In this document: piece by piece, positions 1 through 64,000 of the stretch
How positions within the stretch are numbered: the stretch's first letter is position 1
Layout: each line of letters begins with the position of its first letter
Source: Actinokineospora enzanensis DSM 44649
GTDB taxonomy: Bacteria > Actinomycetota > Actinomycetes > Mycobacteriales > Pseudonocardiaceae
Direction: 5' to 3'
Length of the DNA: 64,000 nucleotides
Assembly: GCF_000374445.1 (NCBI RefSeq)
Contig: NZ_KB894422.1
Span: forward strand, 1 to 64,000
The notes under the pieces: generated by a model
Databases searched by the model: none
What the model saw: only the letters and a program-made list of their open reading frames with translations
What the model was told of the DNA's origin: nothing
Made by a program: the position numbers and the translations under genes

Positions 1-246
1 CTCCCGCACATAGCCGTCGGTCGCGGCGAACATCACCGCGATATCCCCAGCACCGCGGCCCTACATGGAGGCCAGCACGATCCCGGCTCGCCGTAATCGA
101 ACACGGTCCCGCGTGGACCGGGTGATCTTGACCAGACGCTGGGCCTCCTCAGGCCCCAGCCGACGAACGAACACCTCAGGACGACGTCCCACTCGACCAC
201 CACCTCCAGCGGCCAAGCCTGGACCATCACCGGACACCACGTCCAC
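1..246 (-). pseudogene. IS630-family transposase, N-terminal remnant with internal stop
   Basis: Read on the minus strand from about 246, the frame gives a typical IS630 transposase N-terminal segment (VFVRRLGPEEAQRL, then VRLRRAGIVLASM). A TAG at 63-61 then interrupts it, and the same frame continues past the stop with GRGAGDIAVMFAATDGYVRE up to the window edge, again as in IS630 transposases. The residue before GRG in the family is usually Gln, so one C-to-T change (CAG to TAG) explains the break. The rest of the element lies outside the window and no terminal inverted repeat was identified. From 247 to 374 no gene is seen. Confidence 0.7.
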
Positions 247-374
247 GCGACACGATTACAACGCCGACGTTGCTTGATGCGGCACTAGCGTGGGCGGCCG
301 TCGGGTTGCTGCCAAAGTGGAGGGAAATGCGGCCGGTTCCGGCAGCCTGAGCGGTATTCGTCCTACCATCCGGC

Positions 375-1292
375 GTGACCTCAGAGCCCGCCAAGCCCAC
401 CCGGGGCACGGTCTTCATCCTGCTGGCCTCGCTCGCGTTCGGCAGTTCCGGCCCGCTTGCCAAGCACCTCATGCAGTCCGGGTTCTCGCCACAGGAAGTG
501 GCGAGCGCGCGCATCGGGCTCGCGGCGATAGTTCTTCTTCTCGCCGTCTCCGTCACCCAGCCCAGCATCCTTCGCATCGACCGTAAGCACTGGCGGACCG
601 TTGTCGCGTTCGGGCTTATCGGGGTCGCGGCCGTGCAGTTGCTCTTCTTCGTCGCCGTCTCCCGCCTGCCCGTCGGCGTGGCGATGTTGCTCGAATACAC
701 CTCCCCCGTCCTCGTGGCGCTCTGGGTCCGGTTCGTGCGTCGGACCAAGCTGTCGCGGCTGTCTTGGGCGGGTACGGCGCTCGCGTTCGTCGGGCTCGCG
801 GCGGTGGCGCAGGTGTGGGACAGCGGGCGGATCGACTCGCTCGGGTTGCTTGCCGGGATGGCGGCGGCGCTGTGTTCGGCGGGCTATTACCTGCTCGCCG
901 AACGGGGGGCGGGTGAGCAACACCCGATCGGGATGGTCACCTGGGGCATGGTGATCGGCGCGTTGGCCGTTTTCGCCGTCGCCCCACCATGGGATCTGCC
1001 CATCACCACCGACGGTGACTCGCTCGGCTACCTGGTCACGCTCGCGGTGGTCAGCACCGCGCTCGCCTACGCCCTGAGCACCAGCTCTCTGCGTCACCTA
1101 CCGTCCACAGTGGCCAGTGTGCTGGCACTGACCGAACCCGTCGTGGCCACCCTGTTGGCATGGGCGATGCTCGGCGAGACCCTCGACGCGGCGCAGATCG
1201 TGGGCATGGTGGTGCTGCTGTCCGGCGCCCTGCTGGTCCAGCTGGCCGCCCGCGCTCTTGTCACACCAGCCGAACCTTTGCCCATGAAATGA
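375..1292 (+). CDS. EamA/DMT-superfamily transporter
   Basis: A 305-aa integral membrane protein starting at GTG. It shows about ten hydrophobic segments arranged as two EamA halves (first near residues 10-140, second near 150-290), the layout of drug/metabolite transporters such as RhaT/YdcZ-type exporters. The second half contains the typical ALTEPVVATLLAWAMLGE loop-helix motif. It probably exports amino acids or small metabolites across the cytoplasmic membrane; the substrate cannot be read from the sequence. It is a single gene with no operon partner. Confidence 0.85.
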   Translation: MTSEPAKPTRGTVFILLASLAFGSSGPLAKHLMQSGFSPQEVASARIGLAAIVLLLAVSVTQPSILRIDRKHWRTVVAFGLIGVAAVQLLFFVAVSRLPVGVAMLLEYTSPVLVALWVRFVRRTKLSRLSWAGTALAFVGLAAVAQVWDSGRIDSLGLLAGMAAALCSAGYYLLAERGAGEQHPIGMVTWGMVIGALAVFAVAPPWDLPITTDGDSLGYLVTLAVVSTALAYALSTSSLRHLPSTVASVLALTEPVVATLLAWAMLGETLDAAQIVGMVVLLSGALLVQLAARALVTPAEPLPMK

Positions 1293-1394
1293 GACCCAAG
1301 TCACTCCAGATCCACCCGGTCGAGTGAACATCCGGCCATTCCGGCCGTAACCGGAACCGATAAAAGTAAAGCTCCGTTTACTCGACGGACGCGA

Positions 1395-1422
1395 CACATG
1401 GTGGTCGATCGGTCACCATGTG
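1395..1422. promoter_or_regulatory. 28-bp near-palindrome upstream of the SulP-carbonic anhydrase gene
   Basis: Arms cacatggtg (1395-1403) and caccatgtg (1414-1422) are perfect inverted repeats of 9 bp around a 10-nt centre that itself contains cgatcg. The site lies 40 bp before the chosen start of the transporter gene, just after an A-rich stretch (gataaaagtaaag) that could hold a promoter. It is a candidate operator; the regulator is unknown. Confidence 0.4.
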
Positions 1423-1462
1423 CTGCGACATCGGTTCATCACTCCGACATCTGGAGGTTCCC

Positions 1463-3700
1463 ATGGGTGCCGTCCGCACCAACAGTCCCGCACACGCGCC
1501 ACCGATCCACCGGGTGCGCCAGTGGCTCGGCCGGGACGCCCGGTTCGACCTGGCCGCCTCGCTCGTCGTGTTCCTCGTGGCCATCCCCCTCTCCCTCGGT
1601 ATCGCCGCCGCCTCCGACGCGCCGGTCATGGCGGGTCTCATTGCCGCCGTCGTCGGCGGTGTCGTCGCCGGATCGCTCGGCGGCTCCGCACTCCAGGTCA
1701 GCGGCCCGGCCGCCGGGCTGACCGTGGTCGTCGCCGGGCTCGTCGGCCAGTTCGGCTGGGCCGTCACCTGCGCCATCACCGTGCTCGCCGGTGTACTGCA
1801 GGTCGCACTCGGCGCCGCGCGCATCGGCCGCGCCGCGCTCGCCATCTCCCCCACCGTCGTGCACGCCATGCTCGCGGGCATCGGCGTCACCATCACCCTG
1901 GGCCAGCTGCACGTCCTGTTCGGCGGCGCGCCGGGGTCCACCGCCTGGGAGAACGTCCGCGACCTGCCCGCCACCGTGCTGTCGGCGGACATCGCCGCCG
2001 CGCTGGCCGGACTGGCGGTGATCGCCATGCTGGTGCTGTGGCCGCGGCTGCCCGCGCGCGTGCGCGGTGTCCCGGCCCCGCTGGTGGCGATCGTGCTGGT
2101 GACGGTCGTCGGCACGGTCCTGGCGCTGGACGTGGACAGGGTGTCGCTCCCGGACTCTCCGCTCGCCGCGATCCAGCTGCCGCGGCTGCCCGAGGGCGAG
2201 TGGCTCGCGTTCACCGTCGGCGTGTTCACCATGGCGATCATCGCCAGCGTGGAGAGCCTGCTGTCGGCGCTGTCGGTGGACAAGCTCAGCGAGGGCCGCC
2301 ACCGCAGCGACCTCGACCGCGAGCTGGTCGGCCAGGGCAGCGCGAACATCGTGTCCGGCATGCTCGGCGGCCTGCCGGTCACCGGCGTGATCGTGCGCAG
2401 CTCCACCAACGTGCGCGCGGGCGCCCGCACCCGCGCCTCGGCGGTCATGCACGGCGTCTGGGTGCTGCTGTTCACCGCGCTGCTGGTCGGCCTGGTGGAG
2501 CAGGTGCCGCTGGCCGCGCTCGCCGGTCTGCTGGTGGTGATCGGCCTGCGCCTGGTGCGCCCGGCCGACATCGGCGTCGCGCGCAGGCACGGCGAGCTGC
2601 ACGTGTACACGGTCACGATCGCAGGCGTGGTCCTGCTGAACCTGTTGGCGGGCGTGCTCATCGGCCTCGCGGTGTCGCTGCTGGACACGCTGCGCCGGGT
2701 CGTGTGGGCGCGGCTGCGGTTCGAGCCGGGCGACGACACCGACGCCGAGGGCAGGCCACGCTGCACGGTGTTCGTCGAGGGGACGTTGAGCTTCCTGTCC
2801 CTGCCGCGTGTCGCCCGGGTGCTGTCGCAGGTGCCCGAGGGCAGCGCGGTGCAGCTGGCGCTGGTGGTCGACTACCTCGACCACGCCGCCTACGAGCACC
2901 TGTCGGCCTGGCGCGGGCAGCACGAACGCGGCGGCGGCACGGTCGAGGTCGACGAGATGGGGCGCATTGGCAAGCGTCACCAGTCGGGGGTGCCGCGCTG
3001 GTTCTCGCCGTGGTCGCACTGGCAGGGCGACCACCCGGTCATCCCGGCGCAACGCTCGACCGGCGCCGACGACCACGCCCTGCGCCCGCTGGTCACCGGC
3101 GCGCGCGAGTACCACCGCTCCGGCGCCCCGGCGCTGCGCCCGCACCTGCGCAGGCTCGCCGGATCGCAGCAGCCGCAGGCGCTGTTCCTGACCTGCGCGG
3201 ACTCCCGGATCGTGCCGAACGTGATCACCACGTCCGGTCCCGGCGACCTGTTCACCATCCGCAACGTCGGCAACCTGGTGCCCGACCCGGACACCGACCA
3301 GTCGGTGCAGGCGGGCGTCCTCTACGCGCTCAACGCGCTGAGCGTGCCGACCCTGGTGATCTGCGGCCACTCCCGCTGCGGCGGCATGGCCGCCCTCCTC
3401 GACGGCCGCACCGACGACGACCCGGTCGGCCGCTGGCTGCGCTGGGGCACTCCCAGCCTGGACGCCTTCCGCGCGGGCCACCCGCTCGCCGCCCGCGCCG
3501 CGGCCGAGGGCTGGTCGGCGGTCGACCAGTTGGCCATGGTCAACGTCGCTGTCCAGCTGGAGTCCCTGCGCGCGACCCCGGAGGTGGCCGCCAGCGGCGC
3601 CCGGTTGGTGGGCCTGTTCTTCGACATCCCCACCGGCACCCTGCACATGCTCGACGGCGACCGCGTCACTCCCCTGGAAGACGCCGCCTTGACCAGGTGA
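1463..3700 (+). CDS. SulP-family anion transporter fused to beta-carbonic anhydrase
   Basis: A 745-aa fusion. Residues about 25-430 form a SulP/SLC26 transporter (many membrane helices). A short STAS-like stretch follows, and the last ~210 residues are a beta-class carbonic anhydrase with the zinc-site motifs CADSR and CGHSRCGG, so Cys, Asp, His and Cys ligands are present. In characterised families SulP proteins carry bicarbonate or sulfate; fusion to carbonic anhydrase suggests bicarbonate uptake coupled to CO2/HCO3- interconversion at the inner membrane face. An upstream in-frame ATG exists at 1418, but the ATG at 1463 follows a clear GGAGG (1453-1457), so it is preferred. Confidence 0.9.
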   Translation: MGAVRTNSPAHAPPIHRVRQWLGRDARFDLAASLVVFLVAIPLSLGIAAASDAPVMAGLIAAVVGGVVAGSLGGSALQVSGPAAGLTVVVAGLVGQFGWAVTCAITVLAGVLQVALGAARIGRAALAISPTVVHAMLAGIGVTITLGQLHVLFGGAPGSTAWENVRDLPATVLSADIAAALAGLAVIAMLVLWPRLPARVRGVPAPLVAIVLVTVVGTVLALDVDRVSLPDSPLAAIQLPRLPEGEWLAFTVGVFTMAIIASVESLLSALSVDKLSEGRHRSDLDRELVGQGSANIVSGMLGGLPVTGVIVRSSTNVRAGARTRASAVMHGVWVLLFTALLVGLVEQVPLAALAGLLVVIGLRLVRPADIGVARRHGELHVYTVTIAGVVLLNLLAGVLIGLAVSLLDTLRRVVWARLRFEPGDDTDAEGRPRCTVFVEGTLSFLSLPRVARVLSQVPEGSAVQLALVVDYLDHAAYEHLSAWRGQHERGGGTVEVDEMGRIGKRHQSGVPRWFSPWSHWQGDHPVIPAQRSTGADDHALRPLVTGAREYHRSGAPALRPHLRRLAGSQQPQALFLTCADSRIVPNVITTSGPGDLFTIRNVGNLVPDPDTDQSVQAGVLYALNALSVPTLVICGHSRCGGMAALLDGRTDDDPVGRWLRWGTPSLDAFRAGHPLAARAAAEGWSAVDQLAMVNVAVQLESLRATPEVAASGARLVGLFFDIPTGTLHMLDGDRVTPLEDAALTR

Positions 3701-3760
3701 CCACCGTCACACCGGTCCGGGCGCCGGCGATGTACACCGGTGTCCGGACCGGAGGTGACC

Positions 3761-3865
3761 ATGAACCCGACCCGCCGCGAACAGCGCCGCGCCCGCAACG
3801 CGTTATTCCGCCAGCTCCTGGTGGCCAGCCTCGCCATCCTCATCGCCTCGGCCCGCCGACGATGA
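3761..3865 (+). CDS. Small basic/hydrophobic peptide, hypothetical
   Basis: A 34-aa reading frame with a good ribosome binding site (GGAGGT at 3751-3756) five bases before the ATG. The product has an Arg-rich start (MNPTRREQRRARN), a short hydrophobic run (LLVASLAILIAS) and an Arg tail, like a one-helix membrane peptide. It contains a TTA leucine codon at 3803, rare here. The inverted repeat ccggtccgg (3712-3720) / ccggaccgg (3744-3752) precedes it and reaches into the ribosome binding site. Function unknown; possibly co-transcribed with the transporter. Confidence 0.4.
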   Translation: MNPTRREQRRARNALFRQLLVASLAILIASARRR

Positions 3866-4000
3866 GGGTCTGGCCTTCAACTCGGTCGTGGCAGGCATGG
3901 CTTCCCGATCGCTCCACCGCTTGCCTGCGAGAAATGCGTCCGACCAGCCGGTGGTCGGCCGAGCCTTGATCCGAGCAGCCCGATCGACCACCGGAATGGA

Positions 4001-5002
4001 TCAGCCGCCGTTGGCTGGGGTGTAGGTGGTTGTCGTGGTGAGAGCGGTGGTGGGGACGGCTTCGAGGAAGCGGCGGCCGAGGGCGGCTCGGGCGCGGACC
4101 GCCGGGTGGGTGCCGCCGAAGTCGTCGGGGTTGGGGGCGCCTTGGCAGAACAGGGCGTAGATCAGGGTGGGGTGGTCCGCCGAGTCGAAGACGATGCCTG
4201 CCTCGTTGCGGCCGTCGTTGAACCAGCCTGCCTTGGTGGCGACGCGGGCGCGTTCGTCGGAGGACATCTCGCGGCGGATGCCGTCGGTGTGGGCGGCTTG
4301 GGAGCGGAGGATGTGCAACAGGTACGCCGTCGACGAAGGGGTCAGCAGGTTGCCCTGGGCGAGGGCCTGCAGCAGGTTGTGCGTCTCGCGAGGGGTTGTC
4401 TTGCCGAGATAGAAGCGGTTGGGGTTCGCGACCGGTACGACCTGGGTCTTGGGAAAGCCCTTGTCCACCAGGATCTGGTTCACTTCCAACGCCGGACACA
4501 CAAGCCCGCATAAGCGCACGGCAGTGTCATCGGAGACGGTCAGCAGCAACGCCAGCACGTGTCCGACGGTCACGGAACTCGGGTAGGCGCCGTCCAGCGG
4601 GAGGATGCCGTCGCCGGTCGGGATGACGATGTCGGCGGTGACCTCGACCCGCTGGGTGAGCGAGATCAGCCCCCGGTCGACCTTGTCCAGGACCGCGACC
4701 GCGACGGCCACCTTGTTCACGCTGTAGGCCTCGACCAGGTCGTCCGCGCGCTCGGCCACCACGTCGGTGCCCGCGAGGCTGATCACCGACTCCCAGGTGC
4801 CGCCTGCCTTGCGGGTCTGGCGCCGGTAGGCGTCGGCCAGGCCGGACGGGTGGTTCGCCGGGCCGTGGCCGGTGCCGGATATCCCGCCGCGCGGGTCGGG
4901 GTCCGCCGGAGCCGGAGTCGCGGCGGCCGCGGGGGCGAATCCGACCACCGCTGCGGCGGTGCCCAGGCCGAGTGCTGCTCTGCGATTGAGTTTGTTTCCC
5001 AC
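4001..5002 (-). CDS. Class A beta-lactamase-like secreted serine hydrolase
   Basis: A 333-aa protein with an N-terminal export signal containing twin arginines (NRRAAL followed by a hydrophobic stretch and AAAATP). The penicillin-binding fold motifs are readable: SVNK (S94, K97) as the SxxK active site, SDD (157-159) where class A enzymes usually have SDN, and KAG near residue 256 in place of KTG. The first motif makes it a likely active serine hydrolase outside the membrane, but the two altered motifs leave beta-lactam hydrolysis uncertain. It lies downstream of rnj, 66 bp away, and may be transcribed separately. Confidence 0.75.
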   Translation of the reverse strand: MGNKLNRRAALGLGTAAAVVGFAPAAAATPAPADPDPRGGISGTGHGPANHPSGLADAYRRQTRKAGGTWESVISLAGTDVVAERADDLVEAYSVNKVAVAVAVLDKVDRGLISLTQRVEVTADIVIPTGDGILPLDGAYPSSVTVGHVLALLLTVSDDTAVRLCGLVCPALEVNQILVDKGFPKTQVVPVANPNRFYLGKTTPRETHNLLQALAQGNLLTPSSTAYLLHILRSQAAHTDGIRREMSSDERARVATKAGWFNDGRNEAGIVFDSADHPTLIYALFCQGAPNPDDFGGTHPAVRARAALGRRFLEAVPTTALTTTTTYTPANGG

Positions 5003-5068
5003 GACGTTGTACTACGCCGTTCGAGCGACCCGGGCCGTCCGACCGCGGCCCGGGTGTCGCGTTTCCGC

Positions 5069-6781
5069 CTATACCGGGATCACCGTGGGAACGATCATCG
5101 GGCGCCTGCGGTAGGTGTCGGCGACCCAGCGGCCCACCACCCGGCGGACGGCCTGGGCGATGCGGTGGGTGTCGGTGATGCCCTCGGACTCGGTGTGCGA
5201 CAGCTCCATCTCGACCAGCGACACCACGTCGTCGAGTGCCTTCGGGTCGTCGGAGAAGCCGCGGCCGGAGATGGTCGGCGGGGCGACCGCGCGGCCGGTG
5301 GCCGAGTCGACCGCGACGGTGATGGCGATGAAGCCGCCCTCGCCCAGGACCAGGCGGTCGGACAGGGTGGACTCGCCGACGTCGCCGACGGACAGGCCGT
5401 CCACGTACACGTGGCCGACCTCGACCCGGCCGGTGATCCTGGCGCGGCCGTCGACCAGGTCGACCACCACGCCGTCCTCGGCGATGACCACGTTCTCCGC
5501 GGGCACCCCGGTCTTGGCCGCGAGCGCGGCGTTGGCCCGCAGGTGGCGCCACTCGCCGTGCACCGGCATGACGTTGCTGGGGCGCACCGCGTTGTACAGG
5601 AACAGCAGCTCGCCCGCGGGCGCGTGCCCGGAGACGTGGACCTTGGCGTTGCCCTGGTGCACGACGTGCGCGCCGAGCCGGACCAGGCCGTTGACCACGC
5701 CGAACACCGCGTTCTCGTTGCCCGGGATGAGCGAGCTGGCCAGCACGACCGTGTCGCCCGGCCGCACCGAGATCTGCCGGTGCTCACCGCGCGCCATCCG
5801 GGACAGCGCGGACAGCGGTTCGCCCTGGGAACCGGTGGAGACGAACAGCACCTGGTCCTCGGGCATGGCCATGGCCTCGTCGAGGTTGATCAGCAGCCCG
5901 GGGGGCACGTTGAGCAGGCCGAGGTCGGCGGCGATGCCCATGTTGCGGACCATGGAGCGGCCGACCAGCGCGACCCGGCGGCCGTGGTTCTGCGCCACGT
6001 CGAGCACCTGCTGCACGCGGTGCACGTGGCTGGCGAAGCAGGCGACGATGATCCGCTGGTCGGCGCGGGCGATGACGCCGTCGAGCACCGGGCCGATCTC
6101 GCGCTCGGAGACCACGAAGCCGGGCACCTCGGCGTTGGTGGAGTCGACCAGGAACAGGTCGACGCCCTCGTCGCCGAGCCGGGAGAAACCGGCCAGGTCG
6201 GTGAGGCGGCCGTCCAGCGGCAGCTGGTCGAGCTTGATGTCGCCGGTGTGCAGGGCGATGCCCGCCGGGGTGCGGATGGCGACCGCGAGCGCGTCCGGGA
6301 TGGAGTGGTTGACCGCGAAGAACTCGCAGTCGAACTCGCCGTAGGAGACGTGCTCGCCCTCCTTGACCTCGCGCAGCCGCGGGTCGAGGCGGTGTTCCCG
6401 GCACTTGGCCGCGACCAGGGCGAGGGTGAACCGGGAGCCGACGACCGGCAGGTCGGGGCGCATCCGGAGGAGGAACGGCACGGCGCCGATGTGGTCCTCG
6501 TGGCCGTGCGTGAGGACCAGCGCGTCGATCTCGTGCAGCCGGGACTCGATGGGCCGGAAGTCGGGCAGGATCAGGTCGACGCCGGGCTGCTGGTCCTCGG
6601 GGAACAGCACGCCGCAGTCGACGATGAGCAGTCTGCCCGCGTACTCGAACACGGTCATGTTGCGGCCGACCTCGCCGATGCCGCCGAGCGCGAAGACCCG
6701 CAGGCCGCCCTCGGGCAGCGCGGGCGGCGGGTTGCCTGGCCAGCCGCCCGACCTGGGCGACCCGTGCTGCCTCATCACCAC
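5069..6781 (-). CDS. rnj: Ribonuclease J
   Basis: A 570-aa metallo-beta-lactamase/beta-CASP ribonuclease. The metal-binding motif THGHEDHIG is near residue 90, followed by NHSIPDAL, HTGDIKLD and VDSTNAE in order, then the beta-CASP region and the C-terminal domain, as in RNase J of Streptomyces and mycobacteria. It processes and degrades RNA from the 5' end and internally in the cytoplasm. It follows dapA on the same strand, the order known in many actinobacteria. The 223-bp gap between them shows no gene. Confidence 0.95.
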   Translation of the reverse strand: MVMRQHGSPRSGGWPGNPPPALPEGGLRVFALGGIGEVGRNMTVFEYAGRLLIVDCGVLFPEDQQPGVDLILPDFRPIESRLHEIDALVLTHGHEDHIGAVPFLLRMRPDLPVVGSRFTLALVAAKCREHRLDPRLREVKEGEHVSYGEFDCEFFAVNHSIPDALAVAIRTPAGIALHTGDIKLDQLPLDGRLTDLAGFSRLGDEGVDLFLVDSTNAEVPGFVVSEREIGPVLDGVIARADQRIIVACFASHVHRVQQVLDVAQNHGRRVALVGRSMVRNMGIAADLGLLNVPPGLLINLDEAMAMPEDQVLFVSTGSQGEPLSALSRMARGEHRQISVRPGDTVVLASSLIPGNENAVFGVVNGLVRLGAHVVHQGNAKVHVSGHAPAGELLFLYNAVRPSNVMPVHGEWRHLRANAALAAKTGVPAENVVIAEDGVVVDLVDGRARITGRVEVGHVYVDGLSVGDVGESTLSDRLVLGEGGFIAITVAVDSATGRAVAPPTISGRGFSDDPKALDDVVSLVEMELSHTESEGITDTHRIAQAVRRVVGRWVADTYRRRPMIVPTVIPV

Positions 6782-7004
6782 GTCCTCCCCACGCCGCCGG
6801 ACACCGCTCCGACGATCATGGCACCGGGGGTGCGCGGGCCGCGAACCGAGGCCGCGACTACCCCCGCGCGGGCGACCCGGACCGCGGGCATGCCGGAAGA
6901 GTTACGGCCGGAGCGGGCCGGGCCGGAACTCTTTCCGTCCACAGAGCACGGAATCCGGGAATCCGTTCGCCCGGCCCGGGTCCGCGGCGCGCCGACGGTC
7001 GGTC

Positions 7005-8731
<1,727 letters not shown>

Positions 8732-8740
8732 GCCCCGAGC

Positions 8741-10234
8741 CTACGACGTGCTGTTCACCTGGTCGGTGTCCATGGTGTTCTTGTCCTTGCGGTAGAGCAC
8801 GCAGAACACGGTGTGCTCGCCGTAGCTGGACGACGCCTCCGACTTCTCCCAGGACTGCTGGGACGGGTAGATCACGGCGAAGGTCAGCAGCGCCTTGTCC
8901 TTCGGCTTGACCCGGTCGGTGTTGAACAGCCACTCGCAGTGCCCGATGCCCGCCTGCTGGATCAGGTCGGGTTTATAGGCCCACTTCGAGCTCGAATCAC
9001 CCAGGTCGAACGTGCCGTAGACCTGCACGCGGTGCTCCTCCTCGCAGCTGGCGGTGCCGTCGAACGAGGTCCCGGTCTGCAGCACGCTGCTGGAGCAGTA
9101 GCCGTCGCTGAGGCCGAACTTGGGCAGGTCGGCGGTGCCGCGCCCGTAGGACAGCGTGAGCGGCGGCGCGGGCGGTTCCACCGCGTTGGCCTTGGTGATC
9201 GCCGAGTTGATCGCGTACCCGCCGACCAGACCGGCCACCAGCGCGATGCCCGCGCCGATGGCCAGCGCCTTGACCGGGAACCTCGGCTTGGCGGCCGGGG
9301 CCATGGGCGGGATCGTGGTGGTGGGGTTCTGGTGCGGGTAGTACGCGGTGCCGCCGGTGATCATGGTCGGACCGGTGGGCGGCCCCAGCGGCACGTGCGA
9401 GAGCATGCCGCGCACCTGTCCGGACGTGAGGCGCGCGGCCGGGGTCCCCACCATCAGACCCGACACGACCGACGCCAGCGCACCTTGCGCGCGCGTCAGG
9501 TAGGGCACCTCGCTCAGGATCGCGTGCATCGTCGCCGCGGTGGTGGTGCGCTCGTACGGCGAGTAGCCCTCGATCGCGTAGAACAGCACGGCGCCCAGCG
9601 CCCACAGGTCGGAGCTGGCGCTGGCCTCCTCGCCGCGCAGCCGTTCCGGCGCCATGTAGGTGGGCGAGCCGATGAGCATGCCGCTGCTGGTCAGCCGCGG
9701 GTCGTCGAGCGACTGGGCGATCCCGAAGTCGGTGAGCTTCACCCGCCCGTTGGCCGCCAGCATGATGTTGCTGGGCTTGACGTCGCGGTGCACGATCCCG
9801 GCCTGGTGCGCCGCGTCCAGCGCGGACAGCAACTGCTCGGCGACCTTGGCGACCTGTTCCTGCGGCAGCGGCCCGCGCTCGCGGATGACGTCGGACAGCG
9901 TGGGTGCCTGGATCAGCTCCATGACGATGTAGGTGGCGCCCGACTCCTGCACCACGTCGTAGACCGTCACCACGGCCGGGTCGTTGAGCCGCCCGGCGGT
10001 GCGTGCCTCGCGCAGCACCCGCTCCTCGAACACCGCCCGCTCGTTCGCCGGGACGCCGTCGGGCAGGTGCAGCTCCTTGATCGCCACGTGCCTGCCGATC
10101 ATGCGGTCCTCGGCCAGCCACACCACGCCCATGCCGCCGCGGCCCAGCTCGTTGAGGATCGCGTAGCGGCCCGCGACCACCCGGGGTCCATGTGCGACGG
10201 TGGGTCCCTGCTCGGAACCCTGCTCTTGCGACAC
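8741..10234 (-). CDS. Membrane-bound serine/threonine protein kinase (PknB-like)
   Basis: A 497-aa protein. Start is the GTG at 10234, eight bases after GAGGAGG; frames reaching further upstream run into the ACT gene. The kinase domain covers about residues 20-280: GRGGMGVV glycine loop, VAIKEL lysine, HRDVKPSN catalytic loop, TDFG and APE motifs. A Pro/Gly linker is followed by one transmembrane helix (ALAIGAGIALVAGLVGG) and a ~150-residue outer domain with several Cys, not of the PASTA type. It likely senses an outside signal and phosphorylates cytoplasmic targets. Confidence 0.9.
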   Translation of the reverse strand: MSQEQGSEQGPTVAHGPRVVAGRYAILNELGRGGMGVVWLAEDRMIGRHVAIKELHLPDGVPANERAVFEERVLREARTAGRLNDPAVVTVYDVVQESGATYIVMELIQAPTLSDVIRERGPLPQEQVAKVAEQLLSALDAAHQAGIVHRDVKPSNIMLAANGRVKLTDFGIAQSLDDPRLTSSGMLIGSPTYMAPERLRGEEASASSDLWALGAVLFYAIEGYSPYERTTTAATMHAILSEVPYLTRAQGALASVVSGLMVGTPAARLTSGQVRGMLSHVPLGPPTGPTMITGGTAYYPHQNPTTTIPPMAPAAKPRFPVKALAIGAGIALVAGLVGGYAINSAITKANAVEPPAPPLTLSYGRGTADLPKFGLSDGYCSSSVLQTGTSFDGTASCEEEHRVQVYGTFDLGDSSSKWAYKPDLIQQAGIGHCEWLFNTDRVKPKDKALLTFAVIYPSQQSWEKSEASSSYGEHTVFCVLYRKDKNTMDTDQVNSTS

Positions 10235-10295
10235 CGGCAACCTCCTCGACCGCGCGAATCCTAATGGTCCTATCGCGCGGGGGAGCTCGAACGGG

Positions 10296-10697
10296 TCAAC
10301 TTGTCGCGGCGTCGCCGTGCACGTCGTGCCCTGCCTCGCGCAACGCGGCGACCGCCCGGTCCAGGTCGGCGTCGTGCACGAGGACGTGGTCGGTGTCGAA
10401 GGTGGACACGGCGAACAGCGGCACCCCCGCCGCGGCCAGCGAGCTGGCGATCGAGGCCATGATCCCGGTGAGGGTGAACTCCAGCGGGCCACGCACGGTG
10501 AGCAGCCGCCAGCCCAGCTCGGTCCGGCCGCCGCCCGGGGTGGCGTCGGCCGGGGTCACGATGGACAGCTCGGTCGCCGTCCTGGTGACCGAGACCAGTC
10601 CGGGCGCGGTGAACAGCTCCGGCGCGATCGGCGTGCCCGGCGCGAACCGGGTGATCGAGTACTCGCCCGCGACGACGTCGATGACCAGCCTGCGCAC
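10296..10697 (-). CDS. ACT-domain protein
   Basis: A 133-aa protein with the second half reading as an ACT domain (RGPLEFTLTGIMASIASSLAAAGVPLFAVSTFDTD split over two strands and a helix), related to the small CASTOR/ACT_7 proteins. These bind amino acids or other small ligands; the ligand here is unknown. It begins three bases after thyX stops, and likely shares its transcript. Confidence 0.75.
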   Translation of the reverse strand: MRRLVIDVVAGEYSITRFAPGTPIAPELFTAPGLVSVTRTATELSIVTPADATPGGGRTELGWRLLTVRGPLEFTLTGIMASIASSLAAAGVPLFAVSTFDTDHVLVHDADLDRAVAALREAGHDVHGDAATS

Positions 10698-10700
10698 CGC

Positions 10701-11453
10701 TCAGCCCTCGGCGACGAGCGGGCTGGACGCGACCTCGGTGCCGTCCGGCAGCGCGGAGATGGTGAAGTCGGCGAACGCGTTGGCGGCGGCCTTCTGCAGC
10801 TGCCGCAGGCACTCCACGGCCAGCGCGCGGATCTCCACGTCGGCGTGCTCGGAGGCGCGCATGGCGATGAAGTGCCGCCACGCGCGGTAGTTGCCGGTGA
10901 CCACGATCCGGGTCTCGGTGGCGTTGGGCAGGATCGAGCGGGCGGCCTGCCGCGCCTGCTTCTTGCGCAGGGTCGCGCTGGGCACGTCGGCGAACTTCTT
11001 CTCCAGCCCGACCAGCAGCTCGTTGTAGGCGTCCTGCGCGGCCTGGGCGGCGGCCAGGAACTTCTCGTGCAGCTCCGGGTCGGCGGCGATGACGTCCGGC
11101 TCGACCATGGCGGCGGACTTCTCCGGCACGTAGCGCTGGGAGAGCTGCGAGTAGGAGAAGTGGCGGTGGCGGATCAGCTCGTGGGTGAGCGAGCGGGAGA
11201 TGCCGGAGATGTAGAAGGAGACGCTGCCGTGTTCGAGCACGGACAGGTGGCCGACCTCGATGATGTGGCGGATGTAACCGGCGTTGGTTGCGGTGGCCGG
11301 GTTCGGTTTCTTCCAGGACTGGTAGCACGCACGGCCCGCGAACTCGGCCAGCGCCTCGCCGCCCTCGGCGTCGGTGGACCACGGCACGTCCGACGGCGCC
11401 AGGAACTCCGTCTTGGCGATGAGCTGCACCTTCGGCGACACCGTCTCGGTCAC
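10701..11453 (-). CDS. thyX: Flavin-dependent thymidylate synthase
   Basis: A 250-aa ThyX. The family signature RHRxxSxxxxSxR is present as [13 protein letters not shown]. It makes dTMP from dUMP with methylene-tetrahydrofolate, NADPH and FAD. The GTG at 11453 is chosen because AAGGA sits seven bases before it and the family N-terminus starts there; another GTG lies at 11459. It heads the thyX-ACT-kinase-dapA-rnj strand block. Confidence 0.95.
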
Positions 11454-11471
11454 GTGCACGTCCTTTGCGTC

Positions 11472-11500
11472 GGCTGTCGACCACCTGGCTGTCGACCACT
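11472..11500. repeat. Two direct copies of a 13-bp sequence upstream of thyX
   Basis: GGCTGTCGACCAC occurs at 11472-11484 and again at 11488-11500, a 16-bp period, 19 to 47 bp before the thyX start. It could be a binding site for a regulator of thyX or of the divergent RHH gene, or a chance duplication. Confidence 0.35.
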
Positions 11501-11600
11501 GGGCGTCACAGTAGTCGTCACACGAGCGGGGACCGGCCATCGGCACGTGACACCACTCGACACCAGCCGGGCGATAGTTGACACCCCGGTCCGACTTGAC

Positions 11601-11631
11601 TGATGTCAGAAATGACGTCATGGTGGTGTCA
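11601..11631. promoter_or_regulatory. Three direct TGRYGTCA-like repeats, probable RHH operator
   Basis: TGATGTCA (11601-11608), TGACGTCA (11613-11620) and TGGTGTCA (11624-11631) are spaced 12 and 11 bp apart and run up to the start codon of the RHH gene. Tandem half-sites at one helical turn are what ribbon-helix-helix dimers bind, so autoregulation by the following gene is a reasonable inference. Confidence 0.45.
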
Positions 11632-12155
11632 TGGATTTGAGCACCTACCTCGCCTCCCTCCGGGACGACCTGACCACCACCGCCTCCGCCGGCGACGAGG
11701 CCACCCGCCGCGCCGCCGCCGTGCTGGCCGCCGCGCTGGAGCCGTCCGCCCGCCTGGCCATCATGAACGCACTGGCCGACCTGGCCGCGGAGATCACCGC
11801 CACGCTGCCCGACCACGTCGTCGAGGTCCGCCTGGACGGCCGTGATGTCAAGGTGGTGGTCACGGCGACGCGCGAGCACCCCGAGCCGCCACCGCCGCCG
11901 CCCCCACCACCGCCCGGCGAGGAGCCGCCGCCCCTGGGCGGCGACATGAGCCGGATGACGCTGCGGCTGTTCGAGGAGCTGAAGGCGAAGGCCGAGCGGG
12001 CCGCGTCGTCACAGGGCGTGTCGCTGAACACGTTCGTGCAGCAGGCGGTCCAGGGCGCGCTGAGCGGGCACGGCAAGACCCGCAAGCACCACCGGCCCGA
12101 ACCGGAGTGGGACCAGTCCTCGGCCCACCGCGTGCAGGGGTGGTACGAGGGATGA
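11631..12155 (+). CDS. HicB-like ribbon-helix-helix DNA-binding protein
   Basis: A 174-aa protein in three parts: a helical N-terminal domain (residues 1-80), a Pro-rich linker with about ten consecutive prolines (85-105), and a C-terminal RHH/HicB-type segment ([39 protein letters not shown], about 107-146). No HicA toxin gene adjoins it, so it is more likely a regulator than an antitoxin. Its stop overlaps the start of the DUF4097 gene (ATGA), so the two are translationally coupled. Confidence 0.8.
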
Positions 12156-13039
12156 GCGACGTGCGGATGGAGCAGTTCGCCACCGGCGGCGACCCGGTGG
12201 AGGTCACGATCGCGCTCGGCGCGGGCCGGGTGGACGTGCGGCTGACCGACGAGGAGGGCGTGGACGTCGAGGTCCGGCACTCGCCGGAGGACGCGAGCCC
12301 GTGGGCCGACCCGCTCAACAACCTGATGTCCTGGTTCACCAACCAGTTCGGCGAGGAGACGACCACCGACGTCACCGCCGAGGCGGTGCAGCGCACCCGG
12401 GTCGAGCTCATCGGCGGCAGGCTCGTGGTGCGCACCCCGAAGGAGGCCCAGCTGCGCAGCATCCCGATGGCGGTGACCGTGCGCGCCCCGCTCGGCTCGT
12501 CGGTGTCGGTGCGCAGCGGCGCGGGCTCGGTCCGGGTCACCGGCGTCGCCGACCGGGTGGACGTGACCACCGGCGGCGGCACCATCGACATCGCCGAGGC
12601 CACCGGCCCGGTCCAGGCCACCAGCGGCACCGGCGCGGTCCGCGTCGGCCCGGCACCGGCAGGCGCGCAGGTCCGCACCGGCCGCGGCGAGATCGAGCTG
12701 GCCGCGCTGGGCGGCTCGTCGATGGTCCTCACCGGCGGCGGCGACGTCTGGCTGGGCGCGGTCACCGGCAGCGTCAACGTCCGCTCCGGCACCGGCAACA
12801 TCACCGTCGCCGACGCGGCCAGCGGGGACGTGCAGCTCAAGACCGGTTCGGGCGCGCTGCGGATCGGCATCCGCCCGGGGTCGCCCGCGGAGATCGACGT
12901 CTCCTCGGGGTCCGCGGACGTACGCAGCGAGCTGCCGTTGCGGGGCACGGCACCGGAACAGGCGCCCCCGTTGCGGGTGCGCGCCCGCACCGGGCTGGGT
13001 TCCGCGCTCGTCACGCTCGCGACCACCACGGCCCGCTAG
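12152..13039 (+). CDS. DUF4097 beta-strand repeat protein
   Basis: A 295-aa protein. The second half is a run of short Gly/Ser/Thr-rich beta-strand repeats (VRSGAGSVRVTGVADRVDV, then GGGTIDIAEATG and similar), the parallel beta-helix pattern of DUF4097/DUF4098 proteins. No signal peptide or membrane segment is seen, so it is probably cytoplasmic. Its function is unknown; the family is often found next to small regulators as here. ATG at 12152 overlaps the previous stop. Confidence 0.8.
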   Translation: MSDVRMEQFATGGDPVEVTIALGAGRVDVRLTDEEGVDVEVRHSPEDASPWADPLNNLMSWFTNQFGEETTTDVTAEAVQRTRVELIGGRLVVRTPKEAQLRSIPMAVTVRAPLGSSVSVRSGAGSVRVTGVADRVDVTTGGGTIDIAEATGPVQATSGTGAVRVGPAPAGAQVRTGRGEIELAALGGSSMVLTGGGDVWLGAVTGSVNVRSGTGNITVADAASGDVQLKTGSGALRIGIRPGSPAEIDVSSGSADVRSELPLRGTAPEQAPPLRVRARTGLGSALVTLATTTAR

Positions 13040-13059
13040 GGGGTGGGGCCGTGTGGATG

Positions 13060-13090
13060 GGGGGAAGGCCGTCGATACTGGCCTTCCCCC
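13060..13090. terminator. Bidirectional hairpin terminator
   Basis: A perfect 11-bp stem (gggggaaggcc at 13060-13070 with ggccttccccc at 13080-13090) and 9-nt loop sits between two convergent genes. Confidence 0.6.
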
Positions 13091-13141
13091 GCCGCGCGTG
13101 CTGGGTCGAGCCCCCCGCGACGGAACGGATGATCCACAGCG

Positions 13142-13879
13142 CTAGCGACGATGACGCTCCTGCAGAGCAGGCAGACGAAGATCCGCCACCAGCTCCCGCA
13201 GAGTCGTGACATGCGCCAGGTCCGTGGGCTCCTCGGTGGCGGCGAGGAGGAGCCCACCGCGGGCGGCCTGGCGCAGCCGCGCCCAAGGGGCGGCGCGCAC
13301 GCGGTCCTCGCCGATGGTCGCCAGCTGGGTGGTGTCCCAGTAGTTGACCCACCAGACACCGGGCGGCACGCAGCGGGTGTCGTACTCCTCTGGGACCAGC
13401 AGGTGCGGCAGGTCATCGGATTCGGGCGGTTCGGGGATGTAGTGCCGGTACTCCTCGGGAACGGCAGCCCGCGCGCGCTCGGTGGCGCGGTGGGATTGGT
13501 ACAGCAGAAGGAAACGGTCGTCCTCGACGTGGGCGTGGTAGGCGTCGACGGCGGTGGTCAGGTCGTCGATCAGGGCCATGCAGGCGTCGACCGTGGTCGG
13601 TGGCAGCGGGAACCACACGGTGTCGGGTTCCGCCACCAGGACCATCGGACCGGAGGTGAGCAGGCTCGGGCGCGCCTCGCCGCGTTCCCGGGCCGCCAGA
13701 ACCTCGCCGAGGTAGGCGGCCAGCGGACGTCTCGTGGGCTCGATGGGGATGCCCAGGTCGGTGGTCCACGGGTCCTGGGCGAGGTTGTGCTGGGCGAGCA
13801 CGACGGCGGCGTTGGCGAGGACCTGGGCCGGGTCCAGCGCCGCGAGACTGGCCGTGACACGGCGGTTGGCGTCGGTCAT
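13142..13879 (-). CDS. Putative immunity protein for the adjacent toxin
   Basis: A 245-aa soluble protein beginning MTDANRRVTASLAALD. It ends with a conserved-looking block, GVWWVNYWDTTQLATIG followed by GGLLLAATEEPTDL, that resembles polymorphic-toxin immunity proteins (Imm52-like) described beside Tox-REase-5 toxins. The ATG lies two bases after the stop of the toxin candidate, with GGAG before it, so the pair is translated together. Immunity is inferred from position and the C-terminal block; no family match could be computed here. Much longer reading frames through this region are open by chance. Confidence 0.55.
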   Translation of the reverse strand: MTDANRRVTASLAALDPAQVLANAAVVLAQHNLAQDPWTTDLGIPIEPTRRPLAAYLGEVLAARERGEARPSLLTSGPMVLVAEPDTVWFPLPPTTVDACMALIDDLTTAVDAYHAHVEDDRFLLLYQSHRATERARAAVPEEYRHYIPEPPESDDLPHLLVPEEYDTRCVPPGVWWVNYWDTTQLATIGEDRVRAAPWARLRQAARGGLLLAATEEPTDLAHVTTLRELVADLRLPALQERHRR

Positions 13880-13881
13880 GG

Positions 13882-14970
13882 TCACTCCGGGATGTGCAGG
13901 ACCGGGGGCTTGCCACCCCAGCGGGCGATGAGCAGCTGCACGATGTGGCGGTCGGGTTGCGCCCATTGGTAGTGGAGCCCGCACCGGGCGGCGACCGCCA
14001 GACCGAGGTCTTTCTGCGTGTCCCATCTGGCCAGCTGGAACGCCGTCCAGCCCACGTGTTTGGGATTGAAGAACCAGCCGTACCCGGTCTTGACCTCCCA
14101 CGTGGTGCCGGTGCCCGGTGTCCGGCCGTCGTAGTAGATCTGCAGGGGCGGCGGGGCGGTGCGCACGAACTCGTCCGACGGGGTGCCGGTGACCTTGGTG
14201 GCGTAGGCGTCGTGCCGGGCGTGCCCGCCCCGGCGCGGCACGGATTCCGAGGTACAGCCGGGGGTGCGCTGTTGCGTGACGGGCCAGTCCTCGCGGGACA
14301 TGGCACCGTCGACCGCCGCGTCCGGCTCCAGTTGTCTGGCGGCGACCAGATAGCGGAGGTAGTCCCGCTGGGGCTGGGTGAGTCCGCCGAGCCACTCGTA
14401 TTCCACTTGGCCGCCGTAGGGACCGCCGGTGATCGGGTTGACCATGTCCATCCACGGCGGGGCGGTGGACAGCGGCAACAACGTGAAGAGGGCCACCAAC
14501 AAGGACGTGCCCAGGATCCCGGGCGCGAACACGATGCCGGGGAGGTCCTCCGGCTCCACCCTCGGCGGCCTGGGTTCGACCGTCCTGCCTCGCGGCGGCC
14601 CGGGATCGACCGGTTCGCGCGGCACCTTGTCGATCTTCGTGCCCTCCGGCCGGATGCGCACTCCCGGATTGCCGACCCGGGCGGCGCTCGGCGGGGAGTT
14701 CTTCGTCAGCGGCATCGGCAGGTCCGGGAAGTCGTCGACGTCCGCGGGCCGGAACGGCGGGTCCAGCAGTCCCGCCTTCCGCCACTCCGCCACCCATGGG
14801 GCGAGGAAGACCGGCACCGGGCGCGCCTGCTGTCGGGCGGCCAGGGCCATCCTGCCTGCGACGGCCTGGTTCCCGGCCTGCCGCTGGATGGCCACCAGCG
14901 CGTGCGGGTTCGGCGCGGCGGCCCGCGGGGCCACTCGCGCCGGATGGTCGGGAACCTCTGATTTCCGCAT
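13882..14970 (-). CDS. Putative polymorphic toxin with C-terminal nuclease fold
   Basis: A 362-aa protein. Near the N-terminus (residues 25-37) it carries LVAIQRQAGNQAV, the AGN-type motif common at the head of actinobacterial proteins linked to extracellular contractile injection systems. A Pro-rich region follows, then a hydrophobic helix (146-168). The C-terminal domain (about 245-362) has HARHDAYATKVTG, D281 in IYYDG and E292-V-K294 in TWEVKT, the D...ExK pattern of PD-(D/E)xK nucleases and of Tox-REase-5/DUF6310 toxin tips. ATG at 14970 follows GGAAGG; a GTG lies two codons upstream. No secretion apparatus is in the window. Confidence 0.6.
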   Translation of the reverse strand: MRKSEVPDHPARVAPRAAAPNPHALVAIQRQAGNQAVAGRMALAARQQARPVPVFLAPWVAEWRKAGLLDPPFRPADVDDFPDLPMPLTKNSPPSAARVGNPGVRIRPEGTKIDKVPREPVDPGPPRGRTVEPRPPRVEPEDLPGIVFAPGILGTSLLVALFTLLPLSTAPPWMDMVNPITGGPYGGQVEYEWLGGLTQPQRDYLRYLVAARQLEPDAAVDGAMSREDWPVTQQRTPGCTSESVPRRGGHARHDAYATKVTGTPSDEFVRTAPPPLQIYYDGRTPGTGTTWEVKTGYGWFFNPKHVGWTAFQLARWDTQKDLGLAVAARCGLHYQWAQPDRHIVQLLIARWGGKPPVLHIPE

Positions 14971-15109
14971 GACCACCCGCCTTCCGTAGCTGAGAATCAC
15001 GGTAGTCATACCGCCACCATGTGCCACCGGCTACCGGAGCAACCACACGGGCAAGATCACCCGTACCGTCCGGTCTCCATCCCGGCACCCGCGAAGGAGG
15101 ACCCGTCCC

Positions 15110-16153
15110 GTGACCAGCCACGAGGCGATGCTGAACCGGATGCGCGCGACCCACTTGGCCCGCAACGGCCCCCCGGACCGCACGAACGCGGCCGCCCACC
15201 GCGCCGCAGCCGCCGGAAACCCCGACGACACCACCCGCCGGGCCCTGGCCGAGTCGCTGGCCCAGTTGGCCCTCGACGAGTTCGGGGCAGGCGAGTTCGA
15301 GCAGTCCATCACCACTCTCGACGAGGTCGTGCACCTCTACCGCGACCTGGCCCGGGATCGGCGCCTCGCCCTGGCCCTGCTGGTGCGGTCCCACGTCAAC
15401 GGAATCCTTCGCAGGCCCCTGTCCGCTGTCGCCGACGCCCAGAACGCCCTGCACCTGCTGATCCGCGCCGAGGCCCCGGACCAGATCGGCCTCTCCACCG
15501 ACCTGCACCACCAACTCGCCTACGCCGCTTTATCGATGTCCCTCGCAGGCTACGAACCCGAACTCGTCCTGCGCATGACCGCGGTGACGAAACACAGCCA
15601 CAAACCCCTCGACAGCGAATCCCGTTCGCACGCCGCCCGCGCCGCCTCCCTCGCCTACATCGCCCTCCGCGACCCGAACGGCATGATGACCGCCCTGGTC
15701 CAACTCGTCACCGCCGACCCGGACGGCGAGGCGGACCTGTCCCGCGACCAAGCCCTGGCCGCCCCGATGGGCACCCGGCTCGGCAAGGTCCTCCACCGCC
15801 ACCCCGCGCTGTACACCTCGTTACGCGGCCCCCACGAGCACCCCGTCCTCCTCACCGCCGAACCCCGATGGCTGCTCCCCCACTCATCCACCGGCAGCGA
15901 TCGCGACGAGGTGGCGGCCGAGCTGCTCTCCCTGTTACGCAAGGCAAAGGGCCTCGACGCCGTCACGCTCGGTCTGGAAATCCACGCCCTGCACGCGATC
16001 GACGGAAAGCCCACCGAGACCTGGTCCCACGCCTTGGCCTTGCTGAGCCGCGCCTACGAGAAGTCCGGCGGGACAGCACAGCTCGCGGACGCACAGGACT
16101 GGCTCGCCCGATTCCCCAGCCTCCCCCGCCGCCGCTGGTGGCAGGGAAGGTAG
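15110..16153 (+). CDS. All-helical TPR-like protein with three TTA codons
   Basis: A 347-aa protein, helical throughout, with TPR-like spacing (residues about 40-110: RRALAESLAQLALDEFGAGEFEQS followed by LDEVVHLYRDLA). No catalytic or DNA-binding motif is seen. GTG start with AAGGAGG at 15094-15100. Leucine is encoded by TTA at three places (in AALSMS, TSLRGP and SLLRKA), rare in this DNA, so translation may depend on the TTA-reading leucyl-tRNA and so be developmental. It is divergent from the toxin gene and ends six bases before the convergent sigma gene. Function unknown. Confidence 0.7.
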   Translation: MTSHEAMLNRMRATHLARNGPPDRTNAAAHRAAAAGNPDDTTRRALAESLAQLALDEFGAGEFEQSITTLDEVVHLYRDLARDRRLALALLVRSHVNGILRRPLSAVADAQNALHLLIRAEAPDQIGLSTDLHHQLAYAALSMSLAGYEPELVLRMTAVTKHSHKPLDSESRSHAARAASLAYIALRDPNGMMTALVQLVTADPDGEADLSRDQALAAPMGTRLGKVLHRHPALYTSLRGPHEHPVLLTAEPRWLLPHSSTGSDRDEVAAELLSLLRKAKGLDAVTLGLEIHALHAIDGKPTETWSHALALLSRAYEKSGGTAQLADAQDWLARFPSLPRRRWWQGR

Positions 16154-16159
16154 CGGACA

Positions 16160-17041
16160 TCAACGGCGGAGGGCGGTCTCCTGGTCCATATGGGACAACT
16201 TCGCCGGATTGCGCACCGAGTACAGCCCCGAGATGAGCCCACCCTCAATCCGCACCGCCACCACCGTGTCCAGCTCCCCGGCAAGCCGCACGACCAACGC
16301 CGGATACCCGTTGGCCTGCACCAGATCCATCGACACCACGTCGATGATCCGCCCCATCCCCTTCACCAGCAGCCGCGCGACCTTGTCCGCCCCCACGACC
16401 GGCTTGAGCACGGCCTGCTTGACCCCGCCCCCGTCCCCCACCAGCACCACGTCCGGCGCCAGGATGTCGATCAGCCCTTGGAGGTCGCCGGTCCGCGCCG
16501 CCCGCTGAAAGGCGGTCAACGCCTCCCGGGTCTCCGCAGGCGAGGCGATCCCCCGCGGCCGCCGCGAGGCCACATGCGCCCGTGCCCGATGCGCGATCTG
16601 CCGAACCGTCGCCGCGCTCTTGTCCACGGCAGCGGCGATCTCGTCGTACCCCAGGTCGAACACATCCCGCAGCACGAACACCGCCCGCTCCGTGGGCGTC
16701 AACGTCTCCAACACCAGCAGCATCGCCATCGACACGCTGTCCGCCAGCTCGACGTCCTCCGCCACGTCGGGCGTGGTCAACAACGGCTCGGGCAGCCACG
16801 ACCCGACGTAGGACTCCTTCCGCCGCCCCAACGTCCGCAGCCGGTTGAGCGCCTGCCGGGTGGTGATCTGCACCAGGTACGCCCGCTGGTCCCGCACCGT
16901 CCCCAGATCCACGTCCACCCACCGCAGCCACGTCTCCTGCAGCACGTCCTCCGCGTCGGCCGCCGACCCGAGCATCTCGTAGGCGACCGTGAACAGCAGA
17001 TTCCGGTGCGCCACGAACGCCTCCGTAGCGGGATCAGTCAT
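16160..17041 (-). CDS. ECF sigma factor, SigJ type, with SnoaL-like C-terminus
   Basis: A 293-aa sigma factor. Region 2 (residues 5-75: FTVAYEMLGSAADAEDVLQETWLRW) and region 4 (about 110-165: LTPTERAVFVLRDVFDLGYDEIAAAV) are followed by a SnoaL-like tail (175-293), the ECF41/SigJ layout in which the tail modulates activity instead of an anti-sigma factor. ATG 17041 is preceded by GGAGGAGG. The divergent AhpD-like gene is the usual target and partner of such sigma factors. Confidence 0.9.
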   Translation of the reverse strand: MTDPATEAFVAHRNLLFTVAYEMLGSAADAEDVLQETWLRWVDVDLGTVRDQRAYLVQITTRQALNRLRTLGRRKESYVGSWLPEPLLTTPDVAEDVELADSVSMAMLLVLETLTPTERAVFVLRDVFDLGYDEIAAAVDKSAATVRQIAHRARAHVASRRPRGIASPAETREALTAFQRAARTGDLQGLIDILAPDVVLVGDGGGVKQAVLKPVVGADKVARLLVKGMGRIIDVVSMDLVQANGYPALVVRLAGELDTVVAVRIEGGLISGLYSVRNPAKLSHMDQETALRR

Positions 17042-17189
17042 AGCTCGCCCTCCTCCTAGCCAGTCTCCCCCCACCCAGACACCACCACCCACCGCCGTGT
17101 GACACGCGACCACCGGTGGCGTGCGTCACTGTCACAAACCCGCCCTCCCCGGCATCTGGTGTTCGCCACACACACGAGAGGACAAACCC

Positions 17190-17675
17190 ATGAACCCCCG
17201 CATCAACCTGATGGACAACCCGGTCGCCGCCAAGTTCGCCCGCCGGTTCGCGAACACCAGCCTCGTACTGACCCAGTCGACCCTGCCGAAGTCGACCCAG
17301 GAGCTCGTCTCCCTCCGCGCCAGCCAGATCAACGGCTGCGGCTTCTGCGCCGACATGCACACCAAGGACGCCACCGCCGCGGGCGAGACCCCGACCCGCC
17401 TCCACCTCGTCGCCACCTGGCGCGAGGCCACCGTCTTCACCGACGCCGAGCGCGCCGCCCTCGCCCTGGCCGAGGAGGGCACCCGCCTGGCCGACGCCCA
17501 CCACGGCGTCACCGACGAGACATGGGCCGAGGTCGGCAAGCACTACGACGAGGACCAGATCGCCGCCCTGGTCTGCCTGGTCGGCCTCATCAACGCCGCC
17601 AACCGCATGAACGTCATCGTCCGCACCCCGGCGGGCTCCTACGAACCCGGCATGTTCGACGCCATGACGCACTGA
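17190..17675 (+). CDS. Carboxymuconolactone decarboxylase/AhpD-like protein
   Basis: A 161-aa alpha-helical protein with the redox motif CGFCADMH (CxxCxxxH) near residue 52, as in AhpD-type alkylhydroperoxidases. It probably works in peroxide or thiol defence in the cytoplasm. ATG at 17190 is chosen as the family start; upstream frames are open but lack support. It is divergent from the SigJ-type sigma gene, which often controls exactly such a gene. Confidence 0.88.
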   Translation: MNPRINLMDNPVAAKFARRFANTSLVLTQSTLPKSTQELVSLRASQINGCGFCADMHTKDATAAGETPTRLHLVATWREATVFTDAERAALALAEEGTRLADAHHGVTDETWAEVGKHYDEDQIAALVCLVGLINAANRMNVIVRTPAGSYEPGMFDAMTH

Positions 17676-17680
17676 CCGAA

Positions 17681-17710
17681 CGGCCCGGCCCTCGCGAAAG
17701 GGCCGGGCCG
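17681..17710. terminator. Hairpin terminator
   Basis: A perfect 12-bp stem (cggcccggccct with agggccgggccg) around a 6-nt loop, five bases after the AhpD-like gene and between convergent genes. Confidence 0.65.
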
Positions 17711-17740
17711 ACCGCCGTCCGGGTGCCGAACCCGATCCGA

Positions 17741-19792
17741 CTACGGCCCGGTGTGGAGGTAGGCCGCCCGGCCTGGACGCAGTGCCTGCTGATATTTCGC
17801 CGCGAGGCGGTCGTGGAGTTTGGCGTGACGGAACTGGTAGATCTCTCCGGTGACCCGCAGGATGTGCCGCGCTCGCGCGTCCTCAAGAAATACCATGAGA
17901 CGCAACGGTGTGCCGTGCGCGGCTGCGATCTGCGCAAACGTGAACGTGGTCGTGGCGACAGCAGCAGCTGCGGCACCTGCCCCCATGACGAAACCCACCG
18001 TAAGACCGGCCAGGAAAATGACCACCACATGACCGGCTCCAAGCCCGTTTCCGAGTCCGGACATCCCATAGCCCACGAAAAGAAGGGCGCCAACCAGCAG
18101 CCCCCCGAGAGCGCTCCCCCCGAGGCAGTGCATGAGAAGGACATTTCTGTCTTGGCACCATGACTGCCACGGGTCGAGGAAGCCGGTGCTGCCATATTCG
18201 CGCCGGACACCGAGCACGCTTACTGCCACGATGCCCGCTCCGATCAGGAAGCCGAGGAATGACCACGTACCGAAAGCCTTACCGGACGTCAGGGCGCCTA
18301 TCGAGCCACCCAGGAGACCGAAGGCGAGCATCAGCCCGACCTTCTTCATCGTGAAGATGTCGCGGAGGTGCGGTACGAGAAAGCGGCTGGGCTTCGCGCA
18401 CACACCAGTGATGACCCCGCACTTGAGAAACAATGTGAAGGCGAACCGGCGCGCGCCTGACCGGGGAGCGCGATGTGGTAGGTGATCAATTTGCCACCAG
18501 CGGAAGTCACGTGTGTGTGCCTCGCTGAGCACGGCGGCGAGGTAGCTCAGCGTGTGGTGGGCCTGCCCTGCGCTGTATCGGGGCTTCGGTTCGCCGACAC
18601 GGGGTGAATAGGCGACTGTCACGACTCGGTCAAGTAGATAGCCCTCGATGTCATCCTCGGTGGCGAACCGGTCCGGGTCGAGGAGTTCGTCAGCGGGGTC
18701 GGCGGGCGTGTAGGCGTCCCGGACCAGAGACAACGTGAGTGGTCTTTCGAACGCCTTCGCGACCGGACCGGACTTCGCCTTTTCGATGTGATCGCAGAGC
18801 CGCTGCCATGCCTGCGGGCGCGGATTGACGCAGCACCGACGAAGGTAGTCGGCGGCCTCGGTCGGGGTCACGGAGCGCAACTCCAGTGCGACCGCGCCCA
18901 GTAGCGGAGTGTCGACGGCGGCATGCGCGAGTTCCTCTACACGGGTCAGCAGGACGACCCGGAACGGCGCGGCCCCTAGCGCCTCAAGCACCAGCCGACG
19001 CAGGTGCGGGCTGATCTCGTCGAGACCATCGAAGAACACGGAGAGACGCCCCTCCCGCAGCAATCGAATCGCCGAGATTCGATCACACAACAGCGGGTAG
19101 ACCCGAGCGAGTTCGCTGGCAACCCAGTCCACGATCGGTTTTTCTGCTGGATTCCAGCCATGCAAGGAGACCATCACCGGCACCGGGATATGTTCCCTGT
19201 CCTCGTTGGACGCCCGGCTCCTGAATAGCAGAGCTTCCCGGAGCAAGAGAAGCGCGGCCGTGGTCTTGCCCGCGCCCGGAGCGCCGATCAGGAGAATCCG
19301 CCCCGAGGCCAGCCCGCCGTATACGTCGTGCAGGCGGGCAAAATCTCCCTGGCGCAGGCTGGCGGCGGTCGACCTCATTAGTCCAGGCAGCGGTGGAAAC
19401 CGCGGGGGAACACCGCGCGGACCAACGGCTGCGCCCACCGGCGGGGCAAACGAACGGCGAGTGCGAGTCCACCGGATCGGCACCGGCGCAGGCTGATTCA
19501 GGCGACGCTCGGTAATGGTCGTGTCTACTTCAACGAGAACCGCCGTGGCCAACAGGTCCACCTTCGCGGTGTCGGACAACTCAACTCGGGCGATATTCTT
19601 CTTCGTCGCGCCGATCGTCATCAGCACCAGACCGACCGCGGCGAGCACGAACTGCCCATAACCACTGGATACGCTACGCGCGTTCGGCTCCTGCAGACCT
19701 ACCTGCAGCGCCCACCACCCGAGCCATGCAATGATCAATGCAGCGCCGACGAGCAACATCCAACGACGACCACGCCCCGGCGGGTTTGGCAT
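17741..19792 (-). CDS. NACHT-domain NTPase with membrane segments
   Basis: A 683-aa protein. Two N-terminal hydrophobic helices (12-30, 46-62) precede a NACHT ATPase: Walker A GAPGAGKT (170-177), Walker B LSVFFDGLDEI (about 250-260). After a helical region, four or more hydrophobic helices follow (about 480-620). The C-terminus carries ILRVTGEIYQFRHAKLHDRL, seen in many actinobacterial NACHT proteins and in the second one here at 35501. Such STAND ATPases are signalling or antiphage proteins; the role of this one is unknown. Codon use is less GC-biased than the neighbours, hinting at transfer. Confidence 0.85.
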   Translation of the reverse strand: MPNPPGRGRRWMLLVGAALIIAWLGWWALQVGLQEPNARSVSSGYGQFVLAAVGLVLMTIGATKKNIARVELSDTAKVDLLATAVLVEVDTTITERRLNQPAPVPIRWTRTRRSFAPPVGAAVGPRGVPPRFPPLPGLMRSTAASLRQGDFARLHDVYGGLASGRILLIGAPGAGKTTAALLLLREALLFRSRASNEDREHIPVPVMVSLHGWNPAEKPIVDWVASELARVYPLLCDRISAIRLLREGRLSVFFDGLDEISPHLRRLVLEALGAAPFRVVLLTRVEELAHAAVDTPLLGAVALELRSVTPTEAADYLRRCCVNPRPQAWQRLCDHIEKAKSGPVAKAFERPLTLSLVRDAYTPADPADELLDPDRFATEDDIEGYLLDRVVTVAYSPRVGEPKPRYSAGQAHHTLSYLAAVLSEAHTRDFRWWQIDHLPHRAPRSGARRFAFTLFLKCGVITGVCAKPSRFLVPHLRDIFTMKKVGLMLAFGLLGGSIGALTSGKAFGTWSFLGFLIGAGIVAVSVLGVRREYGSTGFLDPWQSWCQDRNVLLMHCLGGSALGGLLVGALLFVGYGMSGLGNGLGAGHVVVIFLAGLTVGFVMGAGAAAAAVATTTFTFAQIAAAHGTPLRLMVFLEDARARHILRVTGEIYQFRHAKLHDRLAAKYQQALRPGRAAYLHTGP

Positions 19793-19932
19793 GATGAGCA
19801 GTATCCCAGTCGGCCACGCTCACGTCTCACTGCTGCCGACGATCACCCGATCGGGCTCAAATGATACGTAAGGGTTGCCACCTTGCCGAGTGTGAGATAC
19901 AAGGGAAGCTCGGGCTCGGAGGAGGTGTGGCG

Positions 19933-20142
19933 ATGGCGGGCACCAGCTATCAGGACGCACCGGTTTGCGTCGAATGCGGGAACACCCCGCTGTTCACCAA
20001 GTGGGCCGCCAAGCTGATGACCACAGGATCATTTCGATCCTTCTATTCAGGCTATATCCGCTGCCCGTATCGCAACGGGTGGCACGTACTCCTCAGTCTC
20101 GGAGACGGCAAGTCTCCTCTCCCCGCACCACATCGCCCGTAG
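19933..20142 (+). CDS. Small putative zinc-ribbon protein
   Basis: A 69-aa protein following GGAGGAGG. It has CVEC near residue 12 and IRCPYRNGWHV near 45, so a possible Cys/Cys/Cys/His metal site, as in small actinobacterial zinc ribbons. Codon use has more A/T at third positions than neighbours (tca, ttt, cga, tat). Function unknown; divergent from the NACHT gene. Confidence 0.5.
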   Translation: MAGTSYQDAPVCVECGNTPLFTKWAAKLMTTGSFRSFYSGYIRCPYRNGWHVLLSLGDGKSPLPAPHRP

Positions 20143-20186
20143 TCAGGTCCGTCGACCTACTCGCAGCCCGCAAGCTCCCCTGACCC

Positions 20187-20333
20187 TCACTCGCGCCCCC
20201 GCACGATCGTCGGCTCGTAGTCCTCGTCCTCCGCCGCGCCCCCGGACGGCCACCCCGGCGCTCGCCCCCCGATCACGTCCACCGACACCCGCTGTGTCGG
20301 GATCGTCAGGGTCGCTGTGTCGATGTCTCCCAT
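20187..20333 (-). CDS. Small 48-aa peptide, hypothetical
   Basis: A 48-aa frame with GAGGA four bases before its ATG. The peptide starts MGDIDTATLTIPTQRVSVD, continues with a Gly/Pro-rich middle and ends in an acidic stretch (AEDEDYEPTIVRGRE). No Cys and no membrane helix. It lies 128 bp after the ferritin-like gene on the same strand, so both may share a transcript. It could be a modified-peptide precursor, but nothing proves that. Confidence 0.45.
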   Translation of the reverse strand: MGDIDTATLTIPTQRVSVDVIGGRAPGWPSGGAAEDEDYEPTIVRGRE

Positions 20334-20461
20334 GGTGTCCTCACGAATCCTCGCTCGATCCAACCCACCGGCAAGCGTGCGACGGCCGCACCGACCCCGC
20401 CACCGAACGCCCATCGGGCCACCCGGGTCAGTCAACCAAGGAGTAACCAAGAGCACAGCCC

Positions 20462-21547
20462 CTAATCCGCCAGGCGGGCACCGGGTACGTCGATCCGGGA
20501 CAGCAGGAACTCCGGGCAGTAGTGCCAGCCGCTCCCGTCAGGCAGCGGGATCTGCACGATCAGCCTGCCCCACTTGCGCATCTCGGACATGTGTCCGATG
20601 GCCGCGTCCACCATGGTCTTGCGGGGCGCCGGATCCTCAGTCCGCCAAGCGAACTCCAGTTGGCTCAGCATGTCGCTGAAGGAGTCGTTGAAGGCGTCCA
20701 ACAGGGCGGACACCGGTCGCCCGGTCGGGTTGTTCATCTGGTCGTGTGACCATCCGCCCGCCGGGACCTCCGCGGCCGCGTACACCGCGGGCATCGGGAT
20801 CACCTCGCCCGTGTAGCCCCACTTGCCCGAACTGTCCTGCTCCAGCGCCCGGCCGTGGTAGAGCTGTCGGAACGCGTAGTAGTGCGCCAGGTCGCCCTTG
20901 ACCGTCGGCTGGTCGGGTGAGGTGGTTGTGCCCTCGCCCTGTTCCATGATGACTTCCAGCGCCGACTGGACCTCAGTGAGATTCTTCATCGGGAAGATTC
21001 CCTTGCCGCTGCCGTGTTTGCTCAGCCGCTGGTCGATCTGCCGGTCGGTGGACAGCTTCGGCTTGACCGCCGCGAACCCCTGCTTGACCTTGCGGTAGAA
21101 CGCCCCGATCGAGGGGGATGTGTCCATTTTGGCCAGCGGCTGTTCCGGTTCCTCGATGGCGCTGTACATGTCCAGCGCCGACCTGGTCAGCCCGGACAGC
21201 CGCACTTCCAGGCCCGGCCGCACCCCGCCGGGCAGCCCGCCCGGGTATTCCGGCAGCACCGCCGGGTCGGTGAGCACGGGTTCGCCGCCGATGGCCGTGA
21301 GCATGTTGCCCACCAGCCCGAAGTGCGTCATCTCGTCGAAGATGATGTCGCGGATCGTCTCGTGCACGACCGCATCCCGCTTCGGGTCCATGATGGACCA
21401 CAGCCCGCACGAGTACGGCGGGATCGTGGCCAGCTCCAGCATCATCGCGTTGCGCAGCGCCTGCTTCAGCCATTCGATATCGACGTCGGCGTCGGCCACC
21501 CCCATCAGCTCGACGATCCCGGCGTCCGCGGTCACGGTCGTCGTCAT
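20462..21547 (-). CDS. Ferritin-like (VioB/iminophenyl-pyruvate dimer synthase-type) protein
   Basis: A 361-aa protein whose first ~230 residues form the ferritin-like domain found in VioB/RebD-type iminophenyl-pyruvate dimer synthases and many stand-alone actinobacterial proteins. Likely metal ligands are in MMLELATIPPY (Glu) and IIFDEMTHFGLVGNML (ExxH). The biosynthetic partners of VioB (oxidase VioA) are absent, so the reaction here is unknown. It is divergent from the dioxygenase gene, 142 bp apart. Confidence 0.8.
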   Translation of the reverse strand: MTTTVTADAGIVELMGVADADVDIEWLKQALRNAMMLELATIPPYSCGLWSIMDPKRDAVVHETIRDIIFDEMTHFGLVGNMLTAIGGEPVLTDPAVLPEYPGGLPGGVRPGLEVRLSGLTRSALDMYSAIEEPEQPLAKMDTSPSIGAFYRKVKQGFAAVKPKLSTDRQIDQRLSKHGSGKGIFPMKNLTEVQSALEVIMEQGEGTTTSPDQPTVKGDLAHYYAFRQLYHGRALEQDSSGKWGYTGEVIPMPAVYAAAEVPAGGWSHDQMNNPTGRPVSALLDAFNDSFSDMLSQLEFAWRTEDPAPRKTMVDAAIGHMSEMRKWGRLIVQIPLPDGSGWHYCPEFLLSRIDVPGARLAD

Positions 21548-21689
21548 GGGTGTCTCCCTCGGTCCGGTTACCGCCAGCGTCGCAAACCTCACGCCGCGCA
21601 GCCATGCGAGGTCACGCGAACCGGTGACGCTCCACATCGGACCCGAGGTCGGGTACGGTGGCCAGCGCCGCGGCAGAATGGGGTTGGCC

Positions 21690-22529
21690 ATGTTCGACGA
21701 CGACGAGGGCAAGCGCGTCAGCAGGCGCACCTGGGTACGCGGGATGGGCCTGGTGACCCTCGGCGGCCTGCTCGCCGCCTGCGGCACCGACGACTCGGAC
21801 GCCAAGGCCACCCCGGCGGGCACCACCACCGACCCGGCCACCCTGCTGGCGAGCGCGGGCACCTGCGCCATGTCGCCCGCCACCACCCAGGGCCCCTACT
21901 ACTTCGACGCCGACAAGGTCCGTGGCGACGTCCGCGAGGACCGCCCCGGCACCACCCTCGGCCTGGCGCTCAAGGTCATCGACAGCGAGTCGTGTTCCCC
22001 CATCACCAACGCGGTCGTCGAGATCTGGCAGTGCGACGCCACGGGCCTCTACTCGGGCGCGGAGAAGCTGTCCGGTTCCGGCTTCGGCAACATGAACGCG
22101 ATGCCCGGCGGTGGCATGCCGATGCCGACGGCCATGCCCGGCGGCATGAACCCCGCCACCATGGACATGCCCGACCTGACCCCGCAGGACGCCACGCGCT
22201 ACCTGCGCGGCGCCCAGGTCACCGGGGCCGATGGCGTCGTCCGCTTCACCACGATCTGGCCGGGCTGGTACCCGGGCCGCACCGTGCACATCCACGTCAT
22301 GGTCCACATCAGCAAGGCCAAGACGCTCACCAGCCAGCTGATGTTCGACGAGAAGCTGAACACCGAGGTGTTCGCGAACGCCCCGTACTCGTCCCACACC
22401 GGCCGGGACACGCTCAACGGCCAGGACCTGATCTTCAAGGACCCGATGCTCGCGACCGTCCGCAAGGACGGCTCCGCCTACATCGCGGCCCAGACCCTGT
22501 CCGTGGACTCGAACAAGAACGGCCGCTGA
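21690..22529 (+). CDS. Intradiol ring-cleavage dioxygenase-like lipoprotein
   Basis: A 279-aa protein. The N-terminus has twin arginines and a lipobox (SRRTWVRGMGLVTLGGLLAAC), so it is probably exported by Tat and lipid-anchored. The rest is an intradiol dioxygenase fold: GPYYFD (Tyr ligand), VEIWQCDATG, and GWYPGRTVHIHVMVH (Tyr and His iron ligands). A Met/Pro/Gly-rich loop (about 130-155) is inserted. It may cleave catechol-like compounds outside the membrane. An in-frame ATG at 21678 is an alternative start. Confidence 0.85.
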   Translation: MFDDDEGKRVSRRTWVRGMGLVTLGGLLAACGTDDSDAKATPAGTTTDPATLLASAGTCAMSPATTQGPYYFDADKVRGDVREDRPGTTLGLALKVIDSESCSPITNAVVEIWQCDATGLYSGAEKLSGSGFGNMNAMPGGGMPMPTAMPGGMNPATMDMPDLTPQDATRYLRGAQVTGADGVVRFTTIWPGWYPGRTVHIHVMVHISKAKTLTSQLMFDEKLNTEVFANAPYSSHTGRDTLNGQDLIFKDPMLATVRKDGSAYIAAQTLSVDSNKNGR

Positions 22530-22533
22530 GCGC

Positions 22534-23754
22534 TCACAGCGCCACCCCGAGCGCCGCCGACAGGTTCCCGCGCGGGTGCACGCTCACCTGCTCCAGCTCC
22601 AGCCACGACGCCATCGCGTGCAGTTCCTCGGCCAGCTCCGCGGCCACCCGCCCGGCATCACGATCCGGTTCCGCATACGCCCCTTGGACCCGCAGCGTCC
22701 CCGTCGCCCGGTCCGCTTTCAGGTCTACCCGCCCCACCAGCTCACCGTCGAGCAAAAACGGGAAAACATAGTAGCCGTACACCCGTTTGGGTTCGGGCAC
22801 GTAAATCTCGATCCGGTAATGGAAGTCGAACAGCCGCTCCGTCCGATCCCGCTCCCAGATCAACGGGTCGAACGGGCACAGCAGCGCCCGCCCCCGCACC
22901 GCCCGCGGCAGCCGCGCGTCGACGTGCCGATATGCCTGATGCCGCCATCCCTCGACCGACACCGGCACCAGCTCCCCGGCCGCCACCAGCTCGGCCACCG
23001 CCTGCTTGGACCGCTCCGGCTCCAGCCGGTAGTAGTCACGAAGATCCTTCTCCGTCGCCACCCCGTGCGCCACCGCCGCCCGCCCGGTCAGCCGCCGCGC
23101 CGCCTCGTCATCGGGAACCGACGCCCCCAGGACCGACGCGGGCAGTACCCGCTCAGGCAGGTCGTACAGCCGCTGAAAGCCCTGCCGCGTCCCGGTCGTC
23201 AACCGCCCGGTGGCGAACAGGTACTCGCACACGTGCTTCACGTCCGACCGGTTCCACCAGCCACCCTTGGCCCGCGGCACCGCACCCCCGAGAGCCGATT
23301 CCAACGTCCCAGCGCCGATAGGTCCGAGTTCCTTAACGGTCGCCAACACGTCGTCCACCAACCCGGGCGACGCAGCCGCAATCCGCGTCACGTGCCGCGC
23401 GTACCGGGACTCGTACCGCGCCATCCGCCACCGGAACAGCGGCCAGTCCTCCACCGGGATCAGGCTCGCCTCGTGCGCCCAGTACTCCGCCATCAACCGC
23501 GGCTTCCGCGAGGAGTGCGACCACGCCGCCTCATCCACCAGCGACTGGTCATAGCCGCCCAGCCGAGCGAACAACGGCATGTAGTGCGCACGCACCGCCA
23601 CGTTCACGGAGTCGAGCTGCAACAGCTGCACCCGCCGCAGCACCTGTTGCAGATGCCGCCGACCGGGCGCCCCCGACGGCCGCGCGACCCCGAACCCCTG
23701 CGCGGCCAGGGCCATGCGACGGGCGGCGGAAGCGGACAGAACCTCAGTCATCAC
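22534..23754 (-). CDS. YcaQ-family winged-helix protein (possible crosslink-repair DNA glycosylase)
   Basis: A 406-aa protein of the HTH_42/YcaQ family: LQQVLRRVQLLQLDSVNV near residue 35, YWAHEASLIPVEDWPLF near 90, and LLCPFDPLIWERDRTERLFDFHYRIEIYVPEPKRVYGYYV near 290-330. Characterised members (YcaQ, AlkX/AlkZ) remove damaged bases from interstrand crosslinks, and relatives protect producers of DNA-alkylating antibiotics. GTG at 23754 has GAGG seven bases before it; the ATG next to it could also serve. It ends four bases from the convergent dioxygenase. Confidence 0.88.
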   Translation of the reverse strand: MMTEVLSASAARRMALAAQGFGVARPSGAPGRRHLQQVLRRVQLLQLDSVNVAVRAHYMPLFARLGGYDQSLVDEAAWSHSSRKPRLMAEYWAHEASLIPVEDWPLFRWRMARYESRYARHVTRIAAASPGLVDDVLATVKELGPIGAGTLESALGGAVPRAKGGWWNRSDVKHVCEYLFATGRLTTGTRQGFQRLYDLPERVLPASVLGASVPDDEAARRLTGRAAVAHGVATEKDLRDYYRLEPERSKQAVAELVAAGELVPVSVEGWRHQAYRHVDARLPRAVRGRALLCPFDPLIWERDRTERLFDFHYRIEIYVPEPKRVYGYYVFPFLLDGELVGRVDLKADRATGTLRVQGAYAEPDRDAGRVAAELAEELHAMASWLELEQVSVHPRGNLSAALGVAL

Positions 23755-23843
23755 CAGACAACCTCACGTGCGGATGCGGACGTGCCCGCATGCTCCCAGG
23801 CACCACCGACAATCTCTCGGTGGTTATCCGCTAGGTTGCCGGC

Positions 23844-24404
23844 ATGGCCGACGCCGCGGTGCGCCCCGCAGGTCCAGACGACGTCAACGAGATCGCCCGG
23901 ATCCAGGTGCTGACCTGGCAGTCCGCGTTCGACGGGCTCCTCCCCCCGACCGTGCTGGCCGGTCTCGACCAGGAACAATCGGCCGAGCAGTGGGCCCGGG
24001 TGGTCGAGCAGGGCCCGGCGTCGGTCTTCGTGGCCACCGAGGGCGCCTGGACGGTCGGTTTCTGCGTGGTCGGCCCGTCCCCCGAGTCCGAGTCGGCCGC
24101 CGCGAACGACCTCCCGGTCGAGGACGCCGCCACGGTCGCCCTGGTCAGCACCATCCTGGTCGAGCCCCGCTGGGGGCGCCGTGGGCACGGCGGCCGCCTG
24201 CTGGCCGCCGCGGCCACGACGCTGCGCGAACAAGGTTCCACGAGGGGCATCGCCTGGGTCCCGGAGCGCAACGCGGCGACCATGGGCTTCTTCCGCCGCG
24301 TCGGCTGGGGCCCGGACGGCGTCGTCCGCACCCTGGACGCGGGCGGCCAGCCCCTGCGCGAGGTCCGCCTCACCGGCTCCCTGGACCTCGCCCTGGCCCA
24401 GTGA
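23844..24404 (+). CDS. GNAT-family N-acetyltransferase
   Basis: A 186-aa acetyltransferase. The acetyl-CoA loop is VEPRWGRRGHGGRLL (about residues 110-125, RxxGxG/A type), with VPERNAATMGFFRRVGW near the end, typical of GNAT folds. Substrate unknown. It is divergent from the YcaQ-like gene. Confidence 0.9.
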   Translation: MADAAVRPAGPDDVNEIARIQVLTWQSAFDGLLPPTVLAGLDQEQSAEQWARVVEQGPASVFVATEGAWTVGFCVVGPSPESESAAANDLPVEDAATVALVSTILVEPRWGRRGHGGRLLAAAATTLREQGSTRGIAWVPERNAATMGFFRRVGWGPDGVVRTLDAGGQPLREVRLTGSLDLALAQ

Positions 24405-24425
24405 CCAGGACGTCGAGCCATCCGG

Positions 24426-24682
24426 GTGGCCGAGAAGCCGGTCGACCCGGAAACCACGTGCTGGATCGCCCGATCGGGCAATGATCCGCGCGAACTTCGC
24501 GCGGTGGACATCCCGGCCCTGGTCATCGCGGGCACCCAAGATCACCACCGGCGCTCCCGGCCGTGGTTCTCCGAGCGCAATTCACCCGAGTGCCGGGCAA
24601 CCATTTCGGGGCATTCACTGGACCGGACCTACACCTCGTGATGGCCGAGTTCCTGGGCCGACCAGCAGTACCGATCAAGTGA
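24426..24682 (+). pseudogene. Alpha/beta-hydrolase C-terminal remnant, frameshifted
   Basis: One frame (from 24426) contains LRAVDIPALVIAGTQD, the strand-6 motif of alpha/beta hydrolases. Another frame (24581-24682) continues with VPGNHFGAFTGPDL and VMAEFLGRP and ends at TGA 24680-24682, which is the expected catalytic His region and C-terminal helix. The two parts are joined only by a frameshift near 24570, and the N-terminal two-thirds is missing. So this is a decayed hydrolase gene. From 24683 to 24831 nothing else is seen. Confidence 0.55.
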
Positions 24683-24831
24683 CCGAACCGCCTTTGCCGC
24701 ACCCCGGCGAACACGGGATACTTCTGGATGATCTTGGCCGGATCGGGGCGCACGACTCGGCCGCCACACGGCGGGAAAGCACCCCCGGTGCCGCGGGGGC
24801 GTCGACCGCTGTCCGGAGACGGGAAACCGAC

Positions 24832-26031
24832 ATGGGGAAACCGGGGACGCGGGAAATCGCGGAGTTGGCGGCGTTAGTGCGGGAGTTGACCGCGGAGGTA
24901 CCGGCCGCGCGGCTCGTGCACCGCTTCGACACTGGTCGGGCACTGTGGGACCGCTACCGTTCCGGCGCTGCGATCGTCCCGTGGCACCTGTTGGAACAAC
25001 TTGTCACAGACCGGATCCCGGACAAGTGGGAACGGCTGATAGCGCTGTCCCAAGCGAAGGAGTTGTACGACCGCGCGGAGTCCTCCGCCGCGCGCAGAGA
25101 GGTCAACCACGTCCGGTTAAGACCGCACGTGAGCAAACGAAAGTGGTGGGTCGCCGCAGTTGCGGTCGCCGTGGTCGCGCTGGTCGCGACGACAGTGTGG
25201 CTGCCTAAGGCAGCGCAACCACCGGCGGCAGCAGAACCTCCCGCGGAGCTGTACGCGATCTCGACGGACATGAAATCCGTGTTGCGCTGGGATGACCGCA
25301 ACAGCAGATGGATCACCATCGGCGGACCCGCGCAGGATCTGCTCGTGAGCAAGGCGGGCGTGTTCATCACCGACCCCGGCAACGGCAGGATCATGCGTTA
25401 CGACGGTCGTCCACACGCGTGGACTCTCGTGGGTGAACGCGCGGCCGCGATAGCGGTAACCGACAACAGGTTGTACCGCCTGTCCCCGGACAAGGACATC
25501 ATCTGGGAATGGCAACCGGAGACGCTCGCGTGGACCATCATCGGCGGACCCGCCAGCACACTGTTCGCGGGCGGCGCGGGCCTGTTCGCGGTAGATCCCA
25601 CTGGAAAGCTGATCCACTACGACGGAAAGCCGGGTAGCTGGACCAAAGTCACGGACGCGTGCAGCGCGGAAGACCAGTTCGTCGTTGGCCACGACGCGCT
25701 CTACGCCCGTTCCCACAAGGACGGCACGGTGTGGGAATGGAGTGGCGGCTGGACCCGGATCGGCGGTCCCGCACGCGTGTTGCGCGCGGGCGGCGCGGGT
25801 CTCCTGATGCAGGACGCCGAGACGGGGAAGATCCTGCGCTACACCGGCAGGCCGTTCACCTGGAGCATCGTCGGCGACTCGGTCGCGGACCTGGCCGTGT
25901 CGGGGGACACGGTCTACACCCTGTCACCGAACAGGCGGTACGTGATCCGGTGGCGTAACGACCCGCTCCCCCCGGCGAAGGTCGTGATGGACGCCCCGGC
26001 GGCCCGGATCGTGGTGGATTCGGTCGGGTAG
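24832..26031 (+). CDS. Single-pass membrane protein with tectonin-like beta-propeller
   Basis: A 399-aa protein. The cytoplasmic part (1-100) is helical, without a recognisable catalytic motif. One transmembrane helix follows (about 104-123, KWWVAAVAVAVVALVATTVWL). The outer part (about 140-399) repeats a pattern near W-x-x-I/V-G-G-P ... G-L-F ... Y-x-G-x-P-x-x-W at roughly 40-residue steps (WITIGGPAQDL, WTIIGGPASTL, WTRIGGPARVL), as in tectonin/tachylectin-type propellers that bind sugars or lipids. It may link an outer ligand to an inner signal. No partner gene is adjacent. Confidence 0.75.
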   Translation: MGKPGTREIAELAALVRELTAEVPAARLVHRFDTGRALWDRYRSGAAIVPWHLLEQLVTDRIPDKWERLIALSQAKELYDRAESSAARREVNHVRLRPHVSKRKWWVAAVAVAVVALVATTVWLPKAAQPPAAAEPPAELYAISTDMKSVLRWDDRNSRWITIGGPAQDLLVSKAGVFITDPGNGRIMRYDGRPHAWTLVGERAAAIAVTDNRLYRLSPDKDIIWEWQPETLAWTIIGGPASTLFAGGAGLFAVDPTGKLIHYDGKPGSWTKVTDACSAEDQFVVGHDALYARSHKDGTVWEWSGGWTRIGGPARVLRAGGAGLLMQDAETGKILRYTGRPFTWSIVGDSVADLAVSGDTVYTLSPNRRYVIRWRNDPLPPAKVVMDAPAARIVVDSVG

Positions 26032-26122
26032 CGATAGGGGTGCCCCCCTATCGACCGGGGTCGGGAACCCGATGTCCTCGGGTACCGTCAGTGGTTGGGG
26101 ATCGATCAGGAGGGGGCCCGTC

Positions 26123-26641
26123 GTGATCGGCTGGCTGTGCGTGACGTTCGGCGTCGCGTTCAGCTCATCCCTGATCCCCTTGATCAGCGTGGAACTCTTC
26201 GTCGTCGGCCTGGCGGCCCGCGAGCCGGACGTGCCGTGGCTGGCCCTGGGCGCGGTGGTCGCGGTCGCGCAGATCCTCGGCAAAACGCTGTTCTATCTGG
26301 CTGCCAGAGGATCGATCCATCTGCCCGCGTTCATGCACCGCAAGCACCCGAGCGAGAAGCCGGTGACGCCGCGTCGGGAGCGGTGGCGGCAGCGTACGAA
26401 GAAGCTGCGCGACCTGGTGGACCTGGTGCGCGAGAGGTGCGAGCGGCACCCCGGGTGGATGCTGGGGTCGTACAGCCTCAGCTCCGTGGTCGGGGTGCCG
26501 CCCTTCATGGCGATGGTGGTGATGGCCGGGCTGGTCCGGATGCGGCTGCTGACGTTCCTGGGGATCGGGGTCGTCGGTCGGTTCGTCCGGTTCAGTGCCC
26601 TGGCCGCGTCACCCGCGCTGTTCGCGGGTTGGTTCCTGTAG
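26123..26641 (+). CDS. VTT/SNARE-associated-like membrane protein
   Basis: A 172-aa membrane protein with about four hydrophobic segments (5-30, 40-62, 115-135, 145-172) and a basic cytoplasmic loop, resembling YqaA/DedA-like VTT proteins. GTG at 26123 follows AGGAGGGGG; an ATG upstream at 26072 is in frame but has no ribosome binding site. Its end overlaps the convergent DUF397 gene by 33 bp. Confidence 0.7.
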
Positions 26642-26896
26642 GAAGGACGCCCAGGCGGTGGGGGTGAAGGAGAGGATGCCCGCCGCAGGCTTCTTGGAGT
26701 CCCGCACCGCAACGGTCTCGGTGTAGGCAACCTCCACGCAGTCGCCGTTGTCCCCACTGAACGAGCTCTTACGCCACCCGACCTCGACGCAGTCGCCGTT
26801 CGTGCCGCTGAACGAGCTCTTGCGCCACTCCACCTCAACGCAGTTGCCGTTGCTGCCGCTGAAGCTGCTCTTACGCCAGCCCGTCCTGATCATCAT
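26609..26896 (-). CDS. DUF397 protein with triplicated N-terminal motif
   Basis: A 95-aa DUF397 protein. The usual opening WRKSSFSG...CVEV occurs three times in a row (W7, W24, W41, period 17 residues), followed by one normal tail ([16 protein letters not shown] ... WASFL). Ordinary family members have a single copy and ~60-70 residues. DUF397 proteins pair with the upstream XRE/DUF5753 regulator as its small partner; the start overlaps the end of that gene by 26 bp, so they are coupled. Confidence 0.88.
26726..26878 (-). repeat. Three tandem 51-bp units inside the DUF397 gene
   Basis: Three in-frame 51-bp units encode the three [17 protein letters not shown] copies. The units are near-identical in DNA (e.g. 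cgaacgagctcttgcgcca-like stretches recur), pointing to recent slippage or unequal exchange. Confidence 0.75.
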
Positions 26897-27761
26897 GGTC
26901 GTGCGCTCCCGCTCGTTCGTACACACTCGCGATGTCCGCGAGCACCGAGCGTGATTGTTCCCTACTCAGGGCTGCGTCCGCGAGCCTCCCCAGGATGAGC
27001 CGATAGGTAGCGATGTCGGTCGCGCTCTCAAGGAACAGAGTCCGGTTCTGAGTCTCCAAACTGACGACAGGCTGGGCATCGCTGTACTGCATGAGCCGGA
27101 ACGGGCAGTCGAGAGCAGCGTGTGCGCCAGCAGACCGAGGGATGATCCGGATATCGCAGCCCGGCCGCGCACCGAGGAAGAGGAGCTGCAACATCTGTTC
27201 ATGCATAGCCTTGTCGTCAGCCACAGGTAGGTGCAACGCCTGCTCATGGATGTAGAAGATGACCCTCGGCGGGTTCTCCCGCCGGATCAGCGTCTGCCGC
27301 TCCATCCGAGCCTGCACTCGCCCTTCAATGAGAGAAAATGGCACTAGCCCTGGACCGGTAATGACCGCGCGCGCATAGTCCTCGGTCTGGAGCAGCCCCG
27401 GGACTCGATTGAGTTCGACCTCGTAGATCGTCTCCGCGATCGTCTCGTGCAAGATCAGCGTGCGAAGCTGGTCGGGCAGACAACCGTTCTCTCGAACCCA
27501 TGTGCCATCAGCATCCCCCGCACAGAGCCTCAAGATCTCGTCCAGCCGGCGCCCGGTCACCTTGCAGTAGGCCAAGATGATCGCGGCCTCCACTTCGGAG
27601 CACGGCAGCTTGCCGTTCTCGATGCGGGACAGCTTGGACGCCTCCCAGCCGAGCCTGCGCGCCAGCTCGCACATGCTGATCCCGAACTTGTCTCGGACTT
27701 CGCGCAGCTCCAGCCCTAGCTCGCGACGCCGGACCGTGGCCTTGTAGGCGGTGGTGGTCAT
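26871..27761 (-). CDS. XRE-family regulator with DUF5753
   Basis: A 296-aa protein with a helix-turn-helix at residues 15-70 ([30 protein letters not shown] region) and a DUF5753 ligand-like domain (about 100-285, [15 protein letters not shown]). Such proteins work with DUF397 partners in Streptomyces-type development and secondary-metabolism control. It overlaps the triple-repeat DUF397 gene. Confidence 0.9.
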
Positions 27762-27861
27762 GCGCGCACGTTATCCCCGTGACGTGGCAAACTTCCCGCG
27801 ACGGGCTGATTTATCACCGGAAAGGAGGCAGATCCCATCCGCCTTGCAGGTCCAACACTAC

Positions 27862-28071
27862 TCAGCGTCCACGAACGACCAGCCGGTCGAGCAACTCGGC
27901 TGTCGCCGCCGCAACGGCGTCAACCGCCGCGTCGAACGCCTCCGCGTTGTGCGGGGCCGGGGCCCGGAAGCCCGAGATCTTCCGGACGTACTGCAACGCG
28001 GCCGCACGTACGTCGTCGTCCTCGACGGTCTCGACGTAGGGGGCCCTCAGGGTCTTGATGCTTCGGCACAT
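27862..28071 (-). CDS. DUF2277 protein
   Basis: A 69-aa protein opening MCRSIKTLRAPYVETVEDDDVRAAALQYVRKISGF, the signature of DUF2277, short actinobacterial proteins of unknown function. Confidence 0.9.
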   Translation of the reverse strand: MCRSIKTLRAPYVETVEDDDVRAAALQYVRKISGFRAPAPHNAEAFDAAVDAVAAATAELLDRLVVRGR

Positions 28072-28102
28072 GCCGACATCATGCCCCGGAGGACCCCCTG
28101 TC

Positions 28103-28255
28103 TCACTCCTTGTCGCTCTCCGTCGGCTCGAAAGCACAGCCCGGGGCCCCCACGTCGTGCAGTTCGCGCACGCCCGGCACCCGGGAGTACGCGGGACACA
28201 GACAGACGCCGGTGGAGTCCGCCACGTCGCCGGTGTCGACTTCGTTCACGTTCAC
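28103..28255 (-). CDS. Small Cys-containing peptide, hypothetical
   Basis: A 50-aa frame from GTG 28255 (other GTG at 28249). The codons are strongly GC-biased at third positions, which supports real coding. The peptide has an acidic start (NVNEVDTGDVADST), VCLCPAYSRVPG in the middle and PGCAFEPTESDKE at the end, three Cys in all. It lies between two same-strand genes. Function unknown. Confidence 0.5.
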   Translation of the reverse strand: MNVNEVDTGDVADSTGVCLCPAYSRVPGVRELHDVGAPGCAFEPTESDKE

Positions 28256-28313
28256 GGTCCGCCTTCGCCGGAGTTGATATCGCCGAGGACCGGGACAGCC
28301 TAGTCTCGGGCGG

Positions 28314-28787
28314 TCAGTCGCGGAGTCGATACGCGACTTCGGTCTCCCAATCGGCCGGGTCCGGCGTGACCTCCGGGTTGGTGAGATAGGACTCGAAGCG
28401 GCCCGCCCACACACCGTCCGTCAGGTCCCACTCCGCACCGGTCTCCGCAGCCCATTCGTCCAGGTGAGCGAAGGTTTCGCGGATGCGGTCAGGGTGTCCT
28501 CGGTGCATCAGGACCGCGTACCGGCCTGCGGGTTTGCTACCGGACTTCACCCGTCCGTCCGGCTCCACCGGGCCGTCCACCGGCACACCGACCTCGACGG
28601 TCAGTACATCATCGGTCACCGAGTGGTACCGGTAGAACAGGGCGCCCGCCGGCGCGATCCCGCGTTGCGCGAGCCAGCCAAAGACCTCCCCGATCAGCGC
28701 GTTCACCTGCCCCCACTCCGACAGCCTTGCCTGGATCGGAATGGACACATAGGGCTGCTCGGCACGGGTCTCGATGGTGGGCTCCAT
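28314..28787 (-). CDS. GyrI-like/AraC effector-binding-domain protein
   Basis: A 157-aa protein of the GyrI-like SHS2 fold (VSIPIQARLSEWGQVNALIGEVFGWL, then VEVGVPVDGPV and YAVLMHRGHPDRI). These domains bind small hydrophobic ligands and occur alone or fused to regulators. It follows the ECF sigma gene on the same strand by 51 bp, a common pairing with SnoaL-tailed sigma factors. Confidence 0.82.
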   Translation of the reverse strand: MEPTIETRAEQPYVSIPIQARLSEWGQVNALIGEVFGWLAQRGIAPAGALFYRYHSVTDDVLTVEVGVPVDGPVEPDGRVKSGSKPAGRYAVLMHRGHPDRIRETFAHLDEWAAETGAEWDLTDGVWAGRFESYLTNPEVTPDPADWETEVAYRLRD

Positions 28788-28838
28788 CCGCCCTCCTCTC
28801 TCTCGTTCACCTATCCATACGAGATGAGCCCGCGAAAC

Positions 28839-29768
28839 TCATCGCGGCGCGGTGGACGGTAACTCGAACAGGGGGAACAGGGCGGTGTCGAGGTGTGAGA
28901 CCGCGTGCGCGATTCGTCCGTCGACGACGTCCAGGGTGATGAGGGCGAACGGCGCGCCGTCCGGACCGTAGTGGCCGAACGCGGGGCCGCCGTTGGCGTG
29001 GGTGGGGACGAGTGTCGCACCGAGACAGGGACCGTCGGCGTGCAGCAGTGCGATGCGCTGGTGTTCCTTGCCGCGAATCCACCACTGGAACGGAGGCATG
29101 CTCATTGTTGCGTCGTCACGTAACAGAGAGACCAGGGTGTCCACATCGTGCGCCTCGAACGCCCGGCAATAGCGGTCCAACAGGGACTGGTCCACTTCGT
29201 CCTGTGTGGGTTGTGCGGGGACCAGCGCGCGCGCCCGTTGCAGGACACTGTTAACCGCCTCAGTGGAGGTACTCAGCAGTTCCGCGACCTCTGCGGCCTT
29301 CCAGCACAGGACGTCGCGCAGGATCAGTACGGCCCGTTGTCGTGGCGGAAGGTGTTGCAGCGCGGCCACAAACGCCAACCGGACCGACTGCTTCGCGACC
29401 ACTTGGTCCGCCGGGTCCAGCACTTTGGCGTCCGGAACCGGCTGCACCCAGGCGGTCTCCGGTAACGGCGCGCCGACGTCCTTGCCTGGAGCGGATACCG
29501 GCGCGAGATCCACCGCCAGCGCGCGACGTTGGGGACTACGCAACATGTCCAGGCAGACGTTGGTGGCAATCGAGTACAACCACGCCCGCAACGAACCGCG
29601 TTGCTCGTCGTACCCGGCCTTCCACGCCTTCGCGAACGTCTCCTGGACAGCGTCCTCGGCCTCGAACCCCGACGCCAACATGCGATAGCAGTACCCGGTC
29701 AACTCGACCCGGTGAGATTCCCAGTCCACTCGCCTCACCTTAGAACCGGCTGGTGTCGTGTCGGTCAC
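28839..29768 (-). CDS. ECF sigma factor with SnoaL-like C-terminus (SigG type)
   Basis: A 309-aa sigma factor. Region 2 is at 15-85 (YCYRMLASGFEAEDAVQETFAKAW), region 4 near 140-190 (LPPRQRAVLILRDVLCWKAAEVAELLSTSTEAVNSVLQRAR), and a SnoaL-like domain fills 200-309. No anti-sigma gene is adjacent, fitting self-regulation through the tail. The GyrI-like protein gene follows. Confidence 0.88.
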   Translation of the reverse strand: MTDTTPAGSKVRRVDWESHRVELTGYCYRMLASGFEAEDAVQETFAKAWKAGYDEQRGSLRAWLYSIATNVCLDMLRSPQRRALAVDLAPVSAPGKDVGAPLPETAWVQPVPDAKVLDPADQVVAKQSVRLAFVAALQHLPPRQRAVLILRDVLCWKAAEVAELLSTSTEAVNSVLQRARALVPAQPTQDEVDQSLLDRYCRAFEAHDVDTLVSLLRDDATMSMPPFQWWIRGKEHQRIALLHADGPCLGATLVPTHANGGPAFGHYGPDGAPFALITLDVVDGRIAHAVSHLDTALFPLFELPSTAPR

Positions 29769-29885
29769 GCTCTCGGGAAAATTGCCTGAAGTCCCAGACG
29801 GGTTGGGTTTGTTGGGTGTCTCGCTGGGGGGTGGTTGGGGTTGGTGGGGATCTCGCTGTGTTTGTTGGCTCGGCTTCGCCTCGCG

Positions 29886-29979
29886 GCGGGATCGCCTTTA
29901 GCCGGTCTCTTCCCACCCGATCCCACTCGGCCCCGGGGGCCTCCTGGGATCGGGTGGGAAGAGACCGGCGCGATCCCGC
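29886..29979. repeat. Long inverted repeat (25 + 10 bp arms)
   Basis: Perfect 25-bp arms at 29901-29925 and 29945-29969 face each other across a 19-nt loop. Outside them, gcgggatcgc (29886-29895) matches gcgatcccgc (29970-29979) after a 5-nt insertion in the left arm. The loop holds a further short palindrome (ggccccgggggcc). It lies in the gene-free stretch 29769-30172 between two minus-strand genes. It is larger than an ordinary terminator and has no T-tract; it may be a mobile palindromic repeat. Confidence 0.8.
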
Positions 29980-29985
29980 GTGGTG

Positions 29986-30057
29986 GTCGAGTTAGGGGTG
30001 GCTGAGTTGGGGTGGCTGAGTTGGGGTGGCTGAGTTGGGGTGGCTGAGTTGGGGGTG
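29986..30057. repeat. 14-bp tandem repeat array, about five units
   Basis: Unit gctgagttggggtg starts at 30001, 30015, 30029 and 30043, the last with one extra G. A diverged unit (gtcgagttaggggtg) precedes at 29986. The G-rich strand could form unusual structure. It lies just after the long inverted repeat. Confidence 0.85.
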
Positions 30058-30107
30058 GCGGGGTGGGCCCACTCACTCTCACCTTGCTCTACTCCCCTCG
30101 CTCCCTT

Positions 30108-30155
30108 GCAAAGAAAACTCCGCCCTGCTGATCTGAATGGCGAACAGGGCGGAGT
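30108..30155 (-). terminator. Intrinsic terminator of thrS
   Basis: An 11-bp perfect stem (actccgccctg at 30117-30127 with cagggcggagt at 30145-30155) is followed, on the minus strand, by TTTTCTTTGC. It lies 18 bp past the thrS stop. Confidence 0.75.
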
Positions 30156-30172
30156 CGGTGTCTTTTCGTCCG

Positions 30173-32227
30173 CTATTCGGTGGTGAAGGTTTCTGCGGTT
30201 GGGGAGGTGTTTTCGCGGCGGGAGATCCAGGTGTGGATGGCGTCTACTGCCTTGGCTACCGGGATGCCGTTCAGTTGGGAGCCGTCGCGGAATCGGAAGG
30301 AGATCGTGTTGGCTTCCACGTCCTTTCCGCCTGCGACCAGCATGAACGGGACCTTCTGCAGGGTGTGGTTACGGATTTTCTTCTGCATGCGGTCGTCGGA
30401 CATGTCGACCTCGACGCGGACTCGCTTGGCGCGCAGCGCCTTGGCCACCTGGAGCAGGTGGTCGGTGTGGTCCTCGGCGATGGGGATGCCCACCGCCTGT
30501 ACCGGGGCCAGCCAGGCCGGGAAGGCGCCCGCGTAGTGCTCGGTGAGGACGCCGAAGAAGCGTTCGATGGAGCCGAAGAGGGCGCGGTGGATCATCACCG
30601 GGCGTTGGCGGGAGCCGTCGCCTGCGGTGTACTCCAGTTCGAAACGTTCGGGGAGCATGAAGTCGACCTGGATGGTGGACATCTGCCAGGTGCGGCCCAG
30701 GGCGTCCTTGGCCTGGACGGAGATCTTGGGGCCGTAGAAGGCGGCGCCGCCGGGGTCGGGGACCAAGGCCAGGCCTGAGGACTCGGCGGCTTCGCGGAGG
30801 GCCTCGGTGGCCTTGGCCCAGACCTCGTCGGAGCCGATGTACTTCTCCTCGTTGCGGGTCGACAGCTCCAGGTAGAAGTCGTCGAGGCCGTAGTCGCGGA
30901 GCAGGTCCAGCACGAACGTCAGGAGAGACTTCAGTTCGTCCTGCACCTGTTCGGGGGTGCAGAAGATGTGGGCGTCGTCCTGCGTCATGCCGCGTACCCG
31001 GGTCAGGCCGTGGATGACGCCGGACTTCTCGTAGCGGTAGACGGAGCCGAACTCGAACATGCGGAGCGGGAGCTCGCGGTAGGAGCGGCCCCGGGAGCGG
31101 AAGATCAGGTCGTGGAACGGGCAGTTCATCGGCTTCAGGTAGTAGTCCTGGCCGGGTTTGCGGACCGTTCCGTCCTCGTTGTACTCCGCGTCCAGGTGCA
31201 TGGCCGGGTACATGCCGTCGCGGTACCAGTCGAGGTGGCCGGACGCCTCGAACAGGGTGCCCTTGGTGATGTGTGGCGAGTAGACGAACTCATAGCCCTC
31301 TTCCTCGTGCCGGGCGCGCGAGTAATCCTCCATCGCGCGCCGGACGATGCCGCCCTTGGGGTGGAAGACGGCCAGGCCGGAGCCGATCTCGTCGGGGAAG
31401 CTGAACAGGTCCAGCTCGGTGCCCAGCTTGCGGTGGTCGCGGCGCTCGGCCTCGGCGATCAGCTCCAGGTAGGCGTCCAGGGCCTCCTGGGACTCCCATG
31501 CCGTGCCGTAGACCCGCTGGAGCTGCTGGTTGTTCTGGTCGCCGCGCCAGTACGCGGCGGCCACGCGGGTCAGCTTGAAGGCCGGGATGTGCTTGGTCGT
31601 GGGCAGGTGCGGGCCCCGGCACAGGTCGCCCCAGACCTGGTCGCCGGTGCGCGGGTCGAGGTTGTCGTAGATGGTCAGCTCGCCGCCGCCGACCTCCATC
31701 ACCTCGGGGTCGTCCACATCGCTCTTGATGTCGACGAGCTCCAGCTTGAACGGCTCGGCGGCCAGCTCCTGCTTGGCGGCCTCGACCGACTCCACGACGC
31801 GGCGGGAGAAGCGCTGGGCGCCCTTGACGATCTGCTTCATGCGCTTCTCCAGCGCCTGCAGGTCCTCCGGCGTGAACGGGCGCTCGACCGCGAAGTCGTA
31901 GTAGAAGCCGTCGCGGACCGGCGGGCCGATGCCGAGCTTGGCATCCGGGAACTGCTGCTGCACGGCCTGGGCGAGCACGTGCGCGCACGAGTGGCGGATC
32001 ACCGAGCGGCCGTCGTCGGTGTTCGCCGCGACCGGCTCGACCTCGACGTCCACGTCCGGGGTCCAGGACAGGTCGCGCAGCCTGCCCTCCTGGTCGCGGA
32101 CCACGACGACGGCGTCCGGGCCCTTGCCCGGCAGACCTGCCTCGCGCACGGCGGCACCAGCCGTAGTGCCCGCCTGCACCACCACGCGCGCGGCGGGTGC
32201 GACGGACGGGGGCGGCGGCTGGGACAC
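30173..32227 (-). CDS. thrS: Threonyl-tRNA synthetase
   Basis: A 684-aa class II synthetase in the usual order: TGS domain (residues 10-80), editing domain with [11 protein letters not shown] (about 85, zinc-binding HxxxH type), catalytic core with [22 protein letters not shown] and the motif 2/3 segments ([32 protein letters not shown]), and anticodon-binding domain (last ~110). It charges tRNA-Thr. GTG start with GAGGAG before it. Confidence 0.97.
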
Positions 32228-32370
32228 GGTGACTCCTCGGTGCAGGCGGTCACAGGGGTTGTGACCTCGACAGCAGCGATGTTATCGACCGCCCCGCCGG
32301 ACCCGCCCCCCGGTTTGCCCCGCCTGTGGACAACTCTCGAAGGTCGCGCGAATCTGTGGACAACCCCGGA

Positions 32371-33024
32371 TCAGCCGCCGAGCATCGTGCGCATCCGCTG
32401 GATCTCGTCGGACTGCTCGGCCACGATGTCGTCGGCCATCTCCTGGACCCGGACATCCACCCCGTGCTGCTGGATGTCCTTGGCCATCTGGATCGCGCCC
32501 TCGTGGTGGCGGGTCATCAGCTGGAGGAACTGCCGGTCGAAACCCGGCCCGTACGCGCCCTGGAGCTCGACCATCTGCTCGGGAGTGGCCATGCCGGGCA
32601 TCGGCATCTGGTGGCCCGCGTGTTGACCGTGCGATGGGTCGATCTTGGGCCTGCCCTTGCCCGCCAGCCAGGCGTTCATCGCGTCGATTTCCGGCTGTTG
32701 GGTGTGCGCAATCCGGTCGGCCAGACCCTTCACGGCCGCGTCCTGCGCGTGCGTCGCGGCGAGCGCGGTCATGTCCACCGCCTGCTGGTGGTGCTGGATC
32801 ATCATCTCGGCGTACATGAAGTCGGCCGAGTTGGGCTGGTCGACGCGCGCGCCCGCCGAGATCTCCGCCGGGGACAGGGTTCTGTTGTCGCCACCGGGTT
32901 TCCCGGGTTGCACCACCGGGTTGGTGGGCATGCCCACGGCCGGTTCTGTGTCGTCCGTGCACGCCGAAACTGCCAGCAGTACGGCGATCATCGATACCCC
33001 GCCGCGCGCGATCAGACCCGCCAC
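32371..33024 (-). CDS. DUF305 lipoprotein
   Basis: A 217-aa exported protein with lipobox LLAVSAC after a short hydrophobic stretch. Two DUF305 halves each carry a His-pair motif: MMIQHHQQAVDM and MTRHHEGAIQMA. Members often stand near copper-handling genes, but metal binding is only suggested. GTG 33024 has AGGAGGG eight bases before it; frames reaching further upstream lack support. Confidence 0.85.
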   Translation of the reverse strand: MAGLIARGGVSMIAVLLAVSACTDDTEPAVGMPTNPVVQPGKPGGDNRTLSPAEISAGARVDQPNSADFMYAEMMIQHHQQAVDMTALAATHAQDAAVKGLADRIAHTQQPEIDAMNAWLAGKGRPKIDPSHGQHAGHQMPMPGMATPEQMVELQGAYGPGFDRQFLQLMTRHHEGAIQMAKDIQQHGVDVRVQEMADDIVAEQSDEIQRMRTMLGG

Positions 33025-33189
33025 GCCAGACCCTCCTGTCGGCCACGCCCGACCCCCGAACGTAACCGGGGACCGGGCGTGGCGACAGCGTCCAACCAAG
33101 TGGTGAAAATTTCCAACCTCAAGACCTGGTAGCGCTCCGTCCATGAGTCCATACTCCCGGTTACCGACTCCACGAGAGGGGTAAGCAGC

Positions 33190-34617
<1,428 letters not shown>

Positions 34618-34627
34618 CAGAAGAACA

Positions 34628-34667
34628 AGAGAGGGGACCCCGCCGAGCGTGGCAGGGTCCCCTCTCT
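34628..34667. terminator. Bidirectional terminator hairpin
   Basis: agagaggggaccc...gcc pairs with ggc...gggtcccctctct across a 6-nt loop (one mismatch), between two convergent genes. Confidence 0.7.
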
Positions 34668-34675
34668 CGTGGGTG

Positions 34676-35290
34676 TCAGACGGACCGGACGACCTCGTCG
34701 TAGTCCAGGCGCGGGTTGCGGTCGAACCAGGCGTTCTCGCCGGGGGTGCCGAGGTTGACCACGACCAGCGAGCGCAGCTTGCCGTCCGGGAAGAACTCGC
34801 GGTCCACGCCCGCGGCGTCGAAGCCGCTCATCGGGCCCGCGGCCAGGCCGATCGCGCGCACGCCCAGCACGAAGTAGCCGACCTGGAGCAGCGCGTTGAA
34901 GCGCGCGTTCTCGACCCGGGCCGCGTCGTCGGCGGCGTGGATGTCGCGGGCGATGGGCAGGTTCGGGAAGGTGCGCGGCAGGTGCTCGTGGAAGTCCACG
35001 TCAGCGGCCAGCACGGCGGTCAGCGGCGCGGTCAGCGTCTTGGCGCGGTTGCCCTCGGCCAGGTGCCGGGCGAGGCGCTCGCGGGCCTCGGGCGTACGGA
35101 CCAGCAGGATCCGCAGGGGCTGGCTGTTCATCGCCGTCGGCGCCCACTTGACCAGGTCGTAGACGGCCTGGACCTGCTCGTCGGTGACCGGCTCGGCAGT
35201 GAAGGAGTTCGCCGTGCGGGCGGTGCGGAACAGCAGGTCCTGGCCCTCCTCGGTGAGCTGGGCGAGCTGGGGTTCCTGTACTGCGGTCAT
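34676..35290 (-). CDS. Nitroreductase family protein (malonic semialdehyde reductase-like)
   Basis: A 204-aa FMN nitroreductase-fold protein: FRTARTANSFTAEPVTDEQ, YDLVKWAPTAMNSQPLRILLV, IGLAAGPMSGFDAAGVDREFF, as in RutE/HadB-type reductases. It likely reduces an aldehyde or nitro compound with NAD(P)H. The upstream 210-bp gap holds a lower-GC stretch (cttaattgagagcttgacta) and a 9-bp inverted repeat. Confidence 0.88.
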   Translation of the reverse strand: MTAVQEPQLAQLTEEGQDLLFRTARTANSFTAEPVTDEQVQAVYDLVKWAPTAMNSQPLRILLVRTPEARERLARHLAEGNRAKTLTAPLTAVLAADVDFHEHLPRTFPNLPIARDIHAADDAARVENARFNALLQVGYFVLGVRAIGLAAGPMSGFDAAGVDREFFPDGKLRSLVVVNLGTPGENAWFDRNPRLDYDEVVRSV

Positions 35291-35317
35291 GACTGGTGCT
35301 CCTGGGTCGGCCGGTCC

Positions 35318-35342
35318 GTCGTTCCGGGAAAGGCGGAACGAC
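35318..35342. promoter_or_regulatory. 9-bp inverted repeat upstream of the nitroreductase gene
   Basis: gtcgttccg (35318-35326) and cggaacgac (35334-35342) around a 7-nt centre, 28 bp before the nitroreductase start. It is a possible operator or leader hairpin. Confidence 0.35.
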
Positions 35343-35500
35343 CCGTGCAACTTAATTGAGAGCTTGACTATTTCACCGGCGTTCATGGCGATCGTCACAT
35401 CCCGGATTCACCCGATAGCCGCAACGACGCCCGTTACGGGGACGTCGTGGTCCGGCAGGGTGTAGGGATCGGAGGCACAAGCTGATCACCGGGGGGACAC

Positions 35501-38500
35501 GTGCGGGTGCCATCGCGCCGGATCATCCGGGCGGTGCTGCTCGCCCTGCTGCCGGTCGTGGCCATCGCCCTCGGCACGCTGATGGCCACCGGTGGTCTGG
35601 AGCAGAACGACAAGCTGGCCAGCGTGTTCGGCCTGTTCGCCGCGCTGGCCGCGCTCGCGGTCGCGGTGGTCGGCCTGCCGCCCGCGCCGGACGAGTTCGT
35701 CCGCGACACCACCGAGCTGGCCGACGACCTGGCCACCACGATCCGCGCGCAGTGGCTGGAGGAGGCCGCGGCGCGCAGCCTGATGGACCCGCACATGCTG
35801 CCGCTGACCTGGTCGGACGGCCAGCGCGCAGGCCGCGTCGACGGTCGGTTCGCCGAGGTCGGGCAGCGGCTGGCGGAGCGCTACGGCGACATCCACAGCG
35901 GCAGGCTGCTGGTGCTGGGCGAGCCGGGGTCGGGCAAGACGGTGCTGGCCATCGTGCTCACCCTTGGCCTGCTCGGCGAACGCCCGCCCGGCGCGGCGGT
36001 GCCGGTGCTGCTGACCGCGTCGTCCTGGGACCCGGGCGAGGTGCCGCTGGACGACTGGATCGTGCGCATGCTGGCCACCTCGTACTACCACGGCCGCGCG
36101 GACATCCCCCGCAGGCTGCTGCTGGCCGGGAAGATCCTGCCGGTGCTGGACGGGGTGGACGAGATCCCGGAGATCGACCGGCGGGGCGCGGTGCGCGGCA
36201 TCAACGCCGCACTGGGCCGCGACCGCCCGGTGGTGGTGACCTGCCGCAGCACCGAGTACGCGGAGGTCGTCCGGGACGGCGCGGCCCCGCTGCGCAAGGC
36301 CGCCACGGTCGAGGTGCGGCCGGTGGCGGGCGCGGACTCGGTCGCCTACCTGAGCGAGGTGCAGTGGCCGAGCGGGACGGACTGGGCACCCGTCTACAAA
36401 GCGCTGCGGGACCGGCCGGGGAGTTCGGTGGCGGCAGCGCTGTCGACGCCGTTGATGGTGTCCCTGGCCCGCATGGCCTACCAGCGCGCGGGCGGCCCGC
36501 CCGCGCGGCTGCTGGACGAGACGGAGTTCCCGGACCGGCACTCGATCGAGGACTTCCTGGTCGACCAGGTGATCGAGGCCGCGTACGCACCGGACCCGCT
36601 GCCGACCGGTGAGGTGGGCCACGCCCCGAGTGGACGGTGGAGCGCCACACAGGCACGTCGCTGGTTGACCTATCTGGCCCGGTACACACACCGGCACCGG
36701 GAACGAGACCTGGCGTGGTGGAAGGTGAGCGACCGCCTGGTGTCGCCGTGGGTGGCACCCGCGATCGGGGTGGGCATCGGCGTGACGCTGATGGTCGCGG
36801 TGGCGGGCGCGGGGGCGCTGCTGGGCGCGGATCCGCTGTTCAGCGACCTGTTGGAGATCGGCCTGGGGCTGGCGGCGCTGGTGGCCGTGCTGGCGACCGC
36901 GCTCTGGTACGGCGCGACCGGCCGGGAACCCGGGCGGGTGGCGTTCGTCGCCCGTGGGTCGCTCGGCCGACTGCGGCGCGGGTTCGCCACCGGTGTGGCG
37001 TTCGTGGCCATCCCGGTGACGCCGGTGCTGGTCGGCGCGGTCCTCGTGTCGGCGACCGTGGGCGGCACGTTCGCCGAGGTGACCGAGCTGGTGACCGGCA
37101 TCCTGGCGGCGGTCGGGTTCGCCGCCGTGGCCGGGGCGACCGTGGCGGCGCACAACTGGCTGAACGCACCACCCGAACGGTCGACGAAGGCGGGCCCGAT
37201 CGGGCTGGTGCGGCAGGACCGGCGGGCGACGCTCGTGGGAGCGCTGGTTGCGGGCGGGATCGCGGGCCTGGTGTCCATTCCGGCACTCGCGCTGGTGCGG
37301 TTCCTGTCGGAAGTGTTCGGCCCCGGGGTGGCCGCACTGCTCGGGTACGCGGGGACGGCGCGGTTCGATCGTGACCCGCTCGACTTGGGCGCGCCGATCA
37401 ACACGGCCGCCGTGGTGCTGCTGCCCGCGTTGGCCGGTGCGCTGCTGGTGTCGTTGACGCGCGCGTGGCCCCGGTTCGTGTTGGCGCGGTTGGTGTTGGC
37501 GGCACAGGGGCGACTGCCACTGCGGTTGCTGGCGTTCCTCAGTGACGCGCGGGATCGCGGGTTGTTGCGGCATTCCGGTGAGGTGTACCAGTTCCGGCAC
37601 GTGTTGGTGCAGGAACGCCTACACGCCACGGCTGTCGAGGCAGCGGAGCCGGTCAGGCGGCCGCGTCGGGTGCGTGCGGTCGTGTGTGTGGTGTTGCTGC
37701 TCGCGGCGACCGTGGTGACTGTCGTGACCTACAACCACATGCGGTGTGAACCGGCCCTGCACTTGGGAACCGACGTCGACCGGGTGCGCGCGTTCGACGG
37801 GACCGGGTCGCATTGCGTGGGATTGGTTCCGGAGACGGAGTGGTCGACGCTCGGGGTGGATCCTGGCGTGATCGCGCTGCTGCGTGCGGGGAACCAGAAC
37901 GCCCTCACCGCGCCTCGACATGTGGATGTGGCTGTCGTGGGGCCGTTGCGGCCGGACGACGGCGGGTCGACGCAGCGGATCACCGAGCAGCTGAAGGGGG
38001 TGACGTTGGCACAACGAGAGAGTGGCTTGGTGGGCCGCGCCATCCGCATCGTGCTGGTGTCCGCGCCTGGGCTGCCCGCCGGGGTTGAGCCTGCGGTGCT
38101 ACCGGAGACGACGGAGGTGGCCGTCCAGCGCGCGGTCGAGCGGGAGGGGATGTCGCTGGCGGCGGTCATAGACCTGGACTCGCCGATGCTCTCGCCCGAA
38201 CCGGTACCTGCGGCCGGTAGTCCCATGACGCCGTTGGTGGGTGCACGGCAGCTGTCGGAGACAGCGCACACGGAACAGGTGCGCGCGCTGCGGATGCTGA
38301 CGTTCCTGCGCGGGGAACTGGGCAACTTCCAACTGGTGCCCTCGGGCTCGCGCCTGGGCTGTGCCGGGTCGGGAGATCTGGCGGTGGCGTTCTCGACCGA
38401 GGTACCGCCACGGCTGTTCCTGGAGCAACAGAGCTGCGCGGGTCGGCCGGTGGACCTGGTGCTGCTGGGCAACGTCACGGAGGATCTGCGGTCACGCTTC

Positions 38501-38725
38501 CAGGCCGGACGGGACACGCGCCTGACGGTGTACCTGGCCGCCGAGGGCACGAACACCGGCGACCGCGCCTGCCCCCAGGCCGCGGCCGACATCGGCCTCA
38601 CCTGCCGCACGGTGTCGAGCCGCTACACCTACGAACTGGTGCAGGCCATCGTCGGCACCCCCGCCCGCCCCATCACCCGCATGACCTGGGGCCCCCGCGG
38701 CTGGATCACCACCACCATCCCCTGA
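35501..38725 (+). CDS. Large NACHT NTPase fused to an extracytoplasmic domain
   Basis: A 1074-aa protein. Two N-terminal hydrophobic helices (8-28, 40-58), then a NACHT ATPase: Walker A GEPGSGKT (140-147), Walker B KILPVLDGVDEI (about 211-222). A multi-helix membrane region spans about 405-680. The segment LLRHSGEVYQFRHVLVQERL (about 685-705) matches the first NACHT protein. One more helix (about 725-745) is followed by a ~330-residue Cys-containing outer domain (VDVAVVGPLRPDDGGSTQR, IRIVLVSAPGLP, VDLVLLGNV) that reads like a periplasmic-binding-type fold. It could sense an outside ligand and signal through ATP. GTG start. Confidence 0.8.
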   Translation: MRVPSRRIIRAVLLALLPVVAIALGTLMATGGLEQNDKLASVFGLFAALAALAVAVVGLPPAPDEFVRDTTELADDLATTIRAQWLEEAAARSLMDPHMLPLTWSDGQRAGRVDGRFAEVGQRLAERYGDIHSGRLLVLGEPGSGKTVLAIVLTLGLLGERPPGAAVPVLLTASSWDPGEVPLDDWIVRMLATSYYHGRADIPRRLLLAGKILPVLDGVDEIPEIDRRGAVRGINAALGRDRPVVVTCRSTEYAEVVRDGAAPLRKAATVEVRPVAGADSVAYLSEVQWPSGTDWAPVYKALRDRPGSSVAAALSTPLMVSLARMAYQRAGGPPARLLDETEFPDRHSIEDFLVDQVIEAAYAPDPLPTGEVGHAPSGRWSATQARRWLTYLARYTHRHRERDLAWWKVSDRLVSPWVAPAIGVGIGVTLMVAVAGAGALLGADPLFSDLLEIGLGLAALVAVLATALWYGATGREPGRVAFVARGSLGRLRRGFATGVAFVAIPVTPVLVGAVLVSATVGGTFAEVTELVTGILAAVGFAAVAGATVAAHNWLNAPPERSTKAGPIGLVRQDRRATLVGALVAGGIAGLVSIPALALVRFLSEVFGPGVAALLGYAGTARFDRDPLDLGAPINTAAVVLLPALAGALLVSLTRAWPRFVLARLVLAAQGRLPLRLLAFLSDARDRGLLRHSGEVYQFRHVLVQERLHATAVEAAEPVRRPRRVRAVVCVVLLLAATVVTVVTYNHMRCEPALHLGTDVDRVRAFDGTGSHCVGLVPETEWSTLGVDPGVIALLRAGNQNALTAPRHVDVAVVGPLRPDDGGSTQRITEQLKGVTLAQRESGLVGRAIRIVLVSAPGLPAGVEPAVLPETTEVAVQRAVEREGMSLAAVIDLDSPMLSPEPVPAAGSPMTPLVGARQLSETAHTEQVRALRMLTFLRGELGNFQLVPSGSRLGCAGSGDLAVAFSTEVPPRLFLEQQSCAGRPVDLVLLGNVTEDLRSRFQAGRDTRLTVYLAAEGTNTGDRACPQAAADIGLTCRTVSSRYTYELVQAIVGTPARPITRMTWGPRGWITTTIP

Positions 38726-38906
38726 CCGGGCGACCGCGAGCCAAGCCATGATCCATCTTCCACCGCACAGCAGCCCCCTCCCACCCAGGGGGGCGGGCCC
38801 CACAAGGACACCGTACCGCCCGCCGCGCCCTGTCAAGAGCCCGGAAACGGGCCTGTGGAAGGAAACGGTTACCGACGGGGAACCTGTGGACAACCCGGAG
38901 ACGGGT

Positions 38907-38937
38907 CGGTGACCGTGCCAAGGCGGCACGGTCACCG
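38907..38937 (-). terminator. Terminator of the lanthipeptide operon
   Basis: A perfect 13-bp stem (38907-38919 with 38925-38937) and 5-nt loop begins seven bases after the precursor stop. The rest of 38726-38906 shows no gene. Confidence 0.7.
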
Positions 38938-38943
38938 ACGGGG

Positions 38944-39078
38944 TCACCACTCGCAGCCGTTGGTGACGATCATCAGTGACGAGAAGCAGTGGCTGCAACA
39001 GCTGGAGATCAGCTGTGGCTCGTCCCCGGTCTGCTCCGCGGCAGGCATCAGGTCGAGCTCGTTGACGGTCAGTTCCAT
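38944..39078 (-). CDS. lanA: Class IV-like lanthipeptide precursor
   Basis: A 44-residue peptide gene too short for usual ORF calls. Start ATG 39078 has AAAGGTGAT seven bases upstream. The acidic leader (MELTVNELDLMPAAEQTGDE) contains an ELDLM helix like the ELxLQ motif of class III/IV leaders. The last ~21 residues are rich in Ser, Thr and Cys: SSCCSHCFSS, then LMIV, then TNGCEW, with five Ser, one Thr and four Cys, the raw material for lanthionine rings. It starts 11 bases after the synthetase stop, so it is the likely substrate. No protease or transporter gene is adjacent. Confidence 0.88.
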   Translation of the reverse strand: MELTVNELDLMPAAEQTGDEPQLISSCCSHCFSSLMIVTNGCEW

Positions 39079-39089
39079 CGGATCACCTT

Positions 39090-41762
39090 TCAGTAGGAGG
39101 GCAGCAGGGGTCTTTCACCGCCGTGGTAGAGGCGGAGCAGGAAGGACAGGGCGCCCGCGTATCCGTTCGCGAAGGCGGCGACCACGTCTCCGGTGTCGTC
39201 GGGGGTGAGCATGCGGCCGCGACGGGGGACCGTGCGGGCGATCAGGGCCTCGGCGGTGTCGGCGGCCCAGATCCGGTAGCGGTCGTCGCCGAGAGCCTCG
39301 TGGCAGTCGAGGAGGAAGTCGCCGTCGGTGGCGAGGCCGTGGCACCACAGCGGCGGGGAGGTCCAGTTGGCGCTGCGCACGGCGACGGCCGCCGCCTCGG
39401 CCAGCGGATCACGGGTGTGGAGCAGGAAGCCACCGACCCCGCTGGCGCCACTGCAGAAACCGGTCAACCGCACGGAGTCCGCCTCGCTGTCGTCCTCGCC
39501 GCTGGGCCAGAACGCCGCGTCCCCGTCCACGATCGCGACCCCTCGCAGCGCGGTCGCGCAGTCCTGGGCAGCAGCCCAGTACCGGTCAGAACCGGACGCG
39601 GCAGCGGCGTCCAGCAAGAACGTGCCGATACCCGCGACCCCGTGCGCGAACCCCCAGTGCCGCTTGCCCGCCAGTGCGAACTCTCCCGTAGCAGTCCACT
39701 CCGGACCGATGCTCAACAGATAGTCCGCACACGCACAGGCCTGTCGCAGCAGGTCCTCCTCCCCCGTGTGCCGCCACAACCGCAGCAACGCCAACCCGGC
39801 ACCCGCAACACCGTGGAACACGTCCGGCACCGGCCACTCCACCGGCAGCCGCCGCGCCAACCGCAATGCCTCGTCCTGGATGTCGGCAGCGTCGAGCAGT
39901 TCACCCGCCTCGTACAGACTCACGGCAGTACCCGCGCGCCCGAACAACAACCCCGGCAACAACCGAGGCTCCGCAGGCAACCGGCGCAGCGTCCACCGCG
40001 CGGCCAGCTCGACCGTCTCCAGCACATCGCGCCCCGCCCGCGCGGCCTGGCACAACACCAGCAGCACCCCCGGCGCGCCGACGTGCACCGAGCACGGGTC
40101 GTACCGGCTGGCTGTCTCCGAGTTGCGCCACAACCACGGCGCGCCAGGGTCGGCGGTCGCCACGATGTCGGCCAGCATGTCGTCGATCACGCCACCGACG
40201 TCCACAGTGGACGCGGACACCGCGCGCGGCCGGGGTACCGGCAGCCAGGTCGTGGGCGCCTCCACCAGCAACGCCGAGTCGCCGTGGGCGGCACGGACGC
40301 GCGTCGTGTGGCCGTTGGCGGGCTCGGGCATGCCGAGATCCCCGAGCTGGGCGCGAACCGTGGCCAGGTCGGGCCGCGCGGCCGGATCCGGTGCCAGCAG
40401 ATCCGTCAGCACCGGCCCGACCAGCGCCGCCACCGGGTTGCTCGGCGTCATCGCCGTCACCATCGCGCGCAGCCGGGTTCCCTTGCAGGCGGGCGGATGC
40501 GCGCCGGACACCAGGTGGAACAGCGTCGCGCCCAGCCCGTAGAGGTCCGACGCCACGCTCGGGTCGGCGGCGATCATCCGCGCCCGGCCCTCCTCCTCCG
40601 GCGCCGCGTACCCCGGGGTCAACAGCCGCGCGGCCACGTCCGTGGGCCGCAACGCCGACTCCAGGTCGATCAACACCAGCTCGCGCGACGGCGTCACCAG
40701 CACGTTGTTCGGCGTCAGGTCGCCGAGCACGTACCCGGCGGCGTGCACCTCCCCCACCCGGTCGACCAGCTGACGAGCGAGGTCGAGCGCGAGCGGCACG
40801 TCCAACGCCAACGCGCCAGACGGCGACGGCCGCAGCTCGCGGGCGACGAACCGGCGCAGCGGCACGCCGTCGATCCACTGCTGGGCCACGAAGATGTCGG
40901 TGCCCGCGGTGAAGATGTCCACGAACCGCGCCGGGTCCAGCGCGGCGAGCAGGCGCGCCTCGGCCCGAGCGCGGGTGCGCGAGTCGGTGCCGTCGACCCC
41001 GGCGCCGGTGTGCTCGCGAAAGCGTTTGAGCACCACCGTGGTGCCCTCCGGGTCGACCGCGAGGTACACGCCGCCCCGGTTGTTCTGGCGGATCGCGCGC
41101 ACCACCCGGAACCGGCCGCCGACCAGGACGGACTTGGGCGGCGTCTGCTCGGCCTCGGGGGTGTGGAACGGGTCGACCGCCCAGTCCGGGGCCACCTTGC
41201 CCACGCTGCGCTGGTCGGGCACGGCGGTGCCGTCCGGGGCGTGCAGCACGGCCCGGTACTCGCCGTCGTCGGTGAGGACCAGGTCCGGGGCGAAGGCGCC
41301 GTAACGGTAGAAGACCTGGGAGTGCGCGCGGTAGCGGCGGTCGGTGAGGATCCACTGGCCGGGCAGGCCGAGCGTGGCCGCGTGCAGGTCCTCGGCGACG
41401 GCGCGGGCGTGGTCGTCGTCGTCCGGGTAGGCGGTGATGAACTTGCCGGCGGCCTTGCGGTCGGCGTTGGGGCCGACCAGCTCGTGCACGCGGCGCAGGG
41501 TGGCGGCGAACTTGAACGCGCACCGGTGCCGGGCCAGCACGTCGGCCGCGCGGGCCAGCACCAGGCAGGCCGAGAGCGGCGTGGCGGGCACGTGCAGCTT
41601 CCAGCCCTGCGCGCGCGGCCGGTGGTCGTCGGGCAGGACGTGGTGCCAGTGCGTGTCGACGTGGTGGCGCCAGCGGTCGGGGGCGTGCCGGGCCAGCACG
41701 GCGGCGAGGGTGTCGGCGAGCAGTTCGCCGTCTTCGGTGGCACCGCCTTCAGCGCTGATCAT
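39090..41762 (-). CDS. lanL: Class IV-like lanthionine synthetase (lyase-kinase-cyclase)
   Basis: An 890-aa three-domain enzyme. Residues ~1-220: phospho-Ser/Thr lyase domain (WKLHVPATPLSACLVL, GKFITAYPDDDDHA, LTDRRYRAHSQVFYRYGAF). About 225-500: protein kinase (VLKRF, LGDLTPNNVLV catalytic loop, LIDLE). About 560-890: LanC cyclase. The LanC zinc ligands appear present (TGFCSGASG and LWCHGLATDG give Cys, Cys, His), which separates class IV LanL from zinc-less class III LanKC. It phosphorylates and dehydrates Ser/Thr of the precursor and adds Cys thiols. ATG 41762 is chosen; a TTG/GTG pair lies ten codons upstream. Confidence 0.9.
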   Translation of the reverse strand: MISAEGGATEDGELLADTLAAVLARHAPDRWRHHVDTHWHHVLPDDHRPRAQGWKLHVPATPLSACLVLARAADVLARHRCAFKFAATLRRVHELVGPNADRKAAGKFITAYPDDDDHARAVAEDLHAATLGLPGQWILTDRRYRAHSQVFYRYGAFAPDLVLTDDGEYRAVLHAPDGTAVPDQRSVGKVAPDWAVDPFHTPEAEQTPPKSVLVGGRFRVVRAIRQNNRGGVYLAVDPEGTTVVLKRFREHTGAGVDGTDSRTRARAEARLLAALDPARFVDIFTAGTDIFVAQQWIDGVPLRRFVARELRPSPSGALALDVPLALDLARQLVDRVGEVHAAGYVLGDLTPNNVLVTPSRELVLIDLESALRPTDVAARLLTPGYAAPEEEGRARMIAADPSVASDLYGLGATLFHLVSGAHPPACKGTRLRAMVTAMTPSNPVAALVGPVLTDLLAPDPAARPDLATVRAQLGDLGMPEPANGHTTRVRAAHGDSALLVEAPTTWLPVPRPRAVSASTVDVGGVIDDMLADIVATADPGAPWLWRNSETASRYDPCSVHVGAPGVLLVLCQAARAGRDVLETVELAARWTLRRLPAEPRLLPGLLFGRAGTAVSLYEAGELLDAADIQDEALRLARRLPVEWPVPDVFHGVAGAGLALLRLWRHTGEEDLLRQACACADYLLSIGPEWTATGEFALAGKRHWGFAHGVAGIGTFLLDAAAASGSDRYWAAAQDCATALRGVAIVDGDAAFWPSGEDDSEADSVRLTGFCSGASGVGGFLLHTRDPLAEAAAVAVRSANWTSPPLWCHGLATDGDFLLDCHEALGDDRYRIWAADTAEALIARTVPRRGRMLTPDDTGDVVAAFANGYAGALSFLLRLYHGGERPLLPSY

Positions 41763-42033
41763 CGCACCGTCCCAGGGCCGTGGGGACACCAATCGGTCCC
41801 AGGGGCCAAATAGACTCCCCCGGACCGCCCCCGGACAAGCCTGTGACGTGCGAGAAGACCCGCCAGGACGACGGATTCCTCCGTTAGGTCCGGATGGGTG
41901 ACGGCCCGTGTGCCTGAGTCACCCAGGCGACCGGACCGGCTGGTCGCTTTCCCGGCCGAAAATCGGCTGCGACGCACGCCGCCAGCCGGCTAGGGTGCCG
42001 CGACAGCCGCATCACGAGAACGAGGAGAGGTCC
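41763..42033. other. Divergent intergenic region between lanL and the ribosomal protection gene
   Basis: This gap holds no gene. It should carry the two outward promoters; no clear consensus pair was picked out by eye. Confidence 0.5.
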
Positions 42034-42144
42034 ATGCGCCGAGTGACGACAGGCCCCAGCAGCCGCCGCCCACTCGCATACAAGGACCTCCCACCGGATG
42101 CGCATGCTGAACCTCGGCGTCGTCGCGCACGTCGACGCCGGTAA
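42034..42144 (+). CDS. Possible leader peptide of the ribosomal protection gene
   Basis: A 36-codon frame with the best ribosome binding site in the region (GAGGAGAGG at 42022-42030) starts at ATG 42034 and overlaps the first 47 bases of the next gene in another frame. The product is Arg-rich (MRRVTTGPSSRRPLAYKDL). TetM-type genes are often controlled by leader-peptide attenuation, so this may set translation of the resistance gene. Confidence 0.4.
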   Translation: MRRVTTGPSSRRPLAYKDLPPDAHAEPRRRRARRRR

Positions 42145-43966
42145 GACCAGCCTCACCGAACGACTCCTTTTCGACGCGGGCGCGATCGCGCGCCTCGGGT
42201 CGGTCGACGGCGGGGACACCACCACCGACGGCATGGCGCTGGAGCGCCGCCGCGGCATCACCATCCGCGCCGCGGTCGCCTGCCTGCGCGTGGGCGACCA
42301 CCAGGTGCACCTGATCGACACGCCGGGGCACGTGGACTTCGTGGCCGAGGTGGAGCGCGCGCTCGGCGTGCTCGACGGCGCGGTGCTGGTGATCTCGGCC
42401 GTGGAAGGCGTGCAGGCGCATACGCGCGTGCTGATGCGCACGCTGCGCGCGGTCGGTGTGCCGACGCTGCTGTTCGTCAACAAGGTCGACCGCGCGGGCG
42501 CGCGCGGCCTGGAACTGCTCGCGGAACTGCGGCGGTTGCTGGATTCCACCGTCATCGCGCTGAACCGACCGGCGGACCCGGGCACCCGCGCGGCCTCGGT
42601 GGTGACCGTGCCGCTCGGCGAGGACGCGGCCGAGGTGCTGGCCGAGCGCAGCGACGCGGTACTGGAGTCCTATGTGGATGGCCTGGACCCGGAGCTGCTG
42701 CGGGCGGAGCTGATAGCACAGACCCGAAAGGGACACGTGTTTCCGGTGCTGTTCGGTTCCGCCATCACCGGCGTCGGTACCGCCGAACTATTCCGTGCCA
42801 TTGTGGAATTGTTGCCGTGCGGCAATCCCACGGCCGCCGGGAATCCGCTGGCGGGAACGGTATTCGCGGTGGAACGGGACGCGGCCGGACGCCGATTCGC
42901 GGTGGCCCGGCTGTTCTCGGGCACGGTGGCCGCGCGCGACCGGGTCGAATACCTGCGGCACCGGGCAAACGGCGTGGTGAGCGAGTCCGGACGGGTCACC
43001 ACCGTGCTCGACGCCACCGGCGCGCCGGGTCGGGTCGGCGCGGGCGGCATCGCGCGCATCGGCGGGCTGCCGAGGCTGCGCGTGGGCGACCACCTGGGCA
43101 CGTCCGCGACCGCCCGGCCGCGCGCCTTCCGGTTGCCGACAATGGAAACCGTCGTCACCTCGGCCGACCCGGCCGCCCTGTTCGCCGCACTGGACACGCT
43201 GTCCGACGAGGACCCGTTCATCGACGTCCGGCGCGGCCCCGAGCCGGGCAGCCTGGTCGTGTCGCTCTACGGCGAGGTGCAGCGGGAGGTCATCGCGGAC
43301 CGGCTGGCCGACGAGTTCGGCGTGACCGCGCGGTTCGCCCCGACCCGCGCGGTGTGTGTGGAACGGGTGGTGGGCTCGGGGCACGCGGTGCACCACATCG
43401 GCGACGGCCTGCCGTTCTGCGCGACCCTGGGGCTGCGGGTGGACCCGGGGTCCGGTGTGGACTTCCGGCTGGCGGTGGAGCGGGGTTCACTGCCGGGCGC
43501 GTTCTTCACCTCCATCGAGGAGAGCGTGCGCGCGGCGCTGGACGACGGGCCACACGGTTGGCGCGTGGTGGACTGCCGGATCACCGTGACACACACCGGC
43601 TACTTCAGCCCGGTGACCACGGCCGGAGACTTTCGCGGTCTTGCCCCGCTGTTGCTCGCGGACGCGCTGCGGTCGGCGGGGACGGCGGTGTGCGAGCCGG
43701 TCGACCGGGTGGAACTGGTGGTGCCGTCGGACGCGCTGACCCCGGTACTGGCGGCGGTGGTGCGGCTCGGCGGCCTGCCGGAACCGCCGCGCGGCGACGC
43801 GGACACCGTGTTCGTGTCGACGACGCTGGCGACGGCGCGGGTGCGCGAACTGGCGAAAACGTTGCCAGGGCTAACCAATGGCGTGGGCTCGCTCACCACG
43901 CACCCGCTCGGCCACCGTTCGGTCAGCAGGGATGCGCCCGGCCCGGCCCCCCGTCCGCGGGCGTGA
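42098..43966 (+). CDS. TetM/OtrA-type ribosomal protection protein
   Basis: A 622-aa translational GTPase related to EF-G. It begins MRMLNLGVVAHVDAGKTSLTERLL (P-loop), with RRRGITIRAAV (switch I), DTPGHVDFVAEVERAL (G3), NKVDRAG (G4) and the C-terminal domains IV/V. OtrA of Streptomyces opens almost identically. Such proteins release tetracycline from ribosomes. It is divergent from lanL; no link with the lanthipeptide is proven. It overlaps the convergent downstream gene by 44 bp. Confidence 0.9.
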   Translation: MRMLNLGVVAHVDAGKTSLTERLLFDAGAIARLGSVDGGDTTTDGMALERRRGITIRAAVACLRVGDHQVHLIDTPGHVDFVAEVERALGVLDGAVLVISAVEGVQAHTRVLMRTLRAVGVPTLLFVNKVDRAGARGLELLAELRRLLDSTVIALNRPADPGTRAASVVTVPLGEDAAEVLAERSDAVLESYVDGLDPELLRAELIAQTRKGHVFPVLFGSAITGVGTAELFRAIVELLPCGNPTAAGNPLAGTVFAVERDAAGRRFAVARLFSGTVAARDRVEYLRHRANGVVSESGRVTTVLDATGAPGRVGAGGIARIGGLPRLRVGDHLGTSATARPRAFRLPTMETVVTSADPAALFAALDTLSDEDPFIDVRRGPEPGSLVVSLYGEVQREVIADRLADEFGVTARFAPTRAVCVERVVGSGHAVHHIGDGLPFCATLGLRVDPGSGVDFRLAVERGSLPGAFFTSIEESVRAALDDGPHGWRVVDCRITVTHTGYFSPVTTAGDFRGLAPLLLADALRSAGTAVCEPVDRVELVVPSDALTPVLAAVVRLGGLPEPPRGDADTVFVSTTLATARVRELAKTLPGLTNGVGSLTTHPLGHRSVSRDAPGPAPRPRA

Positions 43967-44603
43967 CTCCGGTGGGGGTGAGGTCGGCGGAGGCGACCAC
44001 GACGGGCATGCCGTCGGCGACGGTGTCCGTGGCGGAGACGGTGACCGCGCCCACACCGGCATCCGCGGGAGCGACGTAAACGGCAGGAACGTCCGTGACA
44101 GGGGCATCGGCAACAGGGAGTTCGGCAGCGGTGTCCACGGCAAGAGTGTCCACGGCAAGAGTGTCCACGGGCAGGGCATCGGCGGGCAGGGCATCGGCGG
44201 GCGGGGTGTCAGCAGGCGGGGTGTCGGCGGGGGCGGAGTCGGGCAGCACCGGCGCGGCCCAGTCCAGTACCGGCGGGCACTTGCGGGACGGTCCCCTGCG
44301 GAACACGACCGACGCGTACCCGGGCGCGGGCTGGGTGGTGTGCGGGCGCAGCACGAGCGCGGTGCGGCCGGAGCAGTCGGGGCTGCTGTAGAGGACCGCG
44401 AACCGGTCGGTGTCGTTCTGCACCTGGCGGTAGGTGTTGCCGAGCAGGTAGCAGCTGTCGTCGTCGGGGTCGACGATGCCCAGGCCGCCATCGATGTCGT
44501 AGTAGATGAACAGTCCCGTGGCGGCCTCCGCGAGCGGCGCCGCTCCGGTCAGGCAGGCACCTGCGGCGGTCGCGGTGATCAGGAATCGCAGGAGAGTGTT
44601 CAT
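43923..44603 (-). CDS. Secreted protein with crystallin-like head and Pro-Ala-Asp repeats
   Basis: A 226-aa protein with signal peptide (MNTLLRFLITATAAGACLTGAAPLAEAA). The first ~75 mature residues (GLFIYYDIDGGLGIVDPDDDSCYLL, FAVLYSSPDCSGRTALVL) look like one beta/gamma-crystallin-type domain. A repeat run follows (PADTPPADTPPADALPADALP, then VDTLAVDTLAVDT), and a Val/Ala/Thr tail. Role unknown, likely surface-exposed. Confidence 0.65.
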   Translation of the reverse strand: MNTLLRFLITATAAGACLTGAAPLAEAATGLFIYYDIDGGLGIVDPDDDSCYLLGNTYRQVQNDTDRFAVLYSSPDCSGRTALVLRPHTTQPAPGYASVVFRRGPSRKCPPVLDWAAPVLPDSAPADTPPADTPPADALPADALPVDTLAVDTLAVDTAAELPVADAPVTDVPAVYVAPADAGVGAVTVSATDTVADGMPVVVASADLTPTGVTPADGGPGRAHPC

Positions 44604-44819
44604 GGGGGCCACATCCTGTCTATTTATCTGGTCCCGGCGGCATTTCGGTTGTCCACGATATGCCCGCTCTCGGAGCGAACTCCCGACAAGCACACCATCG
44701 AGCGAATTCGGCTTTTCCCGGTCACGTCGAGTTTTCCGAGCGAGTGGTCGGTCCGGAACGGCGGCCGACCCGGGAGATCATCGCGGGCGGGTCGGTGGTC
44801 ACCGGTAGCCTGCGGGCCC

Positions 44820-45305
44820 GTGGACCTTCTGCCGTACGACGAGTACGCCGCCTCCCTGCCCCGTAAGCGCGCCGCCGCGGGCATGCTGCTGCGCGACCAC
44901 GACGGGCGGGTGCTGCTGGTGGAACCGACCTACAAGGACAGTTGGGAACTTCCCGGCGGGACGGTCGACGCGGAGGAGTCGCCGTGGGCCACGGCGGTCC
45001 GGGAGACGACCGAGGAGCTGGGGATCACCCGGGAGCTCGGCAGGCTGCTGGTGATCGAGCACATCCCGACCCGCGGGGTGATGCCGGAGGGGCTGATGTT
45101 CGTGTTCGACGGCGGGGTGATCCCCGCGGCCGAGGTGCGCGCGCTGCGGCCGACGGATCCGGAGATCCGCTCGGTCGGGCTGTTCACCCGCGACGAGGTG
45201 CGCGCGCTGTCCAGGGGCGGCCTGCACCGGCGCATCGAGGCGGCGTTCCGGGCGTTGGAGACCGGGTCGCTGGTGTTATGCGACCGGGACACCAGGCGAG
45301 AGTGA
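44820..45305 (+). CDS. NUDIX hydrolase
   Basis: A 161-aa protein with the NUDIX box GGTVDAEESPWATAVRETTEELGI (Gx5Ex7REUxEExGU form, about residues 46-68). It hydrolyses a nucleoside diphosphate linked to another group; substrate unknown. GTG start; contains a TTA codon near the end (VLCDR). Confidence 0.9.
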   Translation: MDLLPYDEYAASLPRKRAAAGMLLRDHDGRVLLVEPTYKDSWELPGGTVDAEESPWATAVRETTEELGITRELGRLLVIEHIPTRGVMPEGLMFVFDGGVIPAAEVRALRPTDPEIRSVGLFTRDEVRALSRGGLHRRIEAAFRALETGSLVLCDRDTRRE

Positions 45306-45337
45306 TTCGCGTTTCCGTTGTGGGCCAGTCGGTCCGC

Positions 45338-46705
45338 TCAGTCCGCGACCGGCAGGTCCACCCGGACCACCGCGCCGACATCGCCCGGCGGGTCGACGAA
45401 GCGGACGGCACCGCCATGCGCCGCGACGGTGTCGCGCACGATCGCCAGCCCGAGCCCCGAGCCGGGCAACGCGCGGGCGTCTGGCGCGCGCCAGAACCGC
45501 TGGAACGCCTCCTCCCGGTGCGCGGGCGGCACCCCGGGGCCCTCGTCGGCGACGGTGAGCCGCCCGCGGCCGGACCGCACGGTGATGGTCGAGCCGAGCG
45601 GCGAGAACTTGATCGCGTTGTCGAGCAGGTTCAGCACCGTGCGTTCCAGCGCGACCGGATCCCCGACCACCGACCACGGCACGCCGCGCACCTCCAGCGC
45701 GCGGTCGCCCGCGCGGTTGCGCGCCCGGTGCACGGCGCGCTCGACCACGACGGCCATGTCGACGCGTTCGGTGCGCAGCTCGCGTTCGTCGCGGGCCAGC
45801 ACCACCAGCTCGGTGACCAGGTCGCCGAACTCGCGGACCTGGGCGCCCACCCGGTCCAGGATCTCCGCGCGCCGGGCGGGCGGCAGCGGGCGGCGCACGC
45901 GTTCGCTGCGGGCGAGCAGGTCGACGTTGGTGCGCAGGCTGGTCAACGGGGTGCGCAGCTCGTGCGCGGCGTCGTCGACCAGCGCGCGCTGACGGCGGCG
46001 GGACTCGGCGAGCGCGGTCGTCATCCGGGTGAACGCGCGGCCGAGCCTGCCCACCTCGTCCTGGCCGCGCACGGTCACCGGGGTGCGCAGGTCCTCGGTG
46101 CGGGCGATCTCCTCTGCGGTGCTGGTCAGCCGTTCCATCGGGGCCAGCGCGCGGCGGGTGAGCACGTGCCCGGCCACCGCGGCGAGCACCGCGCCCAGCA
46201 GCGACACCGCGACCAGCACCCGGCCGAGGCCCACCAGGGTGTCGTCGACCTCGGCCAGGCCGTGGCTGAGCAGCAGCACGTCCCCACGCGGCAGCGGGTT
46301 GACCAGCACCCGCACCGCGGCGCCGGAGGCCGTGCGGCCGTCGCGCAGTGTGTCGGCGCGCCCGGCGCGGTCGCTGTCCAGCACCACGACCCGGTCGGCG
46401 CCGGGTGGTGCGCAGTTCTGACCGTCGGCGCGCAGCAGCTGGATACCGTCGATCAGGTGCCGCAGGTCGCGGCCGTTGGAGCCGCCGCACAGCCAGCGGA
46501 AGTCCGGCGGCGGCATGCCCGGCGGTTTCGGCGCGCCCGGCGGCGGGACGCGGCTGAGCAGCGTCTGGTCCAGCTGGGCGAGCAGGTGGTGCCGGGTGGT
46601 GAACCAGGCGGTGGTGCTGATGGTCGCGATCGCCACCGCCACCACGATCGCGGTGCTCATGGTGACCCGGCTGCGTAACAGCATCCGGCGTTCCCGCTGT
46701 CTCAT
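45338..46705 (-). CDS. Sensor histidine kinase
   Basis: A 455-aa kinase: transmembrane helix near 12-32, outer sensor (about 35-155), second helix (about 160-180), HAMP, H box AAHELRTPLTS (phospho-His), then N box LLDNAIKFSP, G1 DEGPGVP and G2 GSGLGLAIV. It starts ten bases after the response-regulator gene on the same strand, making one operon. Confidence 0.95.
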   Translation of the reverse strand: MRQRERRMLLRSRVTMSTAIVVAVAIATISTTAWFTTRHHLLAQLDQTLLSRVPPPGAPKPPGMPPPDFRWLCGGSNGRDLRHLIDGIQLLRADGQNCAPPGADRVVVLDSDRAGRADTLRDGRTASGAAVRVLVNPLPRGDVLLLSHGLAEVDDTLVGLGRVLVAVSLLGAVLAAVAGHVLTRRALAPMERLTSTAEEIARTEDLRTPVTVRGQDEVGRLGRAFTRMTTALAESRRRQRALVDDAAHELRTPLTSLRTNVDLLARSERVRRPLPPARRAEILDRVGAQVREFGDLVTELVVLARDERELRTERVDMAVVVERAVHRARNRAGDRALEVRGVPWSVVGDPVALERTVLNLLDNAIKFSPLGSTITVRSGRGRLTVADEGPGVPPAHREEAFQRFWRAPDARALPGSGLGLAIVRDTVAAHGGAVRFVDPPGDVGAVVRVDLPVAD

Positions 46706-46715
46706 GACCGATCCG

Positions 46716-47387
46716 TCACGGGGTGCGCAGGATGAAGCCGACGCCGCGCACGGTGTGCAGCAGGCGCGAGCGGCCGCCCGCCTCGGTCTTGCGGCGCAGG
46801 TAGCCCACGTAGACGTCGAGGTTGTTGGTGCCGGGGTCGCGGCCCCACACGGCCTGCTGGAGCTGGTGGCGGGTCAGCACCCGCTCGGGGGTGTCGAGGA
46901 AGACCGCGAGCAGGTCGAACTCGGTGGGGGTGAGCTCGATCCGGTGCTCGCCGCGGCCGACCTCGCGGGTGCGCGCGTCCAGCCGCAGGTCGGCGTAGCA
47001 GCGCAGCTGCGGGGTCTGCCTGGCCCGGTTCTGCTTGAGCAGGGCGCGCACCCTGGCCAGCAGCTCCTCCAGGGCGAACGGCTTGACCAGGTAGTCGTCG
47101 GCGCCCGCGTCCAGGCCGGTGACCCGGTCGCCGAGCGCGTCCCGGGCGGTGAGCATGAGCACCGGCAGCCGGTCGCCCGCGCCGCGCAGCCTGCGGCAGG
47201 TCTCCAGACCGTCCACCCCGGGCATCATCAGGTCCAGGATGGCCAGATCGGGACGCGGGTCGGCGGCCAGCAGGCGCAGCGCCTCGCCGCCCTCGGCCGC
47301 GGTGTCGACCTCGTACCCCTCGAACTCCAGGCTGTGCCGCAGGCTTTCCCGCACGTCCGGGTCGTCGTCCACCACCAGCAGGCGCAT
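46716..47387 (-). CDS. OmpR/PhoB-type response regulator
   Basis: A 223-aa protein with receiver domain (DDDPDV acidic pocket, phospho-Asp in ILDLMMPG, Lys in VKPFALEEL) and a winged-helix DNA-binding domain ([32 protein letters not shown]). Partner of the following sensor kinase. It is divergent from the GT2-GtrA gene, a likely target. Confidence 0.95.
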
Positions 47388-47607
47388 CGTCTTCCACTTC
47401 CCGTCTCTCGCCGGTGCACCAGGCTAACCGGCCTCCGCGCATTCCCGGCACGCTCGGTTTTCCCAGGTGACCGGGTGTGATCGGCTCTCACGCTTCTCTC
47501 AGCCGACGCCAAGGTCGTTCTCACGGGCCGCACGCCACCGTGGGGCACGACCGAAGACCACGACCGACCCGCAGCCCCCCGGTCGGATCCGCCGAAGGGA
47601 GAACCTG

Positions 47608-48843
47608 GTGTCCGTCGACGCGACCGGACGACCCGTGAGATCCACTATAGACACGACCGGTCTGACCACAGTGGACATCGTGATCCCGGTGTACGACGAG
47701 GAGCGGGCCTTACCCGGCTGTGTTCGCGTGCTGCACGACTTCCTGGCCGCGAACTTCCCGTACGACTGGACCCTGGTCGTGGTCGACAACGCCAGCACCG
47801 ACGGCACGCTCGCCGTCGCCGAGGGGCTGGCCGGGGAGTACGACCGGGTCCGGGTGCGCCACCTCGACCGCAAGGGCCGCGGCCTGGCGCTGCGCGAGGC
47901 CTGGTCGGCGAGCACGGCGGCGGTCGTGGTGTACATGGACGTCGACCTGTCCACCGGGCTGGACGCGCTGCTGCCGCTGGTAGCGCCGCTGGTCACCGGA
48001 CACTCGGACCTGTCGATCGGCTCCCGCCTGGCTCCCGGCGCGCGCACGGTTCGCGGCCCGCGCCGGGAGTTCGTCTCGCGCGTCTACAACCGGTTGCTGC
48101 GGCTGACGCACGGCGCGCGGTTCAGTGATGCGCAGTGCGGGTTCAAGGCCGCGCGCACCGACGTCGTCCGGCCACTGCTGGACCACGTGCACGACGACGC
48201 GTGGTTCTTCGACACGGAGCTGCTGCTGCTGGCCCAACACAACGGGCTGCGCGTGCACGAGGTGCCGGTGGACTGGGTGGAGGACGTCGACAGCCGGGTG
48301 GACGTGGTGGGCACGGCCATGGCGGACCTGCGCGGGATGATCCGCGTGGCGCGCGCCAAGGCGTCCGGCGCGGCGTTGGTCCCGAACCTGCCGCGTCGTC
48401 CGGATCCGCGGGCGACACACCCGGACGCGGTTCTTGCCCGGCGCAAGGGTGCGCTGTCGTGGCAGTTGCTGTCGTTCGCGGTAGTGGGTGCTATCTCGAC
48501 CGTGGCCAACCTGGCGCTGTACGGGTTGTTCCGCTCGTGGTGGCCGCCGCTGGTGGCCAACCTGGTCGCGTTGGTGCTCACGACGCTGTTCAACACCGAG
48601 GCCAACAGGCGGTTCACCTTCACCGCCGTGCAGAAGACGCGCGGGCGGACCCACTTGCAGGGTTTCGTCGTATTCGGGCTTTACTACGCGTTCACCTCGG
48701 CCGCGCTGCTGGCACTGCACGGTGCCGACCCGAACCCGACCCGCGCGCTGGAACTGCTGGTGCTGTTGGCGTCCTCCGTACTGGGCACAGCGGGCCGGTT
48801 CCTGCTGCTGCGTCGTTGGGTGTTCCGCGGACGGCGACAATGA
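47608..48843 (+). CDS. GT2 glycosyltransferase fused to GtrA-type membrane domain
   Basis: A 411-aa fusion. Residues ~20-260: GT2 polyprenol-phosphate mannosyl/glucosyltransferase fold (VDIVIPVYDEE, VVDNASTDGT, DVDLS metal site, DAQCGFKA). Residues ~285-405: GtrA-like four-helix membrane domain (LSFAVVGAISTVANLALYGLF, LFNTEANRRFTF). It likely loads a sugar onto polyprenol phosphate. GTG at 47608 follows AAGGGAG; one TTA codon (RALPGC). Confidence 0.9.
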   Translation: MSVDATGRPVRSTIDTTGLTTVDIVIPVYDEERALPGCVRVLHDFLAANFPYDWTLVVVDNASTDGTLAVAEGLAGEYDRVRVRHLDRKGRGLALREAWSASTAAVVVYMDVDLSTGLDALLPLVAPLVTGHSDLSIGSRLAPGARTVRGPRREFVSRVYNRLLRLTHGARFSDAQCGFKAARTDVVRPLLDHVHDDAWFFDTELLLLAQHNGLRVHEVPVDWVEDVDSRVDVVGTAMADLRGMIRVARAKASGAALVPNLPRRPDPRATHPDAVLARRKGALSWQLLSFAVVGAISTVANLALYGLFRSWWPPLVANLVALVLTTLFNTEANRRFTFTAVQKTRGRTHLQGFVVFGLYYAFTSAALLALHGADPNPTRALELLVLLASSVLGTAGRFLLLRRWVFRGRRQ

Positions 48844-48997
48844 CCACTCCCGCAATCCGCGTCGACGCGGTGGCCTGCCGGGCGTGGCAACTCAGTGAGT
48901 CGCCACGGGTCCGGAGCCCGCGTGACTGTCCCGGCGCCGCGCGGCGCAACATGCTGGTGCGTGGCTGGATGCCCCGTGCGAAAGGAAAGGACGAGAA

Positions 48998-49001
<4 letters not shown>
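48840..49001 (+). CDS. Small 53-aa frame coupled on both sides
   Basis: ATG 48840 overlaps the stop of the GT2 gene (ATGA) and the frame's own TGA overlaps the ATG of the GT39 gene (ATGA). The product is basic (RRNMLVRGWMPRAKGKDEK). It could be a real small protein or a spacer that couples translation. No known family. Confidence 0.35.
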
Positions 49002-51376
<2,375 letters not shown>

Positions 51377-51386
51377 CCCCTAGCCG

Positions 51387-51440
51387 ACCACGCGCGTGTG
51401 GGCCCCGCCCCTCCTCCTCCGGTCCACACACGCGCGTGGT
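51387..51440. terminator. Bidirectional terminator hairpin
   Basis: accacgcgcgtgtgg (51387-51401) pairs with ccacacacgcgcgtggt (51424-51440) with a 2-nt bulge, between convergent genes. Confidence 0.6.
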
Positions 51441-51445
51441 CACCC

Positions 51446-52723
51446 TTACAGGCCCACCACCGCTACCAGTGCCCCAAGCCCCAGCACGCCTGCCAACACA
51501 GGCAACGCTGTCGCCGACGGAACGGCCCCCAAGACAGCCACTCCCAACGACGCCCCAACCTGCCGAGCCGCGTTGAGTGCCCCGGCCCCGATCCCCACCA
51601 GTTCCTTGGGCACTGCCGCAGCCACCCCCGCTACCAGAGCAGGCAGGGCGAACGAGACTCCCAGCCCCAACACGAACAACCCCAGCAACGGTGTTGCGGT
51701 GATGAGCAACGCGCCCGCCGCCATCGACACGAGTCCGATCGTCGCCGGGATCCTCGGTCCGACCCGCCCCACCAAGCGCCCGGTGAAGACCGGATTCACA
51801 GCGGTCGGAATCGTCAACGGCAGAAACATCAACCCGGCTGCCCAGGGCTCGTAGCCGAGCGTCTCCTGGAAATACAGGGACAGCACGAACAACACGGCCG
51901 ACAACCCGAAGTTGGCCAGCAATCCCCCGCTGAGCGCCGCGCTGAACGTGCGACCGAACAGCCGTAACGGCAACAAGGCAGCCGCACCCGCCCGCCGCTC
52001 CGCGATCAGGAACAGCATTGCCGCTCCCGCAGCCACGCAGTAGGCGACAACGTCACGCTCGATCAGCCCGTAAACCAAGGCTCCCAACACAACGATCGCG
52101 GCACCCTGCCCCAGCACATCGGTCCCGCTCTTCCCGCGCACGGTTTCCGGCGCCAATCGGGCCGTGAGCACCAATCCCCCGATAGCGATCGGCACGTTCA
52201 CCAGGAAGATCGACCGCCAGCCCGCCAGATCGACCAGCACACCACCCACGACCGGGCCCGCGACCAACGCGAGCCCGGTAATGGCCGCCCAGTTCCCGAT
52301 CGTCCGCGCCGGGGCCGGGTAGGCCGTGGTGATCACCGCGAGGGAGGTGGGGAGCAACAACGCACCCGCCGCCCCGAGCAGCAGCCGCAGAACCACCAGC
52401 ATCCCGATCGACGACGCGGCGGCCGACAACGCCGACAGCACCCCGAACGCGCCCGCCCCGACCAGGAAGACGCGGCGCCCGCCATACCGGTCCGACAGCC
52501 TTCCCGCCGTGAACAGGAACGCGGCGAAAGTGATCGTATAACCATTCGAAACCCATTGCAGACCGGCGATTCCGCCCGCCAAGTCACCCCCGATCGCGGG
52601 TAAGGCGACAGTGACCACGGTGGTGTCCAACAACACCATGAAGTAGCCGAGTGACAGGCCGAGCAACAGAAACCGGCTCGGTCGACCAACATGTCCCGTC
52701 TTGGCGCACACGGGCAAGGACAA
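51446..52723 (-). CDS. MFS drug exporter
   Basis: A 425-aa MFS protein of the EmrB/QacA type. LDTTVVTVALPAIGGDL (motif D1) is in helix 1, GRLSDRYGGRRVF (motif A) in loop 2-3, and GPVVGGVLVDLAGWRSIFLVNVPIA (motif C) in helix 5. About 12 helices are visible. TTG start at 52723 follows GAGGAGA. The divergent LysR gene probably controls it. Confidence 0.9.
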   Translation of the reverse strand: MSLPVCAKTGHVGRPSRFLLLGLSLGYFMVLLDTTVVTVALPAIGGDLAGGIAGLQWVSNGYTITFAAFLFTAGRLSDRYGGRRVFLVGAGAFGVLSALSAAASSIGMLVVLRLLLGAAGALLLPTSLAVITTAYPAPARTIGNWAAITGLALVAGPVVGGVLVDLAGWRSIFLVNVPIAIGGLVLTARLAPETVRGKSGTDVLGQGAAIVVLGALVYGLIERDVVAYCVAAGAAMLFLIAERRAGAAALLPLRLFGRTFSAALSGGLLANFGLSAVLFVLSLYFQETLGYEPWAAGLMFLPLTIPTAVNPVFTGRLVGRVGPRIPATIGLVSMAAGALLITATPLLGLFVLGLGVSFALPALVAGVAAAVPKELVGIGAGALNAARQVGASLGVAVLGAVPSATALPVLAGVLGLGALVAVVGL

Positions 52724-52844
52724 CGATTCTCCTCGGGTAGGCTGACAACGACGATCCTGCGCCGCGACCCGAGCGATGGGAAACGGGAGCTGCCGATCGC
52801 CCTATCGGCCCGGCCGATGCGTGATCGACCCTGGGGAGAACGAG

Positions 52845-53684
52845 ATGGAACTACGCCAGCTGCGGACCTTCGCGGCCGTGGCCCGGACCATGAGCTTCAC
52901 CCGGGCCGCCCAGGAGCTGCACTTCGCGCAGTCGAGCGTGAGCGAACAGATCCAGGCCCTGGAGCGCGACCTCGGGGCCGAGCTGTTCGACCGCTCCCGC
53001 CGGTCCCTGCGGCTGACCTCGGCAGGCGCGGCCCTGCAGGGGTACGCGGAGCGGATCATCGGGCTGGCCGACGAGGCCCGTGCCGCCGTCGCGGGCGTAC
53101 CGGGGGCGTTGGCGGTTGGTGCGCTGGAGACGTTGTCGACGCACCGATTACCGGGGGTGTTGGCCCGATTTCGGGAGGTGCGGCCGGATGCGCGGGTGGT
53201 GGTCAGCCAGGGGAATCGGGGGGAGCTTTACGAGCGGGTCGGCAGGGGGGAACTGGACCTTTGTCTGACGTTCGGGTCGGCACCGGAGAATCTGGCACAC
53301 AGTGAGGTCATCGCCGTGGAGCCATTGGTGATCGTCGTCCCGCGCGATCACCGGTTGGCCGGTCGCGAATCGGTTGCGCTGAACGAGTTGGCGGACGAGC
53401 CCTTCCTGTCCACCGCTCCCGGCTGCGGCTTCCGCGAGATGTATGACAGCACGTTCGGCGCGCTGCCCAGCCTGGTGGCCGAGTTGGACAGCATCGGCAC
53501 CCTCGGGGCTTGCGTAGCGGCCGGGATGGGGTGCGCGCTGCTACCCGAGACCGCCGTCCGGGGACTGGATGTCAGCACTCTCTCGTTACCGGACAAGGAC
53601 TTCAGCACCACGGTGACGATGACGTGGAACGACAACGCCAACCCGGAACTGAAGCCCTTCCAGGACCTCTTGCGAACCCGCTGA
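52845..53684 (+). CDS. LysR-family regulator
   Basis: A 279-aa LysR protein: winged helix at 1-60 (MELRQLRTFAAVARTMSFTRAA, QSSVSEQIQALERDLGAELFDR) and effector domain (about 88-279). ATG 52845 follows GGGGAG. It has two TTA codons (HRLPGV, LSLPDK). Divergent from the MFS gene across 121 bp. Confidence 0.92.
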   Translation: MELRQLRTFAAVARTMSFTRAAQELHFAQSSVSEQIQALERDLGAELFDRSRRSLRLTSAGAALQGYAERIIGLADEARAAVAGVPGALAVGALETLSTHRLPGVLARFREVRPDARVVVSQGNRGELYERVGRGELDLCLTFGSAPENLAHSEVIAVEPLVIVVPRDHRLAGRESVALNELADEPFLSTAPGCGFREMYDSTFGALPSLVAELDSIGTLGACVAAGMGCALLPETAVRGLDVSTLSLPDKDFSTTVTMTWNDNANPELKPFQDLLRTR

Positions 53685-53701
53685 TCCTGTGTGCTCGGCG
53701 G

Positions 53702-54829
53702 TCAGCAGCGCTCGATCTCGTCGGCGGCCTCGACCGCCCCGCCATAGGCCTGGATCGTTCGTTGCATGGCGGCCAGACTGTCCCGGATCGACCGGTCCTC
53801 GGCCACCCGTTCCACGACCGCCACCAGCTGCTCCACATCCCCCAGGGTCTCCCCCAGCCCCAGTTCGCGAACCCGCTCGGCATTGATCTCCTGCTCGGGC
53901 GTGAACGGCACCGCGACCATCGGCACCGCGTTGTACAACGCCTCCATCACCGAGTTCATCCCCGCGTGCGTGACGAACACCGACGCGTGTTTCAACACGG
54001 CCAACTGCGGAAATGAGCTGCGGATCTCGACGAATTCGGGAACATCCCCAATCTCGACATCCCCGACCGTCATCGCCACCTGCCATCCGGCTCCCTCGAA
54101 CGCCGATATACAGGCACGATAGAAGTCGGCATCGGTAATGGCGGAGCCCAACGAGATATATACCAGCGGCTGATCCAATTCTCGCGGCGACCATTGCTCC
54201 GCAGGCTCCATCGGGACGGTAGGCCCGACAAACCGGAACTGTTCATCGAATGTCTCGCCCGCAGGCTGGAACTCCCTGGGCACGAAGATCAGATTCCGCT
54301 CGTCGATCGCGTCGAAGACATCCGAGACGTCGAACGACAACTCGTACTCGGCCGCGAACCGGTCACATTCCGCCGCCAGGTCGCGCAGCATGGGGTCGGC
54401 CGGGGTGAGGCCAAGGTCGAGCGAGAAGTGGTCGTTCGAGGCCAGGTGCGGGAGCAGACGGATGGCCGGGATGCCCAGGACCCGGGCCACGAGGCGGCCG
54501 TACCAGTTGGATCCGTCGTAACAGATGATGTCCGGCTGGTGCGCGTCGCACCAATCCCGCACGAGCGGATAGGCGATTCGCTGAACGGAGAAGTAGTACT
54601 CGAACCAGGTCACGAGGATCCGACGCATGTCACCCACGGCGGGCGTGAACGGCGGCGGCGACGGCAGCGTCACCCATTCGGCCCCGGCCTGCACGACGGC
54701 CGGGCGGTGTTCGGGACTGGTGGCGTAGTGCACCCGATGATGGCGACTGGTCAGTTCCCGGACGATCGGCAGGGTCGGGTTGACGTGCCCGTACCCCATC
54801 AGCGTCACGAACAGCACTGTGCGCGGCAT
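53702..54829 (-). CDS. Macrolide-type (MGT) GT1 glycosyltransferase
   Basis: A 375-aa GT-B glycosyltransferase. N-terminal GYGHVNPTLPIVREL acceptor-side motif; C-terminal VTHAGMNSVMEALYNAVPMVAVPFTPEQEINA donor-binding motif of macrolide-inactivating/UGT enzymes. It transfers a nucleotide sugar to a small molecule: tailoring or self-protection. ATG 54829 matches the family start. The 293-bp gap upstream, shared with the thioesterase, shows no gene. Confidence 0.92.
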   Translation of the reverse strand: MPRTVLFVTLMGYGHVNPTLPIVRELTSRHHRVHYATSPEHRPAVVQAGAEWVTLPSPPPFTPAVGDMRRILVTWFEYYFSVQRIAYPLVRDWCDAHQPDIICYDGSNWYGRLVARVLGIPAIRLLPHLASNDHFSLDLGLTPADPMLRDLAAECDRFAAEYELSFDVSDVFDAIDERNLIFVPREFQPAGETFDEQFRFVGPTVPMEPAEQWSPRELDQPLVYISLGSAITDADFYRACISAFEGAGWQVAMTVGDVEIGDVPEFVEIRSSFPQLAVLKHASVFVTHAGMNSVMEALYNAVPMVAVPFTPEQEINAERVRELGLGETLGDVEQLVAVVERVAEDRSIRDSLAAMQRTIQAYGGAVEAADEIERC

Positions 54830-55122
54830 GACAACGCAGCCTAGAGTCAGGCTCGCGCCCGCCACCACTGTATTTCCGGCCCCCGCCTTTCGTCGGGTAC
54901 GGGCGGCGGATACCACTTGTCCTAACAAAGGAAGGTTGAACGGAGCAAAGTACCCTCGCGCGTCTCACCGACCACTCGGTAACCTCGGCGAGGCCGACCC
55001 CCGGATATCCGGTCGATCCGGACGCAACACCCGGACATCAAGAATATTACAACCGCCCCTCGGTACCGTCCGATTCCCCCACCTTGCCCTGCCCCCAGAG
55101 AGAAACACGCGAAGGGAACACA

Positions 55123-55758
55123 ATGTCCCACGCAGTCTTCTACTTCCCCGGCACCGGCTCCTTCGGCGGCGAGTTCAGCACCCCCACCACCCCGGTCAAA
55201 TACCCGGGCCGCTTCGGCCCACACTTCGGCACCCCCGCCGACTCCTTCACCGAGGTGGTCGACTCCTGCGCCGACCAGATCCGCGCCTCCCAGGCCCTGC
55301 ACCCACTCCTCGTCGGCCACAGCTACGGCGCCTATGTCGCCTACGCCACCGCCCAACGCCTCCGCGAGACCGGCACCGAGATCTCGACCCTCGCCGTCGC
55401 GGCCGCCGCCGCCCCGACCCGACTGTCGGTGCCCGAGGGCGTCGCCGACAGCCCGGAACACACGGCCGAGTACCTGAACGCCATCGACCCCGACCTCCTC
55501 GGGAGCGTTCCTTCCCCGGACTGGAGGGAAATCGTCACCAAGGCGGCGATGCACGACCTCCGTCTCCTGGCGGAGTTCACCCCGCCGACCACCTCGCTCG
55601 ACTCCCCGGTCCACGCCGCCGTGGGCAGCGCGGACCCGGTGTCCGAACAGTCCATAACCGACTGGAAGCTGACGACCGACGGGCCGTTCGCCGCGCACAC
55701 CTTCCCCGGCCGCCACGACGAGTACCTGGACGCCTGGCTCGCCGACCTGGTCTCCTGA
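55123..55758 (+). CDS. Type II thioesterase-like alpha/beta hydrolase
   Basis: A 211-aa thioesterase-like protein: FPGTGSFGG oxyanion region, nucleophile elbow GHSYGAYVAY (Ser in GxSxG), Asp in GSADPVSEQ and His in GRHDEYLDAW. Family members clear stalled chains from polyketide or peptide synthases. No such synthase is in the window, so it serves one elsewhere or has another role. GAAGGGA precedes the ATG. Confidence 0.82.
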   Translation: MSHAVFYFPGTGSFGGEFSTPTTPVKYPGRFGPHFGTPADSFTEVVDSCADQIRASQALHPLLVGHSYGAYVAYATAQRLRETGTEISTLAVAAAAAPTRLSVPEGVADSPEHTAEYLNAIDPDLLGSVPSPDWREIVTKAAMHDLRLLAEFTPPTTSLDSPVHAAVGSADPVSEQSITDWKLTTDGPFAAHTFPGRHDEYLDAWLADLVS

Positions 55759-55769
55759 GAACCCGGCCT

Positions 55770-55797
55770 GCCTGGTCGTCACATCCGGCGACCAGGC
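55770..55797 (+). terminator. Hairpin terminator after the thioesterase gene
   Basis: gcctggtcg (55770-55778) pairs with cgaccaggc (55789-55797), 10-nt loop, 12 bp after the stop. Confidence 0.55.
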
Positions 55798-55999
55798 TTG
55801 GCCCGAAGGTGGAGTAATTCCGCCATTCGGATCTTGAGCTATTCTCAGACATCACGTTGCGCAATCGAAGAGTTCACCTTGCGAACGGAACCACCGGTCG
55901 GCCCAGGTCGCTCGTTCGTGCCGGACCGCATTGTGCTACCCATCATGCTGCCGTATCCCACCATGAAGGCAGCAGACAGCTATGTGGCAAGATGACAAC

Positions 56000-56857
56000 A
56001 TGAGCGAGCGCGACACACCTATAGTCCATCAGCGGCGCCTGCGCGCCGAGCTACGCAGACTTCGCGAAGCGGTCGGGCTGACCCAGAAAGACGTGGCAGA
56101 CCGACTCGAATGGTCAGCCAGCAAGGTACTGCGCGTCGAGGGGGGCAACTCCAACATCGGCACGACCGATCTACACGCCCTGCTTCACCTTTACAATGTC
56201 ACCGATGGCGCCAAGGTCGCCGAGTTGGTGGATGAGGCCAGAGCCAGCCGCAAACCCGCCTGGTGGACGAAATACAAAGTCTATCTCGACCCGCAGTTCT
56301 ACACCTTCATCGGATACGAGAACTCGGCGGTTCGAATCTGTCAGTTCCAATCTCTCACACTGCCTGGACTACTACAGACCTCGGCCTACTCCGAGGCGCT
56401 GATGTCTTCCTACGGAAATCCTGAGGAGAAAGTCCGCCGAGGCGTGGAGATCCGTCGCAGGCGCCAGGAGATCATCACCGACACCGGCCCTGAGCTGCGG
56501 TTCATCCTCGACGAAGCAACGCTGCGTCGATACGTGGGCACCCAGGAAACCATGCGGGGCCAATGGACATCGCTCATCGAGCGCAGCCGGATCAAGACCG
56601 TCTCCATTCGCGTGCTTCCGTTCACCTCGGGCGGTCACATCGGCCTCAAAGGATCATATTCGATCATCGAGCTCCCGGAGCCGGAATCCACTCGGATTCT
56701 CATCCTTGAGGAACCGTTGCGCGACGTCATGGTCCGCGACCGAGACGATGAAATAGAGAGTTACGCGTCCGCATTCGAACACCTGGAGGAAGTCGCCCTT
56801 TCTGCGGAGGATTCACGAACTTTTCTTCAGCAGCTCGTATCAGAGTCGAACGACTAG
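56000..56857 (+). CDS. XRE-family regulator with DUF5753
   Basis: A 285-aa protein. Helix-turn-helix at ~10-65 (LRRLREAVGLTQKDVADRLEWSASKVLRVEGG), DUF5753 domain at ~95-275 (LTLPGLLQTSAYSEALM, VLPFTSGGHIGLKGSYSI). Third-position GC is lower than in surrounding genes. No ribosome binding site stands before either in-frame ATG (55982 or 56000). First gene of an XRE-DUF397-NB-ARC series. Confidence 0.88.
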   Translation: MSERDTPIVHQRRLRAELRRLREAVGLTQKDVADRLEWSASKVLRVEGGNSNIGTTDLHALLHLYNVTDGAKVAELVDEARASRKPAWWTKYKVYLDPQFYTFIGYENSAVRICQFQSLTLPGLLQTSAYSEALMSSYGNPEEKVRRGVEIRRRRQEIITDTGPELRFILDEATLRRYVGTQETMRGQWTSLIERSRIKTVSIRVLPFTSGGHIGLKGSYSIIELPEPESTRILILEEPLRDVMVRDRDDEIESYASAFEHLEEVALSAEDSRTFLQQLVSESND

Positions 56858-56970
56858 CCTCCGTTCGGTGTCGAAGCCACTTTTCAGCACACAGATGCTT
56901 TCCACATGGAAACCTCAACTGTCGAGCAAGTCCGACGTTGACGCGTCCTTCTCTTGGCGGCTGCGAAACA

Positions 56971-57001
56971 GACACACCTCCAGCTAACGTCAAGGTGTGT
57001 C
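56971..57001. promoter_or_regulatory. Inverted repeat between the XRE and DUF397 genes
   Basis: gacacacct (56971-56979) and aggtgtgtc (56993-57001), spacer 13 nt, about 95 bp before the DUF397 start. It may be an operator of the XRE protein or a weak terminator. Confidence 0.35.
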
Positions 57002-57096
57002 ATCAACGCACGCCCCTGTCTGAACCACCTTCTCTCCCGCTACCTCTGCGGAACACGCCACGCCAGGGGCTGCTGCGCTGCGAGAAAGGGGACGAC

Positions 57097-57324
57097 ATGG
57101 CATGGTCGGGGCGACCGATTCTGGTGGAAGTTGACAATTACGGGACATCCTGGGTCAAGAGTTCGGCAAGTGGCGGCGCCAACGGCGACGCCCAAGGGTG
57201 TGTCGAGTTCACACAGGGGAAACCGCGAACAGAGGTCCGAACCTCACGTGACCGAGCCGGTCGGCATCTGAGCTTCCCCGGCCGGTCCTGGCGTCGGTTC
57301 GTCTCCGACCTGCGAGGATCATGA
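57097..57324 (+). CDS. DUF397 protein
   Basis: A 75-aa DUF397-like protein: SWVKSSASGGANGDAQGCVEF, then VRTSRDRAGRHLSFPGRSWRRFV, a single normal copy with variant wording. Start ATG follows AAAGGGG. Its stop overlaps the start of the NB-ARC gene (ATGA), a coupling that ties the XRE/DUF397 pair to the ATPase. Confidence 0.78.
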   Translation: MAWSGRPILVEVDNYGTSWVKSSASGGANGDAQGCVEFTQGKPRTEVRTSRDRAGRHLSFPGRSWRRFVSDLRGS

Positions 57325-59432
57325 GCGGCGGGCGCGCGAGCGTGCACAATCGGTTCCACTCGGTGTCGCCGAACACGGTGGTGCAGGTAGGCATCGTGTC
57401 CGGGGACTTCTACGTGACCAAGGGGGAGAATCCGGTGTTGCCGACGCCAAGGCAGTTACCCGCGCCGCCGCACCTTCTGCTGGGCCGGGGGCGGGAACTC
57501 ACGCGGCTGGACGCGGCTCTTGATCTCGCGCGGGACAAAACGAGAGTCGCCGTGCTGGCGGTGGAAGGTTGTGGCGGGATCGGGAAAACCGCGTTGGCGC
57601 TGTACTGGGCGCACACGCGGCTTTCCCGTTTTCCGGACGCCCAGCTCTATGTCGATCTTGGTGAACGCGGCGACCGGATGTTGCCCGTGCTGCACGATTT
57701 CCTGATCGCGCTGGGGTTGGACCCGGCCGCCATGCCGCACAACGAGGAAGCGGCCAAGGCCATGTTCCGCAGCACCTTGGCCGATCGGGCCGCGCTCCTG
57801 GTGCTGGACAACGTGAGCAGGGTCGAGCAGGTGCGCGCTCTGATGCCGAATACGTCGTCCTGCGCGGTGCTGGTGACCAGCCGGGGTCATCTGTCCGGTT
57901 TGGACCTCCTGGGCGGGACCACGGTCCGCCTCGACCCGCTGGAAACCCCGACCGCCCAACAGGTCTTCGAGGCGTACCTGGGTGCCGACACGGTCAGCGC
58001 GGAACCCGAGGCGACGGAACAACTTCTCACGCACTGCGCCGGACTCCCCTTGGCGCTGGTCATCCTGGCCGCGCGCGCTGCCGAGTACCAGGCGAGCCCG
58101 CTGACCAGCCTCGCCGCCGAGCTGACCGATCCGACCAGGCTGGCGGCCTTCGAGACCTCCGACGGTGGTCTCAGCCTGCGCGCCGTCCTGGATTGCGCCG
58201 CCGCCGGTCTCGACGCCGACCAGGCACGCACGTACCGCCTTCTCGGTGGCGCGCCCACGGCCGAGGCGACGATCGAGTCCACCACAAGCCTTCTGGCCTC
58301 GTCCCCCCGCACCGCCCAGCGGCTTCTACACGCGTTGACGGCACGCAACCTGCTCGCCCAAACGACTCCCGGGCGGTTCCGCATGCACCCACTGGTGCGC
58401 GCGCACGCGAGCGAAGGGCTCCGGGACGAACCACCCGCGATCACCACCGAAGCCCTGCGTCGGCTGGTCGACCATTATGTGCACACCGCCTGCGCCGCCG
58501 ACAGACTTCTCTTCGGCAACCGCTCCCACGCCCAACCGCCATCCCCGCCGACCGGCTGCGCCCCACTCACGTTCGCGGGCGCCGACCACGCGATGCACTG
58601 GTTCACGCAGGAACACCGCCAACTCATGGCCATGCTGGACGAGTCGGTACGCCGTGGTTGGCCGGAACCTGTCTGGTATTTGTCCCGCTTCCTCGACACC
58701 TACCACTACCGCCGTGGCCACCTGGAGGAGAACGTCAGCACGTCCCGGGCGGGCGTGGTCGCCGCGAGCGAACTCGACTCGCCTGGGTTGAAAGCGGCCG
58801 CGCTCCGCCAGCTCGGCCGGGCCTACACCCGCAACCACGAGTTCGACGAGGCGACGCACTGCCTGGACCGAGCGCTGGACCTGCTCACCGCGACCGGCGA
58901 TCCCACGGAGCTGGCACACACCCACCACGACCTGGGCAGGCTGGCCGCGCGTCAAGGCAATCTCGACGGGGCGCTCCGCCATTCATCCGAGGCGGTCCGG
59001 CTATATCGGGCGGCGGGCAACGCGATCGGCGAGTCGCACGCGCTCAACGCGCTCGGCCGGGCGCAGGCGGAGCGGGGAGTCCACGCGGAGGCGGAAACGT
59101 GCTGCCGGACGGCGTTGCGGTTGAGCGAGGAGCACGACAACCCGTCCGGGCGGATGGTCGCGCTGGACAACCTGGGCTACCTGGCGTTGGGCACCGGCGC
59201 GCTCGACGACGCGGCCGACTACCACTCCCGGGCGGCGGAAGTGGCGGCCGTCCTCGGCGCTCGATCGTTCGAGGCCGAGGCCGTCGAGCATCTGGCGGAC
59301 GCGCTCATCGCCCGCCGGGCGGATCACCCCGAGGCGGCGGACGCGTTGCGCCGCGCCCACGACCTCTATCTCGCACAGCACCGGGTCGGCGACGCACAGC
59401 GCTGTGCGGGCCGCCTCGCGGAACTGTCCTGA
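57321..59432 (+). CDS. NB-ARC/TPR STAND ATPase without DNA-binding domain
   Basis: A 703-aa AfsR-like ATPase lacking the SARP head. The N-terminus (RFHSVSPNTVVQVGIVSGDFYV, 11-32) is the short VVQ-G-I-x-G-D motif found in actinobacterial STAND proteins. NB-ARC: P-loop GCGGIGKT (83-90), Walker B ALLVLDN (about 151-157), GLPLAL (about 240). A winged-helix-like part follows, then TPRs (about 470-700). Such proteins oligomerise on sensing a trigger. It ends five bases from the convergent TIR/SEFIR gene. Confidence 0.88.
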   Translation: MSGGRASVHNRFHSVSPNTVVQVGIVSGDFYVTKGENPVLPTPRQLPAPPHLLLGRGRELTRLDAALDLARDKTRVAVLAVEGCGGIGKTALALYWAHTRLSRFPDAQLYVDLGERGDRMLPVLHDFLIALGLDPAAMPHNEEAAKAMFRSTLADRAALLVLDNVSRVEQVRALMPNTSSCAVLVTSRGHLSGLDLLGGTTVRLDPLETPTAQQVFEAYLGADTVSAEPEATEQLLTHCAGLPLALVILAARAAEYQASPLTSLAAELTDPTRLAAFETSDGGLSLRAVLDCAAAGLDADQARTYRLLGGAPTAEATIESTTSLLASSPRTAQRLLHALTARNLLAQTTPGRFRMHPLVRAHASEGLRDEPPAITTEALRRLVDHYVHTACAADRLLFGNRSHAQPPSPPTGCAPLTFAGADHAMHWFTQEHRQLMAMLDESVRRGWPEPVWYLSRFLDTYHYRRGHLEENVSTSRAGVVAASELDSPGLKAAALRQLGRAYTRNHEFDEATHCLDRALDLLTATGDPTELAHTHHDLGRLAARQGNLDGALRHSSEAVRLYRAAGNAIGESHALNALGRAQAERGVHAEAETCCRTALRLSEEHDNPSGRMVALDNLGYLALGTGALDDAADYHSRAAEVAAVLGARSFEAEAVEHLADALIARRADHPEAADALRRAHDLYLAQHRVGDAQRCAGRLAELS

Positions 59433-59437
59433 CCGGC

Positions 59438-61162
59438 TCAGACGGGTTCCTTCTCCCGCTTCTCCGCCCACGCCCGCGCCTTCTCCGCACGCAGTTCCCG
59501 GAGCGCGCGCTTCCAGTTGCGCCTGCCGAACCAGCCGCAGAACCCCTGCCAGGTGGTCCACCGGCGGCCGCGACGGGCCAGCGCGACCCGCTCGGCCGGG
59601 TCGAAGCAGAGCCGTTCGATGGTGCGGATGTCGTTGCGGGACAGGCCGAGATCCCGGGGCGTGACCCGGATGCCCAGCCACTCGCTCTCCGCCGCCAACC
59701 GGGGCAGGCCGAGCGTGTCGAAGATCTTCTCCGCGGCGGCGGCGGAGACGCGCGCGGGCTGTCGCCGCCACCGGCGCCGGTTCGCGTGCAGCCGGGCGAG
59801 GGCGAGGTAGGCGCGGCCGAGCAGCTCGGCGAAGACCCGCTTGTCCACCCTGGGCTTGAGCGCTCGGAGCAAATGGTCCAGCCGGTCGGTCGCCGCCGGG
59901 TAGTCGCCCTCTTCTATGTCGATCCTGGCTCGGAGCAGGTTGGCCTCGTGGTGCTTGGCGAGCTGGGTGTCGGAGTAGCAGGCCAGCGCGCGGTCACCCA
60001 GCTCGTGGGCCCGCTGCAGGTCCTTGCTCCGACCTGACCGCTGGTAGGTGGTCAGGTGCACCTCGGCGAGCACCAGTTCGGTGGTGGCCCGTTCCTTGCT
60101 ATCCGCGGCCGACCTGAAGAAGTCGAGCGCCTTGCCCGCGCAGTCCAGGGCGTTGCGCAGGTGCTCGTCGTGCCGGTCCTCCCCGGCGATCTCGGCCAGC
60201 ACCCGGTGCACCCGGCCGAGCCTGCGCCGGGCGTCCGCCTCCAGGCCGAGGTCGTGCGCCTCGGTGGCCAGCGCCAGCCCGCGCTCGGCCGCGGCCAGCG
60301 CCTCCTCCTGCCGGTCCTGGTGGTAGCGGAGCCGGGCCAGGCCGCGGATCAGGTAGCGGGCCGTCGCCTGCTTGGTCTCGTCGTCGAGGTCCACCCGCGC
60401 CGCGGCGGCGAGGCAGACGTCGGTGACGTCGCCGAGCAGGTCGAGATCACCGGCGTGCCTGGCGATCACGTCGATCAGCGTGAACGCCCTGACGAACTCG
60501 GCGGTGTGCGGCACGTTCGCCGCCCGCGCGCTGTCGATCCAGGCCCGCGCCAGCCGGGGCGCGGTCGAGCAGGCCGGGTTCACCTGGCCGAGGCGGTCGA
60601 GCTGCTTGCGCACGGGTGAGGGCACCCGGATGCCCGGCCGGGTGTCGCGGCGCGGTCGGACCGGGGCGGCGCCGGTCTTGGCGGCCCGCGCGAACTCGTG
60701 CGCCTGCACGATCCGGGCGTGGATCACCTCGATGCCCTCCCCGGTGACCGGGTCGAACCTCCCGACCTCCAGGCCGCGCAGCGCGAACGGGACGTCGTCG
60801 GGGTCGAAGTTCGGCAGGCAGACCGGGATGACCGGGCAGCCAACGGCGCCCTCGTGCTGGTAGAGCTTGCGCAGGACCGCCCGCCACTCGAACGCCGTGC
60901 CGAGGTGGCCGTCCGGGTTGTCCGCGCACGCCTCGGTGAACGCCCTGGTCACCAGGCAGATCACGGTCGTGCTCTGCTCGATGCCGCTGCTCATCCACTG
61001 CGGCAGCGAGGCGGGGTTGCTCTGTTTGAGCACCGCGTCGTGAACCACGGTGACGCCGCGCTGGGCCAGCAGCTGGGCGAGCACCCGCACGGTCTTGCGG
61101 GTGGCCGGTTCGTGCAGCTGGCAGAGGAACACCGACGGTTCGTCGGGGGGAGTGTGTCGCAC
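59438..61162 (-). CDS. TIR/SEFIR-domain protein with TPR-like C-terminus
   Basis: A 574-aa protein. Residues ~10-150 form a TIR/SEFIR-type fold: SVFLCQLHEPATRKTVRVLA, GVTVVHDAVL, WMSSGIEQSTTVICLVTRAF, then TAFEWRAVLRKLY with a Glu where active TIR NADases have theirs. The remainder is helical with TPR-like repeats (about 210-500) and a basic tail. It may be a signalling or NAD-consuming effector. GTG 61162 has GGAG five bases upstream; a GTG at 61213 is an alternative without such a site. Confidence 0.75.
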   Translation of the reverse strand: MRHTPPDEPSVFLCQLHEPATRKTVRVLAQLLAQRGVTVVHDAVLKQSNPASLPQWMSSGIEQSTTVICLVTRAFTEACADNPDGHLGTAFEWRAVLRKLYQHEGAVGCPVIPVCLPNFDPDDVPFALRGLEVGRFDPVTGEGIEVIHARIVQAHEFARAAKTGAAPVRPRRDTRPGIRVPSPVRKQLDRLGQVNPACSTAPRLARAWIDSARAANVPHTAEFVRAFTLIDVIARHAGDLDLLGDVTDVCLAAAARVDLDDETKQATARYLIRGLARLRYHQDRQEEALAAAERGLALATEAHDLGLEADARRRLGRVHRVLAEIAGEDRHDEHLRNALDCAGKALDFFRSAADSKERATTELVLAEVHLTTYQRSGRSKDLQRAHELGDRALACYSDTQLAKHHEANLLRARIDIEEGDYPAATDRLDHLLRALKPRVDKRVFAELLGRAYLALARLHANRRRWRRQPARVSAAAAEKIFDTLGLPRLAAESEWLGIRVTPRDLGLSRNDIRTIERLCFDPAERVALARRGRRWTTWQGFCGWFGRRNWKRALRELRAEKARAWAEKREKEPV

Positions 61163-61368
61163 CGGAGCTCCAATCCAGAGGGGCCGATGGATGTCGCATC
61201 CCGCTACCTTCACTTAGCGAGATCGCAGACAGGACACATCATAGGGCCGCCAGCGTTTTGGGACATCCTGTCGCGCGGATACCAGATTGTGGACAAACAT
61301 GTCGAAGTGAGCGGCGCTCAGCTCGGCCGTCGAATTCTGGAATTGCCAAAGAAATAGAACGGATCCAG

Positions 61369-62463
61369 TCAGCGGGCGGCCAGGTAGCGCATCAGGGCGC
61401 GGTAGTACGGCGCGATCGTGGTGAGGTCGGCGTATTCGTCTGGGCCGTGTTGCCCATCGCCGCCGATGCCGAATATCACGGCGTCGATTCCGCGTGCGGA
61501 GTAGAAGCGGGAATCGGCCGCGCCGTACTTGCGGAGGAGGGCGCCGGAATATCCCTCGGCCTGGGCCGCCGCGCGCAGCGTGTGGACGTCGGGGCTGTCC
61601 GGGTCGGCGTGGTGCGGGGGTTCGACACGGTCGACGTGCACTGTCGTCTTGTCCGGGCACAGGGCGGTGAGGTGTTCGGCGACCTCGTCCGGGGTGCGGT
61701 CGGTGAAGTCCTTGTCCTCGGACGGGAACCGGATGTCCAGCCAGGCGGTCGCCTCGGCGGGGACCTGGTTCAGCGCGGTGTCCCCGGTCACGAGGCGGGC
61801 GACGGTGACGGTGGTGCGCCAGGCCACCTCGGTGGCCACCGGGTAGGCGGCGAGGATGGCGTCGATGGCGCGCGTCAGGGTGTGGATCGCGTTGTCGCCG
61901 AGCCACTGGTAGGCGCTGTGCGCGGTGCGGCCGTGGGCGGTGACCCGGGCGGTGAGCAGGCCCTTGGACTCGGTGACGAGGCGCAGCGCGCTGTGTTCGC
62001 CGACCACCACGAAGTCGGCCGTCACGCCGTGCGCCAGCTGGTGCCGGGTGCCGTGGTGGCCGCCCACCTCCTCGTCGGTGACCAGCTGCAGGCCGACCGG
62101 TGCGGCCGGGGTGGCGTCCCGGAACGCCATGGCCTGGGCGAGGGCGGACAGCTTCATGTCCTGGGCGCCGCGGGCGTGCAGGCGGTCACCGGCGCGGCGC
62201 GGGCGGAACTGGTCGTCGGTGCCGGGAACGACGTCGAGATGGCCGTTGAGGATCACCCGGAAGTGTGGCCGCGCGTCGCCCCGGTACACCAGCGCGCTGG
62301 GTTTGCCGCCTGCCTCGAACCGCTCGATCGTGTACCCGGGGCCGACGGCGTCGAGCACGAACTCCAGCGCCCGCACGAGTTCCCGGGGTCGGTCGGCCGT
62401 CGAGCGGATGGCCAGCAGGTCCTCGGCGGCGGCCACGAACTCGTCGACGTCCATGCCGCCCAT
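61369..62463 (-). CDS. M20-family metallopeptidase (ArgE/DapE-like)
   Basis: A 364-aa M20 enzyme. Metal and catalytic residues: NGHLDVVP (His, Asp), GAQDMK (Asp), TDEEVGG (Glu pair), GEHSAL (Glu), and a final His in GGDGQHGPDEYA. HGRTAHSAYQW marks the dimerisation domain. It removes acyl groups or cleaves small peptides in the cytoplasm; specificity between succinyl-DAP, acetylornithine and others is open. ATG 62463 or 62454. Confidence 0.9.
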   Translation of the reverse strand: MGGMDVDEFVAAAEDLLAIRSTADRPRELVRALEFVLDAVGPGYTIERFEAGGKPSALVYRGDARPHFRVILNGHLDVVPGTDDQFRPRRAGDRLHARGAQDMKLSALAQAMAFRDATPAAPVGLQLVTDEEVGGHHGTRHQLAHGVTADFVVVGEHSALRLVTESKGLLTARVTAHGRTAHSAYQWLGDNAIHTLTRAIDAILAAYPVATEVAWRTTVTVARLVTGDTALNQVPAEATAWLDIRFPSEDKDFTDRTPDEVAEHLTALCPDKTTVHVDRVEPPHHADPDSPDVHTLRAAAQAEGYSGALLRKYGAADSRFYSARGIDAVIFGIGGDGQHGPDEYADLTTIAPYYRALMRYLAAR

Positions 62464-62480
62464 GCTCCCGCACCGGGCGC

Positions 62481-63989
62481 TCAGGTCACCAGGGCTCGCG
62501 CGCGTGCCCTGGTGTCGTGGTCCGGATCGATCCCGGCCAGTTCGGCGACGCCTGCCACGTGCTCGGTCGACCACGCGTCCCGGGGCCACGCCTCCAGCGT
62601 CTCCAGCGCCGCGCGGCGGTTGCGCACGAGCGGGCTGCGCAGCGCCGCCGACACCAGGTCCGCACCGAGACCGGGATGGTCACGCACGCCCCGCACCGCC
62701 AGTTCCAGCGCCGAGTGGGCGCGGTAGAGCGGACCGATGCCCAACTCGTCGGCCGGACCTGTGGTGATCTCGGCGAGCGGTAATGCCGTGCGCGCGAGGT
62801 CGACCAGCCGGGGCACCGAGGCGGCGTCCACCTGTTCCCAGGCCTCGTACCACCAGGACAGGCTCGACGGATCGCGCTCCAGTTGCCCGAACACCGTCTC
62901 CGCCACGTCCACGCCGATCTTGGCGGCGACCTGGACGGCGTGCCAGACCCGCTCCTGTCCGGCCACCGCGACCGCCACCCGGTCACGCCACCTGTCCGGG
63001 GCCAGCACTCGCTCGCAGGTCGCGATGAATGCCTCTTTCCCCGCCATCTCGGTGTCGGCACGCTTCAGGTACCGCTGGATGTCCCGCACGGCAAGGAAAT
63101 CCGTCACCTCCTCGCCTTGGTGCTCCACCAATGCCAGATAGGCGGCCAGCGCTTCCGCGGCTTCCTCGTAGTGGCTCATGTCCTCGGCGGGCCCGCCTTG
63201 GGCCAGAGAACGCAGGATGTCGCCCGCGGCGGTCAGGAGATCCCTGTCGATGTCGGGCGCGCGCAGTGCCGCGAGCAGGCCGCCGGTGGTGGCGCCGATG
63301 TAGGCGAGGTATTCGTCCATGATGGAGTTACGAAAGCCGGAGCGAAGGATCCAATCGCGGATCTCGGGGTCGGCCGTGTCTTCGAGCCGTTCGACACAGG
63401 CGATCCGGCCCCAACCGTCCACGATCTTGGCCAGCTCCCACAGTTCCCGCTCCCCCAACTGGGCCAGTACCACTGCCGCGTACAGCGTGAACTCGTCGTG
63501 CGCGCCCAGGACGCGCACGACTTCACGCGGGAAGTCCTCGACCACATCCATCGTCGCGCCGAGCAGGGCGATCCCCAGTTTCACCGGGCCGCGGTCGGGC
63601 GCGGTGGTCGCCAACCACCAGCCGATCTCGTGCACGCTCATGGCGGGCGCACCGCCATCCGGCAGCAGCTCGATCAGCGTGTCGACGTAACTCACCACGT
63701 CGTCCTCGACCACCGCGGCGTAGAGCGCGCGCAACCGCTCCTCGGACGGCTCGCGACACGCCTCCGACAGGAGCCTCGCCACCTCGACGACCCGCGCGGT
63801 CTGCTCACTCGCCGCACCATGGCGACCGGGCACACCGTCCCGCGTGCCCGGTGCCCAGTGGATCTTCGTGGGGTCCCGCTCGTCGTCCGGCAGGTCGACG
63901 ACCTCGACCAACCGACCGGACGCGTCCAGGAGCGACCGCAGGTGCTCGTAGATCGGTTCGCCGGGTGCGACGACTGGCAGTCCCCTCAT
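62481..63989 (-). CDS. Large helical protein of unknown function
   Basis: A 502-aa acidic, helical protein with no motif I recognise. Short repeating helix pairs (EIRDWILRSGF, YEEAAEALAAYLALVEHQGEEV, RRAALETLEAWPRDAW) suggest a HEAT-like fold. It precedes the M20 gene by 17 bp on the same strand, so they are likely co-transcribed. An in-frame GTG at 63995 is an alternative start; any ribosome binding site lies beyond the window. Confidence 0.7.
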   Translation of the reverse strand: MRGLPVVAPGEPIYEHLRSLLDASGRLVEVVDLPDDERDPTKIHWAPGTRDGVPGRHGAASEQTARVVEVARLLSEACREPSEERLRALYAAVVEDDVVSYVDTLIELLPDGGAPAMSVHEIGWWLATTAPDRGPVKLGIALLGATMDVVEDFPREVVRVLGAHDEFTLYAAVVLAQLGERELWELAKIVDGWGRIACVERLEDTADPEIRDWILRSGFRNSIMDEYLAYIGATTGGLLAALRAPDIDRDLLTAAGDILRSLAQGGPAEDMSHYEEAAEALAAYLALVEHQGEEVTDFLAVRDIQRYLKRADTEMAGKEAFIATCERVLAPDRWRDRVAVAVAGQERVWHAVQVAAKIGVDVAETVFGQLERDPSSLSWWYEAWEQVDAASVPRLVDLARTALPLAEITTGPADELGIGPLYRAHSALELAVRGVRDHPGLGADLVSAALRSPLVRNRRAALETLEAWPRDAWSTEHVAGVAELAGIDPDHDTRARARALVT

Positions 63990-64000
63990 GGCCACACGGT

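Follow-up and report, generated by a model that had tools for sequence, protein, structure and literature searches.

The question raised by this locus of Actinokineospora enzanensis DSM 44649 is whether a lanthionine synthetase gene and the very small Cys-rich gene that follows it form an enzyme and substrate pair. The pair is very probably a two-gene class IV lanthipeptide operon, in which LanL, by analogy with VenL of Streptomyces venezuelae, would modify Ser/Thr and Cys residues in the core of the precursor. The window (the whole stretch of 64,000 nucleotides that was analysed) carries both genes on the minus strand, separated by the gap of 11 bp that the sequence-only reading had given. 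The elements of the locus are as follows:

39090 to 41762, minus strand: LanL, a class IV lanthionine synthetase of 890 amino acids (Pfam, NF038150 and catalytic residues)
LanL residues ~22-206: N-terminal phospho-Ser/Thr lyase domain (Pfam RamC_N)
LanL residues ~228-425: kinase domain (Pfam Pkinase)
LanL residues ~556-884: LanC-like zinc cyclase domain (Pfam LANC_like)
39079 to 39092, minus strand: LanL stop codon and 11-bp spacer with the AAAGGTGAT ribosome-binding site of the precursor
38944 to 39078, minus strand: LanA precursor gene of 44 codons, leader ~1-23 and core ~24-44
38905 to 38939, minus strand: hairpin of 15 bp with a 5-base loop just past the precursor stop, a probable terminator without a T-run

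Class IV synthetases are defined by lyase, kinase, and LanC-like domains united in one protein. The window LanL has all three over their Pfam cut-offs: RamC_N in the lyase region (184.8 bits), Pkinase (34.2 bits), and LANC_like (117.6 bits). It also passes NF038150, the NCBIfam equivalog model for class IV LanL (811.7 bits; cut-off 650); against the class III model NF038151 it falls short (409 bits; cut-off 575). The three-domain, class IV-like synthetase proposed earlier is therefore borne out. Lyase and kinase domains are shared by classes III and IV (PMC12328550), and the whole protein finds its best PDB matches in chains labelled kinase or LanKC. Both points would suit an enzyme that acts as a class III LanKC, giving labionin or linear dehydrated products with no zinc-assisted ring closure. 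We give this reading almost no credence, and the family models together with the zinc ligands led us to reject a class III assignment: the class III score is far below its cut-off, the class IV score is far over its own, and the zinc triad is intact in all six Actinokineospora species that carry the gene.

Catalytic residues were compared in an alignment of 35 synthetases (the window's, five from the genus, 28 from the family, and one from the order, with VenL outside the set); L062 (no long frame), L067 (poor match), and the duplicates L009 and L012 were dropped from it. Lyase residues K55, H57, K84, and Y112 are kept in 35 of 35 sequences, kinase residues K246, D348, N353, and D366 are invariant, and cyclase residues C770, C807, and H808 are each kept in 34. 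The last three are the predicted Cys-Cys-His zinc ligands; the motifs FCSGASG and LWCHG that had been named with them are both present, and H707 is a further cyclase residue. C770 aligns with the CHG Cys of LanC-like protein 2, which we take to be a zinc binder, and the kinase and zinc roles of the LanL residues are likewise assumed from general fold knowledge. The four lyase residues appear to correspond to Lys51, His53, Arg83, and Tyr108 of VenL, matched by motif and order only (Goto 2010, PMC2843593).

The window LanL is 72-75% identical to the other five genus LanLs over aligned residues (66-71% by tblastn). Extra residues occur near the C-terminus of LanL in A. globicatena (~60; L041:8430-8838) and A. 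terrae (~95; L042:8340-8647), and both insertions fall between the equivalents of residues 815 and 830 of the window LanL. Deviations at the zinc site are seen in two synthetases that pass the class IV cut-off: L072 (863.2 bits) is missing both zinc-ligand Cys, and in L020 (735.7 bits) Cys-Cys replaces Cys-His.

A cognate precursor is recognized by a leader motif together with a core of Ser, Thr, and Cys. The 44-residue peptide has Cys at positions 27, 28, 31, and 42 and Ser/Thr in its tail at positions 25, 26, 29, 33, 34, and 39, exactly the four Cys and six Ser/Thr counted earlier. We infer a leader/core border near residue 23/24. Leaders of classes III and IV are described in a review by a hydrophobic-repeat motif, (theta-xx)theta-xx-theta-xx-theta (PMC12328550). 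The pattern across the six copies, V5-x-x-L8-x-x-M/L11-x-x-A/V/T14, largely fits this motif; its fourth position, residue 14, is Ala in the window copy and in one relative (L040), which lies outside the residue set quoted for the motif. The leader stretch is LxxLP in four copies and LxxMP in the same two.

The LanL stop codon (39092-39090) and the precursor ATG (39078-39076) are 11 bases apart, and this spacing implies one operon. In the relatives the gap is ~22-41 bases. The ribosome-binding site of the precursor had been called good; a site is present, but AAAGGTGAT is weaker than the GGAGG-containing sites that all five relatives have in the same place. A strong terminator had also been claimed. 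The hairpin after the precursor is stable (-38.8 kcal/mol, z -5.4) and occurs at the matching position in six of six species, where its bases vary and its pairing is preserved, but a consensus terminator scan of 38600-42200 returned none. Because it has no T-run, the hairpin is graded as a probable, non-canonical terminator. No sigma-70-type promoter was found in the same interval.

Conservation within the genus gives evidence for the pair. LanL scores over the cut-off in six of 16 Actinokineospora genomes, and the precursor is found in the same six, directly downstream of LanL each time; it was not found in the other ten. In one further genome (G002), a LanL-like protein stays below the cut-off at 516.8 bits, and this precursor is missing. 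The six precursors comprise five different sequences in which 35 of 44 residues are invariant, including every Ser, Thr, and Cys of the core, and the window copy is 84-89% identical to the others. Pooled dN/dS is ~0.15 for the precursor, ~0.09 for its core, and ~0.30 for the synthetase (pooled over 15 pairs that are not independent), so the precursor is under a lower dN/dS than its own enzyme. The precursor frame is real, beyond chance, because it occurs in the same six genomes as LanL and because the differences in its DNA, weighed against the available sites, are mostly silent. The lineage is narrow (one genus), and conservation is therefore in part due to common descent.

A wider survey covered 390 genomes of the bacterial family (Pseudonocardiaceae) and a sample of 397 genomes of the order. 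LanL is over the cut-off in 45 of the 390 family genomes and the precursor is present in six, all Actinokineospora, with no relative of the precursor found outside the genus in this set. The order sample gave the precursor in two genomes, both Actinokineospora, plus three weak matches (L098, L099, and L100; E 0.003-0.007). These three were judged to be chance on their frame context and because none of their genomes shows a LanL-like match at E 1e-60. Two of the weak matches are internal to long frames, and the third falls in a short frame that has no ATG start, though it has a locally similar SSCC stretch. The core family is thus apparently restricted to Actinokineospora, and the earlier remark that the core was not recognizable holds, since the three weak matches, in genomes without LanL, are all that was found outside the genus.

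Some of the other LanLs in the family adjoin different cores, which vary between groups. In L059-L061 (core CCDTDWTSG..C) and in L063, L065, and L068 (core CCSFTCGS.SCGATC), LanL is followed within 50 bases, as in the window, by a small, Cys-rich peptide, which in these loci has an LxxLP leader; synthetase identity to the window LanL is ~35-41%, and the cores differ. Altogether, nine of 28 LanL loci outside the genus have a Cys-bearing peptide with an LxxLP leader at most 50 bases downstream, and L020 has a possible precursor upstream. In 18 of the 28, no adjacent precursor was accepted on either side within flanks of ~1.5 kb; the neighbour filter was crude, with LxxLP as part of it, so that these precursor counts are lower bounds. 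The loci without an accepted precursor in the searched flanks are L043, L044, L046-L058, L066, L069, and L072, and they could be orphan synthetases, enzymes with unclustered substrates, or misses of the crude filter.

Adjacency of LanL and precursor is not a rule, given those 18 loci. This would agree with a real LanL whose true substrate is encoded elsewhere, the 44-residue peptide being an unmodified neighbour with, for example, a metal-binding or regulatory role; a Cys-rich CCxxC core could bind metal. We regard this as very improbable. The peptide co-occurs with LanL and adjoins it in six of six species, in a single operon layout with a closing hairpin. It also has the leader motif, and its Ser/Thr residues are as invariant as its Cys. 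Pairing of homologous synthetases with a consistently different peptide had been named as a refuting observation. Different peptides accompany the LanLs of other genera, but within Actinokineospora all six LanLs over the cut-off stand with this one, which favours the pair.

Genomic surroundings were examined for further genes of the system. The neighbours discussed below are:

42098 to 43966, plus strand: ribosomal-protection-type GTPase, upstream of lanL and divergent
35501 to 38725, plus strand: NACHT-domain protein (Pfam)
34676 to 35398, minus strand: nitroreductase-family gene, neighbour of the pair
57321 to 59432, plus strand: NB-ARC/TPR protein (Pfam)
59438 to 61213, minus strand: TIR/SEFIR-domain protein (Pfam)

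The GTPase matches the Otr(A) model best (675 bits; cut-off 900) and scores 583.6 bits on the general Tet-protection model (cut-off 775), in both cases below the cut-off. The NACHT, NB-ARC/TPR, and TIR/SEFIR proteins are all encoded inside a stretch of 26 kb. Downstream of the pair are NACHT-domain, nitroreductase-family, LVIVD-repeat, and DUF305/CopM genes. In L042 as well, the lanthipeptide pair and the nitroreductase gene are separated by a homologue of the NACHT gene. The gene at 34676-35398 was considered as a clustered protease and rejected, as it encodes a nitroreductase-family protein. It lies 0.12-0.13 kb past the pair in L039 and L040 and farther away in L041, L042, and the window. 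It is common in genomes without LanL over the cut-off (eight of ten in the genus) and was missed in LanL-positive G006, and it is therefore not counted in the system. This distribution suggests that the LanL/precursor pair has been gained or lost as a unit next to a conserved block.

A divergent upstream partner was also rejected: the upstream gene in L039 encodes an NB-ARC/TPR protein and no transporter. That protein has close relatives in L041, L042, and L012, and the window holds only a distant paralogue; L040 has an HTH protein in the upstream position. An MFS gene lies beyond the upstream gene in L039, L041, and L042, but L080, where no LanL passes the cut-off, also has a relative of it, next to the nitroreductase gene.

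The earlier statement that no transporter or protease lies nearby agrees with these searches. None of the 142 ABC ATPase matches in the genome falls in the window (C20:1-64000), and the nearest on its contig is at 96 kb (150 of 307 candidates scored in both cases). The genome has four M1 peptidases, with no match within the window. Pfam was run on 21 window frames besides the pair (one on the wrong strand) out of 159 listed of at least 150 amino acids, many of them overlapping non-genes; the scanned frames span most of the 15 kb on each side, and the sole transporter among them is an MFS gene 9.7 kb away.

The pair could also be a decaying remnant that is no longer productive in this strain, and a window with no ABC transporter or M1 protease match, a precursor missing from ten of 16 genus genomes, and a ribosome site weaker than that of the relatives would agree with decay. 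Intact frames, intact catalytic residues, and low dN/dS make it very improbable.

For the favoured class IV operon, gene identity, pairing, and conservation are observed directly, and the chemical steps are modelled on VenL, whose phosphorylation, elimination, and cyclisation activities have been demonstrated (PMC2843593). LanL would bind the precursor through its short acidic leader, the kinase domain would phosphorylate core Ser/Thr, and the lyase domain would remove the phosphate to leave dehydro-residues. The cyclase zinc site would then add the four core Cys to dehydro-residues. The precursor could undergo up to six dehydrations (-108 Da) and acquire up to four thioether rings. With all six, the computed monoisotopic mass of the core, counted from Ile24, would drop from 2305.93 to 2197.87. 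Some Ser/Thr may well stay unmodified, as between one and three dehydrations are described for other class IV products (PMC9576775). At a guess, Thr39 and Cys42 might form a short methyllanthionine ring, with a compact cluster in Ser25-Ser34. Ring direction should not be assumed, as venezuelin includes rings in which Cys is N-terminal to the dehydro-residue (PMC2843593). Leader removal and export would probably be carried out by proteins encoded elsewhere.

Venezuelin (VenL/VenA) is the closest point of comparison (PMC2843593). Both systems have a three-domain LanL with corresponding lyase motifs and a zinc cyclase, and a single short precursor with four core Cys. The venezuelin cluster is described without a protease gene, as is the case here, but it has an ABC transporter (venT, venH) and none was found in the window. 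The two cores look unrelated by eye. In venezuelin, the rings overlap within the stretch from residue 31 to residue 50 (PMC2843593), whereas the present core has a CC-x-x-C cluster and a distant TNGC. SflA is also a class IV product, and its rings are non-overlapping; its leader is removed by SflL, an AplP-like protease encoded outside the cluster (PMC10885120). Unclustered leader removal of this type is a plausible model for the present precursor, although PDLLK, recorded as the recognition sequence of SflL (PMC10885120), is absent from it.

Class IV LanL products of Chondromyces crocatus and Streptomyces sp. DvalAA-43 have been made in E. coli, one with one dehydration and one ring and one with three dehydrations and two rings (PMC9576775). 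Neither comes from Actinokineospora, and they are likened to the present system by description. Globisporin and streptocollin also depend on class IV LanL enzymes with leader-motif recognition, as here, but they belong to the venezuelin-like group (PMC12328550, PMC10676316), whereas the present core family turned up in Actinokineospora alone.

Class IV loci are well known: a 2020 catalogue already lists 815 clusters and 401 precursors (PMC7268733), and protease genes are described as usually missing from clusters of this class (PMC2843593, PMC10885120). Class IV is described as the least studied lanthipeptide class (PMC10676316), and few of its products have been described so far. A literature search by title and abstract opening turned up neither an account of this core nor any class IV peptide from Actinokineospora. 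Two Actinokineospora papers mention, in the text available, lanthipeptide classes I-III, or lanthipeptides and RiPPs generally (PMC13238742, PMC9973853). The core appears to be undescribed, and the peptide may yet stand in the supplementary precursor table of the catalogue (PMC7268733). The locus is real, tidy, and testable, and it is not surprising to a specialist. With its two genes and six natural copies (five peptide sequences), it is a clean system, well suited to in vitro reconstitution, and class IV could gain a new core family and ring pattern from it. Its conservation makes the role of a class IV product testable by deletion.

A tentative suggestion, to which we assign a low probability, is that the product might be a conserved, genus-specific signalling or morphogenetic lanthipeptide rather than a diversifying antibiotic. 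The suggestion is prompted by a core held tighter than its enzyme, by a pair that is present in some genomes and missing from others next to a conserved chromosomal block, and by searches that found no clustered exporter, immunity, or protease gene. If it is true, CC-x-x-C would give a compact fused ring cluster and TNGC a separate small ring, a topology unlike the ring patterns described for the few characterized class IV products compared. The same genome encodes two more lanthionine-synthetase-like proteins, G000:C5:87216-89243 (358.5 bits) and G000:C1:135757-137892 (334.8 bits), which are below the class IV cut-off and are probably class III.
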